Position numbers and translations under genes: made by a program | Notes under the pieces: model-generated | Told to the model about the DNA's origin: nothing | Seen by the model: only the letters and a program-made list of their open reading frames with translations | Database searches by the model: none | NCBI RefSeq assembly: GCF_030814655.1 | Contig: NZ_JAUSVK010000001.1 | Coordinates: 5,029,001-5,093,000, forward strand | DNA length: 64,000 nucleotides | Direction: 5' to 3' | Origin: Labrys monachus | Lineage (GTDB): Bacteria; Pseudomonadota; Alphaproteobacteria; Rhizobiales; Labraceae | Shown here: one piece after another, positions 1 to 64,000 of the stretch | Layout of the letters: every line of letters starts with the position of its first letter | Position numbering within the stretch: the first letter of the stretch is position 1

Positions 1-150
1 CCGCCGCCTCGTAAAGGTAATGGCGCATCAGACCATCGCCGCAATGGGAGATGCGCCCGAGGATATCGCCCCCCCGGACTGGTCCCGCCGTGAGGTCAGC
101 CCCAGACGGGCACCGACATTGCGCGATTTGGTAAAGCGGCCGGCTCTACA
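1..150 (-). pseudogene. IS110-family transposase C-terminal fragment, frameshifted
   Basis: Read on the minus strand, one frame gives VGARLGLTSRRDQSGG. A second frame then gives DILGRISHCGDGLMRHYLYEA. Together these match the conserved C-terminal block of IS110-type DEDD transposases (GLTPRRxQSG...GRISxxGDxxxRxxLYEA). The frame change coincides with a run of seven C at 69-75, so the copy is frameshifted at a homopolymer or carries a sequencing error there. Homology stops near 150, where the sequence becomes unrelated, so only the tail of the transposase is present; it also runs off the left edge. It is a dead insertion-sequence remnant next to the siderophore-interacting gene. The family call rests on motif recognition only. 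Confidence 0.7.
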
Positions 151-191
151 AGCTCGTCGGCCGCTTGCCTCCAAAACTTCTCGTTCTCCAT

Positions 192-938
192 TCAGCTCTT
201 GTCCCTGTGGTCTGCCTGTCCCTGCAGCCAGTAGCCTTTCGCATCCATGATCGCCTGTGGAACGCGCCGACCGAGGCCCCGTCTTATTTTTTTGACGGCG
301 GCCGCCTCGCCGGCAAGGAAGACCTGCCCCTCTTCGCCCGAAAGCGAAAGGCTGGAAATCCTGTCTTCCAGCAAACAACCCGGCGGGCCGTGATTTCCAT
401 CCCGGGCTATCCAATGGACCTCGGTCGTCTCGGAGCGTCGCAACGGCTGCGCGTCGTCCATGGACGGCACTTCGATGACCACCCAGGTCGGTATCCCGTC
501 GATGGGAAGTGCATCCAGAATGCTGGCAATCGCCGGCAGTGCGGTTTCGTCGCCGGCGAGCAATCTCCACCGAGCATCTGGCTCCATCCGGTGCCCGCCC
601 CTTGGATTTCCGAGATGCACGACATCGCCAACCATAGCGCACCGGGCCCATGCCGAAGCGGGGCCCCTATCACCATGCAGGACGAAGTCAATGTCCATCG
701 TGCGCCATCCGGGGTAGAAGTGCCGGATCGTATAGGCCCGATTTGCCCGGCCCTTTTCTTCTGGTACGGGCAGGACCACTTTCAACCACTGGGCCGGCAA
801 AGGCACGCTCACAGTGGCAAGCGTGTCGCCCTGGAAAGTTATGCGACGCATATTGGGCGTCAGGAACTCGATCCCTGTGACGGTGACGCGATGCGCAGGA
901 AGCCTGCCGGGTCGTGATTCTGATGCAGTTTCAGTCAT
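192..938 (-). CDS. Siderophore-interacting FAD/NAD(P)H ferric reductase family protein
   Basis: A 248-residue protein of the siderophore-interacting (ViuB/YqjH/FpuA) family. These cytoplasmic flavoproteins use NAD(P)H to reduce ferric-siderophore complexes and release iron. The FAD-binding RAYTIR motif is at residues 67-72, followed by GPASAWA near 92-98. The pyridine-nucleotide motif GDETALPA is near 129-136, and the family-typical GYW...G..D ending is intact. The ATG at 938 (MTETASES) is preferred over an upstream in-frame start at 1052 because the extra 38 residues are low-complexity and outside the family. No receptor or ABC genes for siderophores lie beside it. The neighbouring araC at 1147 is divergent, which is common for regulators of iron genes, so that araC may control it (inference). 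Confidence 0.88.
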   Translation of the reverse strand: MTETASESRPGRLPAHRVTVTGIEFLTPNMRRITFQGDTLATVSVPLPAQWLKVVLPVPEEKGRANRAYTIRHFYPGWRTMDIDFVLHGDRGPASAWARCAMVGDVVHLGNPRGGHRMEPDARWRLLAGDETALPAIASILDALPIDGIPTWVVIEVPSMDDAQPLRRSETTEVHWIARDGNHGPPGCLLEDRISSLSLSGEEGQVFLAGEAAAVKKIRRGLGRRVPQAIMDAKGYWLQGQADHRDKS

Positions 939-1146
939 GGTGCTGATCTCGGGCAGGGTTGGCGGCGGCGAACGAGGCCTCGCAAAGACGGTCCCGCTCG
1001 GCCGATCGCTCGCCGCGGGCGCGTGTGCGCGGAAGCGGGCCGCCGGTGTCATGTTTCCCGTTGTCTTCAGGGCTCGTCTCTCGCTGTTTCACGGTACGTC
1101 CGAACGTGCTGTAAGATAGCAAGGTGCCTTTACGATGTAGCGCCAA

Positions 1147-1926
1147 ATGATATCGATGAAACGCCAACCAGCCGGGCATCCATTGTTCCGAACGCTGCGG
1201 GCCGCCCAGACGCGAGGGGCAGCCGTCGCTTTGCACGCTCATGACGAAGCGCAGTTGATCTTTGCTGCTTCCGGCACGATGCAGGTCTACACGAAGTCCG
1301 GTCGCTGGCTCGTTCCACCGCAGCTTGCCGTTTGGGTGCCGTCCGGGGTTCCACATTGGACCGACGTGCTCTCCGACGCCGAACTCTGGATGATCTATTG
1401 GGATCCCTCGGCATCGCAGGAGTGGGCGCCGTCCGATTCCCTCAATCGCGCGTTCGCCCTGAAAGTCACTCCGCTTCTACGGGAGCTGATCTTTGCAGCG
1501 TTCGGGACGAACGCCACGCCCGAGAGGACCGAACTCGTCGTCAGATTGATTCTCCACGAGCTCACCGAGACGCCGGATGCGCCGACCTTCGTGCCGCTGC
1601 CGGCGAGCGCGATCGGAAGGCGCGTCGCCGACCTGGTTTTTGCTGATCCTCGAAGCCAACTCGACATCGGCGAACTCGCTTCCCGCGCCGCCACTTCGGT
1701 TCGGACCATCAGCCGTCTGTTTCCTGCCGAGACGGGGCTCACCTTCAAAGCCTGGCGGCAACGGGCACGGATCGTCCTCGCTATCGACCAGCTCTCCGCG
1801 GGAAACGCGATCTCCCAGGTGGCTGTTCATGCCGGTTTCGCCAGCACGGCGGCATTTTGCTTTGCCTTCCGGCAGGTCACCAACATGACCCCCACCGCCT
1901 TCCTCGATCATGCGACGCGTCGCCTG

Positions 1927-1956
<30 letters not shown>
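1147..1956 (+). CDS. AraC-family regulator, C-terminal tail replaced by group II intron sequence
   Basis: Residues about 10-110 form a cupin-like sensor (LHAHDEAQLIFAASG, then VWVPSGVPHW). Residues about 165-250 carry the two-helix AraC/XylS DNA-binding domain (LDIGELASRAATSVRTISRLF and QVAVHAGFASTAAFCFAFR). The group II intron edge is at 1927, exactly after codon 260 (ends RRL). The last nine residues (VESRKGAVA) and the stop are intron sequence. The intron lies antisense, so it cannot be spliced out of this mRNA. Both DNA-binding helices are upstream of the break, so the product may still work. It is divergent from the siderophore-interacting gene, its most likely target (inference). Confidence 0.85.
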
Positions 1957-3853
<1,897 letters not shown>

Positions 3854-3858
3854 GAATT
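3854..3858. other. Minimal spacer between two tandem group II introns
   Basis: Only GAATT plus one ambiguous boundary G separates the 3' end of intron 2 from the 5' end of intron 1. On the minus strand the spacer reads CAATTC. It acts both as the 3' exon of intron 2 and as the 5' exon (IBS1) of intron 1. The G at 3859 is counted in intron 2 here because all three copies share it. Confidence 0.75.
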
Positions 3859-5776
<1,918 letters not shown>

Positions 5777-5850
5777 ACGATGACAGGGCATTTATTTGAT
5801 AGCCCTCGGCGCAGGGCAGCAGTTTAATAAAATGCACTGTCACTGTAACC

Positions 5851-6078
5851 AAGCTCCACTCCTCCAACCCGATCGAACGGCCCATCGGCGAGATCAAGCG
5901 TCGAATCGATGTCGTCGGCATCTTCCCCAACGAGAAAGCCATTCGCCGTCTCGTCGGTGCTATCTTGTTGGAACAGAACGACGAATGGGCCGTTCAGCGC
6001 GCTCGTTACATGACGCTGGAAACCATCGCTCCTTTGGGCGATGATCCCCTCGCAAGCTTGACCGCTTTGGCAAGCTGA
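5851..6078 (+). pseudogene. IS256 (mutator) family transposase C-terminal fragment
   Basis: The plus-strand frame from 5851 translates to KLHSSNPIERPIGEIKRRIDVV, then GIFPNEKAIRRLVGAILLEQ and NDEWAVQRARYMTLETIAP, ending at TGA 6076-6078. This is the signature C-terminal block of IS256-family transposases (NPIERxNxEIKRRxDVVGIFPN). No start codon or catalytic DDE domain precedes it. The upstream boundary sits close to the 5' edge of group II intron 2, so the remainder of the element is lost. It is a remnant and cannot move by itself. Confidence 0.85.
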
Positions 6079-6151
6079 TCAACCCGCCGGCTCTGGCCGG
6101 AAATGGCGTGACGCTCGATCAGTTACACCACGCATTGGGACACTATCTACC

Positions 6152-6229
6152 GAGCGCCTCCACTCCTCTCTCGGCTACCGCACGCCCATTGAATTTGAAA
6201 CCAACTTCGTCCTAGCCAAAACACCCTAA
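6152..6229 (+). pseudogene. IS3-family transposase (OrfB) C-terminal stub
   Basis: Twenty-five codons plus stop read ERLHSSLGYRTPIEFETNFV followed by LAKTP. This matches the RLHSSLGYRTPxEFE end of IS3-family OrfB integrase-core transposases. Nothing of the DDE core is upstream; the IS256 tail ends only about 75 bp away. It shows that at least two different insertion sequences were truncated against each other here. Confidence 0.8.
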
Positions 6230-6280
6230 AATCAGAATGCATATAACCTGGCACAGAAATTAGCGTGTCTCACCTACGGG

Positions 6281-6303
6281 GTGCACTCCAGCACTGTCAC
6301 CGT
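6281..6303. repeat. 23-bp repeat, inverted partner at 10242-10264
   Basis: The sequence starts GGTGCACTCCAGC and ends ACTGTCACCG. Its exact reverse complement lies at 10242-10264, directly beside the 5' end of group II intron 3. The unit is itself partly self-complementary (GGTG...CACC ends; GTGC/GCAC inside). It lies just after the IS3-type stub, so it may be an insertion-sequence end. The bases after it (TAATTTC) resemble the CAATTC exon used by introns 1 and 3. Confidence 0.65.
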
Positions 6304-6447
6304 AATTTCGAAGAAATTGTTGTCCCGACCCCCACCCTTCTATTCCCTCCCCGCAAGGGGGAGGGGGCCCCAAATGTCACGCTTAACAATCTAAGGTTAA
6401 CGCATATGGGACTGAGGCCTGCCGCAGCCGGACAGGGAGGAAACGGC

Positions 6448-6852
6448 ATGAAGAAGAGCGCAGCGCCGGACGGCGAATCCCCTTCCCGGCTGATCGATGC
6501 GAGGATCGCGGACCTGGGCGACTGGAGGGGCCGCATGCTTTCCCATGTCCGCGCCCTCATCAGGCAGGCCGACCCCGACGTGGTCGAGGAGTGGAAATGG
6601 CGAGGCGTTCCCGTGTGGTCTCACCATGGGCTGATCTGCACCGGCGAGACCTATAAGGGCGTGGTGAAGCTGACCTTCGCCAAGGGCGCCTCGCTCGAAG
6701 ATCCCTCAGGCCTGTTCAATGCCAGCCTCGAGGGCAATGCCCGGCGCGCCATCGATCTCCACGAGGGTGACGACATCGATGAGGCCGCCTTTAAGGCGCT
6801 CATTCGCGCCGCGGTCACCCTGAACGGCTCGTCGGCCCGAAAGGCGAAATGA
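6448..6852 (+). CDS. DUF1801-family protein
   Basis: A 134-residue small cytoplasmic protein of the DUF1801 (YdhG-like) group, whose function is not established. Typical features are the DWRGRMLSHVRALIRQADPD segment, EEWKWRGVPVWSHHGLIC (WKW...P.W block) and YKGVVKLTFAKGA. The ATG at 6448 has a clean GGAGG at about 6436-6440; the longer frame from 6265 reads through repeat sequence and is not favoured. It is intact although it sits between transposon remnants and a broken acetyltransferase gene. That gene converges with it and ends 16 bp downstream. Confidence 0.8.
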   Translation: MKKSAAPDGESPSRLIDARIADLGDWRGRMLSHVRALIRQADPDVVEEWKWRGVPVWSHHGLICTGETYKGVVKLTFAKGASLEDPSGLFNASLEGNARRAIDLHEGDDIDEAAFKALIRAAVTLNGSSARKAK

Positions 6853-6868
6853 CCGGCGCGCCGCCGCC

Positions 6869-7134
6869 CTACCCCTGCGCAGCTTCCCCGAGCCGGCGTC
6901 CGAGGAAGATCGTGCCGTCCACGGGCGTGTCGTAATAGGGCGGGATCGGTGCGAAGCCTGCCGCCGTATAGAGCGCGATCGCGCCGGTCATCGTCGGCAG
7001 CGTGTCCAGGTGCATGTCGCGATAGCCGATGCGCAGCGCCTGCGCGATGACGGCCTCGACGAGCGCCCTGCCGAGGCCGAGGCCGCGCGCCTGCGGGAGG
7101 ACATAGAGCCGTTTCACCTCGCAGCAGCCTTCGG
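6869..7134 (-). pseudogene. GNAT N-acetyltransferase, C-terminal half of a split gene
   Basis: The minus-strand frame gives GCCEVKRLYVLPQARGLGLG, RALVEAVIAQALRIGYRDMH and LDTLPTMTGAIALYTAAGF. These are the acetyl-CoA binding motif A (VxPxxRGxGxGRxL) and motif B of a GNAT acyltransferase. The N-terminal half is missing here; it lies on the same strand at 10322-10507. The two halves join in reading order if the intervening 3.2 kb is removed, with about a dozen residues apparently lost at the junction. A frame opening at 7153 starts inside repeat sequence and is unlikely to be a real start. Confidence 0.8.
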
Positions 7135-7162
7135 AATAACGGTGACCTGTCACCGTTATTCC
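7133..7162. repeat. Perfect 30-bp palindrome containing AATAACGGTGAC, left edge of the insertion in the GNAT gene
   Basis: GGAATAACGGTGAC is followed by CT and then its exact reverse complement. It lies at the point where the acetyltransferase reading frame is lost. The same 12-mer AATAACGGTGAC occurs in inverted orientation at 10310-10321, where the other half of the gene resumes. It is therefore a candidate terminal inverted repeat of the inserted segment. As RNA it would fold into a strong hairpin. Confidence 0.75.
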
Positions 7163-8308
7163 AACATCTCGCTCCTGGCCGCAAAGAACGGACGGAGAAA
7201 GGAACGTGACTCCACCAACGCCCGTCGCATCCTCCTGCGGCGCGAGGACGTCATGGGGTCGGCCGCGTCAGCATAAATGGTAGCCTGTGGATAGTGGGGA
7301 GAATCAAAATTCCTCCCATATAATGCAGTGGATTGGGCTCGAATCAGGAGCAGGCAGACTTGACGGCGGAGCACGAATAGACAGGTCTGCTGCAAACGGG
7401 TCTAGACCGTTTTCTACAGATCTGTAAAATCTGGCAAATTTCCCTGACTCTTGACCTGCATAATTAAGCGCGTAAAAGAGTTCTTAATGAAAGCCACTCG
7501 GCCCCTGTCAAGGGGCTATTAAGCGAAAACGCACCGAGTGAGTTGGTCGGGGAGGACAACGGGCGAAACTCTAACGGGTTGTTAACCGTTGAAGAGCTGA
7601 ATGGACACCATCCGTTCGTAGACCCCTCGTCCACATGACTGTTTCGCGCCGATAGGCGCAAAAAGCAAACCGCCGCCCCTTGTGGGGACGGCGGCGACTT
7701 GGGTGGGAGCCAGTTTTGCCGACGGGTACTCCACACACCATGCTTGGGGCCTGCCTGCTCTTACGAGCGCGGCAGGCTCCGACAGTGGGAACGAACATGT
7801 TCCCATTTTCCAAACCGGAACCTGTCGTATTCACGAACGGATACCGGCATTGGCCACGCACAGACAGCCATGGTTGGCTCCCTTGAAACGTAGCGGGGGT
7901 AAGCCCGCGCTCCTTCGGCGACTTGCTCGGCCCGAAGCTCGTTCCAAAAATGGGCGAGCATGAGCGCCGCGAATCAGAGCCAGACATCTCCTTAGCCCGA
8001 CATTACCAGACGCAAGACGATTCCACAGGGACATAGTGGTTTATCTCCACCGTCCTCCGCAGGTTTTTTTGTAATATCGCGCCAGTTGGCAAAAATATAT
8101 GCGTCCCACGCACAGCGCATGAACGCAGTAGCGTGCATCGGCGACGGCGGCGCCGCTCCGGGAATACAGATTACGCGGTAAGGTTACCCTACCGTGCATC
8201 CGCCACAGTGAACAATGTTGCCTTAAACAAAGTCCTTGTGTCACGCTGGGGTCATTGAAAAAGACCGGACGCCCGAGTGATTACCTTCCAGAGTACGCCG
8301 GACAGGCG
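7163..8308. other. Gene-poor segment inside the interrupted acetyltransferase
   Basis: About 1.15 kb of lower-GC sequence with no recognised gene apart from one possible small ORF at 7582-7806. It contains a near-perfect GC hairpin at about 7670-7697 and an imperfect palindrome built on AACGG...CCGTT near 7577-7594. There is no transposase or integrase. It was probably carried in with the insertion that split the acetyltransferase and was later hit by group II intron 3. Confidence 0.6.
7582..7806 (-). CDS. Small ORF of unknown function (74 aa)
   Basis: An ATG-started frame with a conserved-looking middle (AWCVEYPSAKLAPTQVAAVP then TRGGGLLFAPIGAKQSCGRG). I have a weak impression of the short Ash/Icd-like ORFs found near integrases of satellite phages and islands, but cannot confirm it. 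No strong ribosome binding site precedes it (GGAAA only), and a longer overlapping frame in another register (7571-7987) looks less protein-like. It may be a real small island gene or chance. Confidence 0.35.
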   Translation of the reverse strand: MGTCSFPLSEPAALVRAGRPQAWCVEYPSAKLAPTQVAAVPTRGGGLLFAPIGAKQSCGRGVYERMVSIQLFNG

Positions 8309-10235
<1,927 letters not shown>

Positions 10236-10241
10236 GAATTG

Positions 10242-10264
10242 CGGTGACAGTGCTGGAGTGCACC
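10242..10264. repeat. Inverted partner of the repeat at 6281-6303
   Basis: Exact reverse complement of 6281-6303. On the minus strand it forms the 5' exon context of group II intron 3, six bases (CAATTC) from the splice junction. Its self-pairing bases could form a hairpin just upstream of the intron, as described for some intron lineages that home next to stem-loops. Confidence 0.65.
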
Positions 10265-10309
10265 TTATTCGGTTACAGTCCATGACCGATTGGACAAATA
10301 GAGTCCGTT

Positions 10310-10321
10310 GTCACCGTTATT
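10310..10321. repeat. Right-hand inverted copy of AATAACGGTGAC
   Basis: Reads GTCACCGTTATT on the plus strand, the reverse complement of 7135-7146. It sits exactly where the N-terminal half of the split acetyltransferase loses homology (LFLDF then unrelated codons). It is a candidate right terminal inverted repeat of the inserted segment. Confidence 0.7.
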
Positions 10322-10507
10322 GAAGTCCAGGAACAGCTCGCCCGCCGGCGCGGCATATTTGCCCGGCAGGCCCGCCAGTTCGGCGGCGAAGTCCTGATAG
10401 GCCAGATCGACGTCCAGCGAGGCGGCATAGGCGCTGAAGAGCCGGGCGGCCGCCTGGAGATCGTCCGGCGTCCGCGCAGGCGCGATGGGGAAGCAGGCGT
10501 TCGACAT
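10322..10507 (-). pseudogene. GNAT N-acetyltransferase, N-terminal half of a split gene
   Basis: Starting from ATG at 10507 it reads MSNACFPIAPARTPDDLQAA, then RLFSAYAASLDVDLAYQDF and AELAGLPGKYAAPAGELFL. This is a typical N-terminus of GNAT proteins of the group that continues into ...GCCEVKRLYVLP. After LFLD the frame enters the inserted repeat and stops at 10265. The acetyl-CoA binding half lies at 6869-7134, so neither half alone can be active. Confidence 0.8.
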
Positions 10508-10560
10508 GCCCCGACCATGGCGTCGGCGCGCCGCCTTTGCAATCGCGGGGAACGGCCGCC

Positions 10561-11754
10561 TCAGGCCGGAGCGGCGGGCGCGGCCAGCGAGGCCTCGATG
10601 ATGCCGGCGACGGCCTTCGCCGCCATCGTTCTCGGCCAGACGAGATGGAAGCCGATGCGGGGCGCGCCGGGCAGCGGGCGATGGCCGATCTTGTGCCCGA
10701 GCGAGGCGATCGAATCGAGGGGCAGCACCGTCAGGCAGCCATGGTCGAGCACGAGGTTGACGATGATCGGAAGGGCGTCGATCTCGAAGATCGGGCCGGC
10801 GGCGGCTTCGCCTCGTTCCGTAAGGGGATCGAGGATCTCGCGGATGCGCTGGCGCAGGCCGCTGCGCAGGCTCGGCACGGCGATCGGCCGGGCGGCGAGC
10901 AGGGCCTGCAGCGGCGTGCCGGTGCCGACGACGTCCCGCGGGCCGACGAGGACGAGCTCGGAGGAGAACAGCTCCCGGCTCTCGAAGCGCCTGTGCCGCA
11001 TCGGCGCATCGGTGAGGGCCGCGTCGAAGCGGCCCGCGAGCAGGCCGGCCATCAGCTCCTCGGCCGTGGTGCTGCTGACGAGCAGGTCCTGGCCGGCCCG
11101 CTGGCGCCGCCAGTCCGAGACGAGGGTGGCGAGGCGGGCGGCCAGGCGGCTCTCATGGCCGATCGGGGCGACGGTGCCGAAGGCCACGCTGCGCCTGTCC
11201 CGCGCGAAGCGGCGCCCGGCCGGCGCCGTGAGGGCCGCCATCGCCTCGACCAGCAGCTGCGCCGCCGCCTCGACCTTGAGGCCGGCCGGCGTCGGCTCGC
11301 AGCCCTCGCTTGTGCGCCGCAGCAGGGAAGAGCCGAACGCCGCCTCCAGGCGGGACATCTGCCGCGACAGATGCGGCTGGCCGAGCCCGAGGGTGCGCGC
11401 CGCCCGGCGGATGCTGCCGGCCTTCGCCACCGCGCCGAAGCGGGCGAGCGCCGGGAGGGGAACGGCATCGCGGGCGGCCCAGCCCAGCGCGTCGGCCGGC
11501 GGCGCTCCGCCGGCGGCGGCCAGGGCGACGAGGCCGGCGAGGAGGCCGGGCGAGGCGCGCAGGAGCGTCTCGCCGGCGAGGGTGAGGGTCAGGCCGCCCT
11601 CGGCGCGGTGGGCCAGTGTCATCGCCACCGCCGCCTCGAAGCGTTCCAGGGCGTCGGCGACGGTCGAGGGGGCGCAGCCAAGCAGCCGGCCGGCGCCGCG
11701 CACCGACCCTTCCTGCAGGACGGCGAGGGCCATGGCGATGGTGGCGGTGTTCAT
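10561..11754 (-). CDS. LysR-type regulator with two tandem HTH domains
   Basis: 397 residues, about 100 longer than a usual LysR regulator. Residues 5-65 look like one LysR winged HTH (ALAVLQEGSVRGAGRLLGCA, PSTVADALERFE, then LTLTLAGETLL). Residues 100-160 look like a second, more canonical one (ARFGAVAKAGSIRRAARTLG, QPHLSRQMSRLEAAFGSSLL, EPTPAGLK). A substrate-binding domain follows to the C-terminus. The ATG at 11754 is 120 bp from the divergent amidohydrolase start, the classic layout for a LysR activator and its operon. It probably controls the 11875-16111 operon (inference). Confidence 0.88.
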   Translation of the reverse strand: MNTATIAMALAVLQEGSVRGAGRLLGCAPSTVADALERFEAAVAMTLAHRAEGGLTLTLAGETLLRASPGLLAGLVALAAAGGAPPADALGWAARDAVPLPALARFGAVAKAGSIRRAARTLGLGQPHLSRQMSRLEAAFGSSLLRRTSEGCEPTPAGLKVEAAAQLLVEAMAALTAPAGRRFARDRRSVAFGTVAPIGHESRLAARLATLVSDWRRQRAGQDLLVSSTTAEELMAGLLAGRFDAALTDAPMRHRRFESRELFSSELVLVGPRDVVGTGTPLQALLAARPIAVPSLRSGLRQRIREILDPLTERGEAAAGPIFEIDALPIIVNLVLDHGCLTVLPLDSIASLGHKIGHRPLPGAPRIGFHLVWPRTMAAKAVAGIIEASLAAPAAPA

Positions 11755-11874
11755 GATCGTCCTGCCGCAGGCGGGGCGGAAGCATCGGCTGTCCGGTTTT
11801 TGACATATACCGCCGGCCGGGCGCCGGCAATAGACTGGCCGCCTGTCGGCTCCGGAGCGAAGGGAACAGCGGCG

Positions 11875-13245
11875 ATGGGAGATTTCGACCTCGTCCTTCA
11901 AGGCACCATCGTCCTGCCGTCCCGCGTCGTCGAGGGCGGCTTCGTCGCGGTGTCCGGCGGCAAGGTGGCGCTCGTCGGCGAGGGCGATCCGCCCGCGGCG
12001 CGCGAAAGCCACCGGCTCGGCCGGGCCCTGATCCTGCCGGGGGCGATCGACGCCCAGGTCCATTCGCTGTCGCAGCGCGGCCAGGAGGATTTCCAGTGGT
12101 CGACCCGCTCGGCCGCCGCCGGCGGGGTCACCACCATCGTCGACATGCCCTATGACGAGGGGCAGGTGGTGTCGTCCGGGGCGGCGGTGGCGGCGAAGGC
12201 GAGCCATGGCGAAGCGACCGCCCGCGTGGATTTCGCGCTGTACGGCACGGTCGATCCCGCCGAGGGCGCGGCGCGCATCGGCGAAATGGTCGAGGCGGGC
12301 GTCTCTTCGTTCAAATTCTCGACCTTCGGCACCCATCCGACCCGCTTTCCCCGCATTCCCCCGCCTTTGATGATGGATTGCTTCGCCGCCATCGCGCCGC
12401 ACGGCCTCGCCGCCGGCGTCCACAACGAGGACCACGAGACGGTGGAGGCCTATACGGCCCGCACGCGGGCGGCCGGCATCACCGACTGGCGGGCGCACGG
12501 CCTGTCACGGCCGCCGATCGCCGAGCTGCTCGCCATGCTCGCGATCTACGAGATCGGCGCCGCCACCGGCTGCCCCGCCCATGTGGTGCATTGCTCGCTT
12601 TCACGCGGCTACGACATCGCCGCCGCCTACCGCGCCCAGGGCTTCGCCGCCACCATCGAGGCCTGCATCCATTATCTCGTGCTCGACGAGGAGAACGATG
12701 TCCGCCGCCTTGGCGGCAAGGCCAAGATCAATCCGCCGCTCCGCCCGCGCGCCGAGGTCGAGGGCCTGTGGCGCCAGGTGGCCGCCGGCAATGTCACGCT
12801 GGTCTCGACCGATCACGTCAGCTGGTCGGAGGACCGCAAGACCGATCCCGACATGCTCGCCAACGCCTCGGGCGTGCCGGGGCTCGAGGTGATGGTGCCG
12901 CTCTTCGTCGCCGGGGCGCTCGCCCGCGGCATCCCGCTGACGGCGGCGGCGCGCCTGATGGCGGAAAATCCGGCCCGGCATTTCCGCATCGACGCCAGCA
13001 AGGGCGCGCTGACGCCGGGGCGCGATGCCGACATCGCCGTGCTGACGCCGGAGCCCCGGATCTACGACGCGGCGGCGAGCGGCCACAACGTCGTCGGCTG
13101 GAGCCCCTATAACGGCCTCGAAATACCCTGGCGCGTCAGCGCGACCTATCTGCGCGGCGAACGCGTCTTCGACGGCACGGCGGTGACGGCGGAGCCCGGC
13201 CATGGCCGCTTCGTCCGCCCGCCGCGGGCCGGCGCGGCGGCATGA
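11875..13245 (+). CDS. Dihydroorotase/allantoinase/hydantoinase-like amidohydrolase
   Basis: 456 residues of the cyclic amidohydrolase superfamily, which opens cyclic amides such as hydantoins, dihydropyrimidines or allantoin. Visible landmarks are the N-terminal beta domain (LVLQGTIVLPSRVVEGG), a Lys that could be carbamylated (SSFKFSTFG), His residues in VHNEDHE and VVHCSLSRG, and Asp in STDHVSW. The usual HxH metal motif reads QVH (residues 61-63), so the first metal-binding His is Gln. The exact substrate cannot be assigned. It overlaps the ammonia-lyase gene by 4 bp (ATGA) and is first in a three-gene operon. Confidence 0.85.
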   Translation: MGDFDLVLQGTIVLPSRVVEGGFVAVSGGKVALVGEGDPPAARESHRLGRALILPGAIDAQVHSLSQRGQEDFQWSTRSAAAGGVTTIVDMPYDEGQVVSSGAAVAAKASHGEATARVDFALYGTVDPAEGAARIGEMVEAGVSSFKFSTFGTHPTRFPRIPPPLMMDCFAAIAPHGLAAGVHNEDHETVEAYTARTRAAGITDWRAHGLSRPPIAELLAMLAIYEIGAATGCPAHVVHCSLSRGYDIAAAYRAQGFAATIEACIHYLVLDEENDVRRLGGKAKINPPLRPRAEVEGLWRQVAAGNVTLVSTDHVSWSEDRKTDPDMLANASGVPGLEVMVPLFVAGALARGIPLTAAARLMAENPARHFRIDASKGALTPGRDADIAVLTPEPRIYDAAASGHNVVGWSPYNGLEIPWRVSATYLRGERVFDGTAVTAEPGHGRFVRPPRAGAAA

Positions 13246-14744
13246 GTACGGCTCGCCCCCTCGTCGCGTTCGGCGAGGCGCCGCTGACGCTGCGCGACGT
13301 CACGGCGATCGCCCGCCGCGAGGCCGATATCGGCCTTTCCGAGGCCGGACGCGACGCGGTCGTCCGCGCCCGCGCCGTGGTCGACCGGCTGGTCGACGAG
13401 GCGATCCCCGCCTACGGCATCACCACCGGCGTCGGCAGCCAGAAGGATTTCGGCGTCAGCCGCGAGGCGATCGCCCGCTACAACGAGCTGATGATCACCG
13501 CCCATGCCACCATGGCGCCGGGCGCGAACGCCTCGCCGGCGGTGGTGCGCGCCGCGCTGGCGATCCAGCTCTCGCTGTTCGCCCGGGGGCGCTCGGGCGT
13601 CCGGCTGGAGCTGGTGGAAAGCCTGCTCGCCCGCCTGCAGGCCGACGACCTGCCGGCCGCCCGGCTCGGCTCCTCGGTCGGGGCGTCCGACATCGTGGCG
13701 ATGAGCCAGCTCGCCCTTCCCCTCATCGGGCGGGACGGTGTGGCGCCGGGCGGCGGCGGCCCCGCCCCCCTGCCGGGCCTGGCGGCCAAGGAGGCGATCT
13801 CCCTCCTCAATTCCAACAGCCTGATGCTGGCGCAGGCCGCGCTGGCGCTGGCCGAGGTCCGCGCCCTCCTCGACGCGGCGACGCTGGCGGGCGCCCTGTC
13901 GATGGAGGGGTTCCGCGGCAATCTGCGCTCCTGGCGCCGCGAGGTCGACGAGGCCCGCGGCCAGCCGGGACAGTCGCGCAGCGGCGAGGCGCTGCGCCGG
14001 GCGCTGGCCGGAAGCCGGCTGTGGCAGGCCGGCGAGGCCCGCTTCCTGCAGGATCCGCTCAGCTTCCGCTGCATCCCGCAGATCCACGGCGCGGCCGAGG
14101 CCGCCTGGGACTTCGCCCATGCGATCTTCGAGACGGAACTCTCCGCCGCCTGCGACAATCCCCTGATCGACACCGCTTCCGGCGCCTTCATCTCCCACGG
14201 CAATATGGAGACCACGGCCTGCTGCCTCGCCATGGACATGCTGCGCCAGGCGCTCGCCAAGGTGATCGAGGCCTCCGGCCAGCGCATCCACAAGATCCAG
14301 TGGCCCGGCTTCACCGGCCTGCCGACCAGCCTGGCGGCCGAGCCGGGCGCCATCGGCGGCGTGCAGTTCCTCAATCTCGGCCATCTCGCCGGCGCCAATG
14401 TCGGCGCCGTGCGCCAGGCCGCCCATCCGGCGCTCCTCAACTATTCCGGCCAGCTCGACGACGGCGTCGAGGACGTCGCCGGCAATGCGCCGCAATCGGT
14501 GGCCGAGACCGTGCGCTCGCTGGTGCCGGCCTGGAACGTCGTCACCATCGAGATCGCCTGCGCCGTCTGGGCCATCCATCGCCGCGGCCTGGCGGCGGCC
14601 GATCTCGGCGAGGGCGTGCGGCCGCTGGCCGAGGGCATGCTGGCACTGCTGCCGATCGGCACGGAAGGCCGCCGGATCTTCGATCTCGGCCCGCTGGTCG
14701 AGCTGGTGCGGGCGACGTCCGGATCCCGCGGCGAGGAGGCGTGA
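13242..14744 (+). CDS. Histidine/phenylalanine ammonia-lyase family protein with altered MIO motif
   Basis: 500 residues of the aromatic amino acid lyase family. Such enzymes eliminate ammonia from His, Phe or Tyr using an MIO group formed from an internal Ala-Ser-Gly. Conserved blocks include YGITTGVGS (catalytic Tyr), LLNSNSLM, QDPLSFRCIPQIHGA and DNPLID. The MIO segment reads SSVGASDIVAMSQLA: residues 148-150 are Ala-Ser-Asp, as if the Gly of GASGDLAP were lost. MIO formation may be altered, or the enzyme may use a different chemistry. The start overlaps the preceding stop. I leave the symbol empty because hutH function is doubtful. Confidence 0.88.
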   Translation: MSTARPLVAFGEAPLTLRDVTAIARREADIGLSEAGRDAVVRARAVVDRLVDEAIPAYGITTGVGSQKDFGVSREAIARYNELMITAHATMAPGANASPAVVRAALAIQLSLFARGRSGVRLELVESLLARLQADDLPAARLGSSVGASDIVAMSQLALPLIGRDGVAPGGGGPAPLPGLAAKEAISLLNSNSLMLAQAALALAEVRALLDAATLAGALSMEGFRGNLRSWRREVDEARGQPGQSRSGEALRRALAGSRLWQAGEARFLQDPLSFRCIPQIHGAAEAAWDFAHAIFETELSAACDNPLIDTASGAFISHGNMETTACCLAMDMLRQALAKVIEASGQRIHKIQWPGFTGLPTSLAAEPGAIGGVQFLNLGHLAGANVGAVRQAAHPALLNYSGQLDDGVEDVAGNAPQSVAETVRSLVPAWNVVTIEIACAVWAIHRRGLAAADLGEGVRPLAEGMLALLPIGTEGRRIFDLGPLVELVRATSGSRGEEA

Positions 14745-14749
14745 CGGCG

Positions 14750-16111
14750 ATGCAGGACCAGAGCTTCAGAACCATGCTCGCGCGTCTCGACGCCTGCGGC
14801 GACCTGCACACCGTCCGCCGGACGGTCGATCCGCGCTTCGAGCTCGGCGCGGTGATGTCGCTGCGCCGGCACGGGCCGGCCCAGCTCTTCGCCTCCGTCG
14901 CCGGCCATGCCATGCGCATCGCCGGCAATGTCATGAATGCGCGGGAGCGCGTCGCCCGGCTGCTCGGGACGGACAAGGCCGCCCTGCCCGGCCGCCTCCT
15001 GGCAGCGCTGGCCTCGCCGGTCCCGCCCGTCCTCGTCGAGGCCGCGCCGGTCCAGGCCGTCGTCCACCGCGCGCCGCTCGACCTCGCCTGCCTCCTGCCG
15101 GTGCCGACCTGGTTCGAGCACGAGACCGGCCCCTACATCACCGCCGGGGTGATCGTCGCCAAGGATCCGGAGACCGGGCGGCGCAACGTCTCGATCGCCC
15201 GGCTGCGGCTCGACGGCGGCGGGCGCGTCATGGTCGGCATCGCCAGGAATCATCACCTCAATGTGCTGGCCGAGAAGGCGCGGGCGCAGGGCGAGAGCCT
15301 GCCGATCGCCGTCGCCATCGGCAACCACGCCGCCGTGCTGCTCGGCTCGCAGATGTATCTCGGCCTCGGCGACGACGAATACGACATCGCCGGCGCCCTG
15401 CTCGGCGAACCCCTGCAGCTGGTCCGCTGCCTGACGGTGCCGCTGGAGGTGCCCGCCGGCGCGGAGATCGTGCTGGAAGGCGCCATCGACGCCGCGGACC
15501 TCGTCGCCGAGGGTTCCGTCTCCGAGTTCCACGGCTTCTATGTCGATTACGGGCCGGGGACGGGCGGCACCATCGGCTGCGTCACCCATCGCCCCGATGC
15601 GGTCTACCAGGCGATCCTGCCGGGCTATGCGCCCGAACATTGCCTGCTCGGCGCCCTCGCCATCGAGGCGGTGTGCTGCGCGGCGCTGCAGCGCGTCATC
15701 CCCGCGGTGCGCCGCGTGTTCGTCACCGATGGCGGCATGGGGCGCCTGCATGCGGTGATCGCCATGCACCGCCCGCGCCTCGGCGAGGGCAAGCGCGCCG
15801 TCATCCTCGCCATGGGCCAGATCAACCTCCTCAAGCTGGTGATCGTCGTCGAGGACGACATCGACCCGGAGGACGCCACGCAGGTCGAATGGTCGCTCGC
15901 CGCCCGCTTCCGCGGCGACGAGGACCTCGTCGTCCTGCCCGGCCTGAAGGCCGACCGCTGCGACCCCGTGCACGAGAACCTCACAGTCACCAAGATCGGC
16001 CTCGTCGCCTGCACCCGCCCGGGCGACGGCGAGCGCGGCAGCCGCTCGGAATTCGCGACGGCCCCGGCGGAGGTGCTGGCGCGGGTCAGGGCGCAGCTCG
16101 GGGACTATTGA
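14750..16111 (+). CDS. UbiD-family (de)carboxylase
   Basis: 453 residues of the UbiD family, prenylated-FMN enzymes that decarboxylate or carboxylate alpha,beta-unsaturated and aromatic acids. Recognisable blocks are LPVPTWFEHETGPYITAGV, RRNVSIARLRLDG, ARNHHLNVLAEKA, SEFHGFYVDYGPGTGG and the Glu-rich core. It starts 5 bp after the lyase stop. A UbiX prenyltransferase, needed for the cofactor, is not in the window and must be elsewhere. Joined with an ammonia-lyase homologue, it suggests conversion of an unsaturated acid such as a urocanate- or cinnamate-like compound (inference). Confidence 0.88.
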   Translation: MQDQSFRTMLARLDACGDLHTVRRTVDPRFELGAVMSLRRHGPAQLFASVAGHAMRIAGNVMNARERVARLLGTDKAALPGRLLAALASPVPPVLVEAAPVQAVVHRAPLDLACLLPVPTWFEHETGPYITAGVIVAKDPETGRRNVSIARLRLDGGGRVMVGIARNHHLNVLAEKARAQGESLPIAVAIGNHAAVLLGSQMYLGLGDDEYDIAGALLGEPLQLVRCLTVPLEVPAGAEIVLEGAIDAADLVAEGSVSEFHGFYVDYGPGTGGTIGCVTHRPDAVYQAILPGYAPEHCLLGALAIEAVCCAALQRVIPAVRRVFVTDGGMGRLHAVIAMHRPRLGEGKRAVILAMGQINLLKLVIVVEDDIDPEDATQVEWSLAARFRGDEDLVVLPGLKADRCDPVHENLTVTKIGLVACTRPGDGERGSRSEFATAPAEVLARVRAQLGDY

Positions 16112-16715
16112 GGGGGCAGGACGAGGCCCCGGCGATGCCGCGCAGGGCGAGAGGGCGGCCACCGCGCTATTCCAGACAATCCGCCTCCGGCAATGCCGGG
16201 GCGGCAAATTCAGATTGCCAGCACGCGATTTTTTGGGTCGGACGCTGAGATGTCCCTTCCTCCCCCATCATGCGGCAGCCCTCCGCCGGGGTACTGAGAA
16301 AAGCGACGGACGAGTCGGGCGATGCGAATTGAAAAAAACGATAGTGGTGGGTTGGCTTCAACAGTCTACATCAGAAGATCTTTTGCCTCGTACATTCGGA
16401 TCTCCCACGGTTATCTCCCGATACTCATATGCTTTATATCCTCGATGCTGTTCTGAGAGATCTCCAATCTCATCGAATCGGCACAAATGAGGCATGAAAA
16501 ATAAAAATACGAACTTACTTAGAGAAACTAATACCCATTGTACTTACAATTAACTGTTGCGCCGGAATTTTCATATCGGGAAAAATGACCAGAGTGACCG
16601 GTATAACGAAGGTCGTCATATCTTGGGCTGACAAAAATATGTCTCTCTTCCCATGCGCGTGACATCAAAATGGTTTATACTGTCCCGGCTGACAAAAAAG
16701 CGGGGTGGGGCAATT
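16112..16715. other. Intergenic region with GC-rich to AT-rich transition
   Basis: The first 200 bp after the UbiD-type gene are GC-rich. From about 16330 the base composition turns clearly AT-rich and stays so to about 17500. No gene is seen before the methyltransferase. The shift marks the left side of a probable acquired island. Confidence 0.6.
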
Positions 16716-17444
16716 ATGATAAATATTTTTACTCTTTCTCATGCGATGTTACATCCATTCTCGACAGAAGGAAAAATTGATCCTTTTGAATTTAAGAAAA
16801 TTCCTAAATGGCATCCGTATAGATCGATATGGACGCTGCATAGTAGAGTTTTAGAACGAAATTCTCGAACATTTCCGTTTAAATTCGATGAGTCTGCACT
16901 TCGTAGTAGTAGACATAGAAGATACGATAGAGGAGAATCTCTTGTTGATACTGCTGTAACGGCACATCAACTCGAACTTTTACAATTGTCGGTTTTATCA
17001 TCGGCAAACGTGGACGGGTATATTGTCGAAATTGGAAGCTATAGAGGCGTAACGACGGCTCACCTCGCAAGTGAAACCTCGAAGACGATTTATGCAGTTG
17101 ACCCGTTTATGGGATATGGGGGAGCGGACGAAGACTACAATATTTTTGAGAGGAATACGCGAAATATCTCCAATATAAATCATATCCGTTTGCCGTCTGG
17201 CTCTGCTGCGGTTGATTTCAAAGGAGATATTTCGTTACTTTTTATTGATGCTGTCCATGATTTCAGCAATTCTTGGTTTGATTTCTGCGCATGGTCTCCA
17301 AAGGTCGCGGCAAACGGCTTCATCGCGATGCACGACGTGGACGATTTTCCTGGCGTGGGGAAAACATGTCAATTAATTAATAGCCTTCCCGCGTATTCAA
17401 TCTGGGCTTACGCACCGAATATCGTTATATTTCAAAAATCATGA
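16716..17444 (+). CDS. Class I SAM-dependent methyltransferase (Methyltransf_24-like)
   Basis: 242 residues. The SAM-binding core is visible: YIVEIGSYRGVTTAHLASE (motif I, E-I-G-x-x-x-G), TIYAVDPFMGY (acidic loop after strand 2), ISLLFIDAVHDF, and NGFIAMHDVDDFPGVGKT. This pattern is typical of Methyltransf_24/cephalosporin hydroxylase-like enzymes often found with glycan or sugar biosynthesis. The start at 16716 follows a GGGGTGGGG stretch; an upstream ATG at 16653 is possible. The gene is markedly AT-rich compared with all its neighbours and has no partner genes, which indicates horizontal transfer. Its substrate is unknown. Confidence 0.8.
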   Translation: MINIFTLSHAMLHPFSTEGKIDPFEFKKIPKWHPYRSIWTLHSRVLERNSRTFPFKFDESALRSSRHRRYDRGESLVDTAVTAHQLELLQLSVLSSANVDGYIVEIGSYRGVTTAHLASETSKTIYAVDPFMGYGGADEDYNIFERNTRNISNINHIRLPSGSAAVDFKGDISLLFIDAVHDFSNSWFDFCAWSPKVAANGFIAMHDVDDFPGVGKTCQLINSLPAYSIWAYAPNIVIFQKS

Positions 17445-17846
17445 TATATATTGACTGCGATTTCTGTCATATAGGAATTTTAACTTATATTTTTTAAGTA
17501 TAGATGCAGCACACCTCAGCCGCAAAGCTCGATGTCCGCTGCCGTTGTCAGCTCCCGCATTTTCTCCCCCGGCGCCGGTACCGGATCCGTCGATCGGAAG
17601 TTCAGGCCGCGCGGCGGCGTTGGCCGCGCGCGCCTGGCTGACATCATCGGCGGTCCTGCACAGGTTTTCGCCGGGCAGGCCATCATTGTCGCGGTCGAGA
17701 TTGGATGCGCTGCAATAATCGAAGCGCCAGACCGCTTCCCGGCAATTGCCCATCTGCTTGCAGCCGCGCTGTGTGCACGAAAGATCCTGGGCTGCCGCCG
17801 AAAACGTCAGAGCGATGGAAGCGCCGATACCGATCAAGAGCCGCAT
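17439..17846 (-). CDS. Excalibur-like calcium-binding secreted protein, tail fused to island sequence
   Basis: The ATG at 17846 has a strong GGGAGG eight bases upstream. A signal peptide (MRLLIGIGASIALTFSAAAQ) is followed by an excalibur-type module: Cys-rich, CKQMGNCREAVWRFDYC and LDRDNDGLPGENLC, the D-x-D-x-DG calcium loop. The last 25-30 residues (KKYKLKFLYDRNRSQ) are Lys/Tyr-rich and encoded by the AT-rich island, so the original 3' end was probably replaced. The stop overlaps the convergent methyltransferase stop. The protein is exported; its role is unknown. Confidence 0.7.
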   Translation of the reverse strand: MRLLIGIGASIALTFSAAAQDLSCTQRGCKQMGNCREAVWRFDYCSASNLDRDNDGLPGENLCRTADDVSQARAANAAARPELPIDGSGTGAGGENAGADNGSGHRALRLRCAASILKKYKLKFLYDRNRSQYIS

Positions 17847-18129
17847 CGAACACACCTCCCTATCGCAATCGAAGCCAACGACCGGCGTGGAAACAATCTT
17901 GCCAGCGCTATGAATTCACGGCCTGCCTCCGGAGGACAAGCCTGGACCATCTGTTATAAGGCGGCATGCACCGTTCTCTTCGATGGCCCCGACGCCGCCG
18001 GGCTGCCGGGACGAGTCCGACAATGACAAATCTCGAACCGCCGCCGGCAGAAGCGGCCTGTCTCGGCGCCTATGGATCTTCTGACTGCCATTAGGGCCAA
18101 TCAGTCGGACCAGCGTTCTCGCTTGTCAT
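17847..18129. other. Intergenic region, no gene seen
   Basis: Between the excalibur-type gene and the HigBA operators. It contains no convincing ORF or structured RNA that I can recognise. Confidence 0.5.
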
Positions 18130-18146
18130 GTATCATTTCCTGATAC
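18130..18146. promoter_or_regulatory. HigBA operator 1
   Basis: A perfect palindrome GTATCA-N5-TGATAC. It is one of two identical-arm sites upstream of the toxin gene and is the probable binding site for the HigA antitoxin. Confidence 0.75.
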
Positions 18147-18162
18147 TTAATCATTGTCATCC

Positions 18163-18179
18163 GTATCAATGGATGATAC
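18163..18179. promoter_or_regulatory. HigBA operator 2
   Basis: The same palindrome, GTATCA-N5-TGATAC, 33 bp from operator 1 (three helical turns). It lies 25 bp before the toxin start, so a dimer pair of HigA could cooperatively repress the operon. Confidence 0.75.
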
Positions 18180-18203
18180 ATTTTTCATCCTCGCGGGGGT
18201 GGC

Positions 18204-18491
18204 ATGATCCGGTCGTTCAGGGGCAAGTGGGCAGAGTCGATCTTCAACCGGCAAGTGCCGAAGGGCTTCCCCGCCGACATCGCGATGGTCGCTAGGCGCA
18301 AGCTGGAAGCCGTCAATGCCGCCCATGTCCTGGGAGACCTGCGCAGCCCGCCGGGCAATCGCCTTGAAGAGTTGAAACGGGACCGCAGGGGTCAGCACTC
18401 AATCCGGATCAACGACCAGTTCCGAATTTGCTTCCGCTGGTCGGATGATGGCGTCGATGACGTCGAAATCGTCGATTATCATGAAGGTTGA
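18204..18491 (+). CDS. higB: HigB/RelE-family mRNA interferase toxin
   Basis: 95 residues with the HigB pattern: SFRGKWAESIF at the N-terminus, ARRKLEAVNAAHVLGDLRSP, PGNRLEELKRDRRGQHSIRI and NDQFRICFRWSDD ending in VEIVDYHEG. Known family members are ribosome-dependent RNases that cut mRNA during translation. As is usual for HigBA, the toxin gene comes first and the antitoxin follows 4 bp later. Transcription is probably repressed through the two GTATCA-N5-TGATAC sites. Confidence 0.92.
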   Translation: MIRSFRGKWAESIFNRQVPKGFPADIAMVARRKLEAVNAAHVLGDLRSPPGNRLEELKRDRRGQHSIRINDQFRICFRWSDDGVDDVEIVDYHEG

Positions 18492-18495
18492 TGTC

Positions 18496-18801
18496 ATGAC
18501 CGAGATCGTTGCAACCTTGCCGCCGATGCACCCCGGCGAGATGCTGCGCGAGGAGTTCCTGGTGCCGCTGGGCCTGACCGCCGGCAAGGTCGCCGCCGCG
18601 GCCGGTGTGCCGCGCACCCGCATCGAGCGTCTCGCGAAGGAAGAGACCGGCATCACCGCCGATACGGCCCTGCGGCTCGGCAAGGTGCTCGGCACCTCGC
18701 CGGAGTTCTGGCTCACCCTGCAGGCCCGTTATGACCTGCTCACGGCGCGAGCGGCGGCGGGCCGGGCGATCGACGAACTGAAGTCGCTGCGCGCCGCTTG
18801 A
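18496..18801 (+). CDS. higA: HigA-family antitoxin, XRE-type HTH
   Basis: 101 residues. PPMHPGEMLREEFLVPLGLT is the HigA signature; AAAAGVPRTRIERLAKEETG forms the HTH; PEFWLTLQARYDL follows. It neutralises HigB and represses the operon. The ATG at 18496 has AAGG eight bases upstream and is chosen over an ATG at 18481 that would overlap the toxin by 11 bp. Confidence 0.92.
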   Translation: MTEIVATLPPMHPGEMLREEFLVPLGLTAGKVAAAAGVPRTRIERLAKEETGITADTALRLGKVLGTSPEFWLTLQARYDLLTARAAAGRAIDELKSLRAA

Positions 18802-18876
18802 TCGGCTTGAGACAGTCGAAAGGAGGGGAGCCGGCATTCGGCCATGGGGGTGACGCTATGCACACGGAGCGCATTC

Positions 18877-18942
18877 ATTGAATAGGTAAACGATGACAGA
18901 ATTAAATGCATGATCGGCGTTATTCCCTGTCATTGTTATTCC
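18877..18942. repeat. Degenerate short inverted-repeat element related to the AATAACGGTGAC family
   Basis: The left arm reads GGTAAACGATGACAG near 18884-18898. The right arm reads CTGTCATTGTTATTCC at 18927-18942. The arms are imperfect inverted copies and resemble the insertion boundaries at 7133 and 10310 and the exon of intron 2 (CTGTCATCGT). It is probably a decayed member of one dispersed family. Confidence 0.45.
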
Positions 18943-18971
18943 GCGCGTATGGATGGGATCGGTCGCTCCGC

Positions 18972-19724
18972 TCAGCTTTGCACGGTGTCGCCGGGCGAGG
19001 CCGGCAGCATGCCGTCGTGACGATTTCCCCCAGCCAGAATCTGTTTCAGCATATGGAGGTGCGCCTCGAGAAACCGGGCGGGCTCGATCGGATCGAGACG
19101 ATCGAAAAGCATGTGCCAGACGAGCGCCATGACCATGGGGCCGATCAGTGCCTCCGGCGTCGCGCTCAAGGGGGATGGCGTCAGTTCGCCGCGCGCAATG
19201 CCGCGCTCGATGGCCCGATGGAGAATGTCGCGGCCCTTGCTCACGAGAAGCCGATGGTAGAGTTCCGAGATTGCCGGAAAGCGCCGCCCCTCGCAAATGA
19301 TGATCCGAGCCAGGAGTTCGACCTCCGGGGTAAACAAGGTCGTATAGAGCCGCTCGATCAACAGGGCGAGAAGATCCAGGGTCGAGCCGTCATAGGTCTC
19401 GACGATCTGCGGCAATGCCTCGAAGGCGGGGGCGACGCCCGATGACAAAGCCGCTTCGAAGAGCGCCTCCTTGCTTTCAAAATAGCGGTAGATCGTGCCT
19501 TTGACGATGCCCGCTCGGGCTGCGACGTCTTCCAGACGAGCCGCCTCGAAGCCATGTTCGGCAAATTCGGCCACCCCCGCAGCGATGATTTCCTGCGGTC
19601 GTGCCTCCTTGCGCCGTCGCCGGCCGGCCGCCCGGGATGCCCCCTCGCCCATCGATTCAATGCCTCCCCCGGATTGCGCCGCGCCCTCGCCCTTCCGTGC
19701 ATCGGGATCGGGTGCCTGCAACAT
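18972..19724 (-). CDS. TetR/AcrR-family repressor
   Basis: 250 residues with an N-terminal TetR HTH at about 40-90 (IIAAGVAEFAEHGFEAARLE, DVAARAGIVKGTIYRYFESK, EALFEAAL) and an alpha-helical ligand domain (LLARIIICEGRRFPAISELY). The ATG at 19724 is used; a later ATG at 19652 would remove a charged leader of 24 residues. It is divergent from the 19824-21385 pair, with a perfect 20-bp palindrome between them, so it probably represses both directions. Confidence 0.9.
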   Translation of the reverse strand: MLQAPDPDARKGEGAAQSGGGIESMGEGASRAAGRRRRKEARPQEIIAAGVAEFAEHGFEAARLEDVAARAGIVKGTIYRYFESKEALFEAALSSGVAPAFEALPQIVETYDGSTLDLLALLIERLYTTLFTPEVELLARIIICEGRRFPAISELYHRLLVSKGRDILHRAIERGIARGELTPSPLSATPEALIGPMVMALVWHMLFDRLDPIEPARFLEAHLHMLKQILAGGNRHDGMLPASPGDTVQS

Positions 19725-19776
19725 TTAATGACTTTTAGGTTGCTAACTTATTGACGAGACCCGCGATCACCTAGAT

Positions 19777-19796
19777 AATGACCTTAAGGTCATTAA
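19777..19796. promoter_or_regulatory. Perfect 20-bp TetR-type operator
   Basis: TAATGACCTTAAGGTCATTA is a perfect palindrome centred between the divergent tetR and the 19824 gene. A related partial copy, TAATGACTTTTAGGT, lies at about 19726-19740 beside the tetR start and could be a second weaker site. Confidence 0.85.
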
Positions 19797-19823
19797 TTTA
19801 AGGACGCATGCGAGGTGGGTGAT

Positions 19824-20120
19824 ATGTCCGTCGAAGGAACCTACAAAATCACGGTCAAGACACCGCTCGGACCGCAGGAAGCGCAATTGACACTCCGCTC
19901 CGAAGGCTCGGCGCTTTCCGGCTCCATCGAGAACGTCAAAGGGCGCTCGGACTTCTCCGGCGGCAGTGTCGATGGAAACGAATTCCGCTTTCCGGCCCGT
20001 ATCAGCACGCCGATCGGACGCATCCACGCCGATATCGCAGGAAGGGTCGAGGACGATCGATTGATCGCCTCGGCGAAACTGCCGCTCGGGACAGCGAAAA
20101 TCGAAGGCGTGCGGATATGA
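19824..20120 (+). CDS. Conserved-looking small protein of unknown function (98 aa)
   Basis: The sequence SVEGTYKITVKTPLGPQEAQ, LTLRSEGSALSGSIENVKG, FSGGSVDGNEFRFPARISTP and IGRIHADIAGRVEDDRLIA has alternating hydrophobic strands with Gly turns. It looks like a small beta-sandwich or half-barrel and could bind a ligand. No signal peptide is present. The ATG at 19824 has GAGGTGGG upstream. The stop overlaps a possible ATG of the M24 gene, so the two are co-transcribed and under the TetR-type operator. Function unknown. Confidence 0.7.
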   Translation: MSVEGTYKITVKTPLGPQEAQLTLRSEGSALSGSIENVKGRSDFSGGSVDGNEFRFPARISTPIGRIHADIAGRVEDDRLIASAKLPLGTAKIEGVRI

Positions 20121-20140
20121 CCGCCGAGAAAGGAAAAACC

Positions 20141-21385
20141 ATGTCTGCTGTCGTCCCGACCTATTCGTTCCTCGAACGCGATCGGCGATGGTCGCTCGCC
20201 AACGAACTGATGGAAGCACGCAGTCTCGACGCGTTGCTCGTCTATGGCGACCGAGAGGGCGCGTTTCCCGCCTTCTATGCGCCGGACACATGGCTCACCA
20301 ATGAGCGTCCCGGCTCGATCGTCGTCTTTCCGAAGGGCGAGGAACCGATCGCCATCGTGTTTCTGACGACCGTCATCGAGGATCACATCCAGGCGGCGGC
20401 GACAGGCTACAGAAGCTGGATCAGGCCCGAGAACATCTATGCCGGAAAAATGGGCACGAACGTCGTCGAGATCATCGAGGATCACGGCCTCGACAAGTGC
20501 AAAATCGGCGTCGTCGGCCTGGAGCCTTATCCGCCCTATTATTTCGATGGCGTCGTGCCATACAACACCTGGAAGTCGATCGTCGAGGATCTGCCGGACG
20601 CGTGTTTCGAGATGGTCGGCAGCGACTTCTTCGCCCGCATGGCCGCCAAGAGCGCCGAGGAGATCGCCGTCCTGAAATGGTCGGCGGGCGTCGGCGAGAA
20701 AATATGCGCGGCGATGCGCGATGCGACCCGCCCGGGCGTGGGAGAGCATGAAATCTATGCGGCGGCCCTCGACACCGCCGCGCGCAATGTCGGCTATTGC
20801 GGGCAGATCCTGCTCGGTTCAGGCCTGGAGTTCGTCGGATGGGGGCAACCGGCCTGGCTCTACCGGCCGCAGACGCCGCGAACCATCATGGAGGGCGATG
20901 TCGTCCTGTCGGAAGTCTTCTCTTCATTCGGCATGCTTGAAACCCAGCACCAGCCGGCTATCGCCGTCGGCAATGTCCACGCCGACTTCCACGATGCCGC
21001 AGCCTTGGCGCGGGCTTCGTATGAGGCAGGCGTCAAGGCGCTCAAGGCCGGAACGGTCTTCTCCGATGTCGTCGAGGCGATGCGGGCGCCGATGCGCGAT
21101 CGAGGCTGCTGGCAGGTCCATCCCCTCGTCCATTCGCTGACACCCTATACGATGATCGGAGCTGGCGAACGGCTCGCCGACCTGCCTGAGATGGCCCATT
21201 ACGGCAAAGTGCTTCCGTTCCCGTCGATGGGCACCGACCGGGTGCTCGAAGCCGGAACGGTGTTTGCACTCGAACCGAATTGCGGCATCGGCCGGCGCAT
21301 GATCAATCTCGGCGGGACCGTCATCGTCGGCGAGAACGGTGGCATCGAACTCAACAGCAATTCGACCCGATTAATGCATGCCTAG
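20141..21385 (+). CDS. Creatinase/aminopeptidase P (M24) family hydrolase lacking metal ligands
   Basis: 414 residues with the N-terminal creatinase domain (VVPTYSFLERDRRWSLANEL, LLVYGDREG) and the pita-bread C-terminal domain. Standard M24 enzymes bind two metals through D, D, H, E, E. Here the D-x-G block reads VVLSEVFSSFG, the His block is VHPLVHSLTP, one Glu is kept (FALEPNCGIG) and the last Glu is Gly (INLGGTVIVGENGG). It therefore looks more like metal-independent creatinase than a prolidase. The substrate is likely a small amidino or peptide-like compound (inference). The start at 20141 follows AAAGGA. Confidence 0.85.
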   Translation: MSAVVPTYSFLERDRRWSLANELMEARSLDALLVYGDREGAFPAFYAPDTWLTNERPGSIVVFPKGEEPIAIVFLTTVIEDHIQAAATGYRSWIRPENIYAGKMGTNVVEIIEDHGLDKCKIGVVGLEPYPPYYFDGVVPYNTWKSIVEDLPDACFEMVGSDFFARMAAKSAEEIAVLKWSAGVGEKICAAMRDATRPGVGEHEIYAAALDTAARNVGYCGQILLGSGLEFVGWGQPAWLYRPQTPRTIMEGDVVLSEVFSSFGMLETQHQPAIAVGNVHADFHDAAALARASYEAGVKALKAGTVFSDVVEAMRAPMRDRGCWQVHPLVHSLTPYTMIGAGERLADLPEMAHYGKVLPFPSMGTDRVLEAGTVFALEPNCGIGRRMINLGGTVIVGENGGIELNSNSTRLMHA

Positions 21386-21529
21386 TGGTGGGGAAAGGGG
21401 ATGAGACGCCGGCACCGGAAACGCGGCCGCATAGCGCACCCGCCCCGGCGCCGATCTCCTCCGTCACCGATAGTCCCGACTGCCGACCGGAGCGCCGGGC
21501 ACTCCGGCCGTCCGCGGCCCGCCGCGCGT

Positions 21530-22609
21530 TCACCCCGTCTTCTTCATCGCCGCGATGATATCGGCCATCAAAGCCAGATCCCGGCGGGAATCGGGCAGAT
21601 CGGTCGCCGGCCTGGTCCCCTCGTGGATATGGCGGTGGAAAATCGCCAATTCGTTGGAGAAGGCGTCGGCATAGAGCGGGCCGTAGGTCCGGGTCGTCGG
21701 TCCGCCGTCGCCCGCCTCGGTCACTTCGAGCCGTGTCGGCAGGCTGCGGATATAGGGCGTGTCGTAGATGATGCGCACGCGCCGGGTGTTGGACCGGACC
21801 TCGATCATGGCGTCGAACAGGCCGAGATCGTCGACGACGGCATCGTAGTTGGCGGCGAAATGCCCGTAGTCGAAGACGACGCTGGTGTTGGCGCCGCCAT
21901 GGGTGCGGTGGGCCGCCGCCACGCGCGCCGGCTCGCCCAGCAGGCCGCGCATCGCGGAGATGTGGTGGGAGCTCAGCGCCGTCAAGCCGCGATAGGCCCG
22001 CACGAGATCGGCCGGCGCATCGGCGCCCACCACCTCGCGGATCAGCCTTTCGCGCTCCCGGGCGCCCTCAGCCAGCACGGCGGGGTCGATGTCGGAGGGG
22101 TAGAGGATCGCCTGGCTCTTCTGGAGGAAATGCCGTCCTTCCGATATCAGGTCGAAGATGCGGACATGGGTGATGTCCTGGAAAGCCGGCAGCTCCGCCT
22201 TTGCCGCCAGATAGGCCGGGGCGTAGCGCCGCATATAGCCGACGAAGATCGTCTTCGGATAGGTCTGCGTCGCGGCGATGAGCTCGTCGATCTCCCGGAC
22301 CGTGAGGCAGGCCGGCTTTTCCAGCAGGATATGCTTTTCGGCCCGGACCGCGGCATGCACGAAACGGGCATGGGTGTCGTCGGACGACAATACGAAGACG
22401 GCATCGATATCCGGCGAGGCGATCAGCGCTTCCGCGGACGAAAAGGCCGCGGCGGTGGGATAGCGCGCGCGGCACATCGCCACCAGGCTCGGCGATACAT
22501 CGTAGACGCCGGCGATTTCCCAGCGGTCGCGCTGGTCGCTGAGGACGGGCAGATGGATCGACTGGGCCACTTCGCCGAGGCCCAGAAGGCCGACACGGAT
22601 CACGGACAT
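21530..22609 (-). CDS. Gfo/Idh/MocA-family NAD(P)-dependent oxidoreductase
   Basis: 359 residues. The N-terminal Rossmann fold begins VIRVGLLGLGEVAQSIHLPV, with FVLSSDDTHARFVHAAVRA, KHILLEKPACLTVREIDELI (the EKP motif) and VGYMRRYAPAYLAAK. The C-terminal half is the usual beta-sheet substrate domain. These enzymes oxidise sugars, inositols or derivatives. It is the last gene of the minus-strand operon after the sugar ABC importer (68 bp downstream), so it probably acts on the imported polyol or sugar. Confidence 0.9.
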   Translation of the reverse strand: MSVIRVGLLGLGEVAQSIHLPVLSDQRDRWEIAGVYDVSPSLVAMCRARYPTAAAFSSAEALIASPDIDAVFVLSSDDTHARFVHAAVRAEKHILLEKPACLTVREIDELIAATQTYPKTIFVGYMRRYAPAYLAAKAELPAFQDITHVRIFDLISEGRHFLQKSQAILYPSDIDPAVLAEGARERERLIREVVGADAPADLVRAYRGLTALSSHHISAMRGLLGEPARVAAAHRTHGGANTSVVFDYGHFAANYDAVVDDLGLFDAMIEVRSNTRRVRIIYDTPYIRSLPTRLEVTEAGDGGPTTRTYGPLYADAFSNELAIFHRHIHEGTRPATDLPDSRRDLALMADIIAAMKKTG

Positions 22610-22676
22610 TGCAAGCTCCTCGCGGCCGATGCCGCGACACCCGGCAGGACGGCCGCCTGAAAGATATCGATATCGT

Positions 22677-23462
22677 CTATTCGGCGGCGCCGGTGACGAG
22701 CGCGACCAGTTCGTTGCCGGTCGTCTCGGCGGACCGGACCGTCGCCACCATCCGCCCTGCCCGCATCACCCATATCTGGTCGGACAGACGGCGGACCTGA
22801 TCGAAATTATGGCTGACCAGGATGACGCTGACCGCCTGCTCGTGCAGGCGCCGGATCAGGGCCTCGACATTGGCGGTCTCCTGCACGCCGAGAGCGGCCG
22901 TCGGCTCGTCCATCACCACCAGCTTGGCGCCGGCGCCGACGGCGCGGCAGATCGAGATGGCCTGCCGCTGGCCGCCGGACAGGCGCCTGACGCGCTGGGT
23001 CACCGAGGGCATGTTGATCGACAGGCGCGACAGCATTTCCTGGGCCCGCTTCTTCATGGCGGGCCGGTCGAGGAAGGCGAACGGACCCAGCCGGCGCACG
23101 ATCTCCCGGTTGAGGAACAGGTTCTGCGCCACGGTCAGCTCGTCGATCAGCGCCAGGTTCTGATGCACCGTTTCGATGCCGGCCCGGCGGGCGCCGTCCG
23201 GATCGGCGAAGGGCTCCGCCCGTCCGTCGAAATAGACCTGCCCGCCGTCCGGCCTGTGGACGCCGACGAGGCAGCGGATGAGGGTGGACTTGCCGGCGCC
23301 ATTGTCGCCGATGACGGCGGTGACCTCGCCGCGCCGTGCGGAAAACCCGACACCGGAAAAGGCGCGCACGCCGCCGAACGACTTGCTCAGGTCCCGGCAG
23401 GCGATGATGGCGTCGGGATCGGTCGCGTCGGATGCGTGCGGCAGGATGGGAGAGACGGTCAT
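22677..23462 (-). CDS. Sugar ABC importer ATPase, single-domain RbsA-type
   Basis: 261 residues with Walker A GDNGAGKST, Q-loop TVHQNLALIDELTVAQNLFL, signature RRLSGGQRQAISICRAV, Walker B LVVMDEPTAALG and switch His SHNF. It energises the carbohydrate importer encoded just upstream. Unlike classical RbsA/XylG (about 500 aa, two ATPase domains) it has one domain. The start overlaps the permease stop by 4 bp. Confidence 0.92.
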   Translation of the reverse strand: MTVSPILPHASDATDPDAIIACRDLSKSFGGVRAFSGVGFSARRGEVTAVIGDNGAGKSTLIRCLVGVHRPDGGQVYFDGRAEPFADPDGARRAGIETVHQNLALIDELTVAQNLFLNREIVRRLGPFAFLDRPAMKKRAQEMLSRLSINMPSVTQRVRRLSGGQRQAISICRAVGAGAKLVVMDEPTAALGVQETANVEALIRRLHEQAVSVILVSHNFDQVRRLSDQIWVMRAGRMVATVRSAETTGNELVALVTGAAE

Positions 23463-24457
23463 CGCTGATACCGCATGATCAAGGCGGCGAGCACCACGAT
23501 GATGCCGACGGCCAGGGGCTGGTAGAAGGCCGAGACGCTCAGCAGCGTCAGCCCGTTGACGAGCGCCGTCAGCATCAGGGCGCCGACCGCCGGCCCCAGG
23601 ATGCTCGCCCGCCCGCCGAAGAGGCTGACGCCGCCCAGGACCACCGCCGCCACCGAATTGAGCAGCAGGCTCGTATTGATCGAGGGTTCGGCCGATCCGA
23701 TGCGTGCGACGAGCAGAATGGCGGCGATGCCGGCGCAGAAACCGGAAATCGTATAGGCCGCGATCTTGATGCGGTCGGTGCGGATACCGAGCGACCGGGC
23801 GCTTTCGACCTGGCCGCCGACGGCCAGGAGATGCACGCCGAAGCGGGTATGGAAGAGGACGATATGGGCGCAGGCCGCAACCGCGATCGCCACCCAGACC
23901 GGATAGCCGAAGGGGCCGAAGGACCGGGAGGCCAGTTGCAGGAGGAAGGTGCTGGACACCATCGTCGGTTCGCCGCCCGACAGGATCAGGCCGAGGCCGG
24001 TGATGGCCGAGAGCGTGCCGAGCGTGACGACGAAATCGGGAATGCGGCCCAGCGTGATGATGAGCCCGTTGACGAATCCGATCGCGCTGGTGACGGCGAC
24101 AGCAAGGACGCAAGCCGGCAGAATGCCCCATCCGGCGGCATAGACGCTGCCGAGGACGACGGCGCCGAAGGTGATCGAGGCGGCCATCGACAAATCGATG
24201 CCGGAGGTCGCCACGACGAAGGTCTGGCCGACGGCGATGACGATCAGGATCGCCGACGCCAGCAGCAGGGCCTGCAGGTTGGCGAGGCTGAGGAAGACCG
24301 GCTCGGTCACGCCGAAGATGACGACGAGGCCGGCGAGGCCGACGACCGACGCCCAGTCGGCCCAGAACGACACGTCGAAAAGAGCCGCCCGCCACGCGGG
24401 GCGGCTCCGGGACCCGGCGCTCGACTCGCCTCCGGGCGAAATCGATGGGTTCGTCAC
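23459..24457 (-). CDS. Sugar ABC importer permease, RbsC-type
   Basis: 332 residues with about ten hydrophobic segments and the BPD_transp_2 pattern: ATSGIDLSMAASITFGAVV, FVVTLGTLSAITGLGLILSG, RTDRIKIAAYTISGFCAGIA and LLLNSVAAVVLGGVSLFGG. It forms the membrane channel of a CUT2-type sugar importer. The start overlaps the binding-protein stop (ATGA), so translation is coupled. Confidence 0.92.
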   Translation of the reverse strand: MTNPSISPGGESSAGSRSRPAWRAALFDVSFWADWASVVGLAGLVVIFGVTEPVFLSLANLQALLLASAILIVIAVGQTFVVATSGIDLSMAASITFGAVVLGSVYAAGWGILPACVLAVAVTSAIGFVNGLIITLGRIPDFVVTLGTLSAITGLGLILSGGEPTMVSSTFLLQLASRSFGPFGYPVWVAIAVAACAHIVLFHTRFGVHLLAVGGQVESARSLGIRTDRIKIAAYTISGFCAGIAAILLVARIGSAEPSINTSLLLNSVAAVVLGGVSLFGGRASILGPAVGALMLTALVNGLTLLSVSAFYQPLAVGIIVVLAALIMRYQR

Positions 24458-25446
24458 GGCTTCAGCATCTCGCGGAAGGGATCGGGATAGTCACCGCCCG
24501 GCCGCGGAAAATTCTTGAGCGAAGCCTCCGCATTGTCCTTGGTGATCAGCAGCACGGGAGCGGGAACGTTGGCGGGAAGCGTCTTGCCCTTCGCCGCGGC
24601 GACGCAGGCTTCCACGCCCATGGCGCCGACCACATAGGGGTATTGGGCGACGGTGGCCGCCATCTCCCCCGCGGCGACCGACTTCAGGGCGTCTTCGACG
24701 CCGTCGAGCCCGATGACCTTGACCTTGTCCTGCAGCCCCGCGGTCTCCACCGCGCGCTGCACGCCGAGCGCCATCACGTCGTTCGCCGAAAAGAAGCCGG
24801 CGAGATCCGGATGCGCCCTGAGGATGTCGGTGGCGGCCGTCAGGGCCTTCTCCCGATCCCAATCGGCGCTGACCATCACGACGACCTCGAGCTTGCCGGC
24901 GACGGCCTGCTTGAAGCCCTTGATGCGGGCGTTGCTGCCGACATCGCCGACGATGCCGGCGATGAGAGCCACCTTGCCGCCCTGGGGCACCAGTTTCAGC
25001 ATTTCCTGCCCGGCAAGCTCGCCGGCCGAGACGTTGTCGGTGCCTATATAGGTGCTGACCGCAAAGCCCGCGGCCTTGGCCTGGTCGGCATCGATCGTGC
25101 TGTCGATGTTGACGATGGGCTTGTGCTTCTGGGCGACGGGAACCAGCGCCTGGACCAGATTGCTGACGCTGATCGGGTTGACCAGGTAGCAGCCGTAATC
25201 CTGCATCGCCATCGCCGTCAGCTTGTCGGCCTGGCCGGTGGCGTCACCCATATTGGCCGCCGCCTGGATGGAGACGCTCGCATTCAGCGCCTTGGCCTGC
25301 TCGTCGATGCCCTGCCGCATATATTGGAAGAAGGGATTGTCCAATCCCTTGATGACGGCGGCGACAGTATCCGAACCGGCGGCGTTGGCCGCAGTGGCTG
25401 AAACGAGGGCTGAAGAAGCCAGAATAATCAGATGCGTCCAGCGCAT
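24454..25446 (-). CDS. Periplasmic sugar-binding protein, RbsB-type
   Basis: 330 residues. The signal peptide is MRWTHLIILASSALVSATAA with cleavage near ANAA. The mature protein shows TVAAVIKGLDNPFFQYMRQG, the type I periplasmic-binding fold of ribose, allose or xylose binders, and GYDVMALGVQ-like hinge segments (SANDVMALGVQRAVE). The ATG at 25446 has AGGGAGG upstream; an in-frame longer start at 25590 is discarded because it precedes the signal peptide. It is the first gene of the importer operon, divergent from a DeoR-type regulator. Confidence 0.92.
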   Translation of the reverse strand: MRWTHLIILASSALVSATAANAAGSDTVAAVIKGLDNPFFQYMRQGIDEQAKALNASVSIQAAANMGDATGQADKLTAMAMQDYGCYLVNPISVSNLVQALVPVAQKHKPIVNIDSTIDADQAKAAGFAVSTYIGTDNVSAGELAGQEMLKLVPQGGKVALIAGIVGDVGSNARIKGFKQAVAGKLEVVVMVSADWDREKALTAATDILRAHPDLAGFFSANDVMALGVQRAVETAGLQDKVKVIGLDGVEDALKSVAAGEMAATVAQYPYVVGAMGVEACVAAAKGKTLPANVPAPVLLITKDNAEASLKNFPRPGGDYPDPFREMLKP

Positions 25447-25893
25447 TTTGTCCTCCCTGTTTGATTTTTTTGATATTTTATCGTCTATCGGGCCGGTTAA
25501 TTGTTCCTCTCTCGTTGATCTCAACGGCTTCGGGCCCGTTTTCCAGCGAGTCCGGACCGATTTTTTCTTATGAAATAGCCTGGGATTCAATCCGCCGATT
25601 TCCCAATTCGTGCATCAAAATCCGGAATCCGTCAATCCGCCCGGCGCGCATTTATGCGTCATTGTGCATTTTTAAATTCGATAACGGCGCATTTAAGCGC
25701 ACCGTCTCTCATCAAATCTCAAGCGGATGCTTCCCTTGGCCCGCTCCTTTGCCCGAAGACGGTGCGCGGGACGGCGGGCGACGCCGACGGCAGGCGTTGA
25801 TTTTGCGGCGCCGACGGGGCAGATGTCCCCGCAGACGGATGACGGCCGCTTGTCGGGCCGATCGTGACCGTCTTCTTCAAAAAGCGGGTCGAG

Positions 25894-26718
25894 ATGGCCA
25901 ATACCGATAGTCCGAACGGTGCGACGCCGGAGGTGGAAAGCAATTCGAATACGCTTCCGGCCCTGCGCCAGAGCCGGCTCGTCGCCCTGTTGCAGGAACG
26001 CGGCCAGGCGACGGTGGCGGAACTGGTCGCCTTGTTCGACGTGTCGCGGGACACCATCCGCCGCGACCTCGACCTGTTGGAGCAGCGCGGCCTTCTGGTG
26101 CGCACCCATGGCGGCGCCGTCGACAACAGCAGCCTCGTCCAGGTCGATACCACGCTCGGCCTGCGCATGGACGCCCATGTCGAGGCCAAGCGCCGCATCG
26201 GCGTGGCGGCAGCCAAACTGGTTCGCGACAGCGAGACGCTGATCGTCAATGGCGGCTCGACCACCTGCTATTTCGCCGCGGCCCTGGGCGAACGGCGCAA
26301 TCTCACCGTGGTCACCAACAATCTGCGCCTGCCGCCGATCATGCCGGAGGCCTGCGTGCGCTCCATCCACATCCTGGGCGGCCTCTATTGGGGCACCTCG
26401 CAGGTCACCATCGGCACGGTCGGCTTTCCCTCCGTCACCGGCATCAGCGTCGATACCGCCGTCATCGGCGCGACCGGCCTGTCCCCGGGCGGCCTCTCGG
26501 TGGCGCGGCTGGAGGAAGCCGCCGAAGCCGTGAGCATGATGGGCGTCGCCAAGAGAACCATCGCCCTGATCGACAGCAGCAAGTTCAACGTCAGCGCCTT
26601 CGCCACCGTGACGTCCTTCGATCGCATCCATCATCTGGTCACCGACCGGGAGCCCCCCGACGACATCGGCGCCGCCCTGAGCCGGGCCGGCGTGCAGGTG
26701 CTGGTCTGCCCGGCGTGA
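25894..26718 (+). CDS. DeoR-family transcriptional repressor
   Basis: 274 residues. The N-terminal HTH is ATVAELVALFDVSRDTIRRD with LDLLEQRGLLVRTHGGA, the DeoR signature. The C-terminal sugar-phosphate sensor has VNGGSTTCYFAAALGERR and AKRTIALIDSSKFN. DeoR proteins usually respond to a sugar phosphate. It is divergent from the importer operon (about 450 bp apart) and is its likely repressor. The start at 25894 (MANTDSP) is chosen; an ATG-like frame start at 25864 is possible. Confidence 0.9.
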   Translation: MANTDSPNGATPEVESNSNTLPALRQSRLVALLQERGQATVAELVALFDVSRDTIRRDLDLLEQRGLLVRTHGGAVDNSSLVQVDTTLGLRMDAHVEAKRRIGVAAAKLVRDSETLIVNGGSTTCYFAAALGERRNLTVVTNNLRLPPIMPEACVRSIHILGGLYWGTSQVTIGTVGFPSVTGISVDTAVIGATGLSPGGLSVARLEEAAEAVSMMGVAKRTIALIDSSKFNVSAFATVTSFDRIHHLVTDREPPDDIGAALSRAGVQVLVCPA

Positions 26719-27194
26719 GAGCCATACCGGCCTGGTTTTGCGCCGCCCTGGCCGGGTGCTCCGCATCGGGAACGTGTGAAATACGAATAACGGTGACGGG
26801 CTGTTATGCCAGAATAGAATACCGGGTCACCGTTTATCTATCACAATACCTGATTATAATTCACAAAATTGCGCATTCATTTCCGCCTCTGAAGGAATTA
26901 TACTTTAAAAATTAGGCGAAAATTACAAAACAAGGGATCTAAATTGTATTAATAACTTAAACTTTGTGAAAATAAATCTCATTTCACCCACCTGATGTGA
27001 CAATTATACAATACTCTGGCCTTAAAATCTAGAACCGAGAAAAATCTCTCGTAATTTTAATGAAAAAAGTAGGAATCTCAGCGGCAAACGAAGAGTGGTT
27101 TTACGGTGTGCAAATTAAGATTAGCCGCTGGACATGTCGTGGTAACCCAATATGTTGCTCAATGCAATGGTCATGGAGGCCAGGGGGCAACTCA
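26719..27194. other. AT-rich intergenic region
   Basis: 475 bp with a sharp fall in GC from about 26830 to 27060 and no recognised gene. It carries the short inverted-repeat element at 26786-26837. A frame opening at 27060 extends into the lipoprotein gene, but its first 45 codons look non-coding. Confidence 0.55.
26786..26837. repeat. 52-bp miniature inverted-repeat element with AATAACGGTGAC end
   Basis: Begins AATAACGGTGAC and ends GTCACCGTTTAT, a one-mismatch inverted pair. The 12-mer is the same as at the two breakpoints of the split acetyltransferase (7135-7146 and 10310-10321). It lies just downstream of deoR and may form a hairpin. Confidence 0.65.
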
Positions 27195-27644
27195 ATGAAG
27201 TTAAGACAGACCGCGCTCGCAATGGCGGGGGCAATAATGCTTGCCGGCTGCGCAAGTGTGACCCGAGGTACAACCGAACACGTACAGTTTGTTTCAGTGC
27301 CGGCGGGTGCGCAGGTAACGACAACCGCCGGCATCACATGCACAGCAACGCCGTGTTCAATCGAAATGTCACGTAAGATGGAGTTCATCGCGAGCTTCGA
27401 GAAGGAAGGATATCAGCGCCTCGATATTCCCGTATCCACCAAGGTCTCAGGTGGCGGCGCGGCCGGCATGGCAGGAAATATTATTCTTGGGGGCGTGGTT
27501 GGCATCGTCGCGGATGCAGCTACCGGTGCAACTCTGGATCATTACCCGAACCCGGTGGCTGCTACGCTGGTTCCTTTGCCGCAAAACGAGCCGGCGAAGA
27601 AGAGGCTTGATTCGCGATCGAAGAAGCCTGCGCCGTCGTCCTGA
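27195..27644 (+). CDS. Predicted lipoprotein with PEGA-like region
   Basis: 149 residues. A lipobox signal (MKLRQTALAMAGAIMLAGC, Cys at 19) predicts lipidation. The body has RGTTEHVQFVSVPAGAQVTT, a PEGA-like P-x-G-A strand, GITCTATPCSIEMSRKMEF and a Gly-rich hydrophobic stretch (GGGAAGMAGNIILGGVVGIV). The C-terminus is Lys/Arg-rich. It matches a common family of small alphaproteobacterial lipoproteins of unknown role. A strong hairpin at 27768-27792 ends its transcript. Confidence 0.8.
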   Translation: MKLRQTALAMAGAIMLAGCASVTRGTTEHVQFVSVPAGAQVTTTAGITCTATPCSIEMSRKMEFIASFEKEGYQRLDIPVSTKVSGGGAAGMAGNIILGGVVGIVADAATGATLDHYPNPVAATLVPLPQNEPAKKRLDSRSKKPAPSS

Positions 27645-27767
27645 CCCTGTGTCTTCCTTGCGCCATCAGGTTTCGGATGGCGAAGAAGGCCTTGCAGGCC
27701 GCAGGGAAGACGCGTCCGCCCTGTCACGGCGTCACGGGTAAATTGTTCATCACCTTTGCTCGGCATT

Positions 27768-27792
27768 GAGGGGATAGCGGAGCTATCCCCTC
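27768..27792. terminator. Strong hairpin terminator candidate
   Basis: An 11-bp perfect stem (GAGGGGATAGC / GCTATCCCCTC) with a 3-nt loop. It is placed between the convergent lipoprotein and XRE genes and could stop transcription from both sides, although no long T tract follows. Confidence 0.65.
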
Positions 27793-27887
27793 CAAGTTTC
27801 CATCACTCGATAGACCCCGACAAAAGCCATCTTTGCTCTCATAACTGCGACCGTTATCGCAACTAAGCTTGAGAATGGTTCAATCTT

Positions 27888-28187
27888 CTAACGCGTGGAG
27901 CCGATGGTTCCTGCTGGCTCGAACGTAATACGCAAATGCGTTCCCGTCGCCTTGGCGAAGCGCTCCAGCGTTCTGGCGGAGGGCTTGATCTTCCCGCTTT
28001 CGAGACGGGCTATGGCACTCTGAGACGTGTCCATGCGCTGCGCCAGCTCTTCCTGCGTCAACCCTGCGTTCAGCCGAGCCTTGATCACTGCCTCGGCCAG
28101 GACGAATTCGTCTTCGAGGGCGTCATAGGCTTTCCGATAATCGGCATCCTTCATCCACTCGGTATGAAGATCTTTCATCCTGGTCAT
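27888..28187 (-). CDS. XRE-family HTH regulator (HigA/antitoxin-like)
   Basis: 99 residues from the ATG at 28187, which has AGGAGGT just upstream. N-terminal KDLHTEWMKDADYRKAYDAL then EDEFVLAEAVIKARLNAGLT and the HTH QEELAQRMDTSQSAIARLES, GKIKPSARTLERFAKATGT. This arrangement is typical of antitoxins paired with RelE-like toxins. No toxin frame is recognisable upstream, so it may be an orphan. Confidence 0.85.
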   Translation of the reverse strand: MTRMKDLHTEWMKDADYRKAYDALEDEFVLAEAVIKARLNAGLTQEELAQRMDTSQSAIARLESGKIKPSARTLERFAKATGTHLRITFEPAGTIGSTR

Positions 28188-29447
28188 CCGACCTCCTTGG
28201 GAATTACAGTACCGGTGCATTTACTTGGCATCCTCCCGAAACTCCACCAAGCCGGCTATGCCAAGGATCTTGTTCTCCAAAGAAGGGGCGCCCGGAACAA
28301 AACACGCACAAACCTTGACAAACGCCCTTTCCCATGGCCTAATTTCCCTCAGAAACGAAGCGCGGCGGGGCCAAGGTTCGCGATACCGCCCCGTGCCTTC
28401 CACCCACTCCGGCCGATCCCGGTTCGCCTGCGGCGCGCCAGCCGCATCGACGCGCCTGTCCAATTTCGTCCTGGCTTGGAAACCAGGACGGGGCCGGCGC
28501 CGAGAGGGATCGTTGCAGACCGCCCCATTGCGTCTTCTTCAGGCGCGATGCCGGGACCGCCGACATCCGGTAGCGCCGGGTGTGCGATCACCCGGCCGTC
28601 AGGTCTGCACACGGGGCTCGATGAGGAACTTGCCGGGATCGGGCCGCCTTCGGGCCTGCCCTCGATCCCGCGCGAGACAGGAGAGGCGCCGGCCGCCGGC
28701 CGAACCGTCCGCGAGGATGGGACAGCGGGCATATCCAGGCCGGATCGCCTTGTCGGACGCCGGCGGCCGGCAAACCCGGCCCGCAGCGTCCGCGGCCGCG
28801 GCAGCACGGGGACCCGGCTGCCCGGCCGGCGGGGTGCGGCGAAGACATAAGCCGTCCGCCAAGGCCCCTGTCCCGCCCGTTCCGTGGGTGAGGCCTGCGT
28901 CCCGACTGGCTTCCCTGGCCTGGAAGCCGTGTCGGGGTGCGTGGCCTGTCCGGCGTGGCTGGTGATGGAGGGAACCGTGCCCTCCGGCGCCGGCGATGCC
29001 TCCCATCCGGCAATCCGGTTCAGGTCGCAGGCTTGATCCGGATCGATGGGAAAGAGCCGAGCCCCGGCGCGTTGCCTGTTGGCGCGTCCCGGCCCGGCGG
29101 GAAAGGGGCGACGGCGGCCTTGCACAACATGCGAGGCCACGATTCCTCACGACCACGATCCTATACTGCACCACGGCTGACACGAGAACAGCCGTCGTCG
29201 CCCCGATCTTCCCTTGCACAATCCGGCCCGTTCAGGGCGCGGCGACGAAGACGCATGTCTGCAGAGCCATCACCGTCATCCCGTGCGCACGGCACCCCGC
29301 AGGGGTGCGGTGCAGACACGGGACCGCGTGCAGGATGAGGTTCCTTCTACGCGCGATCCCGGATCTGCGATGCATCACGGATGACAGCACCGCGTCCGGG
29401 ATGACTACGGCGTCGCCGCCGGTTTGGTGTTCTTCCCTGGGACCGCG
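28188..29447. other. Long gene-poor stretch
   Basis: About 1.26 kb before the palindromic element, with another 110 bp after it. Several long open frames exist on both strands, but all are Arg/Pro/Gly-rich, overlap each other and show no family motif, as expected for chance frames in GC-rich DNA. It could be decayed coding sequence. Confidence 0.55.
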
Positions 29448-29726
29448 GGCGTCTCGCCCATATGCGCTAACTTTGCCGACAATAGCGCGACTTTCCTTCT
29501 CCCATGCGGGACTTCGCATTTCCTGCGGAAATGCTGGGGGTGGCGCGAAGCGCCGGATGAGGGTCTGGACTTGTGCAATTCCAGCGCGACTATTGAGCTA
29601 TCTGCGTTGACGTTTAGACCCTCATCCCCCTACCGGGACCCCAAGCATTTCCAAAGGAAATGCGGTGTCCCGAACCGGGAGAAGGCGGGTATTTCTGTTA
29701 TGTTAGCGCATATGGGCGTCTCGCCC
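29448..29726. repeat. Palindromic MITE-like element, copy A
   Basis: An internal unit with inverted ends CATATGCGCTAAC (left, about 29459) and GTTAGCGCATATG (right, about 29702). It is flanked on both sides by GGGCGTCTCGCCC, which looks like a target-site duplication. Inside are CTTCTCCCATGCGGG and, inverted, CCGGGAGAAGGCGGG. A related copy lies at 39719-39950. No protein is encoded, so mobility would have to be in trans. Confidence 0.75.
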
Positions 29727-29837
29727 GCTCTCGCCGACCCAAGCGCCACGTCTCAACCTTCGAGCGCGGCGTTTCCAGGGCGGGCGAGACGCCCGCGCTC
29801 CCAGGAAAGATGCCGAGCGCGAATATGACCAGCATCC

Positions 29838-30143
29838 CTACCAGCGGCGGAACCAGCCCCGGCGCGTGACGCTGTTGCCGCGCGGGCCGGTGGTGGTGCG
29901 GGAATAGCCGTAGCGGTAGGGCCCGGTGCGGGTGATGCTTCCCGAGCGGGTGGCGGTGTGGCCGTTGGGGCCGGTCACCGTGGACGAGCGCGAGCAGCTG
30001 TGCCCGCCGCAACTGCCGTCCACCGTGCGGGAATAGGTGCCGTTCTGCGTCGTGACGGACCCGCTGCGGGTCCAGGCGCCGGCGTCGGAGGCCGCGGCGA
30101 GCGACAGGACGGTGGCAAAGGTGGTGGCGATGGCGAATTTCAT
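29838..30143 (-). CDS. Small secreted protein with Gly/Ser/Thr/Arg repeats
   Basis: 101 residues. The ATG at 30143 follows AAGGAGA. The signal peptide is MKFAIATTFATVLSLAAA with cleavage near DAGA. The mature part is a series of short beta-like repeats such as TRSGSVTTQNGTYSRT, STVTGPNGHTATRSGSIT and TTTGPRGNSVTRRG, with one Cys pair (CGGHSC). It resembles small exported rhizobial proteins with no known function. Repeats suggest a surface or matrix role (inference). Confidence 0.75.
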   Translation of the reverse strand: MKFAIATTFATVLSLAAASDAGAWTRSGSVTTQNGTYSRTVDGSCGGHSCSRSSTVTGPNGHTATRSGSITRTGPYRYGYSRTTTGPRGNSVTRRGWFRRW

Positions 30144-30258
30144 GGGGGTCTCCTTCAAGGCATCCATGCGCATCCGTCCGGGACGCGCGATGGGAGGAGC
30201 CTGGAGGCCGCCGGTTGCCCCGGCGTGTCCGCATGGGATCAAAGCGTAACGGACCGTA

Positions 30259-31605
30259 TCAGGGCCCCTTGTCGGCGGCGGGCAGCCGGATCCTCGCCCT
30301 CAGGCCGCCGCCGGGGCGGTTCTCGACGGCGAGGTCGCCGCCCTGCCCCCGGGCCAGCGCCTGGACGATGGCGAGGCCGAGCCCGGCGCCGCCGGTCTGG
30401 CGGCCGCGGGAGGGTTCGAGGCGCCGGAACGGCTGCATCAGGCCGGCGATGGCGTCGGCGGGGATGCCGGGGCCCTCGTCCTCGACGATGATTTCGACCA
30501 CCCCGTCCGTCCGGCCCGCGGCGAGATGCGCCGCCTTGCCGTAGCGCACGGCATTGTCGGTGAGGTTCGCCAGCATGCGGCGCAAGGCGAGCGGGGCGCA
30601 ACGCACCGCCAGCGGCCCGTCGGTCCCCTGCCAGTCGACGGGATCGCCGATCTCGCGGCGCATCCGGACGAAGGCCTCGATCTCGCGGCCGAGGTCGACC
30701 GTCTCCGTCCCGCCGAGCGCCGGCGCCGTCGCCTGCCGGGCGAACAGCATGGTGTCGTCGAGCAGCAGGCTCATCTCGTCGAGGTCTCGGACGGCGCGCG
30801 CCTGCTGGTCGGCATCGCCGATGAAGTCGGCGCGCAGGCGCAGCCGGGTGAGATAGGTTCTGAGATCATGGGCGATCGCGGCGAGGATGCGCGTGCGCTC
30901 GTCCATCAAGCCGCGGATCATGTGCTTCATCTCGTTGAAGGCCGAGGCCAGCATCCGCATCTCCGCCGGTCCGCTCGCCGGCAGATCGGGCATGCCGATA
31001 TCGGCGGCGAGCCGATGCGAGGCCCGCGCCAGCCGCCGTGCCGGCAGCACCATCTGGTGGATGCAGAACAGCATCACCAGCAGCAGGATGAGCCCGGCCG
31101 CCCCGCCGACGAGGGCGAAGCGCGCCGCCAGCCGCTCGAGCAGCACCGGCGCCCGCTCGATGGCCAGCACCTCGCCGGTCCGCAGCCCGACGAGCAGCCG
31201 CACGCCGCCGGGGATCCGGTCCCGCGCCTCCTCAGCGCCCGCGCCGCGCGCCTCCATGCGGAAGGGCCGCCCTTCGAGCGCCGCGGCATAGTCGGCATGG
31301 AGCCGTTCCAGATAGGGCGCCCTCCAGGCGGCGTCGCCGTCGGGAGCCGGCGGGAAGCCGGGCTGGAGACGGACGATGAGCGGCCCGGCATCCAGCGCCG
31401 CGACGACCAGCGCCTGCTGCTGCGCCGACGTCGCCTCGAGCGCGCGCGCCACCGCCGCCGCCTCGCGCGGCGACACCAGCCGCAGCACGCCGAAGCGCCC
31501 GTCGGGGCCGATGATCGCGACGGCGATGGCGAGCAGGAGCAGGACGAGGCCGGCGAGGAAGACGAGGACGACGCGGACGACGAGGCTGCCGAGGATGTGC
31601 CGCAT
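30259..31605 (-). CDS. Sensor histidine kinase
   Basis: 448 residues. TM1 is near 8-30, a periplasmic sensor domain follows (about 30-165), TM2 is near 170-190, then a HAMP segment (LPARRLARASHRLAADIG). The H-box is AAIAHDLRTYLTRLRLRAD, the N-box LTDNAVRYGK, and G-boxes are EDEGPGIPADAI and GGAGLGLAIVQALA. It autophosphorylates on the H-box His and passes phosphate to the regulator encoded immediately upstream. The stimulus is unknown. Confidence 0.93.
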   Translation of the reverse strand: MRHILGSLVVRVVLVFLAGLVLLLLAIAVAIIGPDGRFGVLRLVSPREAAAVARALEATSAQQQALVVAALDAGPLIVRLQPGFPPAPDGDAAWRAPYLERLHADYAAALEGRPFRMEARGAGAEEARDRIPGGVRLLVGLRTGEVLAIERAPVLLERLAARFALVGGAAGLILLLVMLFCIHQMVLPARRLARASHRLAADIGMPDLPASGPAEMRMLASAFNEMKHMIRGLMDERTRILAAIAHDLRTYLTRLRLRADFIGDADQQARAVRDLDEMSLLLDDTMLFARQATAPALGGTETVDLGREIEAFVRMRREIGDPVDWQGTDGPLAVRCAPLALRRMLANLTDNAVRYGKAAHLAAGRTDGVVEIIVEDEGPGIPADAIAGLMQPFRRLEPSRGRQTGGAGLGLAIVQALARGQGGDLAVENRPGGGLRARIRLPAADKGP

Positions 31606-32334
31606 TCAGGCGCGCCCGCGCTCGACGGCGGGCGCGAACAGGTAGCCGCCGCCGCGCACCGTCTTGATGACGCTCGGCGGCCGGGAATCGTCGCCGAGCT
31701 TGCGCCGCAGCCGGCTGAGCTGGACGTCGATGGTGCGGTCGAAGGGCGCCGCGCTGCGGCCGCGCGTCCAGTCGAGCAGCTGGTCGCGGTTCAGCACGCG
31801 CTGCGGATGGGTGAGCAGCGCGATCAGGAGGTCGTATTCGCCGCCCGTCAGGTCGACGGCGCGGCCTTCCGGGTCGTGCAGTTCGCGCGAGGCGGCATCG
31901 AGGCTCCATCCCGCGAAGCGGTAGACCTCCGACGGCGGGGTGGAGGCGACGTGATGCACGCCGCGGGTGCGGCGCAGGATCGCCCGGACGCGCGCCACCA
32001 GCTCGCGGGGATTGAAGGGCTTGGGCAGATAGTCGTCGGCGCCGACCTCCAGCCCGATGATGCGGTCGAGGTCGTCGCCCTTGGCGGTGACCATCAGCAC
32101 CGGCGTGCTCGTCGGGGTGCTCCGGAGGCGCCGGCAGATGGAAAGCCCGTCCTCGCCCGGCAGCATGAGATCGAGCACGACGAGGTCGACCCGGCGGCGC
32201 TCGATCGCGCGGTCGAGATCGGCGCCGCTGCCGCAGAGCACCACCTCGAACCCCTCCCGCGACAGCAGACTGCCGACCAGGGAGCGGATCTCCGGATCGT
32301 CCTCGACGACGGCGATGAGCGTTGGCGGGTTCAT
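31606..32334 (-). CDS. OmpR/PhoB-family response regulator
   Basis: 242 residues. The receiver domain has acidic VVEDDPE, phospho-acceptor Asp in LVVLDLMLPGEDG, and Lys in YLPKPFNPREL. The winged helix has DLTGGEYDLLIALLTHPQRV and LRRKLGDD...IKTVRGGGYLF. The ATG at 32334 is chosen; the longer frame to 32409 lacks family sequence. It pairs with the kinase gene that starts on its stop. Confidence 0.94.
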   Translation of the reverse strand: MNPPTLIAVVEDDPEIRSLVGSLLSREGFEVVLCGSGADLDRAIERRRVDLVVLDLMLPGEDGLSICRRLRSTPTSTPVLMVTAKGDDLDRIIGLEVGADDYLPKPFNPRELVARVRAILRRTRGVHHVASTPPSEVYRFAGWSLDAASRELHDPEGRAVDLTGGEYDLLIALLTHPQRVLNRDQLLDWTRGRSAAPFDRTIDVQLSRLRRKLGDDSRPPSVIKTVRGGGYLFAPAVERGRA

Positions 32335-32526
32335 GCCCCAGGATCCCAGAGGCCGGGGCGCCGGAAAAGCGCAAAAGCGCCGGCGATACATTTTGTTACA
32401 GACGGTCACCGGCGGCAGATGCTGCGCATACGGCAGCGGCGCAGGAGGAGATGCGGGCTGCGGAGGTCGCCGATCGCGGCGATCGACGATCCGGCCCAGC
32501 GCCTCCTCTCATGATCGGATGGATCC

Positions 32527-32973
32527 ATGCGCCTCGTCGTCCTCGCTCCCCTCCTCGCTCTGGCAGCCGCCGGCTGCGCGACCACCGCCCTCGGCGCGAT
32601 GTCCGGCCGCAAGCCGGACCTCGCCCGCATGCTGCAGAACGCCGACGAGAACGGCGACGGCGTCGTCACCTGCGCCGAATATGCCGACGCTCGGCGCAAG
32701 CTGTTCGCCCGGCTGGACAGGAACGGCGACGGCTATCTCGGCAGCGACGACGTGCCCGGCCGGTTTGCCGCCCGGATCGGCGGCCGGGAAGGCGGGCTCG
32801 CGCAAGCGATCGCGCTGCTCGACAAGAACGGCGACGGCCGCATCAGCCGGGACGAGTTCGTCGCCGGTCCCGGCCTGCTGTTCGACCGTGCGGACACCGA
32901 CCATGACGGCGTGATCGATGCACGGGAACTGGCGGCCTTCCGCGCCGCGGTCGCGGCACGCGGGGCGTCGTGA
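32527..32973 (+). CDS. EF-hand lipoprotein
   Basis: 148 residues. A lipobox (MRLVVLAPLLALAAAGC) predicts lipid attachment. Four EF-hand loops are visible: DENGDGVVTCAEY, DRNGDGYLGSDD, DKNGDGRISRDEF and DTDHDGVIDAREL. It therefore binds calcium or another divalent ion at the cell envelope. It lies next to the divergent two-component system, but a functional link is only a guess. Confidence 0.88.
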   Translation: MRLVVLAPLLALAAAGCATTALGAMSGRKPDLARMLQNADENGDGVVTCAEYADARRKLFARLDRNGDGYLGSDDVPGRFAARIGGREGGLAQAIALLDKNGDGRISRDEFVAGPGLLFDRADTDHDGVIDARELAAFRAAVAARGAS

Positions 32974-32998
32974 CCCAGGCCTGCGAAGGAGAGGCGCC

Positions 32999-33421
32999 AT
33001 GCGATCCAACCGCTCGATGCCGGCCAGCACCATCATCCCCGAGCTCGGCTACCGGAACGTCGACGAGGCCGCGCAATGGCTCTGCGCCGCCTTCGGCTTC
33101 ACGGTGCGGCTCAGGATACCCGGCCATCGCGTCCAGCTCGTCCGGGGCGCGGGCACCGTCATCGCCAGGGAAACGCCGGCGTGGGACGGCGCATGCCCGC
33201 CGGCGATCGAACGGTCCTTCGCCGTGACGGTGCGGGTCGACGATCTCGACCGCCACTTCGAGCAGGCGATGCGGGAAGGAGCGCGGCTCCTGCGTCCACC
33301 GGCCGACTATCCCTATGGCGAGCGCCAATATTCCTGCCGCGATGTCGGCGGCCATGTCTGGACGTTCTCGCAGTCGATCGCGGATGTGGCGCCCGAGGAC
33401 TGGGGCGGCATCGCTTCATAG
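32999..33421 (+). CDS. VOC/glyoxalase-superfamily protein
   Basis: 140 residues. The sequence PELGYRNVDEAAQWLCAAFG, FTVRLRIPGHRVQLVRGAGT and VTVRVDDLDRHFEQAMREGA then RQYSCRDVGGHVWTFSQSI is the paired beta-alpha-beta pattern of the VOC fold (YRDxxGHxWxF). Members act as glyoxalase-like lyases, dioxygenases or antibiotic-binding proteins. The ATG at 32999 follows GAAGGAGAGG. Confidence 0.85.
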   Translation: MRSNRSMPASTIIPELGYRNVDEAAQWLCAAFGFTVRLRIPGHRVQLVRGAGTVIARETPAWDGACPPAIERSFAVTVRVDDLDRHFEQAMREGARLLRPPADYPYGERQYSCRDVGGHVWTFSQSIADVAPEDWGGIAS

Positions 33422-33432
33422 GGGATCGAACC

Positions 33433-34563
33433 ATGCTCGCGCTCTTCCGATGTTCCGATGCCTCCGGACGGCGCCCCTCGCCGTCGCGCGGACGCCGCCC
33501 CTTGCCCCTGATCGTTCTCGGCGTCGCCGCCGCGATCTTCTCGCCGGCCGTGGCCTGTTCTGCGCCGCCGCAGGCCCCGGCGGGACTGCAAACCGTTCTG
33601 GATCGAATGGTCACGAAGGATGGTGCGCGAGGCGTCACCGTGCTCGTCTTCAGGCACGGCCATCTGCTCTATCGCGTCGACGCCGGCGACATCGCACGGG
33701 ATGCCCGGCTTCCCGTCGCGTCGGCTTCCAAATGGCTGACGGCGGCGCTGGTGATGAGCGTGGTCGACGACGGCCTGCTCTCGCTCGACGAACCGATCGG
33801 CCGGCGCCTTCCCGCCTTCACCGGCGCGGCGGCCGGGATCACGCTCAGGCAGATCCTGTCCTTCACCTCGGGACAGGGCAGCCTGGCGGGCCTGGTGGAC
33901 CTGCGCCAGGACCCCGGCCTGTCGCTCGCCGAATCCGCCCGCGCGATCGCCCGTCGCCCGCTGGAGGACAAGCCCGGCGCGGTCTTCCGATATGGCAGCC
34001 CGGCCCTGCAGGTCGCCGGGGCGCTGGTCGAGCAGGCGACCGGCAAGAGCTGGGCCCGCCTGTTCGAGGAGAGGCTGGGCCGGCCGCTCGGGCTGGCGCA
34101 CACGACATGGGGAAGCCCGCTGTGGCCCGACATGCCGCCCGCCGACATCCACAATCCCAACCTGCAGGGAGGCCTCGTCACGACAGCCGAGGATTACGGC
34201 AGGTTCCTCACCATGCTCGACGCGGGCGGCCGCCATGCCGGACGGCGCATCCTGTCGGCGGCGTCCGTCGCCCGGATGGAAAGCGTCCAGACACGCGGGG
34301 CCAGGATCGCCTTCGTTCCCGCCGGCGCCACGGCGGCCGGCCTGCAATACGGCCTCGGCAATTGGTGCGAAGTCGTGGAGGCCGGCAGCCGATGCAGCGT
34401 CGTCTCCAGCCCCGGCGCCTTCGGAACCTATCCCTGGATCGACCGCCGGCACGATCTCTACGGCCTCTTCTTCATGCAGCGCCGCCTGCCGCTGGTCGAA
34501 AAGGATATCCGCGCCGCCCGCCGCATCATCGTCCGGGCGGCTTCGGGCGGCCCGTCCCGATGA
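33433..34563 (+). CDS. Class C beta-lactamase-like serine hydrolase
   Basis: 376 residues with an export signal or TM near 23-42 (LPLIVLGVAAAIFSPAVACS). The SxxK nucleophile motif is SASK in LPVASASKWLTAAL. The second motif reads YGSPALQ in place of Y-x-N, and a GLVTTAEDYGRFL block follows. This is the beta-lactamase/esterase (PF00144) family, with members acting as esterases, D-aminopeptidases or transpeptidase-like enzymes. It starts 11 bp after the VOC gene and is probably co-transcribed. Confidence 0.87.
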   Translation: MLALFRCSDASGRRPSPSRGRRPLPLIVLGVAAAIFSPAVACSAPPQAPAGLQTVLDRMVTKDGARGVTVLVFRHGHLLYRVDAGDIARDARLPVASASKWLTAALVMSVVDDGLLSLDEPIGRRLPAFTGAAAGITLRQILSFTSGQGSLAGLVDLRQDPGLSLAESARAIARRPLEDKPGAVFRYGSPALQVAGALVEQATGKSWARLFEERLGRPLGLAHTTWGSPLWPDMPPADIHNPNLQGGLVTTAEDYGRFLTMLDAGGRHAGRRILSAASVARMESVQTRGARIAFVPAGATAAGLQYGLGNWCEVVEAGSRCSVVSSPGAFGTYPWIDRRHDLYGLFFMQRRLPLVEKDIRAARRIIVRAASGGPSR

Positions 34564-34618
34564 GAGGCCCGCGCTGCCCAATCGCCGCCGTTCGTGCCCC
34601 GCAGCCCCCGCGGCCTTG

Positions 34619-35305
34619 ATGAACATCGCGGCCGGCGCGTATAGGCTGGGCCTCGTCCTTTCGATCCGGCAGAAGGCACCCCGCTTGGAAACAGCCCTCG
34701 ACCTGGTGATCGCCGAACTGCGGGCCTGCCGGCTGTGCCGGGATGCGCCGCGCTACGGGCCGCCGCTGCCGCATGAGCCGCGCCCGGTGATCCAGGCCGC
34801 GGGCACGGCCCGCATTTGCATCGCCGGCCAGGCGCCGGGCGCGCGCGCCCACGCCTCCGGCCGCCCCTATACCGACGCCTCCGGCGTCCGGCTGCGCGGC
34901 TGGCTCGGCATCGGCGAGGAGGCCTTCTACGATCCCAACCGGATCGCCATCGTGGCGATGGGCTGCTGCTTTCCCGGGCTCGACGCCAAGGGCGGCGACC
35001 TGCCGCCGCGCCGCGAATGCGCCGAGACCTGGCGCGAGCGCCTCCTCGCACCGCTGCAGGACATCGAACTGCTGCTCCTCGTCGGGCAATACGCCCAGAA
35101 ATGGCATCTCGGCCGGCGGGCGGCCGGCGGGGTCACCGCGACGGTGGAACGATGGCGCGAGATCTATGATGCGCAGGCCAGGCCGCGGATGCTGCCGCTG
35201 CCCCACCCGTCCTGGCGCAACACCGGGTGGCTGAAGCGCCATCCCTGGTTCGAGGCGGATGTCGTCCCGATCCTGCAGGCGGAGATGCGGCGCCTTCTCG
35301 CCTGA
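34619..35305 (+). CDS. Uracil-DNA glycosylase-family protein
   Basis: 228 residues. The segment VIAELRACRLCRDAPRYGPP is followed by ICIAGQAPGARAHASGRPYT (the GQAPG motif), MGCCFPG and LPLPHPSWRNTGWLK (the LPHPS motif). These are the two active-site blocks of the uracil-DNA glycosylase superfamily (family 4-like). Only one Cys pair (CRLC) is obvious, so an iron-sulfur cluster is uncertain. A TTG at 34685 gives an N-terminus closer to the family norm than the ATG at 34619. Confidence 0.85.
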   Translation: MNIAAGAYRLGLVLSIRQKAPRLETALDLVIAELRACRLCRDAPRYGPPLPHEPRPVIQAAGTARICIAGQAPGARAHASGRPYTDASGVRLRGWLGIGEEAFYDPNRIAIVAMGCCFPGLDAKGGDLPPRRECAETWRERLLAPLQDIELLLLVGQYAQKWHLGRRAAGGVTATVERWREIYDAQARPRMLPLPHPSWRNTGWLKRHPWFEADVVPILQAEMRRLLA

Positions 35306-35319
35306 GCCGGGCCGGCCCG

Positions 35320-35793
35320 TCAGCCATCGCGCACCCGCCGCGCCAAAAAGTCCCCGAGGATGGCGGCCTGGCCCTTGAGGATGCGGCGTCCGGCTTCGGC
35401 GACGGCGAACCAGGCCGCGCGGTCGACCTCGGGGAACTCCCGGATCACGCCGGACTTCGGCGGCCATTCCATGGAGAAGGTGTTGCCGGCGACGGCCGCC
35501 GCATCGAAGAGGGGATCGGCTTCGACCGCCCAGGCGACGACGACCTTGCCGCCGGGCTGGCGATAGTCCCCGAGCGGCTCGAACCGCCCCTCGACCGCGA
35601 CGCCGAGCTCCTCCCTCGCTTCCCGGCGGGCGGCGGCGAGTTCGTCCTCGCCCGGCTCGACCAGCCCCTTGGGGATCGACCAGGCGCCCTCGTCCCTGCG
35701 CGCCCAGAACGGGCCGCCGGGATGGACGAGCAGGATCTCGACGCCGTCCTTCGTCTCGCGGTGGATCAGCAGGCCGGCGCTTCGCTTCGACAT
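35320..35793 (-). CDS. NUDIX hydrolase
   Basis: 157 residues with a perfect NUDIX box GLVEPGEDELAAARREAREELGV (key G, E, RE and EE residues all present). N-terminal KRSAGLLIHRE and HPGGPFWARRDEGAWSIPKG match the DIPP/NTP-pyrophosphohydrolase group that starts SAGLL. It hydrolyses a nucleoside diphosphate-X or diphosphoinositol-like substrate. The start at 35793 is chosen by family length. It is convergent with the UDG-like gene. Confidence 0.92.
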   Translation of the reverse strand: MSKRSAGLLIHRETKDGVEILLVHPGGPFWARRDEGAWSIPKGLVEPGEDELAAARREAREELGVAVEGRFEPLGDYRQPGGKVVVAWAVEADPLFDAAAVAGNTFSMEWPPKSGVIREFPEVDRAAWFAVAEAGRRILKGQAAILGDFLARRVRDG

Positions 35794-35858
35794 ACGGGCA
35801 TCCTGCGGCCGGCGCGCTTGTTCCGCAACCCGGCCGGGATGAGCGCAGGATGGACGGT

Positions 35859-35924
35859 CGATCACCGATCGGCCTCTTCCTCTCCGGCAGGCTCTGCGTC
35901 GCAGAGATGGGCGATCGGTGATCG
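35859..35924. terminator. Long inverted repeat, probable terminator of the efflux operon
   Basis: Perfect 13-bp arms, CGATCACCGATCG and CGATCGGTGATCG, enclose about 40 bp that contains a second small hairpin (CTCTGC-GTC-GCAGAG). It lies right behind the aaeA-like stop at 35942 on the minus strand. A double hairpin of this kind could stop transcription or form a cruciform. Confidence 0.6.
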
Positions 35925-35941
35925 CCCCTCCAAATGCACTG

Positions 35942-36832
35942 CTATCGCAGGTCGGCGACGGTCGTATCCGGCTTCACCATCACGGTCGCCGTCTGGCCGG
36001 GAACCAGCCGCACGCCGTCCGGCACGCTGTCGAGGGCGATGCGGATCGGAATGCGCTGGGCGAGGCGGACCCAGCTGAAGGTCGGGTTGATGTCGGCGAG
36101 CAGGTTGGAGCCGGCCCCCCTTTCGCGGTCCTCGATGCCGCCGGCAATGCTTTCGACATGGCCGCGGATCGCCGCGGGCTGGCCCATCAGGCGGATCTCG
36201 GCCGGGGCGCCCGGCCGGATGCCCGGCAGTTTGGTCTCCTCGAAATAGCCTTCGATATGGAGGCTGTCGCTGTCGACCAGCGCCATCACCGGCTTGCCGG
36301 CGCTGACATAGTCGCCCGGATTGAGCGCCATATTGGTGATGACGCCGTTGGCGGAGGCCCTGATCTCCGAACGTTCGAGGTTGAGCCTGGCCACGTCGCG
36401 ATTGGCGAGGGCCTGCCGGTAGGCGGCTTCGGCGACGGATTCGGCCAGCTGCGCCTGCTCGATCTTCTGCTGCGAGGCGACGTCCTTGCCGAGCTTCTGG
36501 TAGCGCAGCCTGTCGCGCTCGGCCTGCTCCATCGAGGCCTTGTCGCCCGCGACGGCGGCGTCGGCCTGCTGCAGCGCCAGGGTGAAGCGCTTCTGGTCGA
36601 CGCGCAGCAGGAGATCGCCCTTGCGGACGGCCTGGTTGTCATGGACGAGCACGTCCTGGACGAGGCCCGACACGTCCGGCGTGACGCCGATGATATCGGC
36701 CCGCACATGGCCGTCGCGCGTCCAGGGCGCGTTCATGTAATAGTCCCACAGGCGCCAGCCGAAACCGGCGGCGACGACGAGAACGACGAGGGTGACGCCG
36801 ATGCGCCCCAGAGATCCGAAAAAGGATTTCAC
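35942..36832 (-). CDS. aaeA: Membrane fusion protein of aromatic-acid efflux (AaeA-like)
   Basis: 296 residues of the HlyD/EmrA family. One N-terminal TM (IGVTLVVLVVAAGFGWRLWD), a lipoyl half (DGHVRADIIGVTPDVSGLVQ), a coiled-coil hairpin near 95-150 and the second lipoyl half. It links the inner-membrane pump to the outer membrane. The start overlaps the AaeX-like stop by 4 bp. Confidence 0.9.
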   Translation of the reverse strand: MKSFFGSLGRIGVTLVVLVVAAGFGWRLWDYYMNAPWTRDGHVRADIIGVTPDVSGLVQDVLVHDNQAVRKGDLLLRVDQKRFTLALQQADAAVAGDKASMEQAERDRLRYQKLGKDVASQQKIEQAQLAESVAEAAYRQALANRDVARLNLERSEIRASANGVITNMALNPGDYVSAGKPVMALVDSDSLHIEGYFEETKLPGIRPGAPAEIRLMGQPAAIRGHVESIAGGIEDRERGAGSNLLADINPTFSWVRLAQRIPIRIALDSVPDGVRLVPGQTATVMVKPDTTVADLR

Positions 36833-37038
36833 GATAAAAGCCTTTCACTCAGCGCCGTGAGGCCGCCGAGAAAAATCACGAACAGGCAGACGTCGAACAG
36901 AGCGGGGTGCCAGACCAGGCGATAGAGGCCGGCCGTGGCGAGAGCCCGATGCACGATGTGGACCAGCACGAAGGCGGCGACCGCCAGGACCAGCAGGCCG
37001 GGCAGGTAGACGCCGAAAAGATCGAGATCGATGACCAT
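36829..37038 (-). CDS. aaeX: DUF1656 small membrane protein (AaeX-like)
   Basis: 69 residues, with two hydrophobic helices (LPGLLVLAVAAFVLVHIVHR and PALFDVCLFVIFLGGLTALS). This is the typical DUF1656 protein between AaeB and AaeA in aromatic-acid efflux operons. Its precise role is unknown. It starts 9 bp after the AaeB-like stop. Confidence 0.9.
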   Translation of the reverse strand: MVIDLDLFGVYLPGLLVLAVAAFVLVHIVHRALATAGLYRLVWHPALFDVCLFVIFLGGLTALSERLLS

Positions 37039-37047
37039 TGCCGCCTC

Positions 37048-39117
37048 CTATTCCGCCGCGATCGCCGGCCGGAAGCGGGCCTGCGCCAGCCCCGAAGGCG
37101 CCGGCTCCCCCGGAAAGAAGGCCCGCCTGAGGCCGACGAGCCCCTGCAGGGCCGGCCGCATCGACGCATGGTCCGGCACTGCAGCCAGCGTCTGCAGGGC
37201 GCGGTCGATCGAGCCCATCAGCCGGGGGACCGGCGCGCCTGCCTTCCCCGCGGCCGCACGCTCGCCGAAGGTCGCGGCGACGGCTTCGAGCACCGGTTCG
37301 ATCGAGGCGCGCAGCGCCGGCGGCAGCCCCGGCCGCGCCCGCTGCAGGTCGAGGATGTTCATGCCGATGCGCAGCTCCGCCAGCAGGTCGGCGGCCGCGA
37401 CGTCGTCGGCGACGCCCTGGGCGAGGCGCGGCACGAGCTGGCCGAGCCGGTCGAGCACCCGCCCGGCGAAATGCTCGGCATTGTCGTTGCGCCTGCCCCG
37501 GGCGGTGGCGGCAAGATCCGCCCAGCCGGCATGCACGAGCCGGCGTGCAGCCAAGGCCGCGCCGAACGGGCGGGTGAGCAGGGTCCAGGCGAGCGCGAAG
37601 GCGCCGCCCGCCACCGAGGCCATGTTGCCGTTCACGAAGCCCGCGAAATCGGCGCTGTAACTGGCCTGGAGGCCGACGAAGGACGCCGTGTTCACCGCCA
37701 GCAGCATGGCGAGCATGGTGAATTGCGGCCGGGCGACCAGCCGGCCGGCCAGCAGGAAGGGAACCGCGAAGACGAGGACAAGGCCGAGGAAATCATGCAC
37801 GAGCGGCAGGATGGCGAAGAGATAGACGCCGGAGACGGCGGCCGACACCAGCATCCACACCGTGAAGCCGCGGATCTGCGGGGCGGGATCGTCGAGGGCG
37901 GCGAAGAAGGAGCAGCCGACGGCGGTCATGATCACGCAGCCGGCGCCCTCCGCCCAGCCGGTGGCGATCCAGATGGCGCAGGCGGCGAGGATCGCCAGCA
38001 CCACGGACGTGACCGAAAAGGCCAGGAGGGCGAAATCATAGTGGCGGGCCGGTGCCACCACGCGGCGCTGGCGGAAGACCGGCTTCCACGGCTTCGCCGT
38101 GTCGCCGAGGGCGATCTGCGCCTGCAGCGCGCGGCAATCCTGCCAGACGTCGACGATCTCGCCGAGGCGCTCCAGCGCGCTCGACAGCACGAGGCCGTCC
38201 CAATGCTCCGCCTCGGCCCCCTGCGGCTCGAGCGCGGCGATGGCGGCCTTGAGCCGGTCTGCGGCCGAAGCGTCGGCGCCGGGTCCCGCCTCGATCCAGG
38301 CGAGGACGTCCCGGCGGAGAGCCTCGAAGCCGTCCGGCTCGCGGCCGGCGGCGCGAACGGCCTCGATCCTGTCCGCCAGCGACGGCAGCAGCGGCAGCAG
38401 CAAGGCCATGCGGCCCCGGAGTTCCCGGGCGAGCCGGGTCGTGCCGGCGACCGCGGTGTCATAGGCGAGCTGGCTGATCAGCATGTCCATGGCGCGGATG
38501 TCGGCGGCAAGGCGCTGGCGCTCCAGGGTCGCCCGCGCATCCGTCTCCCCGCGCAGGATCGCGCCGGCCCACAGGCCGGCATCGCGCAGCCATCCGGCCG
38601 CCTGCGCGCCGAGCGCCGGGCCGATGCGCACCGGAAACACCAGGGCATGCACCAGGCTCGCGCAGACGATGCCGAGCGTGATCTCCTCGGTGCGCGCCAG
38701 CGCGACGTCGAAGATGGTGCCGGGCGCGGTGACGGCCGGCAGCGCGATCAGCGGCAGGCTGTAGCCCGCGAGCATGAAGACATAGCTGCGCGGGCTGCGG
38801 TCGAGCAGCGAGACGAACAGGAAGACGCCGGTCCACAGCGCCATGGCCAGGCAGAGCAGTTCGGGCGAATCGGAAAAGAGCGGCATCAGCAGGACCGAGC
38901 CGGCCGCGCCGAGCAGCGTGCCGAGGGCACGATAGAGCGCCTTGGAGGTGGTGGCGCCGGAGAGCGGATTGGCGACGACATAGACGGCCGCCATCGCCCA
39001 ATACGGACGCTCGAAGCCGGCGGCGAGCGCGACATAGAGGGCGAGCATCGAGGCGAGGAACGTCTTGGCCGAGAACAGCCAGGCGGGCCAGGAAGCAGGC
39101 AGGATCAGGCGGCTCAT
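37048..39117 (-). CDS. aaeB: FUSC-family inner-membrane efflux protein (AaeB-like)
   Basis: 689 residues with two bundles of about six TM helices (around 15-170 and 340-500) separated by a soluble region, the FUSC/PET layout. It begins SWPAWLFSAKTFLASMLALY and has the conserved ANPLSGATTSKALYRALGTL block. It exports hydroxylated aromatic acids in the known relatives. The start overlaps the marR stop by 4 bp. Confidence 0.92.
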   Translation of the reverse strand: MSRLILPASWPAWLFSAKTFLASMLALYVALAAGFERPYWAMAAVYVVANPLSGATTSKALYRALGTLLGAAGSVLLMPLFSDSPELLCLAMALWTGVFLFVSLLDRSPRSYVFMLAGYSLPLIALPAVTAPGTIFDVALARTEEITLGIVCASLVHALVFPVRIGPALGAQAAGWLRDAGLWAGAILRGETDARATLERQRLAADIRAMDMLISQLAYDTAVAGTTRLARELRGRMALLLPLLPSLADRIEAVRAAGREPDGFEALRRDVLAWIEAGPGADASAADRLKAAIAALEPQGAEAEHWDGLVLSSALERLGEIVDVWQDCRALQAQIALGDTAKPWKPVFRQRRVVAPARHYDFALLAFSVTSVVLAILAACAIWIATGWAEGAGCVIMTAVGCSFFAALDDPAPQIRGFTVWMLVSAAVSGVYLFAILPLVHDFLGLVLVFAVPFLLAGRLVARPQFTMLAMLLAVNTASFVGLQASYSADFAGFVNGNMASVAGGAFALAWTLLTRPFGAALAARRLVHAGWADLAATARGRRNDNAEHFAGRVLDRLGQLVPRLAQGVADDVAAADLLAELRIGMNILDLQRARPGLPPALRASIEPVLEAVAATFGERAAAGKAGAPVPRLMGSIDRALQTLAAVPDHASMRPALQGLVGLRRAFFPGEPAPSGLAQARFRPAIAAE

Positions 39118-39587
39118 GGTTCCGCCCCGACCGGCACCGACGGCGCTTCGGCCCGGGCCGCCGCCTCCTCGATCACCTGGAACACCCTCAGCGTCGCCTC
39201 CAGGTCCTCGCGGCTGACGCCGCCGAGCACCTGGGCACGCAGCCTGATCAGTTCCTGCTCGATCAGCGTGGTGACCCGGCGCCCTTCCCTGGTGAGGAAG
39301 AGCATCCTGGCGCGGCGGTCGAGCGGATCTTCGCGGCGCTCCACCAGGCCGTCGGCGCAGAGCTGGTCGAGCACCCTGACCAGGGACGGCCCCTCCAGGC
39401 CGACGGCTTCGGCGAGGGCGCCCTGCCGGACGCCGTCGCCGAGGCGGCTCATGGTGATGAGCGGCAGGGCCGCGGCATCCGAAACGCCATGCGCGACGAC
39501 GATGTCGTGCGCCAGCCGCCGCCAGTGACGGCCGATCTGGTTGGTCGTGGTGGTGACCGTGCGGCGAAGGATGTCGAGATCGTTCAT
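39114..39587 (-). CDS. MarR-family regulator of the efflux operon
   Basis: 157 residues. The wHTH covers ITMSRLGDGVRQGALAEAVG, LEGPSLVRVLDQLCADGLVE, RREDPLDRRARMLFLTREGR (wing). It is first in the operon marR-aaeB-aaeX-aaeA, so it likely autoregulates and responds to aromatic acids. Repeated half-sites lie just upstream. Confidence 0.92.
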   Translation of the reverse strand: MNDLDILRRTVTTTTNQIGRHWRRLAHDIVVAHGVSDAAALPLITMSRLGDGVRQGALAEAVGLEGPSLVRVLDQLCADGLVERREDPLDRRARMLFLTREGRRVTTLIEQELIRLRAQVLGGVSREDLEATLRVFQVIEEAAARAEAPSVPVGAEP

Positions 39588-39597
39588 GGCTTATTGG

Positions 39598-39621
39598 ATA
39601 GCATACGAATTAATAGCATGC
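39598..39621. promoter_or_regulatory. Direct repeat in the marR promoter
   Basis: ATAGCATAC at 39598-39606 and ATAGCATGC at 39613-39621 are spaced 15 bp apart, just upstream of the marR start (39587), in an AT-rich patch. It is a candidate MarR operator or overlaps the promoter. Confidence 0.5.
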
Positions 39622-39718
39622 AATCTAATTGGCGAGGGCGTTCCCCTGTGCCGGACAAGGCGCCTATGGCCTCCAACGGTTCGGGATTTGTCATTGCCGG
39701 GCTTGTCCCGGCAATCCA

Positions 39719-39950
39719 GCCGGGCCGCCCATATGCGCTAACTTTGCCGACCATAGCGCGATTTTCCTTCTCCCATGCGGGAGAAGGTGGCGCGAAGCGC
39801 CGGATGAGGGTCTGGACTTCTGCAATTCCAGCGCGACCCTTGAGCTATCTGCGTTGAAGTTTAGACCCTCATCCCCCTGCCGGGACCTTCTCCCGAACAG
39901 GGAGAAGGCGGGTATTTCCCTTATGTTAGCGCATATGGCCGGGCCGCCGT
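39719..39950. repeat. Palindromic MITE-like element, copy B
   Basis: The unit has inverted ends CATATGCGCTAAC (about 39732) and GTTAGCGCATATG (about 39926). It is flanked by CCGGGCCGCC on both sides, a likely target duplication. The inner sequence (CTTCTCCCATGCGGGAGAAG, CTGCAATTCCAGCGCGAC, AGACCCTCATCCCCCTGCC) closely matches copy A at 29448-29726. Non-coding. Confidence 0.78.
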
Positions 39951-40054
39951 CCCTCCTTCCGGACGGAGTCTGGATACCCGGGACCAGCCCCGGATAGGAC
40001 AATACTGGGCCTCTTCCTGCTGTCGTGGCCCATAAGGCCCGTCGCGGGGACGAG

Positions 40055-40798
40055 CTATGCCTGCCCGGTCGGATACAGGGTGAGGATGTTGACGTTCACG
40101 CGCCGCGGCTGCGTCACGGCGTAGAGGATGGCATTGGCCACATCCTCGCTCTCAAGCTGCTCCATGTCACCCAGGCGCCGCTCCACGCTCTCCCGGACCT
40201 CCGCGCGCATCTGCGCGGTGAATTCCGTCCGCACCGCGCCGGGCTCGATGCTGGTGACGCGGATGCCGTCCTTGCCGACCTCGCGGCGCAGCGATTCGGC
40301 GATGGCGCCGACCGCATGCTTGGTGCCCGAATAGACCGTCGAGGGATGGATATAGCGGCCGGTCCCGGACGAGACGACGACGATGTGCCCCTCCCTTTGC
40401 CGCGTCATCGCCGGCAAAGCGGCATGGATCGCGTAGAGGACGCCGAGAATATTGACGTCGACCATGCGGCGATACTCTTCGGTCGTGGTGTTCCGGAACG
40501 GCGCGGCCACCCCGACGCCGGCGACGCAGAGCAGCATGTCGAGCCGTCCATAGTCGCGCAGGACGGCTTCGACCATCCCCGAAGCCTGCGCCTCGTCCGC
40601 CACATCCGCCCGGATCGCCAGCGCCTCGCCGCCGGCGGCGCGTATCCGGGCTGCGACGCCCTCCAGCCGCGACAGGCGCCGCGCGGCGATCGCAACCCTC
40701 GCGCCCTCGCCCGCGAGCGCCAGCGCGGTGGCCTCGCCGATGCCCGAGGAGGCGCCCGCCACGAGTGCGACCCGACCCTCCAATCTGCCCGATGCCAT
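40055..40798 (-). CDS. Short-chain dehydrogenase/reductase
   Basis: 247 residues. The NAD(P) motif is GASSGIGEA, the NNAG position reads CVAG (residues near 90), and the active site is S...YSGTKHAVGA (Y-x-x-x-K reads YSGTK). The substrate is unknown. It ends with VNVNILTLYPTGQA, a common C-terminus of this SDR group. It is second in a two-gene operon with another SDR. Confidence 0.9.
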   Translation of the reverse strand: MASGRLEGRVALVAGASSGIGEATALALAGEGARVAIAARRLSRLEGVAARIRAAGGEALAIRADVADEAQASGMVEAVLRDYGRLDMLLCVAGVGVAAPFRNTTTEEYRRMVDVNILGVLYAIHAALPAMTRQREGHIVVVSSGTGRYIHPSTVYSGTKHAVGAIAESLRREVGKDGIRVTSIEPGAVRTEFTAQMRAEVRESVERRLGDMEQLESEDVANAILYAVTQPRRVNVNILTLYPTGQA

Positions 40799-40827
40799 GG
40801 CGCGGATCTCCCGTCTCTCGAAGCCGT

Positions 40828-41670
40828 TCACGCCGTCTTCCGGTCGAAAGCCGTGTCCCGCGCGAGCGTTTCCCAGGCCGCGAGGTCCCGGAGCAGCGCT
40901 TCGCCGTGGCTGCGGACGGCCTCGACCGCGTCGGCGCCGAGCTGGAGCCGCAGCGGCGTGTCCGGCGCGTCCAGGGCCGCGGCGATCGCGGCTGCCGCCT
41001 TGCGCGGATCGCCGTCCTGCGTGCCGTTCATATCGTGGGCGAAGGCGCGCGTGCCTCCGACGACGTCGCGATAAGCGTCGATCACCGGCATGTGGCGCAT
41101 GCTCGGGCCTGCGAGATTGGTGCGGAACTGGCCGGGCTCGACGATCAGCACCTTGATGCCGAAGGGCGCGACCTCCAGGGCCAGGGCCTCGCTCACGCCC
41201 TCCAGGGCGAATTTCGTCGCCGAATAGGCGCTGAAGCCGGCGAAGGACAATTGCCCGCCGAGGCTCGATATGTTGACGATCGCGCCGCTCCTCTGCCCAC
41301 GCAGGATCGGCAGCGCCGCGCGGGTGACATTCATCGCGCCGAAGAAATTGGTCTCCATCAGCGCCCGCAACTCGGCGTCCGGCGTCTCCTCGAACGCGCC
41401 GACGACGCCATAGCCCGCATTGTTGACGAGGATGTCGATGCGGCCGAAGCGGGCGACGGCCGCCGCCAGCGCATCCTCGGCATCGGCGGGGCGCGTCACG
41501 TCGAGCGCGAGGGCGAGGAGGCGTTCCGGCGCCGCCTCGGCGAGATCGGCGAGGGCCGAGGCCCGGCGGGCGGTCGCCACCACAGTGTCGCCGCGGGCGA
41601 GCGCATGGTCGGCGAAGGCGCGGCCGAAGCCGGAGGAAGAGCCGGTGATGAACCAGGTTTTGGCGGTCAT
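40828..41670 (-). CDS. Short-chain dehydrogenase/reductase
   Basis: 280 residues. It starts MTAKTWFITGSSSGFGRAFA (cofactor motif TGSSSGFG), has NNAGYGVVGAFEE, and the active site YSATKFALEG. Family relatives include oxidoreductases of the DltE-like type. It is divergent from the LysR gene at 41789, with a palindrome between, so LysR control is likely. Confidence 0.92.
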   Translation of the reverse strand: MTAKTWFITGSSSGFGRAFADHALARGDTVVATARRASALADLAEAAPERLLALALDVTRPADAEDALAAAVARFGRIDILVNNAGYGVVGAFEETPDAELRALMETNFFGAMNVTRAALPILRGQRSGAIVNISSLGGQLSFAGFSAYSATKFALEGVSEALALEVAPFGIKVLIVEPGQFRTNLAGPSMRHMPVIDAYRDVVGGTRAFAHDMNGTQDGDPRKAAAAIAAALDAPDTPLRLQLGADAVEAVRSHGEALLRDLAAWETLARDTAFDRKTA

Positions 41671-41758
41671 GGGATTGTCTCCTCTGCCGTGACCGGATGG
41701 TCGAAATGAACGCCTGCACAGTCTGGCCGACCGCTCATTCCCACACTAGACGGTTCAA

Positions 41759-41777
41759 ATCGAGGTAGCCTTTCGAT
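41759..41777. promoter_or_regulatory. LysR-type binding site candidate
   Basis: ATCGA-N9-TCGAT, an interrupted palindrome of the LysR T-N11-A type, lies 11 bp before the lysR start and in the shared promoter region of the divergent SDR operon. Confidence 0.55.
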
Positions 41778-41788
41778 AGGGTGCATCA

Positions 41789-42694
41789 ATGGACCGAGAC
41801 CTCCTCGCGCATCTGCCCATCGTGCTGACCGTCGCGCGCCGGGGCGGCTTTGCCTCGGCCGCCGCCGCGCTCAACATGAGCCCCTCGGCGGTGAGCCATG
41901 CGGTGAAGGCCGTCGAGGACCGCCTCGGCCAGCCTCTGTTCGTCCGCACGACACGCAGCGTCGCGCTCACCGAGGCGGGAGCGAGCTTCGTCGCCTCGGT
42001 CGGCCCGGCGCTGGCGACGGTCGAGGAAAGCGTCGAGCGGGTCCGCTCCGCCAAGGGACAGGTCGCCGGCCTGTTGCGGCTGAACATGCCGCGCCTCGCC
42101 CTGCCGCTGGCGATCACGCCGGCCATCGTGGCGATGAGCCGCCTCTATCCGGACCTCACCATCGAGATCACCGCGGATGAGAGCCTCGTCGACATCGTCG
42201 CCGACGGCTATGACGCCGGCATCCGCCTCGGCGAGATGATCGCGCAGGACATGATCGCCGTGCGGCTGACGCCACCCTTCCAGGCGGTGACGGTGGCCGC
42301 GCCGTCCTATCTCGAAGAACGGGGCGTGCCGGACGCGATCGCCGATCTGGCCGGCCACAATTGTATCGGCTACCGCCTGATCTCGTCCGGCGCCGCCTAT
42401 GCCTGGGACCTGCAGGACGAAGACGGCCGCGCGGTCTCCGTCGCCGTGAGCGGCAGCGTGCGGGTGACCGATTCCCTCTATGCCCGCGAGCTCGCCTTGC
42501 AGGGCGTCGGCATCGCCTATGTCTTCGAGCCGCTGGTCCGCGAGGATCTCAGCGCCGGCCGCCTGCGCCGCGTGCTGCCGGCCGCGAGCATCGAGGAGCC
42601 GGGCCTCTTTTTGTATTTCCCACGAAATTCGTCCGGCGTTCCGAAGCTCAGGGCCTTCATCGACACGCTGCGCCGGACCTTGCGGCTATCATGA
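41789..42694 (+). CDS. LysR-family transcriptional regulator
   Basis: 301 residues. The HTH is ARRGGFASAAAALNMSPSAV, SHAVKAVEDRLGQPLFVRTT. The effector domain begins GLLRLNMPRLALPLAITPAI. It belongs to the group of LysR regulators next to SDR or quinone-reductase genes. It is divergent from the two SDR genes and is their likely regulator. Confidence 0.92.
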   Translation: MDRDLLAHLPIVLTVARRGGFASAAAALNMSPSAVSHAVKAVEDRLGQPLFVRTTRSVALTEAGASFVASVGPALATVEESVERVRSAKGQVAGLLRLNMPRLALPLAITPAIVAMSRLYPDLTIEITADESLVDIVADGYDAGIRLGEMIAQDMIAVRLTPPFQAVTVAAPSYLEERGVPDAIADLAGHNCIGYRLISSGAAYAWDLQDEDGRAVSVAVSGSVRVTDSLYARELALQGVGIAYVFEPLVREDLSAGRLRRVLPAASIEEPGLFLYFPRNSSGVPKLRAFIDTLRRTLRLS

Positions 42695-42721
42695 CCGCGT
42701 TCGCCAGCCGGCGGCGTCTGG

Positions 42722-42853
42722 CTACGGGCTGCGCAGATATTTGACCAGCGCAGCGATGCCGAGCCCGACCAGGACGAGGAACAGCAGGCCGAGCACGCCC
42801 ATGCCGCCCATGCCCAGACCGCCGACGCCCATCATTCCACCGTCTCCGACCAT
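42722..42853 (-). CDS. 43-residue Gly/Met-rich membrane peptide in the copper cluster
   Basis: The frame MVGDGGMMGVGGLGMGGMGV then LGLLFLVLVGLGIAALVKYL has a Met/Gly-rich N-terminal part and one hydrophobic helix. Its ATG (42853) lies 9 bp after the stop of the copper ATPase, so it is probably translated from the same mRNA. Met-rich segments bind Cu(I) in other copper proteins, so a metal-handling role is possible (inference). It resembles small SHOCT-less membrane peptides often seen after CopA genes. It is convergent with the LysR gene. Confidence 0.65.
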   Translation of the reverse strand: MVGDGGMMGVGGLGMGGMGVLGLLFLVLVGLGIAALVKYLRSP

Positions 42854-42862
42854 GGCTTGCTC

Positions 42863-45085
<2,223 letters not shown>

Positions 45086-45299
45086 GGATGAACTCCGGCG
45101 GATCGGCCGCCACCAGAAAGAGAAATCCCGCGCGCCGGGTGTGCCGCCCGCCGCCGGAACACCGAGCGCCCCATCGGAGGGTGAGCGCGGCCGCCGGTCC
45201 GGCATCCGGCCGGATACGGGACGGGAGCCAGCCCCGAGAGGCATGGCATCCACACTCCCACACGCCGGCGCCGGAACGAAGCCGGGCGGCCTCCGCCCG

Positions 45300-45917
45300 T
45301 CACATCATACCCATGGGGCCGATCATCAGCCCGTCGGCGCGCCTCTTCTGTTCGTCGCTGAAGGAGGCATAGAGCGGATCCAGCGCGTCCTTCAGCGCCG
45401 CGATCGCGGCGAGGTGGGCGGAGAGCATGCCCTTCTGCGCCTCAAGCCGTGCCGGCAGGGTCGACGCGCCCTTGGCGTGCATCATCTGGCCATACATGCC
45501 GTTCATGGATTTCGCCGTCGCGCGGAGGGCCTCGGCGAAGCGGTCCCACAGCGGCGACTGGGCGCCGGTGATGCCGAGGTCGGATCTCAGGGAGGCGATC
45601 CGGCCTTCGACGTGGGACGACATCATGCCGCTTTCGGCGCTCATCATCGTCATCATGCCGCGCATCATCGACATCATCTGCATCATGTCGCCGTTCATCA
45701 TGCGGGCCTGCCCCTTCCCCATCATGGTGCCGGGCATTCCGCCGGAGGGCGAATCGGCGAGCGGCCCGGCGGCGCAGGGGCCGGGACGGCCGGTGTCGTG
45801 CTCCTCGTCCGACTGGCCGGGCGAGGGCATGGTCTGGGCGACGACGGCGGCCGGCCAGGCGGCGACGGCCGAGGCGAGGAGAAGGGCGGGAATGGAAAAA
45901 CGACGGATGATCGACAT
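45300..45917 (-). CDS. Met-rich Spy/CpxP-like periplasmic protein
   Basis: 205 residues. The signal peptide is [20 protein letters not shown] with cleavage after VVA. A strongly Met-rich section follows ([35 protein letters not shown]), then an alpha-helical LTxxQ-like part ([20 protein letters not shown]). Family members are chaperone or metal-binding periplasmic proteins. Its position between the ATPase and the multicopper oxidase, and the many Met residues, point to periplasmic copper binding. Confidence 0.82.
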
Positions 45918-46066
45918 AGCGGAAGTTCCTTGAGGTCGCGTGCGGTGTCGCGAAGCGCGTGCCGCACTGTGATGTGAATTCATTGAAGGGCCTGATCCGG
46001 ATGCGCTTTCCGGCGAGGAGCGCGCGATGACGGCGCCGCCGAAATCGGGCAGCGCCGCGACGCCGG

Positions 46067-46495
46067 TCAAGTCAGGCGCGGAGGCCGCTCACCGGGCGAT
46101 ACGGGCAACCCACAACGAGGGGAATCGAATGCAGCCCGTGGAGGAGAAGAAGCACAGGGAGAGGGGAAGTCTGCCGCCAGCGGAGAAACGATGCCGCTCG
46201 CGCTGCCCGGTCCGTGCGAACTGCAGCAGGGACAATGCCCGGTGCGGCATCCCTTCGGATCGCCGGCGCCGTCCATGTCCTGCCATCCGACAGGCTCGGC
46301 AGCGACCGCGGCCGCCGTCGCGACGGCGGCACCGGCCGGACGAAGCATCGAACTCCCGATGCCGCCGGGGACCATGGCGTCAGCTTCGCGATCGTCACTG
46401 CAGGCCTGCGCCGACGTCACGCTCAGAACGAGCACGGCGAGCAGGATCAGCCCTGCCGCCGCCGCCCTGAAGAGACTGGTCGCGCCGATCCACAT
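46067..46495 (-). CDS. Small exported Cys/His-containing protein of the copper cluster
   Basis: 142 residues. The signal or TM segment is LFRAAAAGLILLAVLVLSVT. Further on lie GCRTGHCPCCSSHGPGSASG, a dense Cys cluster suited to metal binding. The C-terminus is Pro/Arg-rich with no recognised domain. The gene lies 101 bp after the multicopper oxidase and has the same direction. The family is not identified; the function is guessed from position only. Confidence 0.5.
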   Translation of the reverse strand: MWIGATSLFRAAAAGLILLAVLVLSVTSAQACSDDREADAMVPGGIGSSMLRPAGAAVATAAAVAAEPVGWQDMDGAGDPKGCRTGHCPCCSSHGPGSASGIVSPLAADFPSPCASSPPRAAFDSPRCGLPVSPGERPPRLT

Positions 46496-46595
46496 CGTCT
46501 TCGCCCTCCTGCCTCCTACCGGCGCATGGAGCCACGCCTGCGGCCGGCGGGCCTTGATGCACGTCAAGAGGCGCGACGGTTCGTGCGGTGCCGCT

Positions 46596-48062
46596 TCAGC
46601 CGATGCCTTCATAGGCGACATAGGCCATCATGCCGGTCGCCATGTGATAGAGGTGGTGGCAATGCAGCGGCCACCGCCCGGCATTGTCGGCGTCGAAGGC
46701 GACGGTGACGCTCGCCATCGGCGGAACCAGGACGGTGTCGCGCACCGCGCCGGCAAGCTTGGCGCCGGCGATGCCTATCACCTGGAAGCGGTGCCCGTGC
46801 AGATGCATCGGATGCGCCATCATCGACATGTTGCGGAAGGCGATCTCGATCCGCTCGCCGCGCCTGGCGCGAAGTGCGTCGCCGCCCTCGATGCGCCAGC
46901 TGTAGCCGGCCATGTCCCCGGCCAGCGTCAGCGCGAAGCGGCGGTCGGCCGGCCGCTCGGCGAGAGGGGCGGCCGCGCGCAGCCGCTGTTCGAGATCGAG
47001 CCCGAGAACGGGGCCTTTGCCTCGACCGAGCGCGGGAATCCGGCCGATCCTCGCGCCGGCGGTCGCCAGGACGATGCCGGTCCGCTCGCGGGCGCCCTCG
47101 CGCAAGGCGAGAATCGGATAGGCGCCGCCGCCTTTCGGCAGGGACAGGCGGATGTCCAACCGCTGGCCCATGGCGATCGGGAAGGCCCGGCCCCCGACCG
47201 GCCGGACGGCCTGCCCGTCGACGGAGACCAGTTCTCCCGAAAGCCTCCCCGTGGCGATGGTGAAGGCGGTGGCGGCCGCGCCGTTGATGATGCGCAGGCG
47301 GACGCGGCCCCCGCTCTCGACCCTGACGATCTCGGGGTCGCCGAGCGTGCGGTCATTGGCGAGATAGGCGTCATAATCGATGTCGTTGAGGTCCATCGGC
47401 CCCATGCCGCTCATCATGCCGCCCATCATGTCGCCATGCCCCATCGCTCCGGGCGCCATCGCCGCGTGATCCATCGCGCCGTGGTCCATGGGCATGGCGG
47501 CGGCCGGGGCGCGTCCCCTCAGCCGGGCGAGCAGTTCTTCCGCCGGGGTGAAGGAGAAATCGTGCAGCAGGATGACGACCTCCTGCTCGTCCCGCTGCAG
47601 GTCCCCGGCGGTGCGCAGGATCAGCGGAGCCGCCAGCAGGTTCTGCTCCTGCAGGGTGTGGGCATGCATCCAATGCGTGCCGCCGGCATCGATCGGGAAG
47701 GTGTAGCGGCGGGTTTCGGCCGGCTGCAGCGGCGCGGCCGGATTGCCGGGCACGCCGTCCATCGCCCAGGGCGGCGTCAGGCCGTGCCAATGCACCAGGG
47801 TGGGCGTGTCGATATCGTTGGCGAGCATGACGTCGAAGCCGGTTCCGGCTTCCAGGGTCAGGCCCGGCGTGCCGTCGGGCTGGGCCAGCCCGAAGACGCG
47901 CGCGGCCTTGCCGTCGATATCGAGGATGCGGTTGCGGATGGCAAGCGCTCTCAGGACGCTGCTGCCGGCCTGCGCGCGCGCATGGCCCGGGCGGAGCGCG
48001 GCGGATGTGCCGAGCGCCGCGGCGCCGGCCATCAGGGTGTTGAGAAAATCGCGACGATTCAT
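46596..48062 (-). CDS. Multicopper oxidase (CopA/CueO-like), Tat-exported
   Basis: 488 residues. A twin-arginine leader (MNRRDFLNTLMAGAAALG) predicts Tat export. Copper ligand motifs are HWHGL, HWMHAHTLQEQN, HPMHLHGHRFQVIG and HCHHLYHMATGMM, covering the type 1, 2 and 3 centres. The middle contains a Met/His-rich loop (PMDHGAMDHAAMAPGAMGHG) as in CueO/PcoA. It probably oxidises Cu(I) to less toxic Cu(II) in the periplasm. Confidence 0.94.
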   Translation of the reverse strand: MNRRDFLNTLMAGAAALGTSAALRPGHARAQAGSSVLRALAIRNRILDIDGKAARVFGLAQPDGTPGLTLEAGTGFDVMLANDIDTPTLVHWHGLTPPWAMDGVPGNPAAPLQPAETRRYTFPIDAGGTHWMHAHTLQEQNLLAAPLILRTAGDLQRDEQEVVILLHDFSFTPAEELLARLRGRAPAAAMPMDHGAMDHAAMAPGAMGHGDMMGGMMSGMGPMDLNDIDYDAYLANDRTLGDPEIVRVESGGRVRLRIINGAAATAFTIATGRLSGELVSVDGQAVRPVGGRAFPIAMGQRLDIRLSLPKGGGAYPILALREGARERTGIVLATAGARIGRIPALGRGKGPVLGLDLEQRLRAAAPLAERPADRRFALTLAGDMAGYSWRIEGGDALRARRGERIEIAFRNMSMMAHPMHLHGHRFQVIGIAGAKLAGAVRDTVLVPPMASVTVAFDADNAGRWPLHCHHLYHMATGMMAYVAYEGIG

Positions 48063-48177
48063 GGGATCGGTCCTCGTTCCCGTGTCGGCGGTGCCGACGC
48101 ATCGGTCTGGCGCGCGCGCCTCGGAGGGCGCGCACGAAACGGCAGTCCGCCGCCGATGGGGGCGGCAGACCGGTTCG

Positions 48178-48555
48178 TCAGACCATGGGACGGGGCGGAT
48201 CGAGCGCGGGCGGGAACGCCACGCCCTCGACGATCCGATGGTGCCAGACCAGGCGCCGGCTGCCGGTGGCGAGACGGGCAGGCACGGCGCTCTCCGCGGC
48301 GATGGCCGCGCAGCACAGGCCGCAGGCGCTTCCGCAGCAGGCTTTGTGATCGGCCATGCCGCCGCTGTCGCGGGACCCGTCATGATGATGCGCCGCGGCG
48401 CCGGCGGGATGTTCCGACAGGACCGCGCAGGGGCCGGCGCGAGGGGGGCACGGCGCGGCACCGGCGACGCCGAGGGGGGCAAGGAGCAGCGCGATCGCGA
48501 CCACGAAGGCCAGCAACGCCCTTGCCCATCGATCCGCCGGCCCGTTTGCCCTCAT
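48178..48555 (-). CDS. DUF2946-like Cys-rich protein of copper operons
   Basis: 125 residues. After a TM or signal segment (LLAFVVAIALLLAPLGVAGA) come HHHDGSRDSGGMADHKACCG and SACGLCCAAIAAE, with Cys/His for metal binding, and a PPALDPPRP ending. DUF2946/CopL-type proteins commonly begin copper-resistance operons in proteobacteria. The ATG at 48555 is chosen over 48621. It is the first gene of the copper cluster. Confidence 0.72.
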   Translation of the reverse strand: MRANGPADRWARALLAFVVAIALLLAPLGVAGAAPCPPRAGPCAVLSEHPAGAAAHHHDGSRDSGGMADHKACCGSACGLCCAAIAAESAVPARLATGSRRLVWHHRIVEGVAFPPALDPPRPMV

Positions 48556-48693
48556 ATGCCGTTCACCGTGCTTCCGTCCCCAGGCGTGCCGGCAAGCGGC
48601 CGGCGACATCCATCCATACACCGCATGGCCGATCGATGCGACGTCTGTTCGGCGGCGAGGGGATGGCAGGACGGTTTCCGGACGGGACTCGCG

Positions 48694-50457
48694 CTAAACC
48701 GCGGCGGCGCGCCGCGCCCGGGCGGTCTCCTCCTCGTCCAGGCGGCCGTCTTCGGTCAGGACGACGCCATACACCGCTTCGGCCCGCTCGCGGCTGATCC
48801 AGCCCTCGCGGACGTCATGGACGACGCGGGCCGGATCGCGCTCATGGGGATGGCCATAGCCCCCGCCCCCGCCGCTGATCGACACCATGGTCTCGTCGGG
48901 GCCGATCACCACCTCGGCGCAGGCCGGCACAGGCTCGAGCGATCCGTCGGCGAGGCGCCGGAACTGCGCCGAACGGGCGCCGGCCAGCCCGCCGCGCGTG
49001 CCGAGCGCCGGATTGACGTTGCCATCGCTGACATAGGCGACCGTCATGGCGCAATCGACCGGCGCGAATTCGGAATAGGCACCGAGCGCACCGCGGAAGC
49101 GGCCGGCGCCTTCGGAGTCCGGGATGAGCCGGCGGGCATGCACGAAGATCGGGTGCCGCAATTCGTCGATCTCGATCGAATCCTGGTAGCACATGCCGGC
49201 ATTGCCGACATGCAGGATGGTCAGCCAGCCATCCGTCCACGGCGTGCCGGCACCGCCGGTGCAGCCGAGATAGACCTCGTTCACGAAGGGCTTGCCGTCA
49301 TGCACGCCGGAGACCACGCCGCAGGAGGGCGGGATCAGCGCGCCGGTCTCGGCCTGTCCGAGCCCGTCGGCGAGTTCGGCCATGGCGGCCTGGACGGGAT
49401 TGGCGACGCGGTCGGCGATGTTGGTGGTCGCCACCGAGCAGGACGTCGGATGGCGCGGCCGGCCGACGACGCAGCCCTCGCGCAGATGGATCCTGATGCG
49501 GCGGAAGCTGCCCTCGTTCTTCGGCACGGTATGATCGATCGAATTGAAGATGCCGATCATCGGCGCCGACAGCGAGCAGGCCTCGGAGAGGTTGAGGCCG
49601 TTCGGCATCGAGTCGGGATTGTCGGTCATGTCGACCTCGATCATCGCCTCCTCCGGCTTGACCTCGACCGTCGCCTTGATCGTCACGCCTTCGGCCGGCG
49701 TGCCGGGAAAGGCGTCATGCGTGCTGGTGCGGGTCACCCGGCCGCGGGGCAGCGCGCGGATCACCTCGATCATGCGCTTCTCGCTGTAGTCGAACCATTG
49801 GCGGGAATAGTCTTCCAGCCGGTCCCAGCCGATCTCGGTGCCGAGCGCCAGGATCTCGCGCTCGCCGACGCGGGCGGCGCCCAGCGTCGCCAGGTAGTCG
49901 CCCCACCATTGGTCGGGCACGCGGATGCGCATGCGGCACATGCGGATGACGTCCATCACATGCTGGTAATCGTCCTGGACCTTGACGGCCGGAAAGATCA
50001 GCGCGCCCTCGTTATAGACGTCGACGGCGGCGCCCATATAGGTCGTCGGCAGCGAATTGCCGCAATCGGCCTGGTGCGCCTTGGCGAGCACGGTGAAGCG
50101 ATGCACGCCCTCCTCGTCGATGATGGGGATCAGGATCGAATGGTCGGCCGGATGGGTGCAGCCGTGATAGGGCGAATTGTGCAGGAAGGCGTCGCCGCGC
50201 TTCAGCACGGGGTGATTGTCCGTCATGGTGCGCGACATGATGTCGGGCCCGCGCAGGACATGGTTCGGCAGGCTTTCGGCGGTGGCGAGCAATTCGTGCT
50301 TCGCGGTCAGCACCACGCAGGAAAAGTCGCGCGCGATGGTGAGGATGCCGGAGCGCCCGGTCCGGTGCAGCGTGTTCGCCATCTTGCGGGCGATGCCTTC
50401 GAAACGGGCGGTCAGCACGGCGAGGGTCGAGCCGTCCATGGTTTTGACGTCGGACAT
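48694..50457 (-). CDS. hyuB: Hydantoinase B/5-oxoprolinase beta-subunit family (HyuB)
   Basis: 587 residues. It has the HyuB pattern: ARKMANTLHRTGRSGILTIA, KRGDAFLHNSPYHGCTHPAD and LVPTCAxx-type central blocks, with SISGGGGGYGHPHERDPARV near the end. HyuB works with HyuA in ATP-dependent hydrolysis of lactams or hydantoins, or as an acetone-carboxylase-like pair. It is the last gene of the sugar-acid operon, 12 bp after HyuA. Confidence 0.93.
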   Translation of the reverse strand: MSDVKTMDGSTLAVLTARFEGIARKMANTLHRTGRSGILTIARDFSCVVLTAKHELLATAESLPNHVLRGPDIMSRTMTDNHPVLKRGDAFLHNSPYHGCTHPADHSILIPIIDEEGVHRFTVLAKAHQADCGNSLPTTYMGAAVDVYNEGALIFPAVKVQDDYQHVMDVIRMCRMRIRVPDQWWGDYLATLGAARVGEREILALGTEIGWDRLEDYSRQWFDYSEKRMIEVIRALPRGRVTRTSTHDAFPGTPAEGVTIKATVEVKPEEAMIEVDMTDNPDSMPNGLNLSEACSLSAPMIGIFNSIDHTVPKNEGSFRRIRIHLREGCVVGRPRHPTSCSVATTNIADRVANPVQAAMAELADGLGQAETGALIPPSCGVVSGVHDGKPFVNEVYLGCTGGAGTPWTDGWLTILHVGNAGMCYQDSIEIDELRHPIFVHARRLIPDSEGAGRFRGALGAYSEFAPVDCAMTVAYVSDGNVNPALGTRGGLAGARSAQFRRLADGSLEPVPACAEVVIGPDETMVSISGGGGGYGHPHERDPARVVHDVREGWISRERAEAVYGVVLTEDGRLDEEETARARRAAAV

Positions 50458-50469
50458 GGGTCTCTCCGC

Positions 50470-52533
50470 TCAAACTTCGATGACGAGGTTGCCGGACGCA
50501 TCGCGCCAGGCCTTCGCGCCGGGATCGATGACGATCGAGGTGAAATCGGATTCGACGATCGCCGGCTCGGTGATGACCTGGCCTTCGGGGATCGATTCCA
50601 GCCGCCAGACATCGGCGTCGATCCAGCCGGCGCCGAGGAAATGCACGGGACGGGACATCAGCCTGGCGGGACGGCCGTCGGCGGCGAGGCGCCCCGGCGT
50701 GCCCGAGCCGATGCGGCAGCGCACCTCCGCGTTCCAGCTCACCGTCTCGATGTCGGCGCCCTCGTCGCTGACGGCGAAGATGTCCTGGTGCATCTGGTGG
50801 AAATCGGCGACCAGCGCCCGCACGTCGCCGTCGCCGGCAAAGGCCGGCACCCGCAGCGGAACCTCGATCTCCCAGGCCTGGTCCATGTAGCGCGCCTCGG
50901 TCGACCAGTCGATCTCGACCGCCTTCGCGCCGGCGCCGGGACCGGCGGCGAACGCGTCGCAGGACGCCTTCAGGCCGGCGAGCACGCCATTGACGCCGTC
51001 GATGTCGAAGGCATCGCTGCGCGAATGGAACATCGCCTGCTGATGCGAGGTGAGATCGGAGATCAGCGCGCCTGAGGCCGACAACGCCGCACCGGCTTCG
51101 GTGACCAGCACCCGCCTGCAGCCGAGGCGCCGCGCGATGGCGACGCAGTTGAGGCCGGCCGCGCCGCCGCCGGCGACGAAGGTCGCGCGGGTCGGGTCGA
51201 TGCCCTGGTTCACGGTGATGTCCATGATCGCCTGCACCATGTGCTCGGTCGCGAGCGCCACGATCGCTTCGGCGGCTGCCTCGACGGTCTTGCCGAGCGG
51301 CGCGGCGACGTCGGTGCGGATGGCGTCGAGCGCGCCGGCCTTGTCCAGCGCCATCTTGCCGCCGAGGAAGAATTGCGCATCGATGAAGCCGAGCGCGACG
51401 GCGGCGTCGGTCAGGGTCGGCCGCCTGCCGCCGCGGCCGTAGCAGACCGGGCCGGGCACGGCGCCCGCGCTCTTGGGGCCGACATGCAGCAGGCCGCCGG
51501 CATCGACCCAGGCGATGGAGCCGCCGCCGGCGCCGATGCTCTTCACGTCGACGGAGGGCATGCCCGTCATGTGGCTGCGGAAGGGCTGGCCGAGCCAGGT
51601 CTCGCGGCTCCGCGGAATGCGGCCGCGCCGCACCAGCGAGACGTCGAAGGTGGTGCCGCCGGTATCGCCGACGATCAGCGTCTCGGCCGGATCCGCCGCG
51701 CCATAGGCCTTGGCCGCCACCGGCGCCATGCTGGGCCCGGAATTGATCAGATGGACCGGCGCCTCGGCGACGCGCGAGGCATCCATCACACCGCCCTGCG
51801 AGGTCACGACCAGCACGCGGCCATGGAAGCCGGCCTCGCGCAGGCGCCGCTCCAGCCCATGCATATAGGCGCCCATGACCGGCTTGAGCGACGCGTCGAT
51901 GCAGGTCGAGGAGGCCCGGCGATATTCGCGGATCGACGGGTTGATCCGGTGCGACAGCGTGTAGGGAAGGCCGGGCAGGCGCTTTTCGATGAGCGCGCCG
52001 ACCGCGAGCTCATGCGCGGGATTGACCACCGACCACAGGAACGACACGCCGATCGCCTCGACACCCGCGGCCTCGATCCGGTCGAGGATGGCGATGACCG
52101 CAGCCTCGTCCAGGGGCGTGCGGACGGCGCCGCTGACGGTGATGCGCTCCGGCACCTCATAGGTGAGCGCGCGCGGAACATAAGGTTCGGTATAGGGCAC
52201 GGTGAAGTTGAAGGGCTCGATGCGCCCGCCCTCGCGGAAGACGAGCGTATCGGGATGGCCCTGCGTGGTCAGGAAGGCGGTGCGCGCCGTCGAGCCGGTG
52301 ACGATGGCGTTGATCGCATGCGTCGTGCCGTGGACGAGGATCTCGCCGCGGCCGAGATAGGCCTTCAGGTCCTCGCCGGCCGCCTCGGCCGCGATGCGCA
52401 GGCTGTCGATGACGCCGGCGACCGGGTCGGAGGGGGTCGTCGACGCCTTGTGCATGCTGAGCACGCCATCGTCGGTGGCGACCATCAGGTCGGTGAATGT
52501 GCCGCCCGTATCGACGGCGAAGCGAAGGCCCAT
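50470..52533 (-). CDS. hyuA: Hydantoinase A/5-oxoprolinase alpha-subunit family (HyuA)
   Basis: 687 residues. N-terminal RFAVDTGGTFTDLMVATDDG (phosphate-binding ATP motif), GTTHAINAIVTG, then VGDTGGTTFDVSLVRRGRIP and FVAGGGAAGLNCVAIARRLG, the ASKHA-type nucleotide fold. Works with HyuB. Its place after a dehydratase and an FAH-family gene is unusual for a hydantoinase and suggests a ring-opening of a sugar lactone or lactam-like intermediate (inference). Confidence 0.93.
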   Translation of the reverse strand: MGLRFAVDTGGTFTDLMVATDDGVLSMHKASTTPSDPVAGVIDSLRIAAEAAGEDLKAYLGRGEILVHGTTHAINAIVTGSTARTAFLTTQGHPDTLVFREGGRIEPFNFTVPYTEPYVPRALTYEVPERITVSGAVRTPLDEAAVIAILDRIEAAGVEAIGVSFLWSVVNPAHELAVGALIEKRLPGLPYTLSHRINPSIREYRRASSTCIDASLKPVMGAYMHGLERRLREAGFHGRVLVVTSQGGVMDASRVAEAPVHLINSGPSMAPVAAKAYGAADPAETLIVGDTGGTTFDVSLVRRGRIPRSRETWLGQPFRSHMTGMPSVDVKSIGAGGGSIAWVDAGGLLHVGPKSAGAVPGPVCYGRGGRRPTLTDAAVALGFIDAQFFLGGKMALDKAGALDAIRTDVAAPLGKTVEAAAEAIVALATEHMVQAIMDITVNQGIDPTRATFVAGGGAAGLNCVAIARRLGCRRVLVTEAGAALSASGALISDLTSHQQAMFHSRSDAFDIDGVNGVLAGLKASCDAFAAGPGAGAKAVEIDWSTEARYMDQAWEIEVPLRVPAFAGDGDVRALVADFHQMHQDIFAVSDEGADIETVSWNAEVRCRIGSGTPGRLAADGRPARLMSRPVHFLGAGWIDADVWRLESIPEGQVITEPAIVESDFTSIVIDPGAKAWRDASGNLVIEV

Positions 52534-52605
52534 GGTTCGGTTCCAGAATGCAGGGGAAGGCGCGGCGGAGCGAAGGTCCGGACTGGAGACCGACGCCCCT
52601 CGGTC

Positions 52606-53601
52606 TTAGAGCGAACGCACGACGAAGTCCGGCGCCGGGGCGGCGACCATGCGGTTGCGCAGCGGCCTGCCGAAAGCGGGGACGTCGATCTCGAAGCGAT
52701 CGCCCGCTTGCGTCTCGATCCCGTTGGCGCAGCTCAGGAGCGGCGCACCGAAGAAATAGGCATGCAGGTCGCCGGGCCGGCGGAACATGTCATAGCGGAA
52801 ATGGTAATGTTCGAGGTTGCGGACGGAATGCGACATATTGCGTTCGCCGCTGAGGAATTCGCCTTCCCACAGCATCCGGCCGTCACGGACGACGCGGATC
52901 GCGCCCCGGGTGTCGTCGGGCAGGTCGCCGACCAGCAGTTCCGGCCCGATCGAGCAATCGCGCAGCTTCGAATGGGCGAGATAGAGATAGTTGAGCGCTT
53001 CGGTGACCTGGTCGGAGAACTCGTTGCCGAGCGCGAAGCCGAGCCGCCACGGGTTGCCGTCGGGACCGATCAGATAAAGGCCGACGATCTCGGCCTCCTC
53101 GCCGCCGGCAAGGGCGAAGGCCGGCATCGGCAGGTCGGCCTCGGGCGGCACGACGCAGGTGCCGAGACCCTTGAAGAACCATTCGGGCTGCACGCCGACC
53201 TCGCCCTCGGCCGGCTTGCCGCCCTCCAGGCCCATGCGGAAGATCTTCATGGAATCGGTCATGTCGGCGTCGGCGCCGTGGGCGATCTCATGCATCTTGT
53301 CGCGCGCATCGGCGCTGCCGATATGGGTCAGGCCGGTGCCGGTGATCCAGAAGCGCGCCGGCTCGGGATGATCGAGCGGGGCGAGCAGGCGGCCCTCGGC
53401 GACGATCCCGTCATAGCTTTCCGGCGCCTCCTGCGGCGCCGCGCGGACGGCTTCGGCGAGGCTCTCGCCGCGTTCGATGGCGCGGGTGGCGAGATCGTAG
53501 ACGGTGGCCGGACCGGCGAGCGGCACCACCAGGGCGCCGCTCTCGTCGGGAATGCCGACCTTCCGCTCGCCCGAACGGCTCTTGAACTGCACGAGACGCA
53601 T
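52606..53601 (-). CDS. Fumarylacetoacetate hydrolase-family protein (AraD1-like)
   Basis: 331 residues. It has FWITGTGLTHIGSADARDKM, EWFFKGLGTCVVPPEADLPM, GEEAEIVGLYLIGPDGNPWR and GNEFSDQVTEALNYLYLAHS (Glu/Asp metal ligands), as in AraD1-type FAH proteins linked to sugar-acid dehydration. In such pathways it acts on 2-keto-3-deoxy sugar acids as a hydrolase, aldolase or dehydratase. It lies 50 bp downstream of the dehydratase gene. Confidence 0.88.
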   Translation of the reverse strand: MRLVQFKSRSGERKVGIPDESGALVVPLAGPATVYDLATRAIERGESLAEAVRAAPQEAPESYDGIVAEGRLLAPLDHPEPARFWITGTGLTHIGSADARDKMHEIAHGADADMTDSMKIFRMGLEGGKPAEGEVGVQPEWFFKGLGTCVVPPEADLPMPAFALAGGEEAEIVGLYLIGPDGNPWRLGFALGNEFSDQVTEALNYLYLAHSKLRDCSIGPELLVGDLPDDTRGAIRVVRDGRMLWEGEFLSGERNMSHSVRNLEHYHFRYDMFRRPGDLHAYFFGAPLLSCANGIETQAGDRFEIDVPAFGRPLRNRMVAAPAPDFVVRSL

Positions 53602-53651
53602 GGTAACTCCAGACCTGTGAAGGGAAACGGCGTGCGCGGGGCGCGACGCGC

Positions 53652-55376
53652 TCAATGGGAATTGCGGGGGATGCCAGCGCCGCGAGGACCGGCGAGGAAG
53701 CCGAAATCGGCGCCTTCGTCGGCTTGCAGGACATTCTGGACGTAGAGGCTCTGATAGCCGGAGGCGGGCGGCACCGGCGGCTGCCAGCCGGCACGCCGGC
53801 GCGCCAGCTCCTCGTCCGACACCTCGAGATGGAGGCGGCGGCCCGGCACGTCGAGCTCGACGATGTCGCCTTCCCGCACCAGGGCGAGCGGCCCGCCGGC
53901 GGCGGCCTCGGGCGCGACATGCAGCACCACGGTGCCGTAGGCGGTGCCGGACATGCGCGCGTCCGAAATGCGCACCATGTCGGAGACGCCCTGGGCGAGA
54001 AGCTTCGGCGGCAGGCCCATATTGCCGACCTCGGCCATGCCGGGATAGCCGCGCGGGCCGCAATTCTTGAGCACCATCACGCAGTCCGCGTCGATATCGA
54101 GATCGGGATCGACGATGCGGCGCTTGTAGTCCTCGATGGTCTCGAAGACGACGGCGCGGCCGCGATGCGTCATCAGCGCCGGCGTGGCGGCCGACGGCTT
54201 CAGCACGGCGCCCTGCGGCGCGAGATTGCCGCGCAGGACGGCGATGCCGCCCTGCTCCGCCAGCGCATTGTCGAAATCGCGGATGACATCGCGATTGTAG
54301 TTCGGCGCGTCAGCGACATTCTCCCAGGCCGACCGGCCCGTGACGGTCGGCGCGTCCCGGTTGAGCAGGCCGTGCTCGCCGAGCGCGCGCATGACGGCCG
54401 GCAGGCCGCCCGCATAGTAGAACTCCTCCATCAGGAAGCGGCCCGAGGGCTGCAGGTCGACGATCGTCGGCACGTCGCGCCCGAAGCGGTCCCAATCGTC
54501 GAGGCCGAGATCGAGGCCAACGCGGCGGGCGATGGCGATGAGGTGGAGCACGGCGTTGGTCGAGCCGCCGATCGCGCCGTTGACGCGGATGGCGTTCTGG
54601 AAGGCCTGCGGCGTCAGGATCTTCGAGAGGGTCAGGTCCTCCTGCACCATCTCGACGATGCGCCGGCCGGTCAGCTGCGACAGCGCGTGGCGGCGGGCGT
54701 CGACGGCGGGAATGGCGGCGTTCTGGGGCAGCGCGATGCCGAGGGCTTCGGCCATGCTGGCCATGGTCGAGGCGGTGCCCATGGTCATGCAGCTGCCGGC
54801 GGAACGGCTCATGCCGGCCTCGGCGGCCATGAACTCATCGACGCTCATGCGCCCGGCCTTCACTTCTTCATTGTAGCGCCAGACGACGGTGCCGGAGCCG
54901 ATGCTCTCGCCGCGATAATTGCCGTTCAGCATGGGGCCGCCGGAGAGCACGATCGTCGGCAGGTCGCAGGACGCGGCGCCCATGACGAGGGCCGGCGTGG
55001 TCTTGTCGCAGCCGACCAGGAGCACGACGCCGTCGAGCGGATTGGCGCGGATCGATTCCTCCACATCCATCGAGGCGAGGTTGCGATAGAGCATCGCCGT
55101 CGGGCGCATGTTGGATTCGCCGAGCGACATCACCGGAAATTCGAGCGGCAGCCCGCCGGCCTCGTAGACGCCGCGCTTCACGCGTTCGGCGAGATCGCGC
55201 AGATGCGCGTTACAGGGCGTCAGCTCCGACCAGGTGTTGCAGATGCCGATCACCGGCCGGCCGTCGAAGGCGTCGGCCGGCATGCCCTGGTTCTTCATCC
55301 AGCTGCGATGCATGAAGGCATCCTTGCTGGTGCCGCCGAACCAAGCCTGGGATCTCAATTTCTTCATGTCGGCCAT
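53652..55376 (-). CDS. IlvD/Edd-family sugar-acid dehydratase
   Basis: 574 residues. GICNTWSELTPCNAHL, LLVGCDKTTPALVMGAAS and GSCMTMGTASTMASMAEALG contain three Cys for a [2Fe-2S] or [4Fe-4S] cluster; DARMSGTAYGTVVLHVAPEA closes the active site. It is of the L-arabonate/D-xylonate dehydratase type (ends ADFGFLAGPRGAGIPRNSH). It dehydrates an aldonate to a 2-keto-3-deoxy acid. First gene of the operon, divergent from the IclR gene. Confidence 0.93.
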   Translation of the reverse strand: MADMKKLRSQAWFGGTSKDAFMHRSWMKNQGMPADAFDGRPVIGICNTWSELTPCNAHLRDLAERVKRGVYEAGGLPLEFPVMSLGESNMRPTAMLYRNLASMDVEESIRANPLDGVVLLVGCDKTTPALVMGAASCDLPTIVLSGGPMLNGNYRGESIGSGTVVWRYNEEVKAGRMSVDEFMAAEAGMSRSAGSCMTMGTASTMASMAEALGIALPQNAAIPAVDARRHALSQLTGRRIVEMVQEDLTLSKILTPQAFQNAIRVNGAIGGSTNAVLHLIAIARRVGLDLGLDDWDRFGRDVPTIVDLQPSGRFLMEEFYYAGGLPAVMRALGEHGLLNRDAPTVTGRSAWENVADAPNYNRDVIRDFDNALAEQGGIAVLRGNLAPQGAVLKPSAATPALMTHRGRAVVFETIEDYKRRIVDPDLDIDADCVMVLKNCGPRGYPGMAEVGNMGLPPKLLAQGVSDMVRISDARMSGTAYGTVVLHVAPEAAAGGPLALVREGDIVELDVPGRRLHLEVSDEELARRRAGWQPPVPPASGYQSLYVQNVLQADEGADFGFLAGPRGAGIPRNSH

Positions 55377-55401
55377 TGCTCGCGCCTGGATCTGTGTTAT
55401 T

Positions 55402-55418
55402 GTTCCGCTATACGAAAC
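55402..55418. promoter_or_regulatory. IclR-type operator at the dehydratase operon
   Basis: GTTCCG-CTATA-CGAAAC lies 25 bp from the dehydratase start. Read on the other strand it matches the site at 56562-56578 (GTTYYG-TATAG-CRGAAC), and a weaker second half-site (ATTCTGTTGTACAAAT) follows at about 55421. Confidence 0.7.
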
Positions 55419-55542
55419 GGCATTCTGTTGTACAAATCGTTAGGGCAGCCTGCGGGGATTGTCAACCGACCTCTCGCCATCGGAGCGGGAGTTCGACGCC
55501 TGCGCGGAAGCCCAAAATGCATGGCGAAGAGGGAGGCACCGC

Positions 55543-56364
55543 GTGTCGGAATCCAACGAGACTTCAGACGACAAATATCCGCTGCGCAGCGTCGGCCGCG
55601 CGCTGGACGTGCTGCAGGCACTCGGCGCCGGCAGCGGCAAGGGCATGAGCGTCGGGGAGATCGCCGAAGCCATCGGCGTCTCGCGCTCGACCGCCTTCAC
55701 TTTGCTGCAGACCATGGTGGCGCGCGGCTTCGTCGCGGATACGCGCATCGGCGGGGCACGCCTCTACCGGCTCGGCCTCGCTTTGGTGCATCTCGGCGAT
55801 CGCGCCGTGGCCGAAATGGGCATCACCCAGATCGCCACGCCGATCCTGCAGCAATTGACCGACGCGACGCAGCTGACCTCGCGCCTGGCGGTGCTCGACG
55901 ACGGCTATGCCGTGGCGATCGGGCGCGTCGACGCGCCCGGACCGTTCCGGATGACGGCCTCGCTCGGCCGACGCGAGCTGCCGCACTGCTCCTCGGTCGG
56001 CAAATCGCTGCTGGCGCGCCTGCCGAGCGAGCAGGTGATGGCGATCCTCACCCGTCTCGGCATGCCGCGCCGCACCGAGCACACGCTGACCTCGCAGGCC
56101 GCGCTGATCGCCGATCTCCGGGCGATATCGGCCCGCGGCTACGCCTTCGACAATGAGGAAGACAATATCGGCGTCGTCTGCGTCGGTGCGGCCGTCTACG
56201 ACCGGACGGGGGACGCGGTCGCGGCAATCAGCGTCACCTGCATGAAGCTCGGACGCAGCGAGGAAGACCTGCACCAGCTCGGCTCCGCCGTGCGCGCCTA
56301 TGCCGACCGCATCAGCCAATTGCTGGGCGGGCCGGCGCATTCCGCCCTGCCTCCCCTCCCCTGA
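55543..56364 (+). CDS. IclR-family transcriptional regulator
   Basis: 273 residues. The HTH is GMSVGEIAEAIGVSRSTAFT, LLQTMVARGFVADTRIGG; the effector domain has LPHCSSVGKSLLARLPSEQV, RRTEHTLTSQAAL and IGVVCVGAAVYDRTGDAVAA. A GTG at 55543 with GGGAGG is favoured over the more upstream TTG at 55459. It most likely controls both the divergent dehydratase operon and the importer operon through the shared palindrome. Confidence 0.9.
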   Translation: MSESNETSDDKYPLRSVGRALDVLQALGAGSGKGMSVGEIAEAIGVSRSTAFTLLQTMVARGFVADTRIGGARLYRLGLALVHLGDRAVAEMGITQIATPILQQLTDATQLTSRLAVLDDGYAVAIGRVDAPGPFRMTASLGRRELPHCSSVGKSLLARLPSEQVMAILTRLGMPRRTEHTLTSQAALIADLRAISARGYAFDNEEDNIGVVCVGAAVYDRTGDAVAAISVTCMKLGRSEEDLHQLGSAVRAYADRISQLLGGPAHSALPPLP

Positions 56365-56399
56365 CCGGCCCGCAAGGCCGAAGGCATCTGCGAAACCGC

Positions 56400-56505
56400 C
56401 GCTGTCGCGAGGAAACGCGGCAGCGGCGGCTGCCGGCTGCCGGCTGCCGGCTGCCGGCTGCCTTCGACATGGCCCGACGGCCGCGCCGCGCCCACAAAAT
56501 GGGCG
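56400..56505. repeat. Tandem CTGCCGG repeat tract
   Basis: Four to five successive copies of the 7-mer CTGCCGG occur at about 56428-56461, after the IclR stop. It lies between the regulator and the importer promoter; no gene is present. Confidence 0.6.
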
Positions 56506-56515
56506 GCACTTCATA

Positions 56516-56543
56516 TTGACAACACGGCTTGCTCCGATACAGT
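56516..56543 (+). promoter_or_regulatory. Probable sigma70-type promoter of the importer operon
   Basis: TTGACA at 56516-56521 and TACAGT at 56538-56543 with a 16-bp spacer. The IclR-type palindrome follows immediately, as expected for repression. Confidence 0.55.
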
Positions 56544-56561
56544 TCTAGAGTACAAAACATC

Positions 56562-56578
56562 GTTCTGTATAGCAGAAC
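56562..56578. promoter_or_regulatory. IclR-type operator at the importer operon
   Basis: A perfect palindrome GTTCTG-TATAG-CAGAAC, just downstream of the -10 candidate and 28 bp before the start codon. A related half-site (GTTCTAGAGTACAAAAC) lies at about 56542-56558. The same pair occurs at the divergent dehydratase operon. Confidence 0.78.
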
Positions 56579-56605
56579 AAAATCCAGATGAGAACGGAGC
56601 TTTCC

Positions 56606-57727
56606 ATGTCCATCGTTCGAACGCCCATGCTCGCTATGGCCGGCCTCGCCCTGCTCTCCAGCGCCTCCGGCGCAGGCATGGCGGCCCATGCCGCCGAAAA
56701 GACCGTCCCCGACGCCGCCAAGACGCACCAGATGCCGTGGGGGGCGTTCAAGCTGGCGCCGCGGATCGTCAAGAAGATCGAGGCCGGGGAGAAGGCGAAC
56801 ATCGTCGTCGGCATCGAAGGCACGGGCATCCCGATCCAGGGCGCCGAGATGCGCATCGGGACGAAGAAGGGCTGCGAGGCCGCCAACAAGGAGCTTCCGG
56901 CCGATTGCCGCATGGTCGGCCCGGTCAACCCCGACACCACCAAGCAGCTCGCCGAACTCGAGACGCTGCTGAATTCCGGCCAGGTCGACTGCCTGGCGCT
57001 GCAGCCGCCGCTGCCGAACCAGTTCACCGGCATCATCAACAAATATGCCGATGCCGGCATTCCCGTCTTCACGCTCAACATCGACGCGCCGAAGGCCAAG
57101 CGCTTCGCCTTCTATGCGCTCAACGAGGTCCAGGCCGGCACCATCAACGGCGAGGCGACCGCCAAGCTGATCAAGGCGAAGGGCATCGCGGTCAATGAGA
57201 TCGCCATGGGGAGCGGCGCTCCCGACCAGCCCTGGGCGCAGGCGCGCATGCAGGGCTTCGAGGCCGGCTACAAATCGGTCTTCCCGGACGCCAAGTTCTT
57301 CAACGACGTCAAGAGCGGCATTCCCACCGGCAAGAACTTCACCACCCAGGAAGTGCTGAATTCGGTCACCCCGTTCCTGACCGCCCATCCGGAAGTCACG
57401 CTGTTCTTCCACACCGACCAGGGGGTCGAGGGCGTCGGCAACGTCATCCGCAACCTGAAGCTCAACGGCAAGGTGTTCACCTCCGGCTTCAACGTCAGCG
57501 GGGCGATCCTCGACGCCATCGGCGACGGCACCACCCTGGTGACCATCGACCAGGGCTTCGACAACCAGGCGCAGGCGCCGGTGGAGCAATGCGCGAAATA
57601 CCTCGCCACCGGCGAGACGCCGGCCGATCCGCTGCAATATCTTCGTCCGATCGTCATCACGCAGGCAGGCGGCGAGGGCGAGCTGAGCGTCGACGCCGGC
57701 CGCCAGCGCCTGAAGGCCGCGCACTGA
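56606..57727 (+). CDS. Sugar-type ABC importer substrate-binding protein
   Basis: 373 residues. The signal peptide (MSIVRTPMLAMAGLALLSSA) has cleavage near AHAA. The mature body shows the Peripla_BP_4 pattern: ANIVVGIEGTGIPIQGAEMR, NSGQVDCLALQPPLPNQFTG, YADAGIPVFTLNIDAPKAKR and LFFHTDQGVEGVGNVIRNLK. It feeds the downstream permease and ATPase. Start at 56606 with GGAG. The substrate is probably an aldonate or sugar handled by the divergent dehydratase. Confidence 0.92.
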   Translation: MSIVRTPMLAMAGLALLSSASGAGMAAHAAEKTVPDAAKTHQMPWGAFKLAPRIVKKIEAGEKANIVVGIEGTGIPIQGAEMRIGTKKGCEAANKELPADCRMVGPVNPDTTKQLAELETLLNSGQVDCLALQPPLPNQFTGIINKYADAGIPVFTLNIDAPKAKRFAFYALNEVQAGTINGEATAKLIKAKGIAVNEIAMGSGAPDQPWAQARMQGFEAGYKSVFPDAKFFNDVKSGIPTGKNFTTQEVLNSVTPFLTAHPEVTLFFHTDQGVEGVGNVIRNLKLNGKVFTSGFNVSGAILDAIGDGTTLVTIDQGFDNQAQAPVEQCAKYLATGETPADPLQYLRPIVITQAGGEGELSVDAGRQRLKAAH

Positions 57728-57754
57728 GCGAGGCTGGGTCCTCGTCCGATCGCC

Positions 57755-57782
57755 GGCGCGGAGATCGCAGGATCTCCGCGCC
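57755..57782 (+). terminator. Intercistronic hairpin after the binding-protein gene
   Basis: A perfect 12-bp stem (GGCGCGGAGATC / GATCTCCGCGCC) with a GCAG tetraloop, without a T tract, lies between the binding protein and the permease. Similar hairpins are known to stabilise the upstream mRNA and raise expression of the binding protein over the membrane genes. Confidence 0.7.
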
Positions 57783-57821
57783 GCTCTTCTACGCTCTCTG
57801 CCATCGTTGCCCGGAGCCGTC

Positions 57822-58886
57822 ATGCCGCAGACCCTTTCCGCCCTCCTGGGCACGCAAAAAGTCCTGAACAGCCTCAGAGCGCTGGGGCTTGCCCTCGCCA
57901 TCGTGCTGATCGCCTGCATCGTCCAGTCGCAGCGCTCGGCCTTTCTCAGCCTGGAGAACCTGCTGACGCTGGTCCGCTCCATGGTCGCGCTCGGCATGGT
58001 CGCTTTCGCGCAGATGCTGGTGATCCTGCTCGGCGAGATCGATCTGTCCGTCGGCGCGGTCTACGGGCTCGCCGGCACGGTGGCGGCCACGCTCTGGCTC
58101 GGCGGCGGCAGCCTGCCCTTCACCGCGCCGCTGCTCGTCGCCTTGGCGGCCGGGCTCGGCGTCGCGCTGCTGACCGGCCTCGTGAACGGCTTCCTGACGG
58201 TGAAGGCCGGCCTGCCCTCCTTCATCACCACGCTCGGCATGCTCAACGTCGCCGACGGCCTGTCGCTGATGATCAGCAATGCCACCACCTTCACGCCCGC
58301 CTATAACGATCCGCTGCCGCCGGCCTGGGAACTGACGTTCTTCCACGGCCTCGGGGGTGCGCTGATGCCCTACGACATCCCGGTCGAGACGCTCTGGCTG
58401 CTGGCGGCGTTCGCTCTGTTCTGGATCCTTCGCCACTGGACCGTCTTCGGCTTCCGCCTGGTGGCGATGGGCGGCAATGCCGAAGCGGCGCGTGTCGCCC
58501 GCCTGCCGCTGCGCAAATACAAATATCTCGTCTTCCTGCTCAGCGGCCTGATGGCGGGCCTCGCCGGCATCATCGACTTCTCCTATGTCGGCTCGGTCGG
58601 CCCGACCCAGTCGAGCTCGCTGTCGTTCCAGGTGATCGCGGCCGTCGTCATCGGCGGCGCCAGCCTGAACGGCGGCCGCGGCACGATCGTCGGCACGCTT
58701 CTGGGCGTGATCCTGCTGGCGCTCCTCAACAACGGCCTCGCGCTGCTGGGCGTAGGCTCCTTCGTCCAGTTGTTGTTCATCGGCCTGGTGACGATCGGCG
58801 CCGTGTGGCTCGACCTCGTGTCGCAGAGGCTGATCCGCAGCGCCGGGCAGCGCTCGGCCCGCGCCGGCGCGGGAGCGGCGGCATGA
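57822..58886 (+). CDS. Sugar-type ABC importer permease
   Basis: 354 residues with about ten TM segments: RSMVALGMVAFAQMLVILLG, EIDLSVGAVYGLAGTVAATL (the ID-LSVG motif), FITTLGMLNVADGLSLMISN, KYKYLVFLLSGLMAGLAGII and FQVIAAVVIGGASLNGGRGT. RbsC-type membrane protein. The ATG at 57822 has GGAG upstream. It overlaps the ATPase gene by 4 bp. Confidence 0.92.
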   Translation: MPQTLSALLGTQKVLNSLRALGLALAIVLIACIVQSQRSAFLSLENLLTLVRSMVALGMVAFAQMLVILLGEIDLSVGAVYGLAGTVAATLWLGGGSLPFTAPLLVALAAGLGVALLTGLVNGFLTVKAGLPSFITTLGMLNVADGLSLMISNATTFTPAYNDPLPPAWELTFFHGLGGALMPYDIPVETLWLLAAFALFWILRHWTVFGFRLVAMGGNAEAARVARLPLRKYKYLVFLLSGLMAGLAGIIDFSYVGSVGPTQSSSLSFQVIAAVVIGGASLNGGRGTIVGTLLGVILLALLNNGLALLGVGSFVQLLFIGLVTIGAVWLDLVSQRLIRSAGQRSARAGAGAAA

Positions 58887-60424
58887 TCCGCCTGACCGGC
58901 AAGGGCATCACCAAGCGCTACGGCGCCACCCGGGCGCTCGACGGGCTCGATCTCGACATCACCTCCGGCGAGATCATCGGCATCGCCGGCCCGAACGGCG
59001 CCGGCAAGAGCACGCTCATGCGGATGCTCGCCGGCGAGGAGAAGGCCGACAGCGGCGAGATCGTGCTGACCCGCCCGGACGGGCCGGTGCAAGAGGTGTG
59101 GCGCCGCGTCGCCGTGGTGCACCAGGAGCCCCATGTCTGGCCCAACATGACAGTCGAGCAGAATCTCGCCGTCGGCCGGGAAGGACGCTGGTTCGGCCGC
59201 GTCGCGCCGGACAGGAGCGCGGCGAATGCCGTGCTCGAACGGCTCGGCATCGCCTCCTTCGCGCATTATGAGCTCGCCGATCTCTCGCTCGCCGTGCAGC
59301 AGCGCGTCGAGATCGCCCGCGCGATGCTGAGCGACGCCGACGTCTATCTGTTCGACGAGCCCAATTCGGCCCTGACCGAACAGGAATCCGAGGCATTGTT
59401 CAGCACGATGGGCGAGCTGGCGCGCGACGGCCGGATCGTCCTGCTGATCACGCACCGGCTCAACGATTTCGCCCGCAGCTGCCAGCGCGTGCTCGTCCTG
59501 CGCGACGGACGCATCAGCGGCGAGCTCAGGGGCGCCGAGGTCAGCGAGACGTCGATCGCCGCGCAGCTGACGGCCACCCATGCCCGCGAGATGGACGCCG
59601 CGAGCCGGCCCGGCCGCCCGGACCGGGCGGTGCAATCCTCCACGCCCGTGCTGCGGCTCGAGCGCTGCGCCGACCGGCTCGGCGCCTTCGGGGACGTCTC
59701 GCTCGACCTGATGCCGGGCCGGATCATCGCCCTTTCCGGGGTGGAGGGCTCCGGCGCGCGCGAACTGGCGCAGGCGATCGGCGCCTTCCGCCCGATGCAG
59801 GCGGCCGACGGGGCCGTCCTGCGCCACCGCGCATCGGTCTCCTATCTGGCGGCGAGCCGGCGGCATACCGTCTTCCACAATATGAGCGTCGGCGAGAATT
59901 TCGCGGCGCGGCTGGGCGGAAAGGCCCTCCACGGATGGGCACCTCTGCTCGATACCGGCAGGATCGAGGCCCTGGCCCGGCGTAGCGTCGCCCGCTACCG
60001 CGTCAAGACCGGCGGAACGCGGCTGCCGATCACCTCGCTGAGCGGCGGCAACCAGCAGAAGGTCGTGCTCGGCGCCGCCATGGAGCAGAACACCGACATC
60101 ATAGTCATCGAGGAGCCGACTCGCGGCGTCGACATCTCCAGCAAGGCCGACATCTACGATCTGCTGAGGGATTTCGCCGCCTCGGGCCGGGCGGTCGTCG
60201 TGTTCTGCACCGAGGTACAGGAGATATTCGACGCGGCGGACGAGGTCGTCGTCCTGTCGGGAGGCCGGATCGTCGGTCGGATCGACATGGCCGGGATCGC
60301 CGATATTCCGGCCCTCGGCGATCTTCTCGCACGCTACGAAAGCGGTAATGATACCTTGCCCGCCGGCGGCGATGCGGCCGGCGACCTGGCCCGGCCCGCC
60401 TCCGCCGGCGTTGCGGGGGCGTAG
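58883..60424 (+). CDS. Sugar-type ABC importer ATPase, two-domain RbsA/XylG-type
   Basis: 513 residues, two nucleotide-binding domains. NBD1 has Walker A GPNGAGKST, degenerate signature DLSLAVQQRVEIARAM and Walker B VYLFDEPNSAL. NBD2 has a degenerate Walker A (GVEGSGARELAQAIG), signature SLSGGNQQKVVLGAAM and IIVIEEPTRGVDISSKADIY. This asymmetry is normal for the family. It energises the importer of the sugar-acid regulon. Confidence 0.93.
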   Translation: MIRLTGKGITKRYGATRALDGLDLDITSGEIIGIAGPNGAGKSTLMRMLAGEEKADSGEIVLTRPDGPVQEVWRRVAVVHQEPHVWPNMTVEQNLAVGREGRWFGRVAPDRSAANAVLERLGIASFAHYELADLSLAVQQRVEIARAMLSDADVYLFDEPNSALTEQESEALFSTMGELARDGRIVLLITHRLNDFARSCQRVLVLRDGRISGELRGAEVSETSIAAQLTATHAREMDAASRPGRPDRAVQSSTPVLRLERCADRLGAFGDVSLDLMPGRIIALSGVEGSGARELAQAIGAFRPMQAADGAVLRHRASVSYLAASRRHTVFHNMSVGENFAARLGGKALHGWAPLLDTGRIEALARRSVARYRVKTGGTRLPITSLSGGNQQKVVLGAAMEQNTDIIVIEEPTRGVDISSKADIYDLLRDFAASGRAVVVFCTEVQEIFDAADEVVVLSGGRIVGRIDMAGIADIPALGDLLARYESGNDTLPAGGDAAGDLARPASAGVAGA

Positions 60425-61312
60425 CCGCCAGACAGAGATCGGGCTGGGAACCGGATGCATCCATGTCCGGCCGCTTCGTTCCGGCCGCCGCGCACATCGC
60501 TGTTCGCCTCATCGTCCAGAATATGCCAGTGAGCCGTCGGCGTTCCGCGATGAAAGGCTCGATCTCCACCGCGGCCTCCGCGCGGCCTGCATCCGCCCCG
60601 GATGAGTTCAAAGCAGAGCGGCAGATCGTTCTCCCGGGAGCGATGGCGAAGCCGCCGCATCCGACCAGACAGGGCCTCCCCTCGACTACCCGCATGCCAT
60701 CCCAACGTGCTGGGTTCGATGCATCGGCGGACATCGGACCTCGAGGGCATCATGCGGCCTGCCTGGCGTGCGGCCATGATCCCGGCGCATGAAATAGCGG
60801 TCGGCCGTCCTGCGCAACGGCAGGCCTTTCGGCAACGCCGCCCCGTGCCCAGAATATATATATCAGCCCGTGGACGATCTCGTGCACATCGACCGTGCGC
60901 TTGTTCCCGCCCGCGTGGCATCCGCCGGCTCGCTGGGGCAACGCAGTCCCGCTCGATCATATTGCGGCGGATTTTAGTTATCCGACCTCTCTCAGTTCCG
61001 GAAGATGGCCTCGGTGACAATATAATCACGGCTGCTTCCTTTGTACCGGCTTGCTCGTAGAGGGATACTTAAAGCCTCGATCGGCAGTTCCGTGACAGAT
61101 GTTCAGGGAGACGCGGCATCGAAGATACGAAATGCGGCTGCAGGGTGAATCAATGCATTGTCGCCGCAACACGCCGCTTTATCGTTCGCATTTCTGCACC
61201 CAGGCGGGGCAAGGGACTTTAAATTTGGAAACTTTACAATTTCTATTTGACATGATTTTTCGTGCAATTATCAATTGCAGCAACTACAGATTGCATCCAA
61301 AGAGATATTCTC
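60425..61312. other. Intergenic region without recognised genes
   Basis: 890 bp. The first 550 bp are GC-rich and open in several frames, but no frame shows a motif. From about 61100 the composition becomes AT-rich. An alternating AT run occurs at about 60856-60865. Confidence 0.5.
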
Positions 61313-61505
61313 AGTGCGGCTGAACGAATCTGAATTAGCCAAACTCATGACGGCCGTTATCGTCTTTGTTTTAATTTTCGTCGTCGTCCTTATTTGGCTT
61401 TTTGTCGATTTAAGTTCAGATCATTCGACGAACGAGGCTAATATTCTTAATATATATACTACATATTTTTCAAAAGTTGAATTTTTCATTAAATTAATAT
61501 ATTAA
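61313..61505 (+). CDS. Small predicted membrane protein (about 63 aa)
   Basis: The frame from a GTG at 61313 reads VRLNESELAKLMTAVIVFVL then IFVVVLIWLFVDLSSDHSTN, with one very hydrophobic helix at about residues 11-34. The remainder is AT-rich (ILNIYTTYFSKVEFFIKLIY). No ribosome binding site stands out and no family is recognised. It could be real, given the clear helix, or an AT-rich chance frame. Confidence 0.35.
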
Positions 61506-61628
61506 ATATACTTTTGATATGCAAATTTATGGTGGAATATATAGAAAATTTCTTTTGGATAATAATCCTTTCGAAGGTGAGACGACCTCCAATACCAAGC
61601 TTATTTCAACGTTCGCCACGGCAAACAA

Positions 61629-62087
61629 ATGGAAGAAGACCTTCTAAGAATCAAACGGCAGACCAATGTCCTCTCTGTTGACGGAGATGAAGGACTGCAG
61701 TGGATTCTACCGGAAGACATTCTCGAAATGCTTGAAGCAGTGGCGGAGATCTTGAATTTTCGCTCCGCGGCCGAGCGGGGCAGGTCACCACCCAATCGGC
61801 ATTATCGCGAGATCGTCATCGAGCTGGTCCGGGCGCTTTTTCACGATACCTCTCCCCGACAGATGAGGGACGCCTATCGGAGCTTCTCGACCCAAGAAAA
61901 AGCCTATCTGGTCCACATCGTGACTTCCTCATTGGTCGAGATACGCCGGAGGCAAATCATGCTCCCCGATGTTCCTCTCGGCTTGCCCCTTGATAATTTG
62001 AATATGTGGTCAAAAATACTGCAGCGTACTTGGCGTCCATTGCCGTCCTATATGCGGTATCACCGCAGGCAACCTCCGCATGATTGA
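61629..62087 (+). CDS. Hypothetical protein (152 aa)
   Basis: EEDLLRIKRQTNVLSVDGDE, GLQWILPEDILEMLEAVAEI and HYREIVIELVRALFHDTSPR suggest a mainly alpha-helical soluble protein. The C-terminus is basic (RTWRPLPSYMRYHRRQPPHD). No signal peptide or family motif is recognised. It starts at the right-hand end of an AT-rich patch, 124 bp after the small membrane frame. Function unknown. Confidence 0.55.
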   Translation: MEEDLLRIKRQTNVLSVDGDEGLQWILPEDILEMLEAVAEILNFRSAAERGRSPPNRHYREIVIELVRALFHDTSPRQMRDAYRSFSTQEKAYLVHIVTSSLVEIRRRQIMLPDVPLGLPLDNLNMWSKILQRTWRPLPSYMRYHRRQPPHD

Positions 62088-62300
62088 GTTGGCGGGTTGC
62101 CGCAATTGCCTGCGGTGATCTCGTGAGGCTCGCTGCGAAAGCGTCGCCGCACCGAGGCTGCCGGCTCCGGCACGCCGCCATGCTGAACCTTTCGACGAAC
62201 GCGGCGACAGCCATGGCCGGATCGCGCGAGGCGTCTTGGGAGGGACGGCAAATGTCCGACATCGACAGACAGGACGCGACGGCGAGAGCGGCCGGCCGGC

Positions 62301-62762
62301 TCAGACGCTGCTGAGCAGAAGGCTGGTCTCGCTGTTCGCCACCCCGTCGATCATGCGGACCTCGCGCAGGACCCGGTCGAATTCGGACAGGTTCGCCGCG
62401 CGGATATCGGCGACGAGGTCCCAATTGCCGTTGGTGGTGTGCAGGGTGTGGATTTCGGGGATGCCCCGCAGCTTGCGGATGACCTGCGTCGTCGATTTGC
62501 CGACGACCTCGACCATCATCACGGCGCGGACGGTATCGACGTCGTAATCCTCCCTCACGCGCGCCGTGAAGCCGAGAAGCGTGCCGGTCTCCATCAGGCG
62601 ATCGAGTCGGTTCTGCGCCGTTCCGCGCGCGATGCCGAGCGCCGCCGAGAGCTTGGACAGGGAAGCGCGGCCGTCGGTGCGCAGCTGGGCGATGATGCGG
62701 CGGTCCAGATCGTCGGGCGTGTATTTGGCGATGGCCGTGCCCCCGGTTACAGCTCTGAGCAT
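62301..62762 (-). CDS. Lrp/AsnC-family regulator
   Basis: 153 residues. The HTH is LDRRIIAQLRTDGRASLSKL, SAALGIARGTAQNRLDRLME; the RAM domain starts TARVREDYDVDTVRAVMMVE and has TTNGNWDLVADIRAANLSEF. The ATG at 62762 is used rather than a TTG at 62771. It is divergent from the ornithine cyclodeaminase gene and likely senses arginine, ornithine or citrulline (inference). Confidence 0.93.
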   Translation of the reverse strand: MLRAVTGGTAIAKYTPDDLDRRIIAQLRTDGRASLSKLSAALGIARGTAQNRLDRLMETGTLLGFTARVREDYDVDTVRAVMMVEVVGKSTTQVIRKLRGIPEIHTLHTTNGNWDLVADIRAANLSEFDRVLREVRMIDGVANSETSLLLSSV

Positions 62763-62884
62763 ATCGTACAATCCCGCTGATCATATTGCTCGATCATCTG
62801 CCGGAAATAACACAGGTTTGCGATTTCGACCAACGTCCGCGACCGCTAGCCTCCTGCATCTCCGCTCCGTGCAGGAACCAGCCG

Positions 62885-63946
62885 ATGCTTTCACCGCTTC
62901 CGTCCGCCAGGGCCATGGTGCCCTTCGTCAGCGTCGGGAACATGATGCGCCTCGTCCATCATCTCGGCGTCGAAACCGTGCTGGCGGAACTCACCGATGC
63001 CGTCGAGGCCGACTTCCGGCGGTGGGAGAGCTTCGACAAGACCCCGCGCGTGGCCAGCCATTCGCGCACCGGCGTCATCGAACTGATGCCGACTTCCGAC
63101 GGCACCATCTACGGCTTCAAATATGTCAACGGCCATCCGCGCAACATCGCGGCGGGGCTGCAGACCGTCACCGCCTTCGGCCTGCTCGCCGAGGTGGCGA
63201 CCGGCTATCCCGTCCTGCTGTCGGAGATGACGATATTGACCGCGCTCAGGACGGCGGCGACCTCGGCGATGGCCGCGCGGCACCTCGCGCCGAGGGGCAC
63301 GCGCATCATGGCGATGATCGGCAACGGCGCCCAGGCCGAATTCCAGGCGCTGGCGATGAAGGCGGTATGCGGCATCGACACCGTCCGCCTCTACGACGTC
63401 GATCCGGATGCGACGCGCAAGACCATGCGCAACCTCGCCGGCTCCGGCCTGCGGACGTTCGCCTGCGCCTCGGCCCAGGACGCCATCGAAGGGGCCGGCA
63501 TCATCACCACCTGCACGGCCGACAAGCAGTTCGCGACCATCCTCACCGACAACATGGTCGGCCCCGGCGTCCACATCAACGCGATCGGGGGCGACTGCCC
63601 GGGCAAGACCGAGCTGCACCGCGACGTCCTGCGCCGCTCCGACGTCTTCGTCGAATATCCGCCGCAGACCCGCATCGAGGGCGAGATCCAGCAGATGGCG
63701 CCGGACTTTCCGGTGACCGAGCTCTGGCAGGTCGTCACCGGCGCGGCGCCGGGGCGCCGCGATCCCCGGCAGATCACCCTGTTCGACAGCGTCGGCTTCG
63801 CCGTCGAGGACTTCTCCGCCCTGCGCTATGTGCGCGAGCGGCTTGCCGGCACGGATTTCTACGAGACTCTCGACATGATCGCCGATCCCGACGATCCGCG
63901 CGATCTGTTCGGCATGCTGCAGCGCGCGAAGGCGGCGACGCGATGA
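62885..63946 (+). CDS. ocd: Ornithine cyclodeaminase
   Basis: 353 residues. N-terminal VPFVSVGNMMRLVHHLGVET, RTGVIELMPTSDGTIYGFKYV (active-site Lys in GFKYVNGHP), NAD-binding IMAMIGNGAQAEFQALAMKA and HINAIGGDCPGKTELHRDVL (catalytic Asp in GGDCPGKTEL). It converts L-ornithine to L-proline with loss of ammonia. The start is placed at 62885 (MLSPLPS) by family alignment. The next gene overlaps its stop. Confidence 0.94.
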   Translation: MLSPLPSARAMVPFVSVGNMMRLVHHLGVETVLAELTDAVEADFRRWESFDKTPRVASHSRTGVIELMPTSDGTIYGFKYVNGHPRNIAAGLQTVTAFGLLAEVATGYPVLLSEMTILTALRTAATSAMAARHLAPRGTRIMAMIGNGAQAEFQALAMKAVCGIDTVRLYDVDPDATRKTMRNLAGSGLRTFACASAQDAIEGAGIITTCTADKQFATILTDNMVGPGVHINAIGGDCPGKTELHRDVLRRSDVFVEYPPQTRIEGEIQQMAPDFPVTELWQVVTGAAPGRRDPRQITLFDSVGFAVEDFSALRYVRERLAGTDFYETLDMIADPDDPRDLFGMLQRAKAATR

Positions 63947-64000
63947 TGCCGAAGAGTTCGACCTATTCGATCCAGGCGCCGGCCGCCGTCGTGATGGTGC
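63943..64000 (+). CDS. ctlX: Probable citrulline utilization hydrolase (CtlX), 5' end only
   Basis: The first 19 residues (MMPKSSTYSIQAPAAVVMV) are visible before the window ends. The SIQAPAAVVM start is characteristic of CtlX, an arginine-deiminase-superfamily hydrolase that releases ammonia from citrulline. It overlaps the ocd stop (ATGA). With ocd it would form a citrulline-ornithine-proline route under the divergent Lrp regulator. Confidence 0.7.
   Translation, partial: MMPKSSTYSIQAPAAVVMV

Follow-up and report, generated by a model that had tools for sequence, protein, structure and literature searches.

A recurrent alphaproteobacterial gene set that may bring a UbiD-family enzyme into ergothioneine/histidine-type catabolism

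Introduction

What could an amidohydrolase, a lyase of the histidine-lyase fold and a prenyl-FMN enzyme achieve together, side by side and next to a divergent LysR-type regulator? This question is raised by a locus in the 64,000-nucleotide stretch of Labrys monachus DNA analyzed here and termed the window (contig NZ_JAUSVK010000001.1, positions 5,029,001 to 5,093,000). The original prediction, made from the letters of the DNA, saw in it a candidate new catabolic operon with a combination of enzymes known to it from no pathway, in which ring opening might be followed by elimination and then by decarboxylation to a vinyl product.

In the known pathways of ergothioneine and histidine type, a lyase, a hydratase, optionally a desulfurase, a cyclic amidohydrolase and an N-acyl hydrolase act in turn, and ErtD and ErtE are late enzymes of ergothioneine catabolism. 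Beliaeva, Leisinger and Seebeck reportedly described in 2021 a five-step bacterial catabolism of ergothioneine by ErtA-E. We give an even chance to the reading that the window operon encodes a variant of such an ergothioneine/histidine-type catabolism, in which the lyase is followed by a UbiD enzyme in the hydratase slot, then by ErtD and ErtE.

Results

Organization of the locus

The gene of the lyase, named lyase2, overlaps the end of the ErtD gene by 4 bases and the UbiD gene begins after a gap of 5 bases (Table 1), which suggests that the three genes are carried by a single transcript. The prediction of three overlapping or nearly touching genes with a divergent LysR gene was thus correct, the families being assigned by Pfam, and the idea of one catabolic operon is supported. 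Relatives of the window LysR (37-57% identity) are found beside canonical ert operons as well as beside UbiD-type operons.

Table 1. Features of the window locus.
Feature	Position	Strand	Basis
Divergent LysR-type regulator	10561..11754	-	PF00126 (HTH_1, 2 stretches) and PF03466 by Pfam
Divergent region LysR/ErtD, 120 bases	11755..11874	.	Gene calls
ErtD-type amidohydrolase (hydantoin-5-propionate amidohydrolase family), QVH replacing HxH	11875..13245	+	NCBIfam NF058538
lyase2, MIO-less histidine-lyase-fold enzyme (PF00221), putative trimethylamine lyase acting on an imidazole-type betaine	13242..14744	+	Pfam
UbiD-family prenyl-FMN enzyme, HmfF group	14750..16111	+	PF01977/PF20695/PF20696, PDB neighbours, triad

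Over the 4 kb that follow the window operon, the search revealed no remnant of UbiX or ErtE; at 16.5-17.5 kb of the window, the GC content is 0.38-0.42, down from about 0.70. The window genome (G000) possesses one UbiX, located away from the operon (55% identical), and its best ErtE match reaches 372.7 bits, under the cut-off of 520 that is passed in another genome of the same genus (G050). This UbiX and this distant ErtE paralogue could substitute for the missing partners; the pathway of the window strain may also be incomplete. In this respect, the predicted set of three enzymes was too small, relatives carrying five, of which UbiX and ErtE are missing locally in the window. The UbiX of G000 adjoins a second UbiD, split by what appears by eye to be an IS3-type transposase pair.

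An amidohydrolase of the ErtD type

The window amidohydrolase scores 774.1 bits on NF058538 (equivalog cut-off 600) and 258 and 203 bits on the allantoinase and D-hydantoinase models, under the cut-offs of both. It is the sole match over the NF058538 cut-off in the whole genome and is 71-77% identical to the ErtD of five canonical-type neighbourhoods. Judged by these scores, it is an ErtD-type enzyme; catabolism of allantoin or dihydropyrimidines was rejected, the ErtD model being well ahead of the two others. The replacement of HxH by QVH, pointed out in the original prediction, is real but not peculiar to this locus: since the Q is common to all 20 aligned rows, including canonical ErtD and one hydantoinase paralogue, QVH is, from this alignment, a family trait. 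Elsewhere in the module, ErtD scores on NF058538 are 730 bits in L091 and 588 in L088, a cluster with the lyase type ly4; the latter value, just below 600, counts against the proposed pathway.

The hydantoinase paralogue cluster of the window genome (L020) was rejected as a second ert operon: the genome shows no match at E 1e-10 to the thiohydantoin desulfurase ErtC and no thiourocanate hydratase ErtB over cut-off, the only ErtB match being of the hutU type (689 bits against 930).

The gene set in other genomes

The genome searches scored the best few candidates per genome, and genome counts are lower bounds. Genes of relatives were placed by tblastn where it mattered, since simple gene calling gave wrong starts and wrong frames in GC-rich loci. 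Scanning the genome collection with the lyase gave seven loci, and the genome searches added G050 and G335, the latter holding the same record as L005. Nine lyase2 loci are considered here (the window, L005-L011 and L028). UbiD adjoins lyase2 in eight of them, and six (window, L005, L006, L009, L011 and L028) include ErtD in the stretch retrieved. The exception for UbiD is L008, where lyase2 stands without UbiD, UbiX, ErtD or ErtE in the 21 kb of the locus stretch. The complete set of ErtD, lyase2, UbiD, UbiX and ErtE is present in G050.

A survey by UbiD of 397 genomes of the order gave matches of E 1e-100 or better in nine, counting that of the window. In each of the nine, a lyase of the PF00221 type and a gene of the ErtD type lie within 11 kb, and the distance from UbiD to the lyase is at most 10.6 kb. 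The lyase is lyase2 in G000, G050 and G335, ly4 in G071 and G230, and a further type, ly5, in G229, G301, G304 and G366; in G229 and G304, lyase and UbiD are separated by a peptide-type ABC transporter and a gene of the PEP-mutase family. ErtE is found in eight of the nine (all but G000) and an intact local UbiX in seven, the local UbiX being absent in G000 and broken in G335. Altogether, this survey confirms that the co-occurrence of UbiD, lyase and ErtD exceeds chance. The trio on which the original prediction was built is thus conserved, and the UbiX partner that it supposed adjoins UbiD in relatives.

Among 72,556 plasmid records, none matched the lyase2 protein at E 1e-60. Eleven plasmid records matched UbiD, and in the five that were examined (H1, H2, H3, H4 and H6) a lyase is found near UbiD in three, ErtD in four, ErtE in four with a remnant in addition, and UbiX in four. 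In Rhizobium jaguaris, ErtD, ErtE, UbiD and UbiX are accompanied by a lyase of a fourth type and a betaine-type transporter; Allorhizobium ampelinum has the same four enzymes with a ly5-type lyase annotated hutH, and R. tropici CIAT 899 a decayed copy of the module. Two records gave no match to a lyase over 49 kb: that of Ensifer canadensis, with ErtD, ErtE, UbiD and UbiX, and that of Thalassospira marina, which combines ErtD, ErtE, ErtC and ErtB with UbiD and showed no UbiX over this distance either.

A lyase without the MIO triad

The non-standard MIO site noticed in the original prediction was retrieved in our alignment, where the window lyase2 displays GASD, one residue shorter than the GASGD of two HutH rows. 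Moreover, Leu replaces the Tyr of QDPYS, and lyase2 does not pass the cut-off of the hutH model (228.8 bits against 539.15). A classic histidine ammonia-lyase was rejected for lyase2 on account of the missing MIO triad and Tyr. The nearest solved relative is ergothionase, an enzyme devoid of MIO according to PMC13405746, and lyase2 shares this trait, being a PF00221 protein without the Ala-Ser-Gly triad. On the other hand, it does not group with ErtA, to which it is about 30% identical, and the Treponema denticola enzyme, whose row sits on a long branch; it forms instead a separate clade, sister to hut-linked lyases that adjoin a true hutU. The structural model of the lyase was middling (pLDDT 65) and shared its top rank with others.

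As regards the other lyase types, ly3 also lacks MIO, ly4 has an intact triad and scores 540.9 bits on hutH, just over the cut-off, and ly5 shows Ala-Cys-Gly at the MIO site and scores 523.4 bits. His88 and Glu410 of the lyase alignment, which we take to be imidazole-binding positions in HutH, are kept in 26 of 29 and 27 of 29 rows, respectively. Glycine-betaine-type binding proteins (PF04069) are encoded near lyase2 in L009 and L011, near ly3 in L085 and, in L029, near one of the hut-linked sister lyases. Other loci have other binding-protein families nearby (SBP_bac_3 in L028, Peripla_BP_4 in L007, Peripla_BP_6 in L088). The MIO-less lyase and these transporters point to a betaine substrate. 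We infer that the MIO-less lyases would release trimethylamine from a betaine, and the MIO forms ammonia from the matching amino acid.

The UbiD enzyme and its cofactor

The window UbiD has the UbiD Pfam domains and the RXnEX4(E/D) motif that define the prenyl-FMN (de)carboxylase family, and the Arg-Glu-Glu triad is intact in the 18 aligned UbiD rows, the window's included; both triad and motif are described for UbiD enzymes in PMC5818171. Its nearest PDB entries are those of HmfF (6h6x/6h6v), followed by E. coli UbiD, AroY and AnInD in an order that varies with the query. PMC8988006 names 6h6v as HmfF and presents AnInD and HmfF as decarboxylases acting on heteroaromatic acids. An AlphaFold model of UbiD, based on seven close sequences, was poor (pLDDT 42) and was left unused. 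From sequence, decarboxylation would be the family prior for the reaction of UbiD, whereas the logic of the genes would call for hydration. As the UbiX of the cluster is the sole UbiX found in six of the nine lyase2 genomes, prenyl-FMN seems to be made there for this pathway. A PAL/TAL and Fdc styrene logic was rejected in view of the ergothionase-like lyase, the HmfF-type UbiD and the presence of ErtD.

Canonical ert genes and the hydratase slot

NF058538 is matched over cut-off in seven of 398 genomes, the window's and G335 among them. The canonical set ErtA-ErtD-ErtE-ErtC-ErtB occurs in four neighbourhoods (L040-L043), its genes being recognized by models or gene order in L041 (NF058540 619.8 bits, NF058529 601.8 and NF058530 1061.2, all over cut-off) and by similarity in L040, L042 and L043. 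In the stretch of L044, ErtD, ErtC and ErtB are present, and neither ErtA nor ErtE was matched. In Rhizobium tropici PTD1 and in the genome of L010, the canonical operon occupies a site separate from the lyase2 locus. Aureimonas flava harbours a single cluster made of lyase2-UbiD-UbiX, a betaine ABC transporter, ErtA, a LysR and ErtD-ErtE-ErtC-ErtB.

ErtB and ErtC both pass their cut-offs in three of the nine lyase2 genomes (G750, G752 and G753); the six others (G000, G050, G335, G749, G751 and G754) have neither over cut-off. We define as class B the genomes with lyase2, UbiD and ErtD and no ErtB or ErtC over cut-off (G000, G050, G335, G749 and G754). The first three are rated 100% complete; G749, G751 and G754 are MAGs, and the presence of two MAGs among the five class B genomes counts against the proposed pathway. 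Of 18 genomes searched for a hutU-family urocanase at E 1e-40, 15 have one, including four of the five class B genomes (the window's among them), and G071, G230 and G754 gave no match. G071 and G230 are rated 100% complete and have a HAL-like module lyase, the product of which has therefore no such urocanase to go to.

In the ErtD tree, which includes L090 and L092 as part-length rows (genes cut at the stretch end), L005, L006 and L011 join the canonical ErtD of A. flava (100/100) inside the canonical clade (95/91), and a single clade of the five class B rows was rejected (AU p 3.8e-11). The ErtE tree, drawn without the L135 row, places the same three loci with A. flava (100/98) inside the canonical clade (98/99) and the ErtE of G050 with other UbiD-type rows. 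In both trees, the roots of which depend on long outgroup branches, the remaining UbiD-type rows fall outside the canonical clade. Canonical-type ErtD and ErtE would thus seem to be retained where they are preceded by lyase2 and UbiD alone, and it is mainly for this reason that we place the module in ergothioneine-type catabolism. Since the other UbiD-type rows fall outside the canonical clade, the association of UbiD with ErtD and ErtE may be the older one.

Discussion

ErtD being a late enzyme of ergothioneine catabolism, the order to be expected is lyase, UbiD, ring opening and carbamoyl removal. In a first step, the MIO-less lyase2 would eliminate trimethylamine from an imidazole-type betaine to give a urocanate-type acrylate. 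This betaine would be close to ergothioneine but is probably not ergothioneine itself; because no desulfurase is present, our leading guess is a form oxidised at C2, for instance ergothioneine sulfonate, for which no desulfurase would be needed. The ergothionase of T. denticola accepts ergothioneine sulfonate. UbiD, with prenyl-FMN made by UbiX, would then act on the acrylate in the slot of the (thio)urocanate hydratase, ErtD, as predicted from its strong family match, would open the hydantoin ring, and ErtE would take off the carbamoyl group to leave an amino acid, probably glutamate. Three other schemes, namely decarboxylation of plain urocanate to vinylimidazole, a carboxylated ring substrate and desulfonation to urocanate, were rejected on paper, none of them having a step that gives ring oxygenation.

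UbiD could be a prenyl-FMN-dependent hydratase that adds water to the acrylate in place of (thio)urocanate hydratase, the electrophilic prenylated flavin doing what urocanase does with NAD+. We consider this unlikely, and decarboxylation of some kind more likely: we know of no UbiD enzyme that is a hydratase, and the intact decarboxylase triad would argue against the hydratase slot. Yet plain decarboxylation of the acrylate would not yield hydantoin-5-propionate, which also counts against the proposed pathway. Other observations weigh on the same side. The MIO-type site and HutH-like scores of ly4 and ly5 speak against a betaine for all clusters, so some substrates may differ, and the hutU beside the sister lyases could mean hercynine. 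The same holds for the incomplete sets of Thalassospira, Ensifer, L008 and the window itself.

One could also assume that UbiD simply decarboxylates the imidazolyl-type acrylate made by lyase2, or a ring carboxylate, and that ErtD and ErtE act on a decarboxylated analogue or on a pre-formed hydantoin, the end product not being glutamate. The family prior, the invariant triad and the heteroaromatic acid decarboxylases HmfF and AnInD as nearest solved relatives all favour this possibility, which we nevertheless hold as rather doubtful: one UbiD-only group has its ErtD and ErtE inside canonical clades, whose substrates keep the propionate, and the set contains no ring-oxygenating enzyme.

Another hypothesis lies in a hercynine/histidine branch, where the lyases would give plain urocanate and UbiD, ErtD and ErtE would replace HutU, HutI and HutG. 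The hutH score of ly4, the lack of a hutU-family match in G071 and G230, the hutH annotation in A. ampelinum and the conserved His88 and Glu410 are consistent with it. However, such a branch would be redundant in the four class B genomes that already have hutU, and ErtD is by its family name a hydantoin, not an imidazolone, hydrolase; we find it improbable. The original order of ring opening, elimination and decarboxylation to a vinyl product named the three enzyme classes correctly but is very improbable, given that ErtD and ErtE act late in the known pathway and that an imidazole-type lyase is not expected to work on a ring-opened compound. Finally, that functionally unrelated genes are neighbours by chance, as the window copy without nearby UbiX and ErtE might suggest, is hardly credible when nine out of nine genomes associate them with three lyase types and R. 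jaguaris with a fourth.

If the proposed ergothioneine/histidine-type pathway holds, a recurrent alphaproteobacterial gene set would build a prenyl-FMN enzyme into this catabolism, and either a further betaine or oxidised ergothioneine is eaten by bacteria, or the UbiD family performs a new reaction. Hydration by UbiD, if true, would be the first UbiD reaction beyond (de)carboxylation known to us. In any case, a UbiD group annotated merely as decarboxylases gains a testable role.

The claim that no known pathway has this combination stands insofar as none was found in the literature searched, but the set itself reads as a variant of a known pathway. UbiD together with ergothioneine matched only a review of drug-nutrient interactions, urocanate was absent among the matches listed for prenylated FMN/UbiD, and UbiD and hydantoinase were not found together. 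Yan, Huang and Zhang (ACS Catal. 2022) are said to have described a bacterial ergothioneine sulfonate pathway. Judging by its title, that work may cover part of the module and possibly concerns the same substrate class, a sulfonate being able to explain the missing desulfurase. The novelty of the UbiD-containing set is thus provisional.

A parallel can be drawn with three known systems. With the canonical ergothioneine pathway, the module shares the ErtD and ErtE families, a MIO-less lyase of the same superfamily, a related LysR and, in A. flava, the very same cluster. It differs by a lyase of a separate clade and, in class B, by UbiD and UbiX in the place of ErtB and ErtC. Histidine utilisation (HutH-HutU-HutI-HutG) follows the common logic of lyase, hydratase, cyclic amidohydrolase and N-acyl hydrolase, and hutU is found beside the sister lyases of lyase2, whereas in the module UbiD stands for HutU and hydantoin-type hydrolases for HutI and HutG. 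Lastly, the UbiD decarboxylases HmfF and AnInD have the triad in common with the window enzyme, but Arg304 of HmfF is an Ile in the window UbiD (position counted on the alignment) and the gene context differs from that of both.

Surroundings of the operon and the second UbiD

Directly after the operon lies a patch (window 16500-17450) in which GC falls to 0.38-0.42 vs about 0.7, and it could possibly mark a rearrangement point where UbiX and ErtE were lost. This patch also holds a Methyltransf_24 gene. On the other side, three group II introns are found upstream of the LysR gene, two of them only ~30 bases apart. Elsewhere in the genome, a second UbiD is split, by eye through an IS3-type transposase pair; next to it stands an intact UbiX, the only one found in this genome.

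Positions of the introns, lyases and clusters
Feature	Location	Strand	Remarks
Group II intron	window 1927-3829	-	~1.9 kb, Rfam end matches
Group II intron	window 3859-5752	-	~1.9 kb, Rfam end matches
Group II intron	window 8309-10211	-	~1.9 kb, Rfam end matches
Second UbiD, split, window genome	L111:5028-8273		G000:C1 about 3762028-3765273
PF00221 paralogue, window genome	L021:9150-10721
PF00221 paralogue, window genome	L022:9014-10501
MIO-less lyase beside hutU	L029:9629-11203
MIO-less lyase beside hutU	L030:1714-3231
MIO-less lyase beside hutU	L033:8676-10178
Creatininase-family gene	L088:5725-6501		PF02633; after UbiX, ly4-type cluster
PEP-mutase/isocitrate-lyase family gene	L090:5499-6428		inside UbiD-UbiX-ABC-ErtD cluster
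PEP-mutase/isocitrate-lyase family gene	L138:7986-8918		inside UbiD-UbiX-ABC-ErtD cluster
Decayed UbiD module, R. tropici CIAT 899	L086:8055-11974
Canonical ert operon, G366	L137:8493-13879

Related lyases and UbiD clusters

Two further PF00221 paralogues of the window genome have altered MIO sites (GAAD in L021; GY then LSH in L022) and carry Leu for the Tyr of QDPYS. As for the MIO-less lyases adjoining hutU, they are possibly hercynine (histidine betaine) trimethylamine lyases supplying the Hut pathway; a second HutH-type gene is also present in L029 and L033.

The creatininase-family gene of the ly4-type lineage would supply an additional ring hydrolase; by eye, locus L089 has such a gene too. 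Besides those of L090 and L138, the cluster of locus L092 includes, by eye, a PEP-mutase/isocitrate-lyase family gene.

The R. tropici module retains the lyase and UbiD-UbiX, its ErtE is reduced to its end, and ErtD was not found there. In genome G366, the UbiD module appears intact, while in the canonical ert operon the ErtB match is spread over two frames and the ErtE match is shortened.
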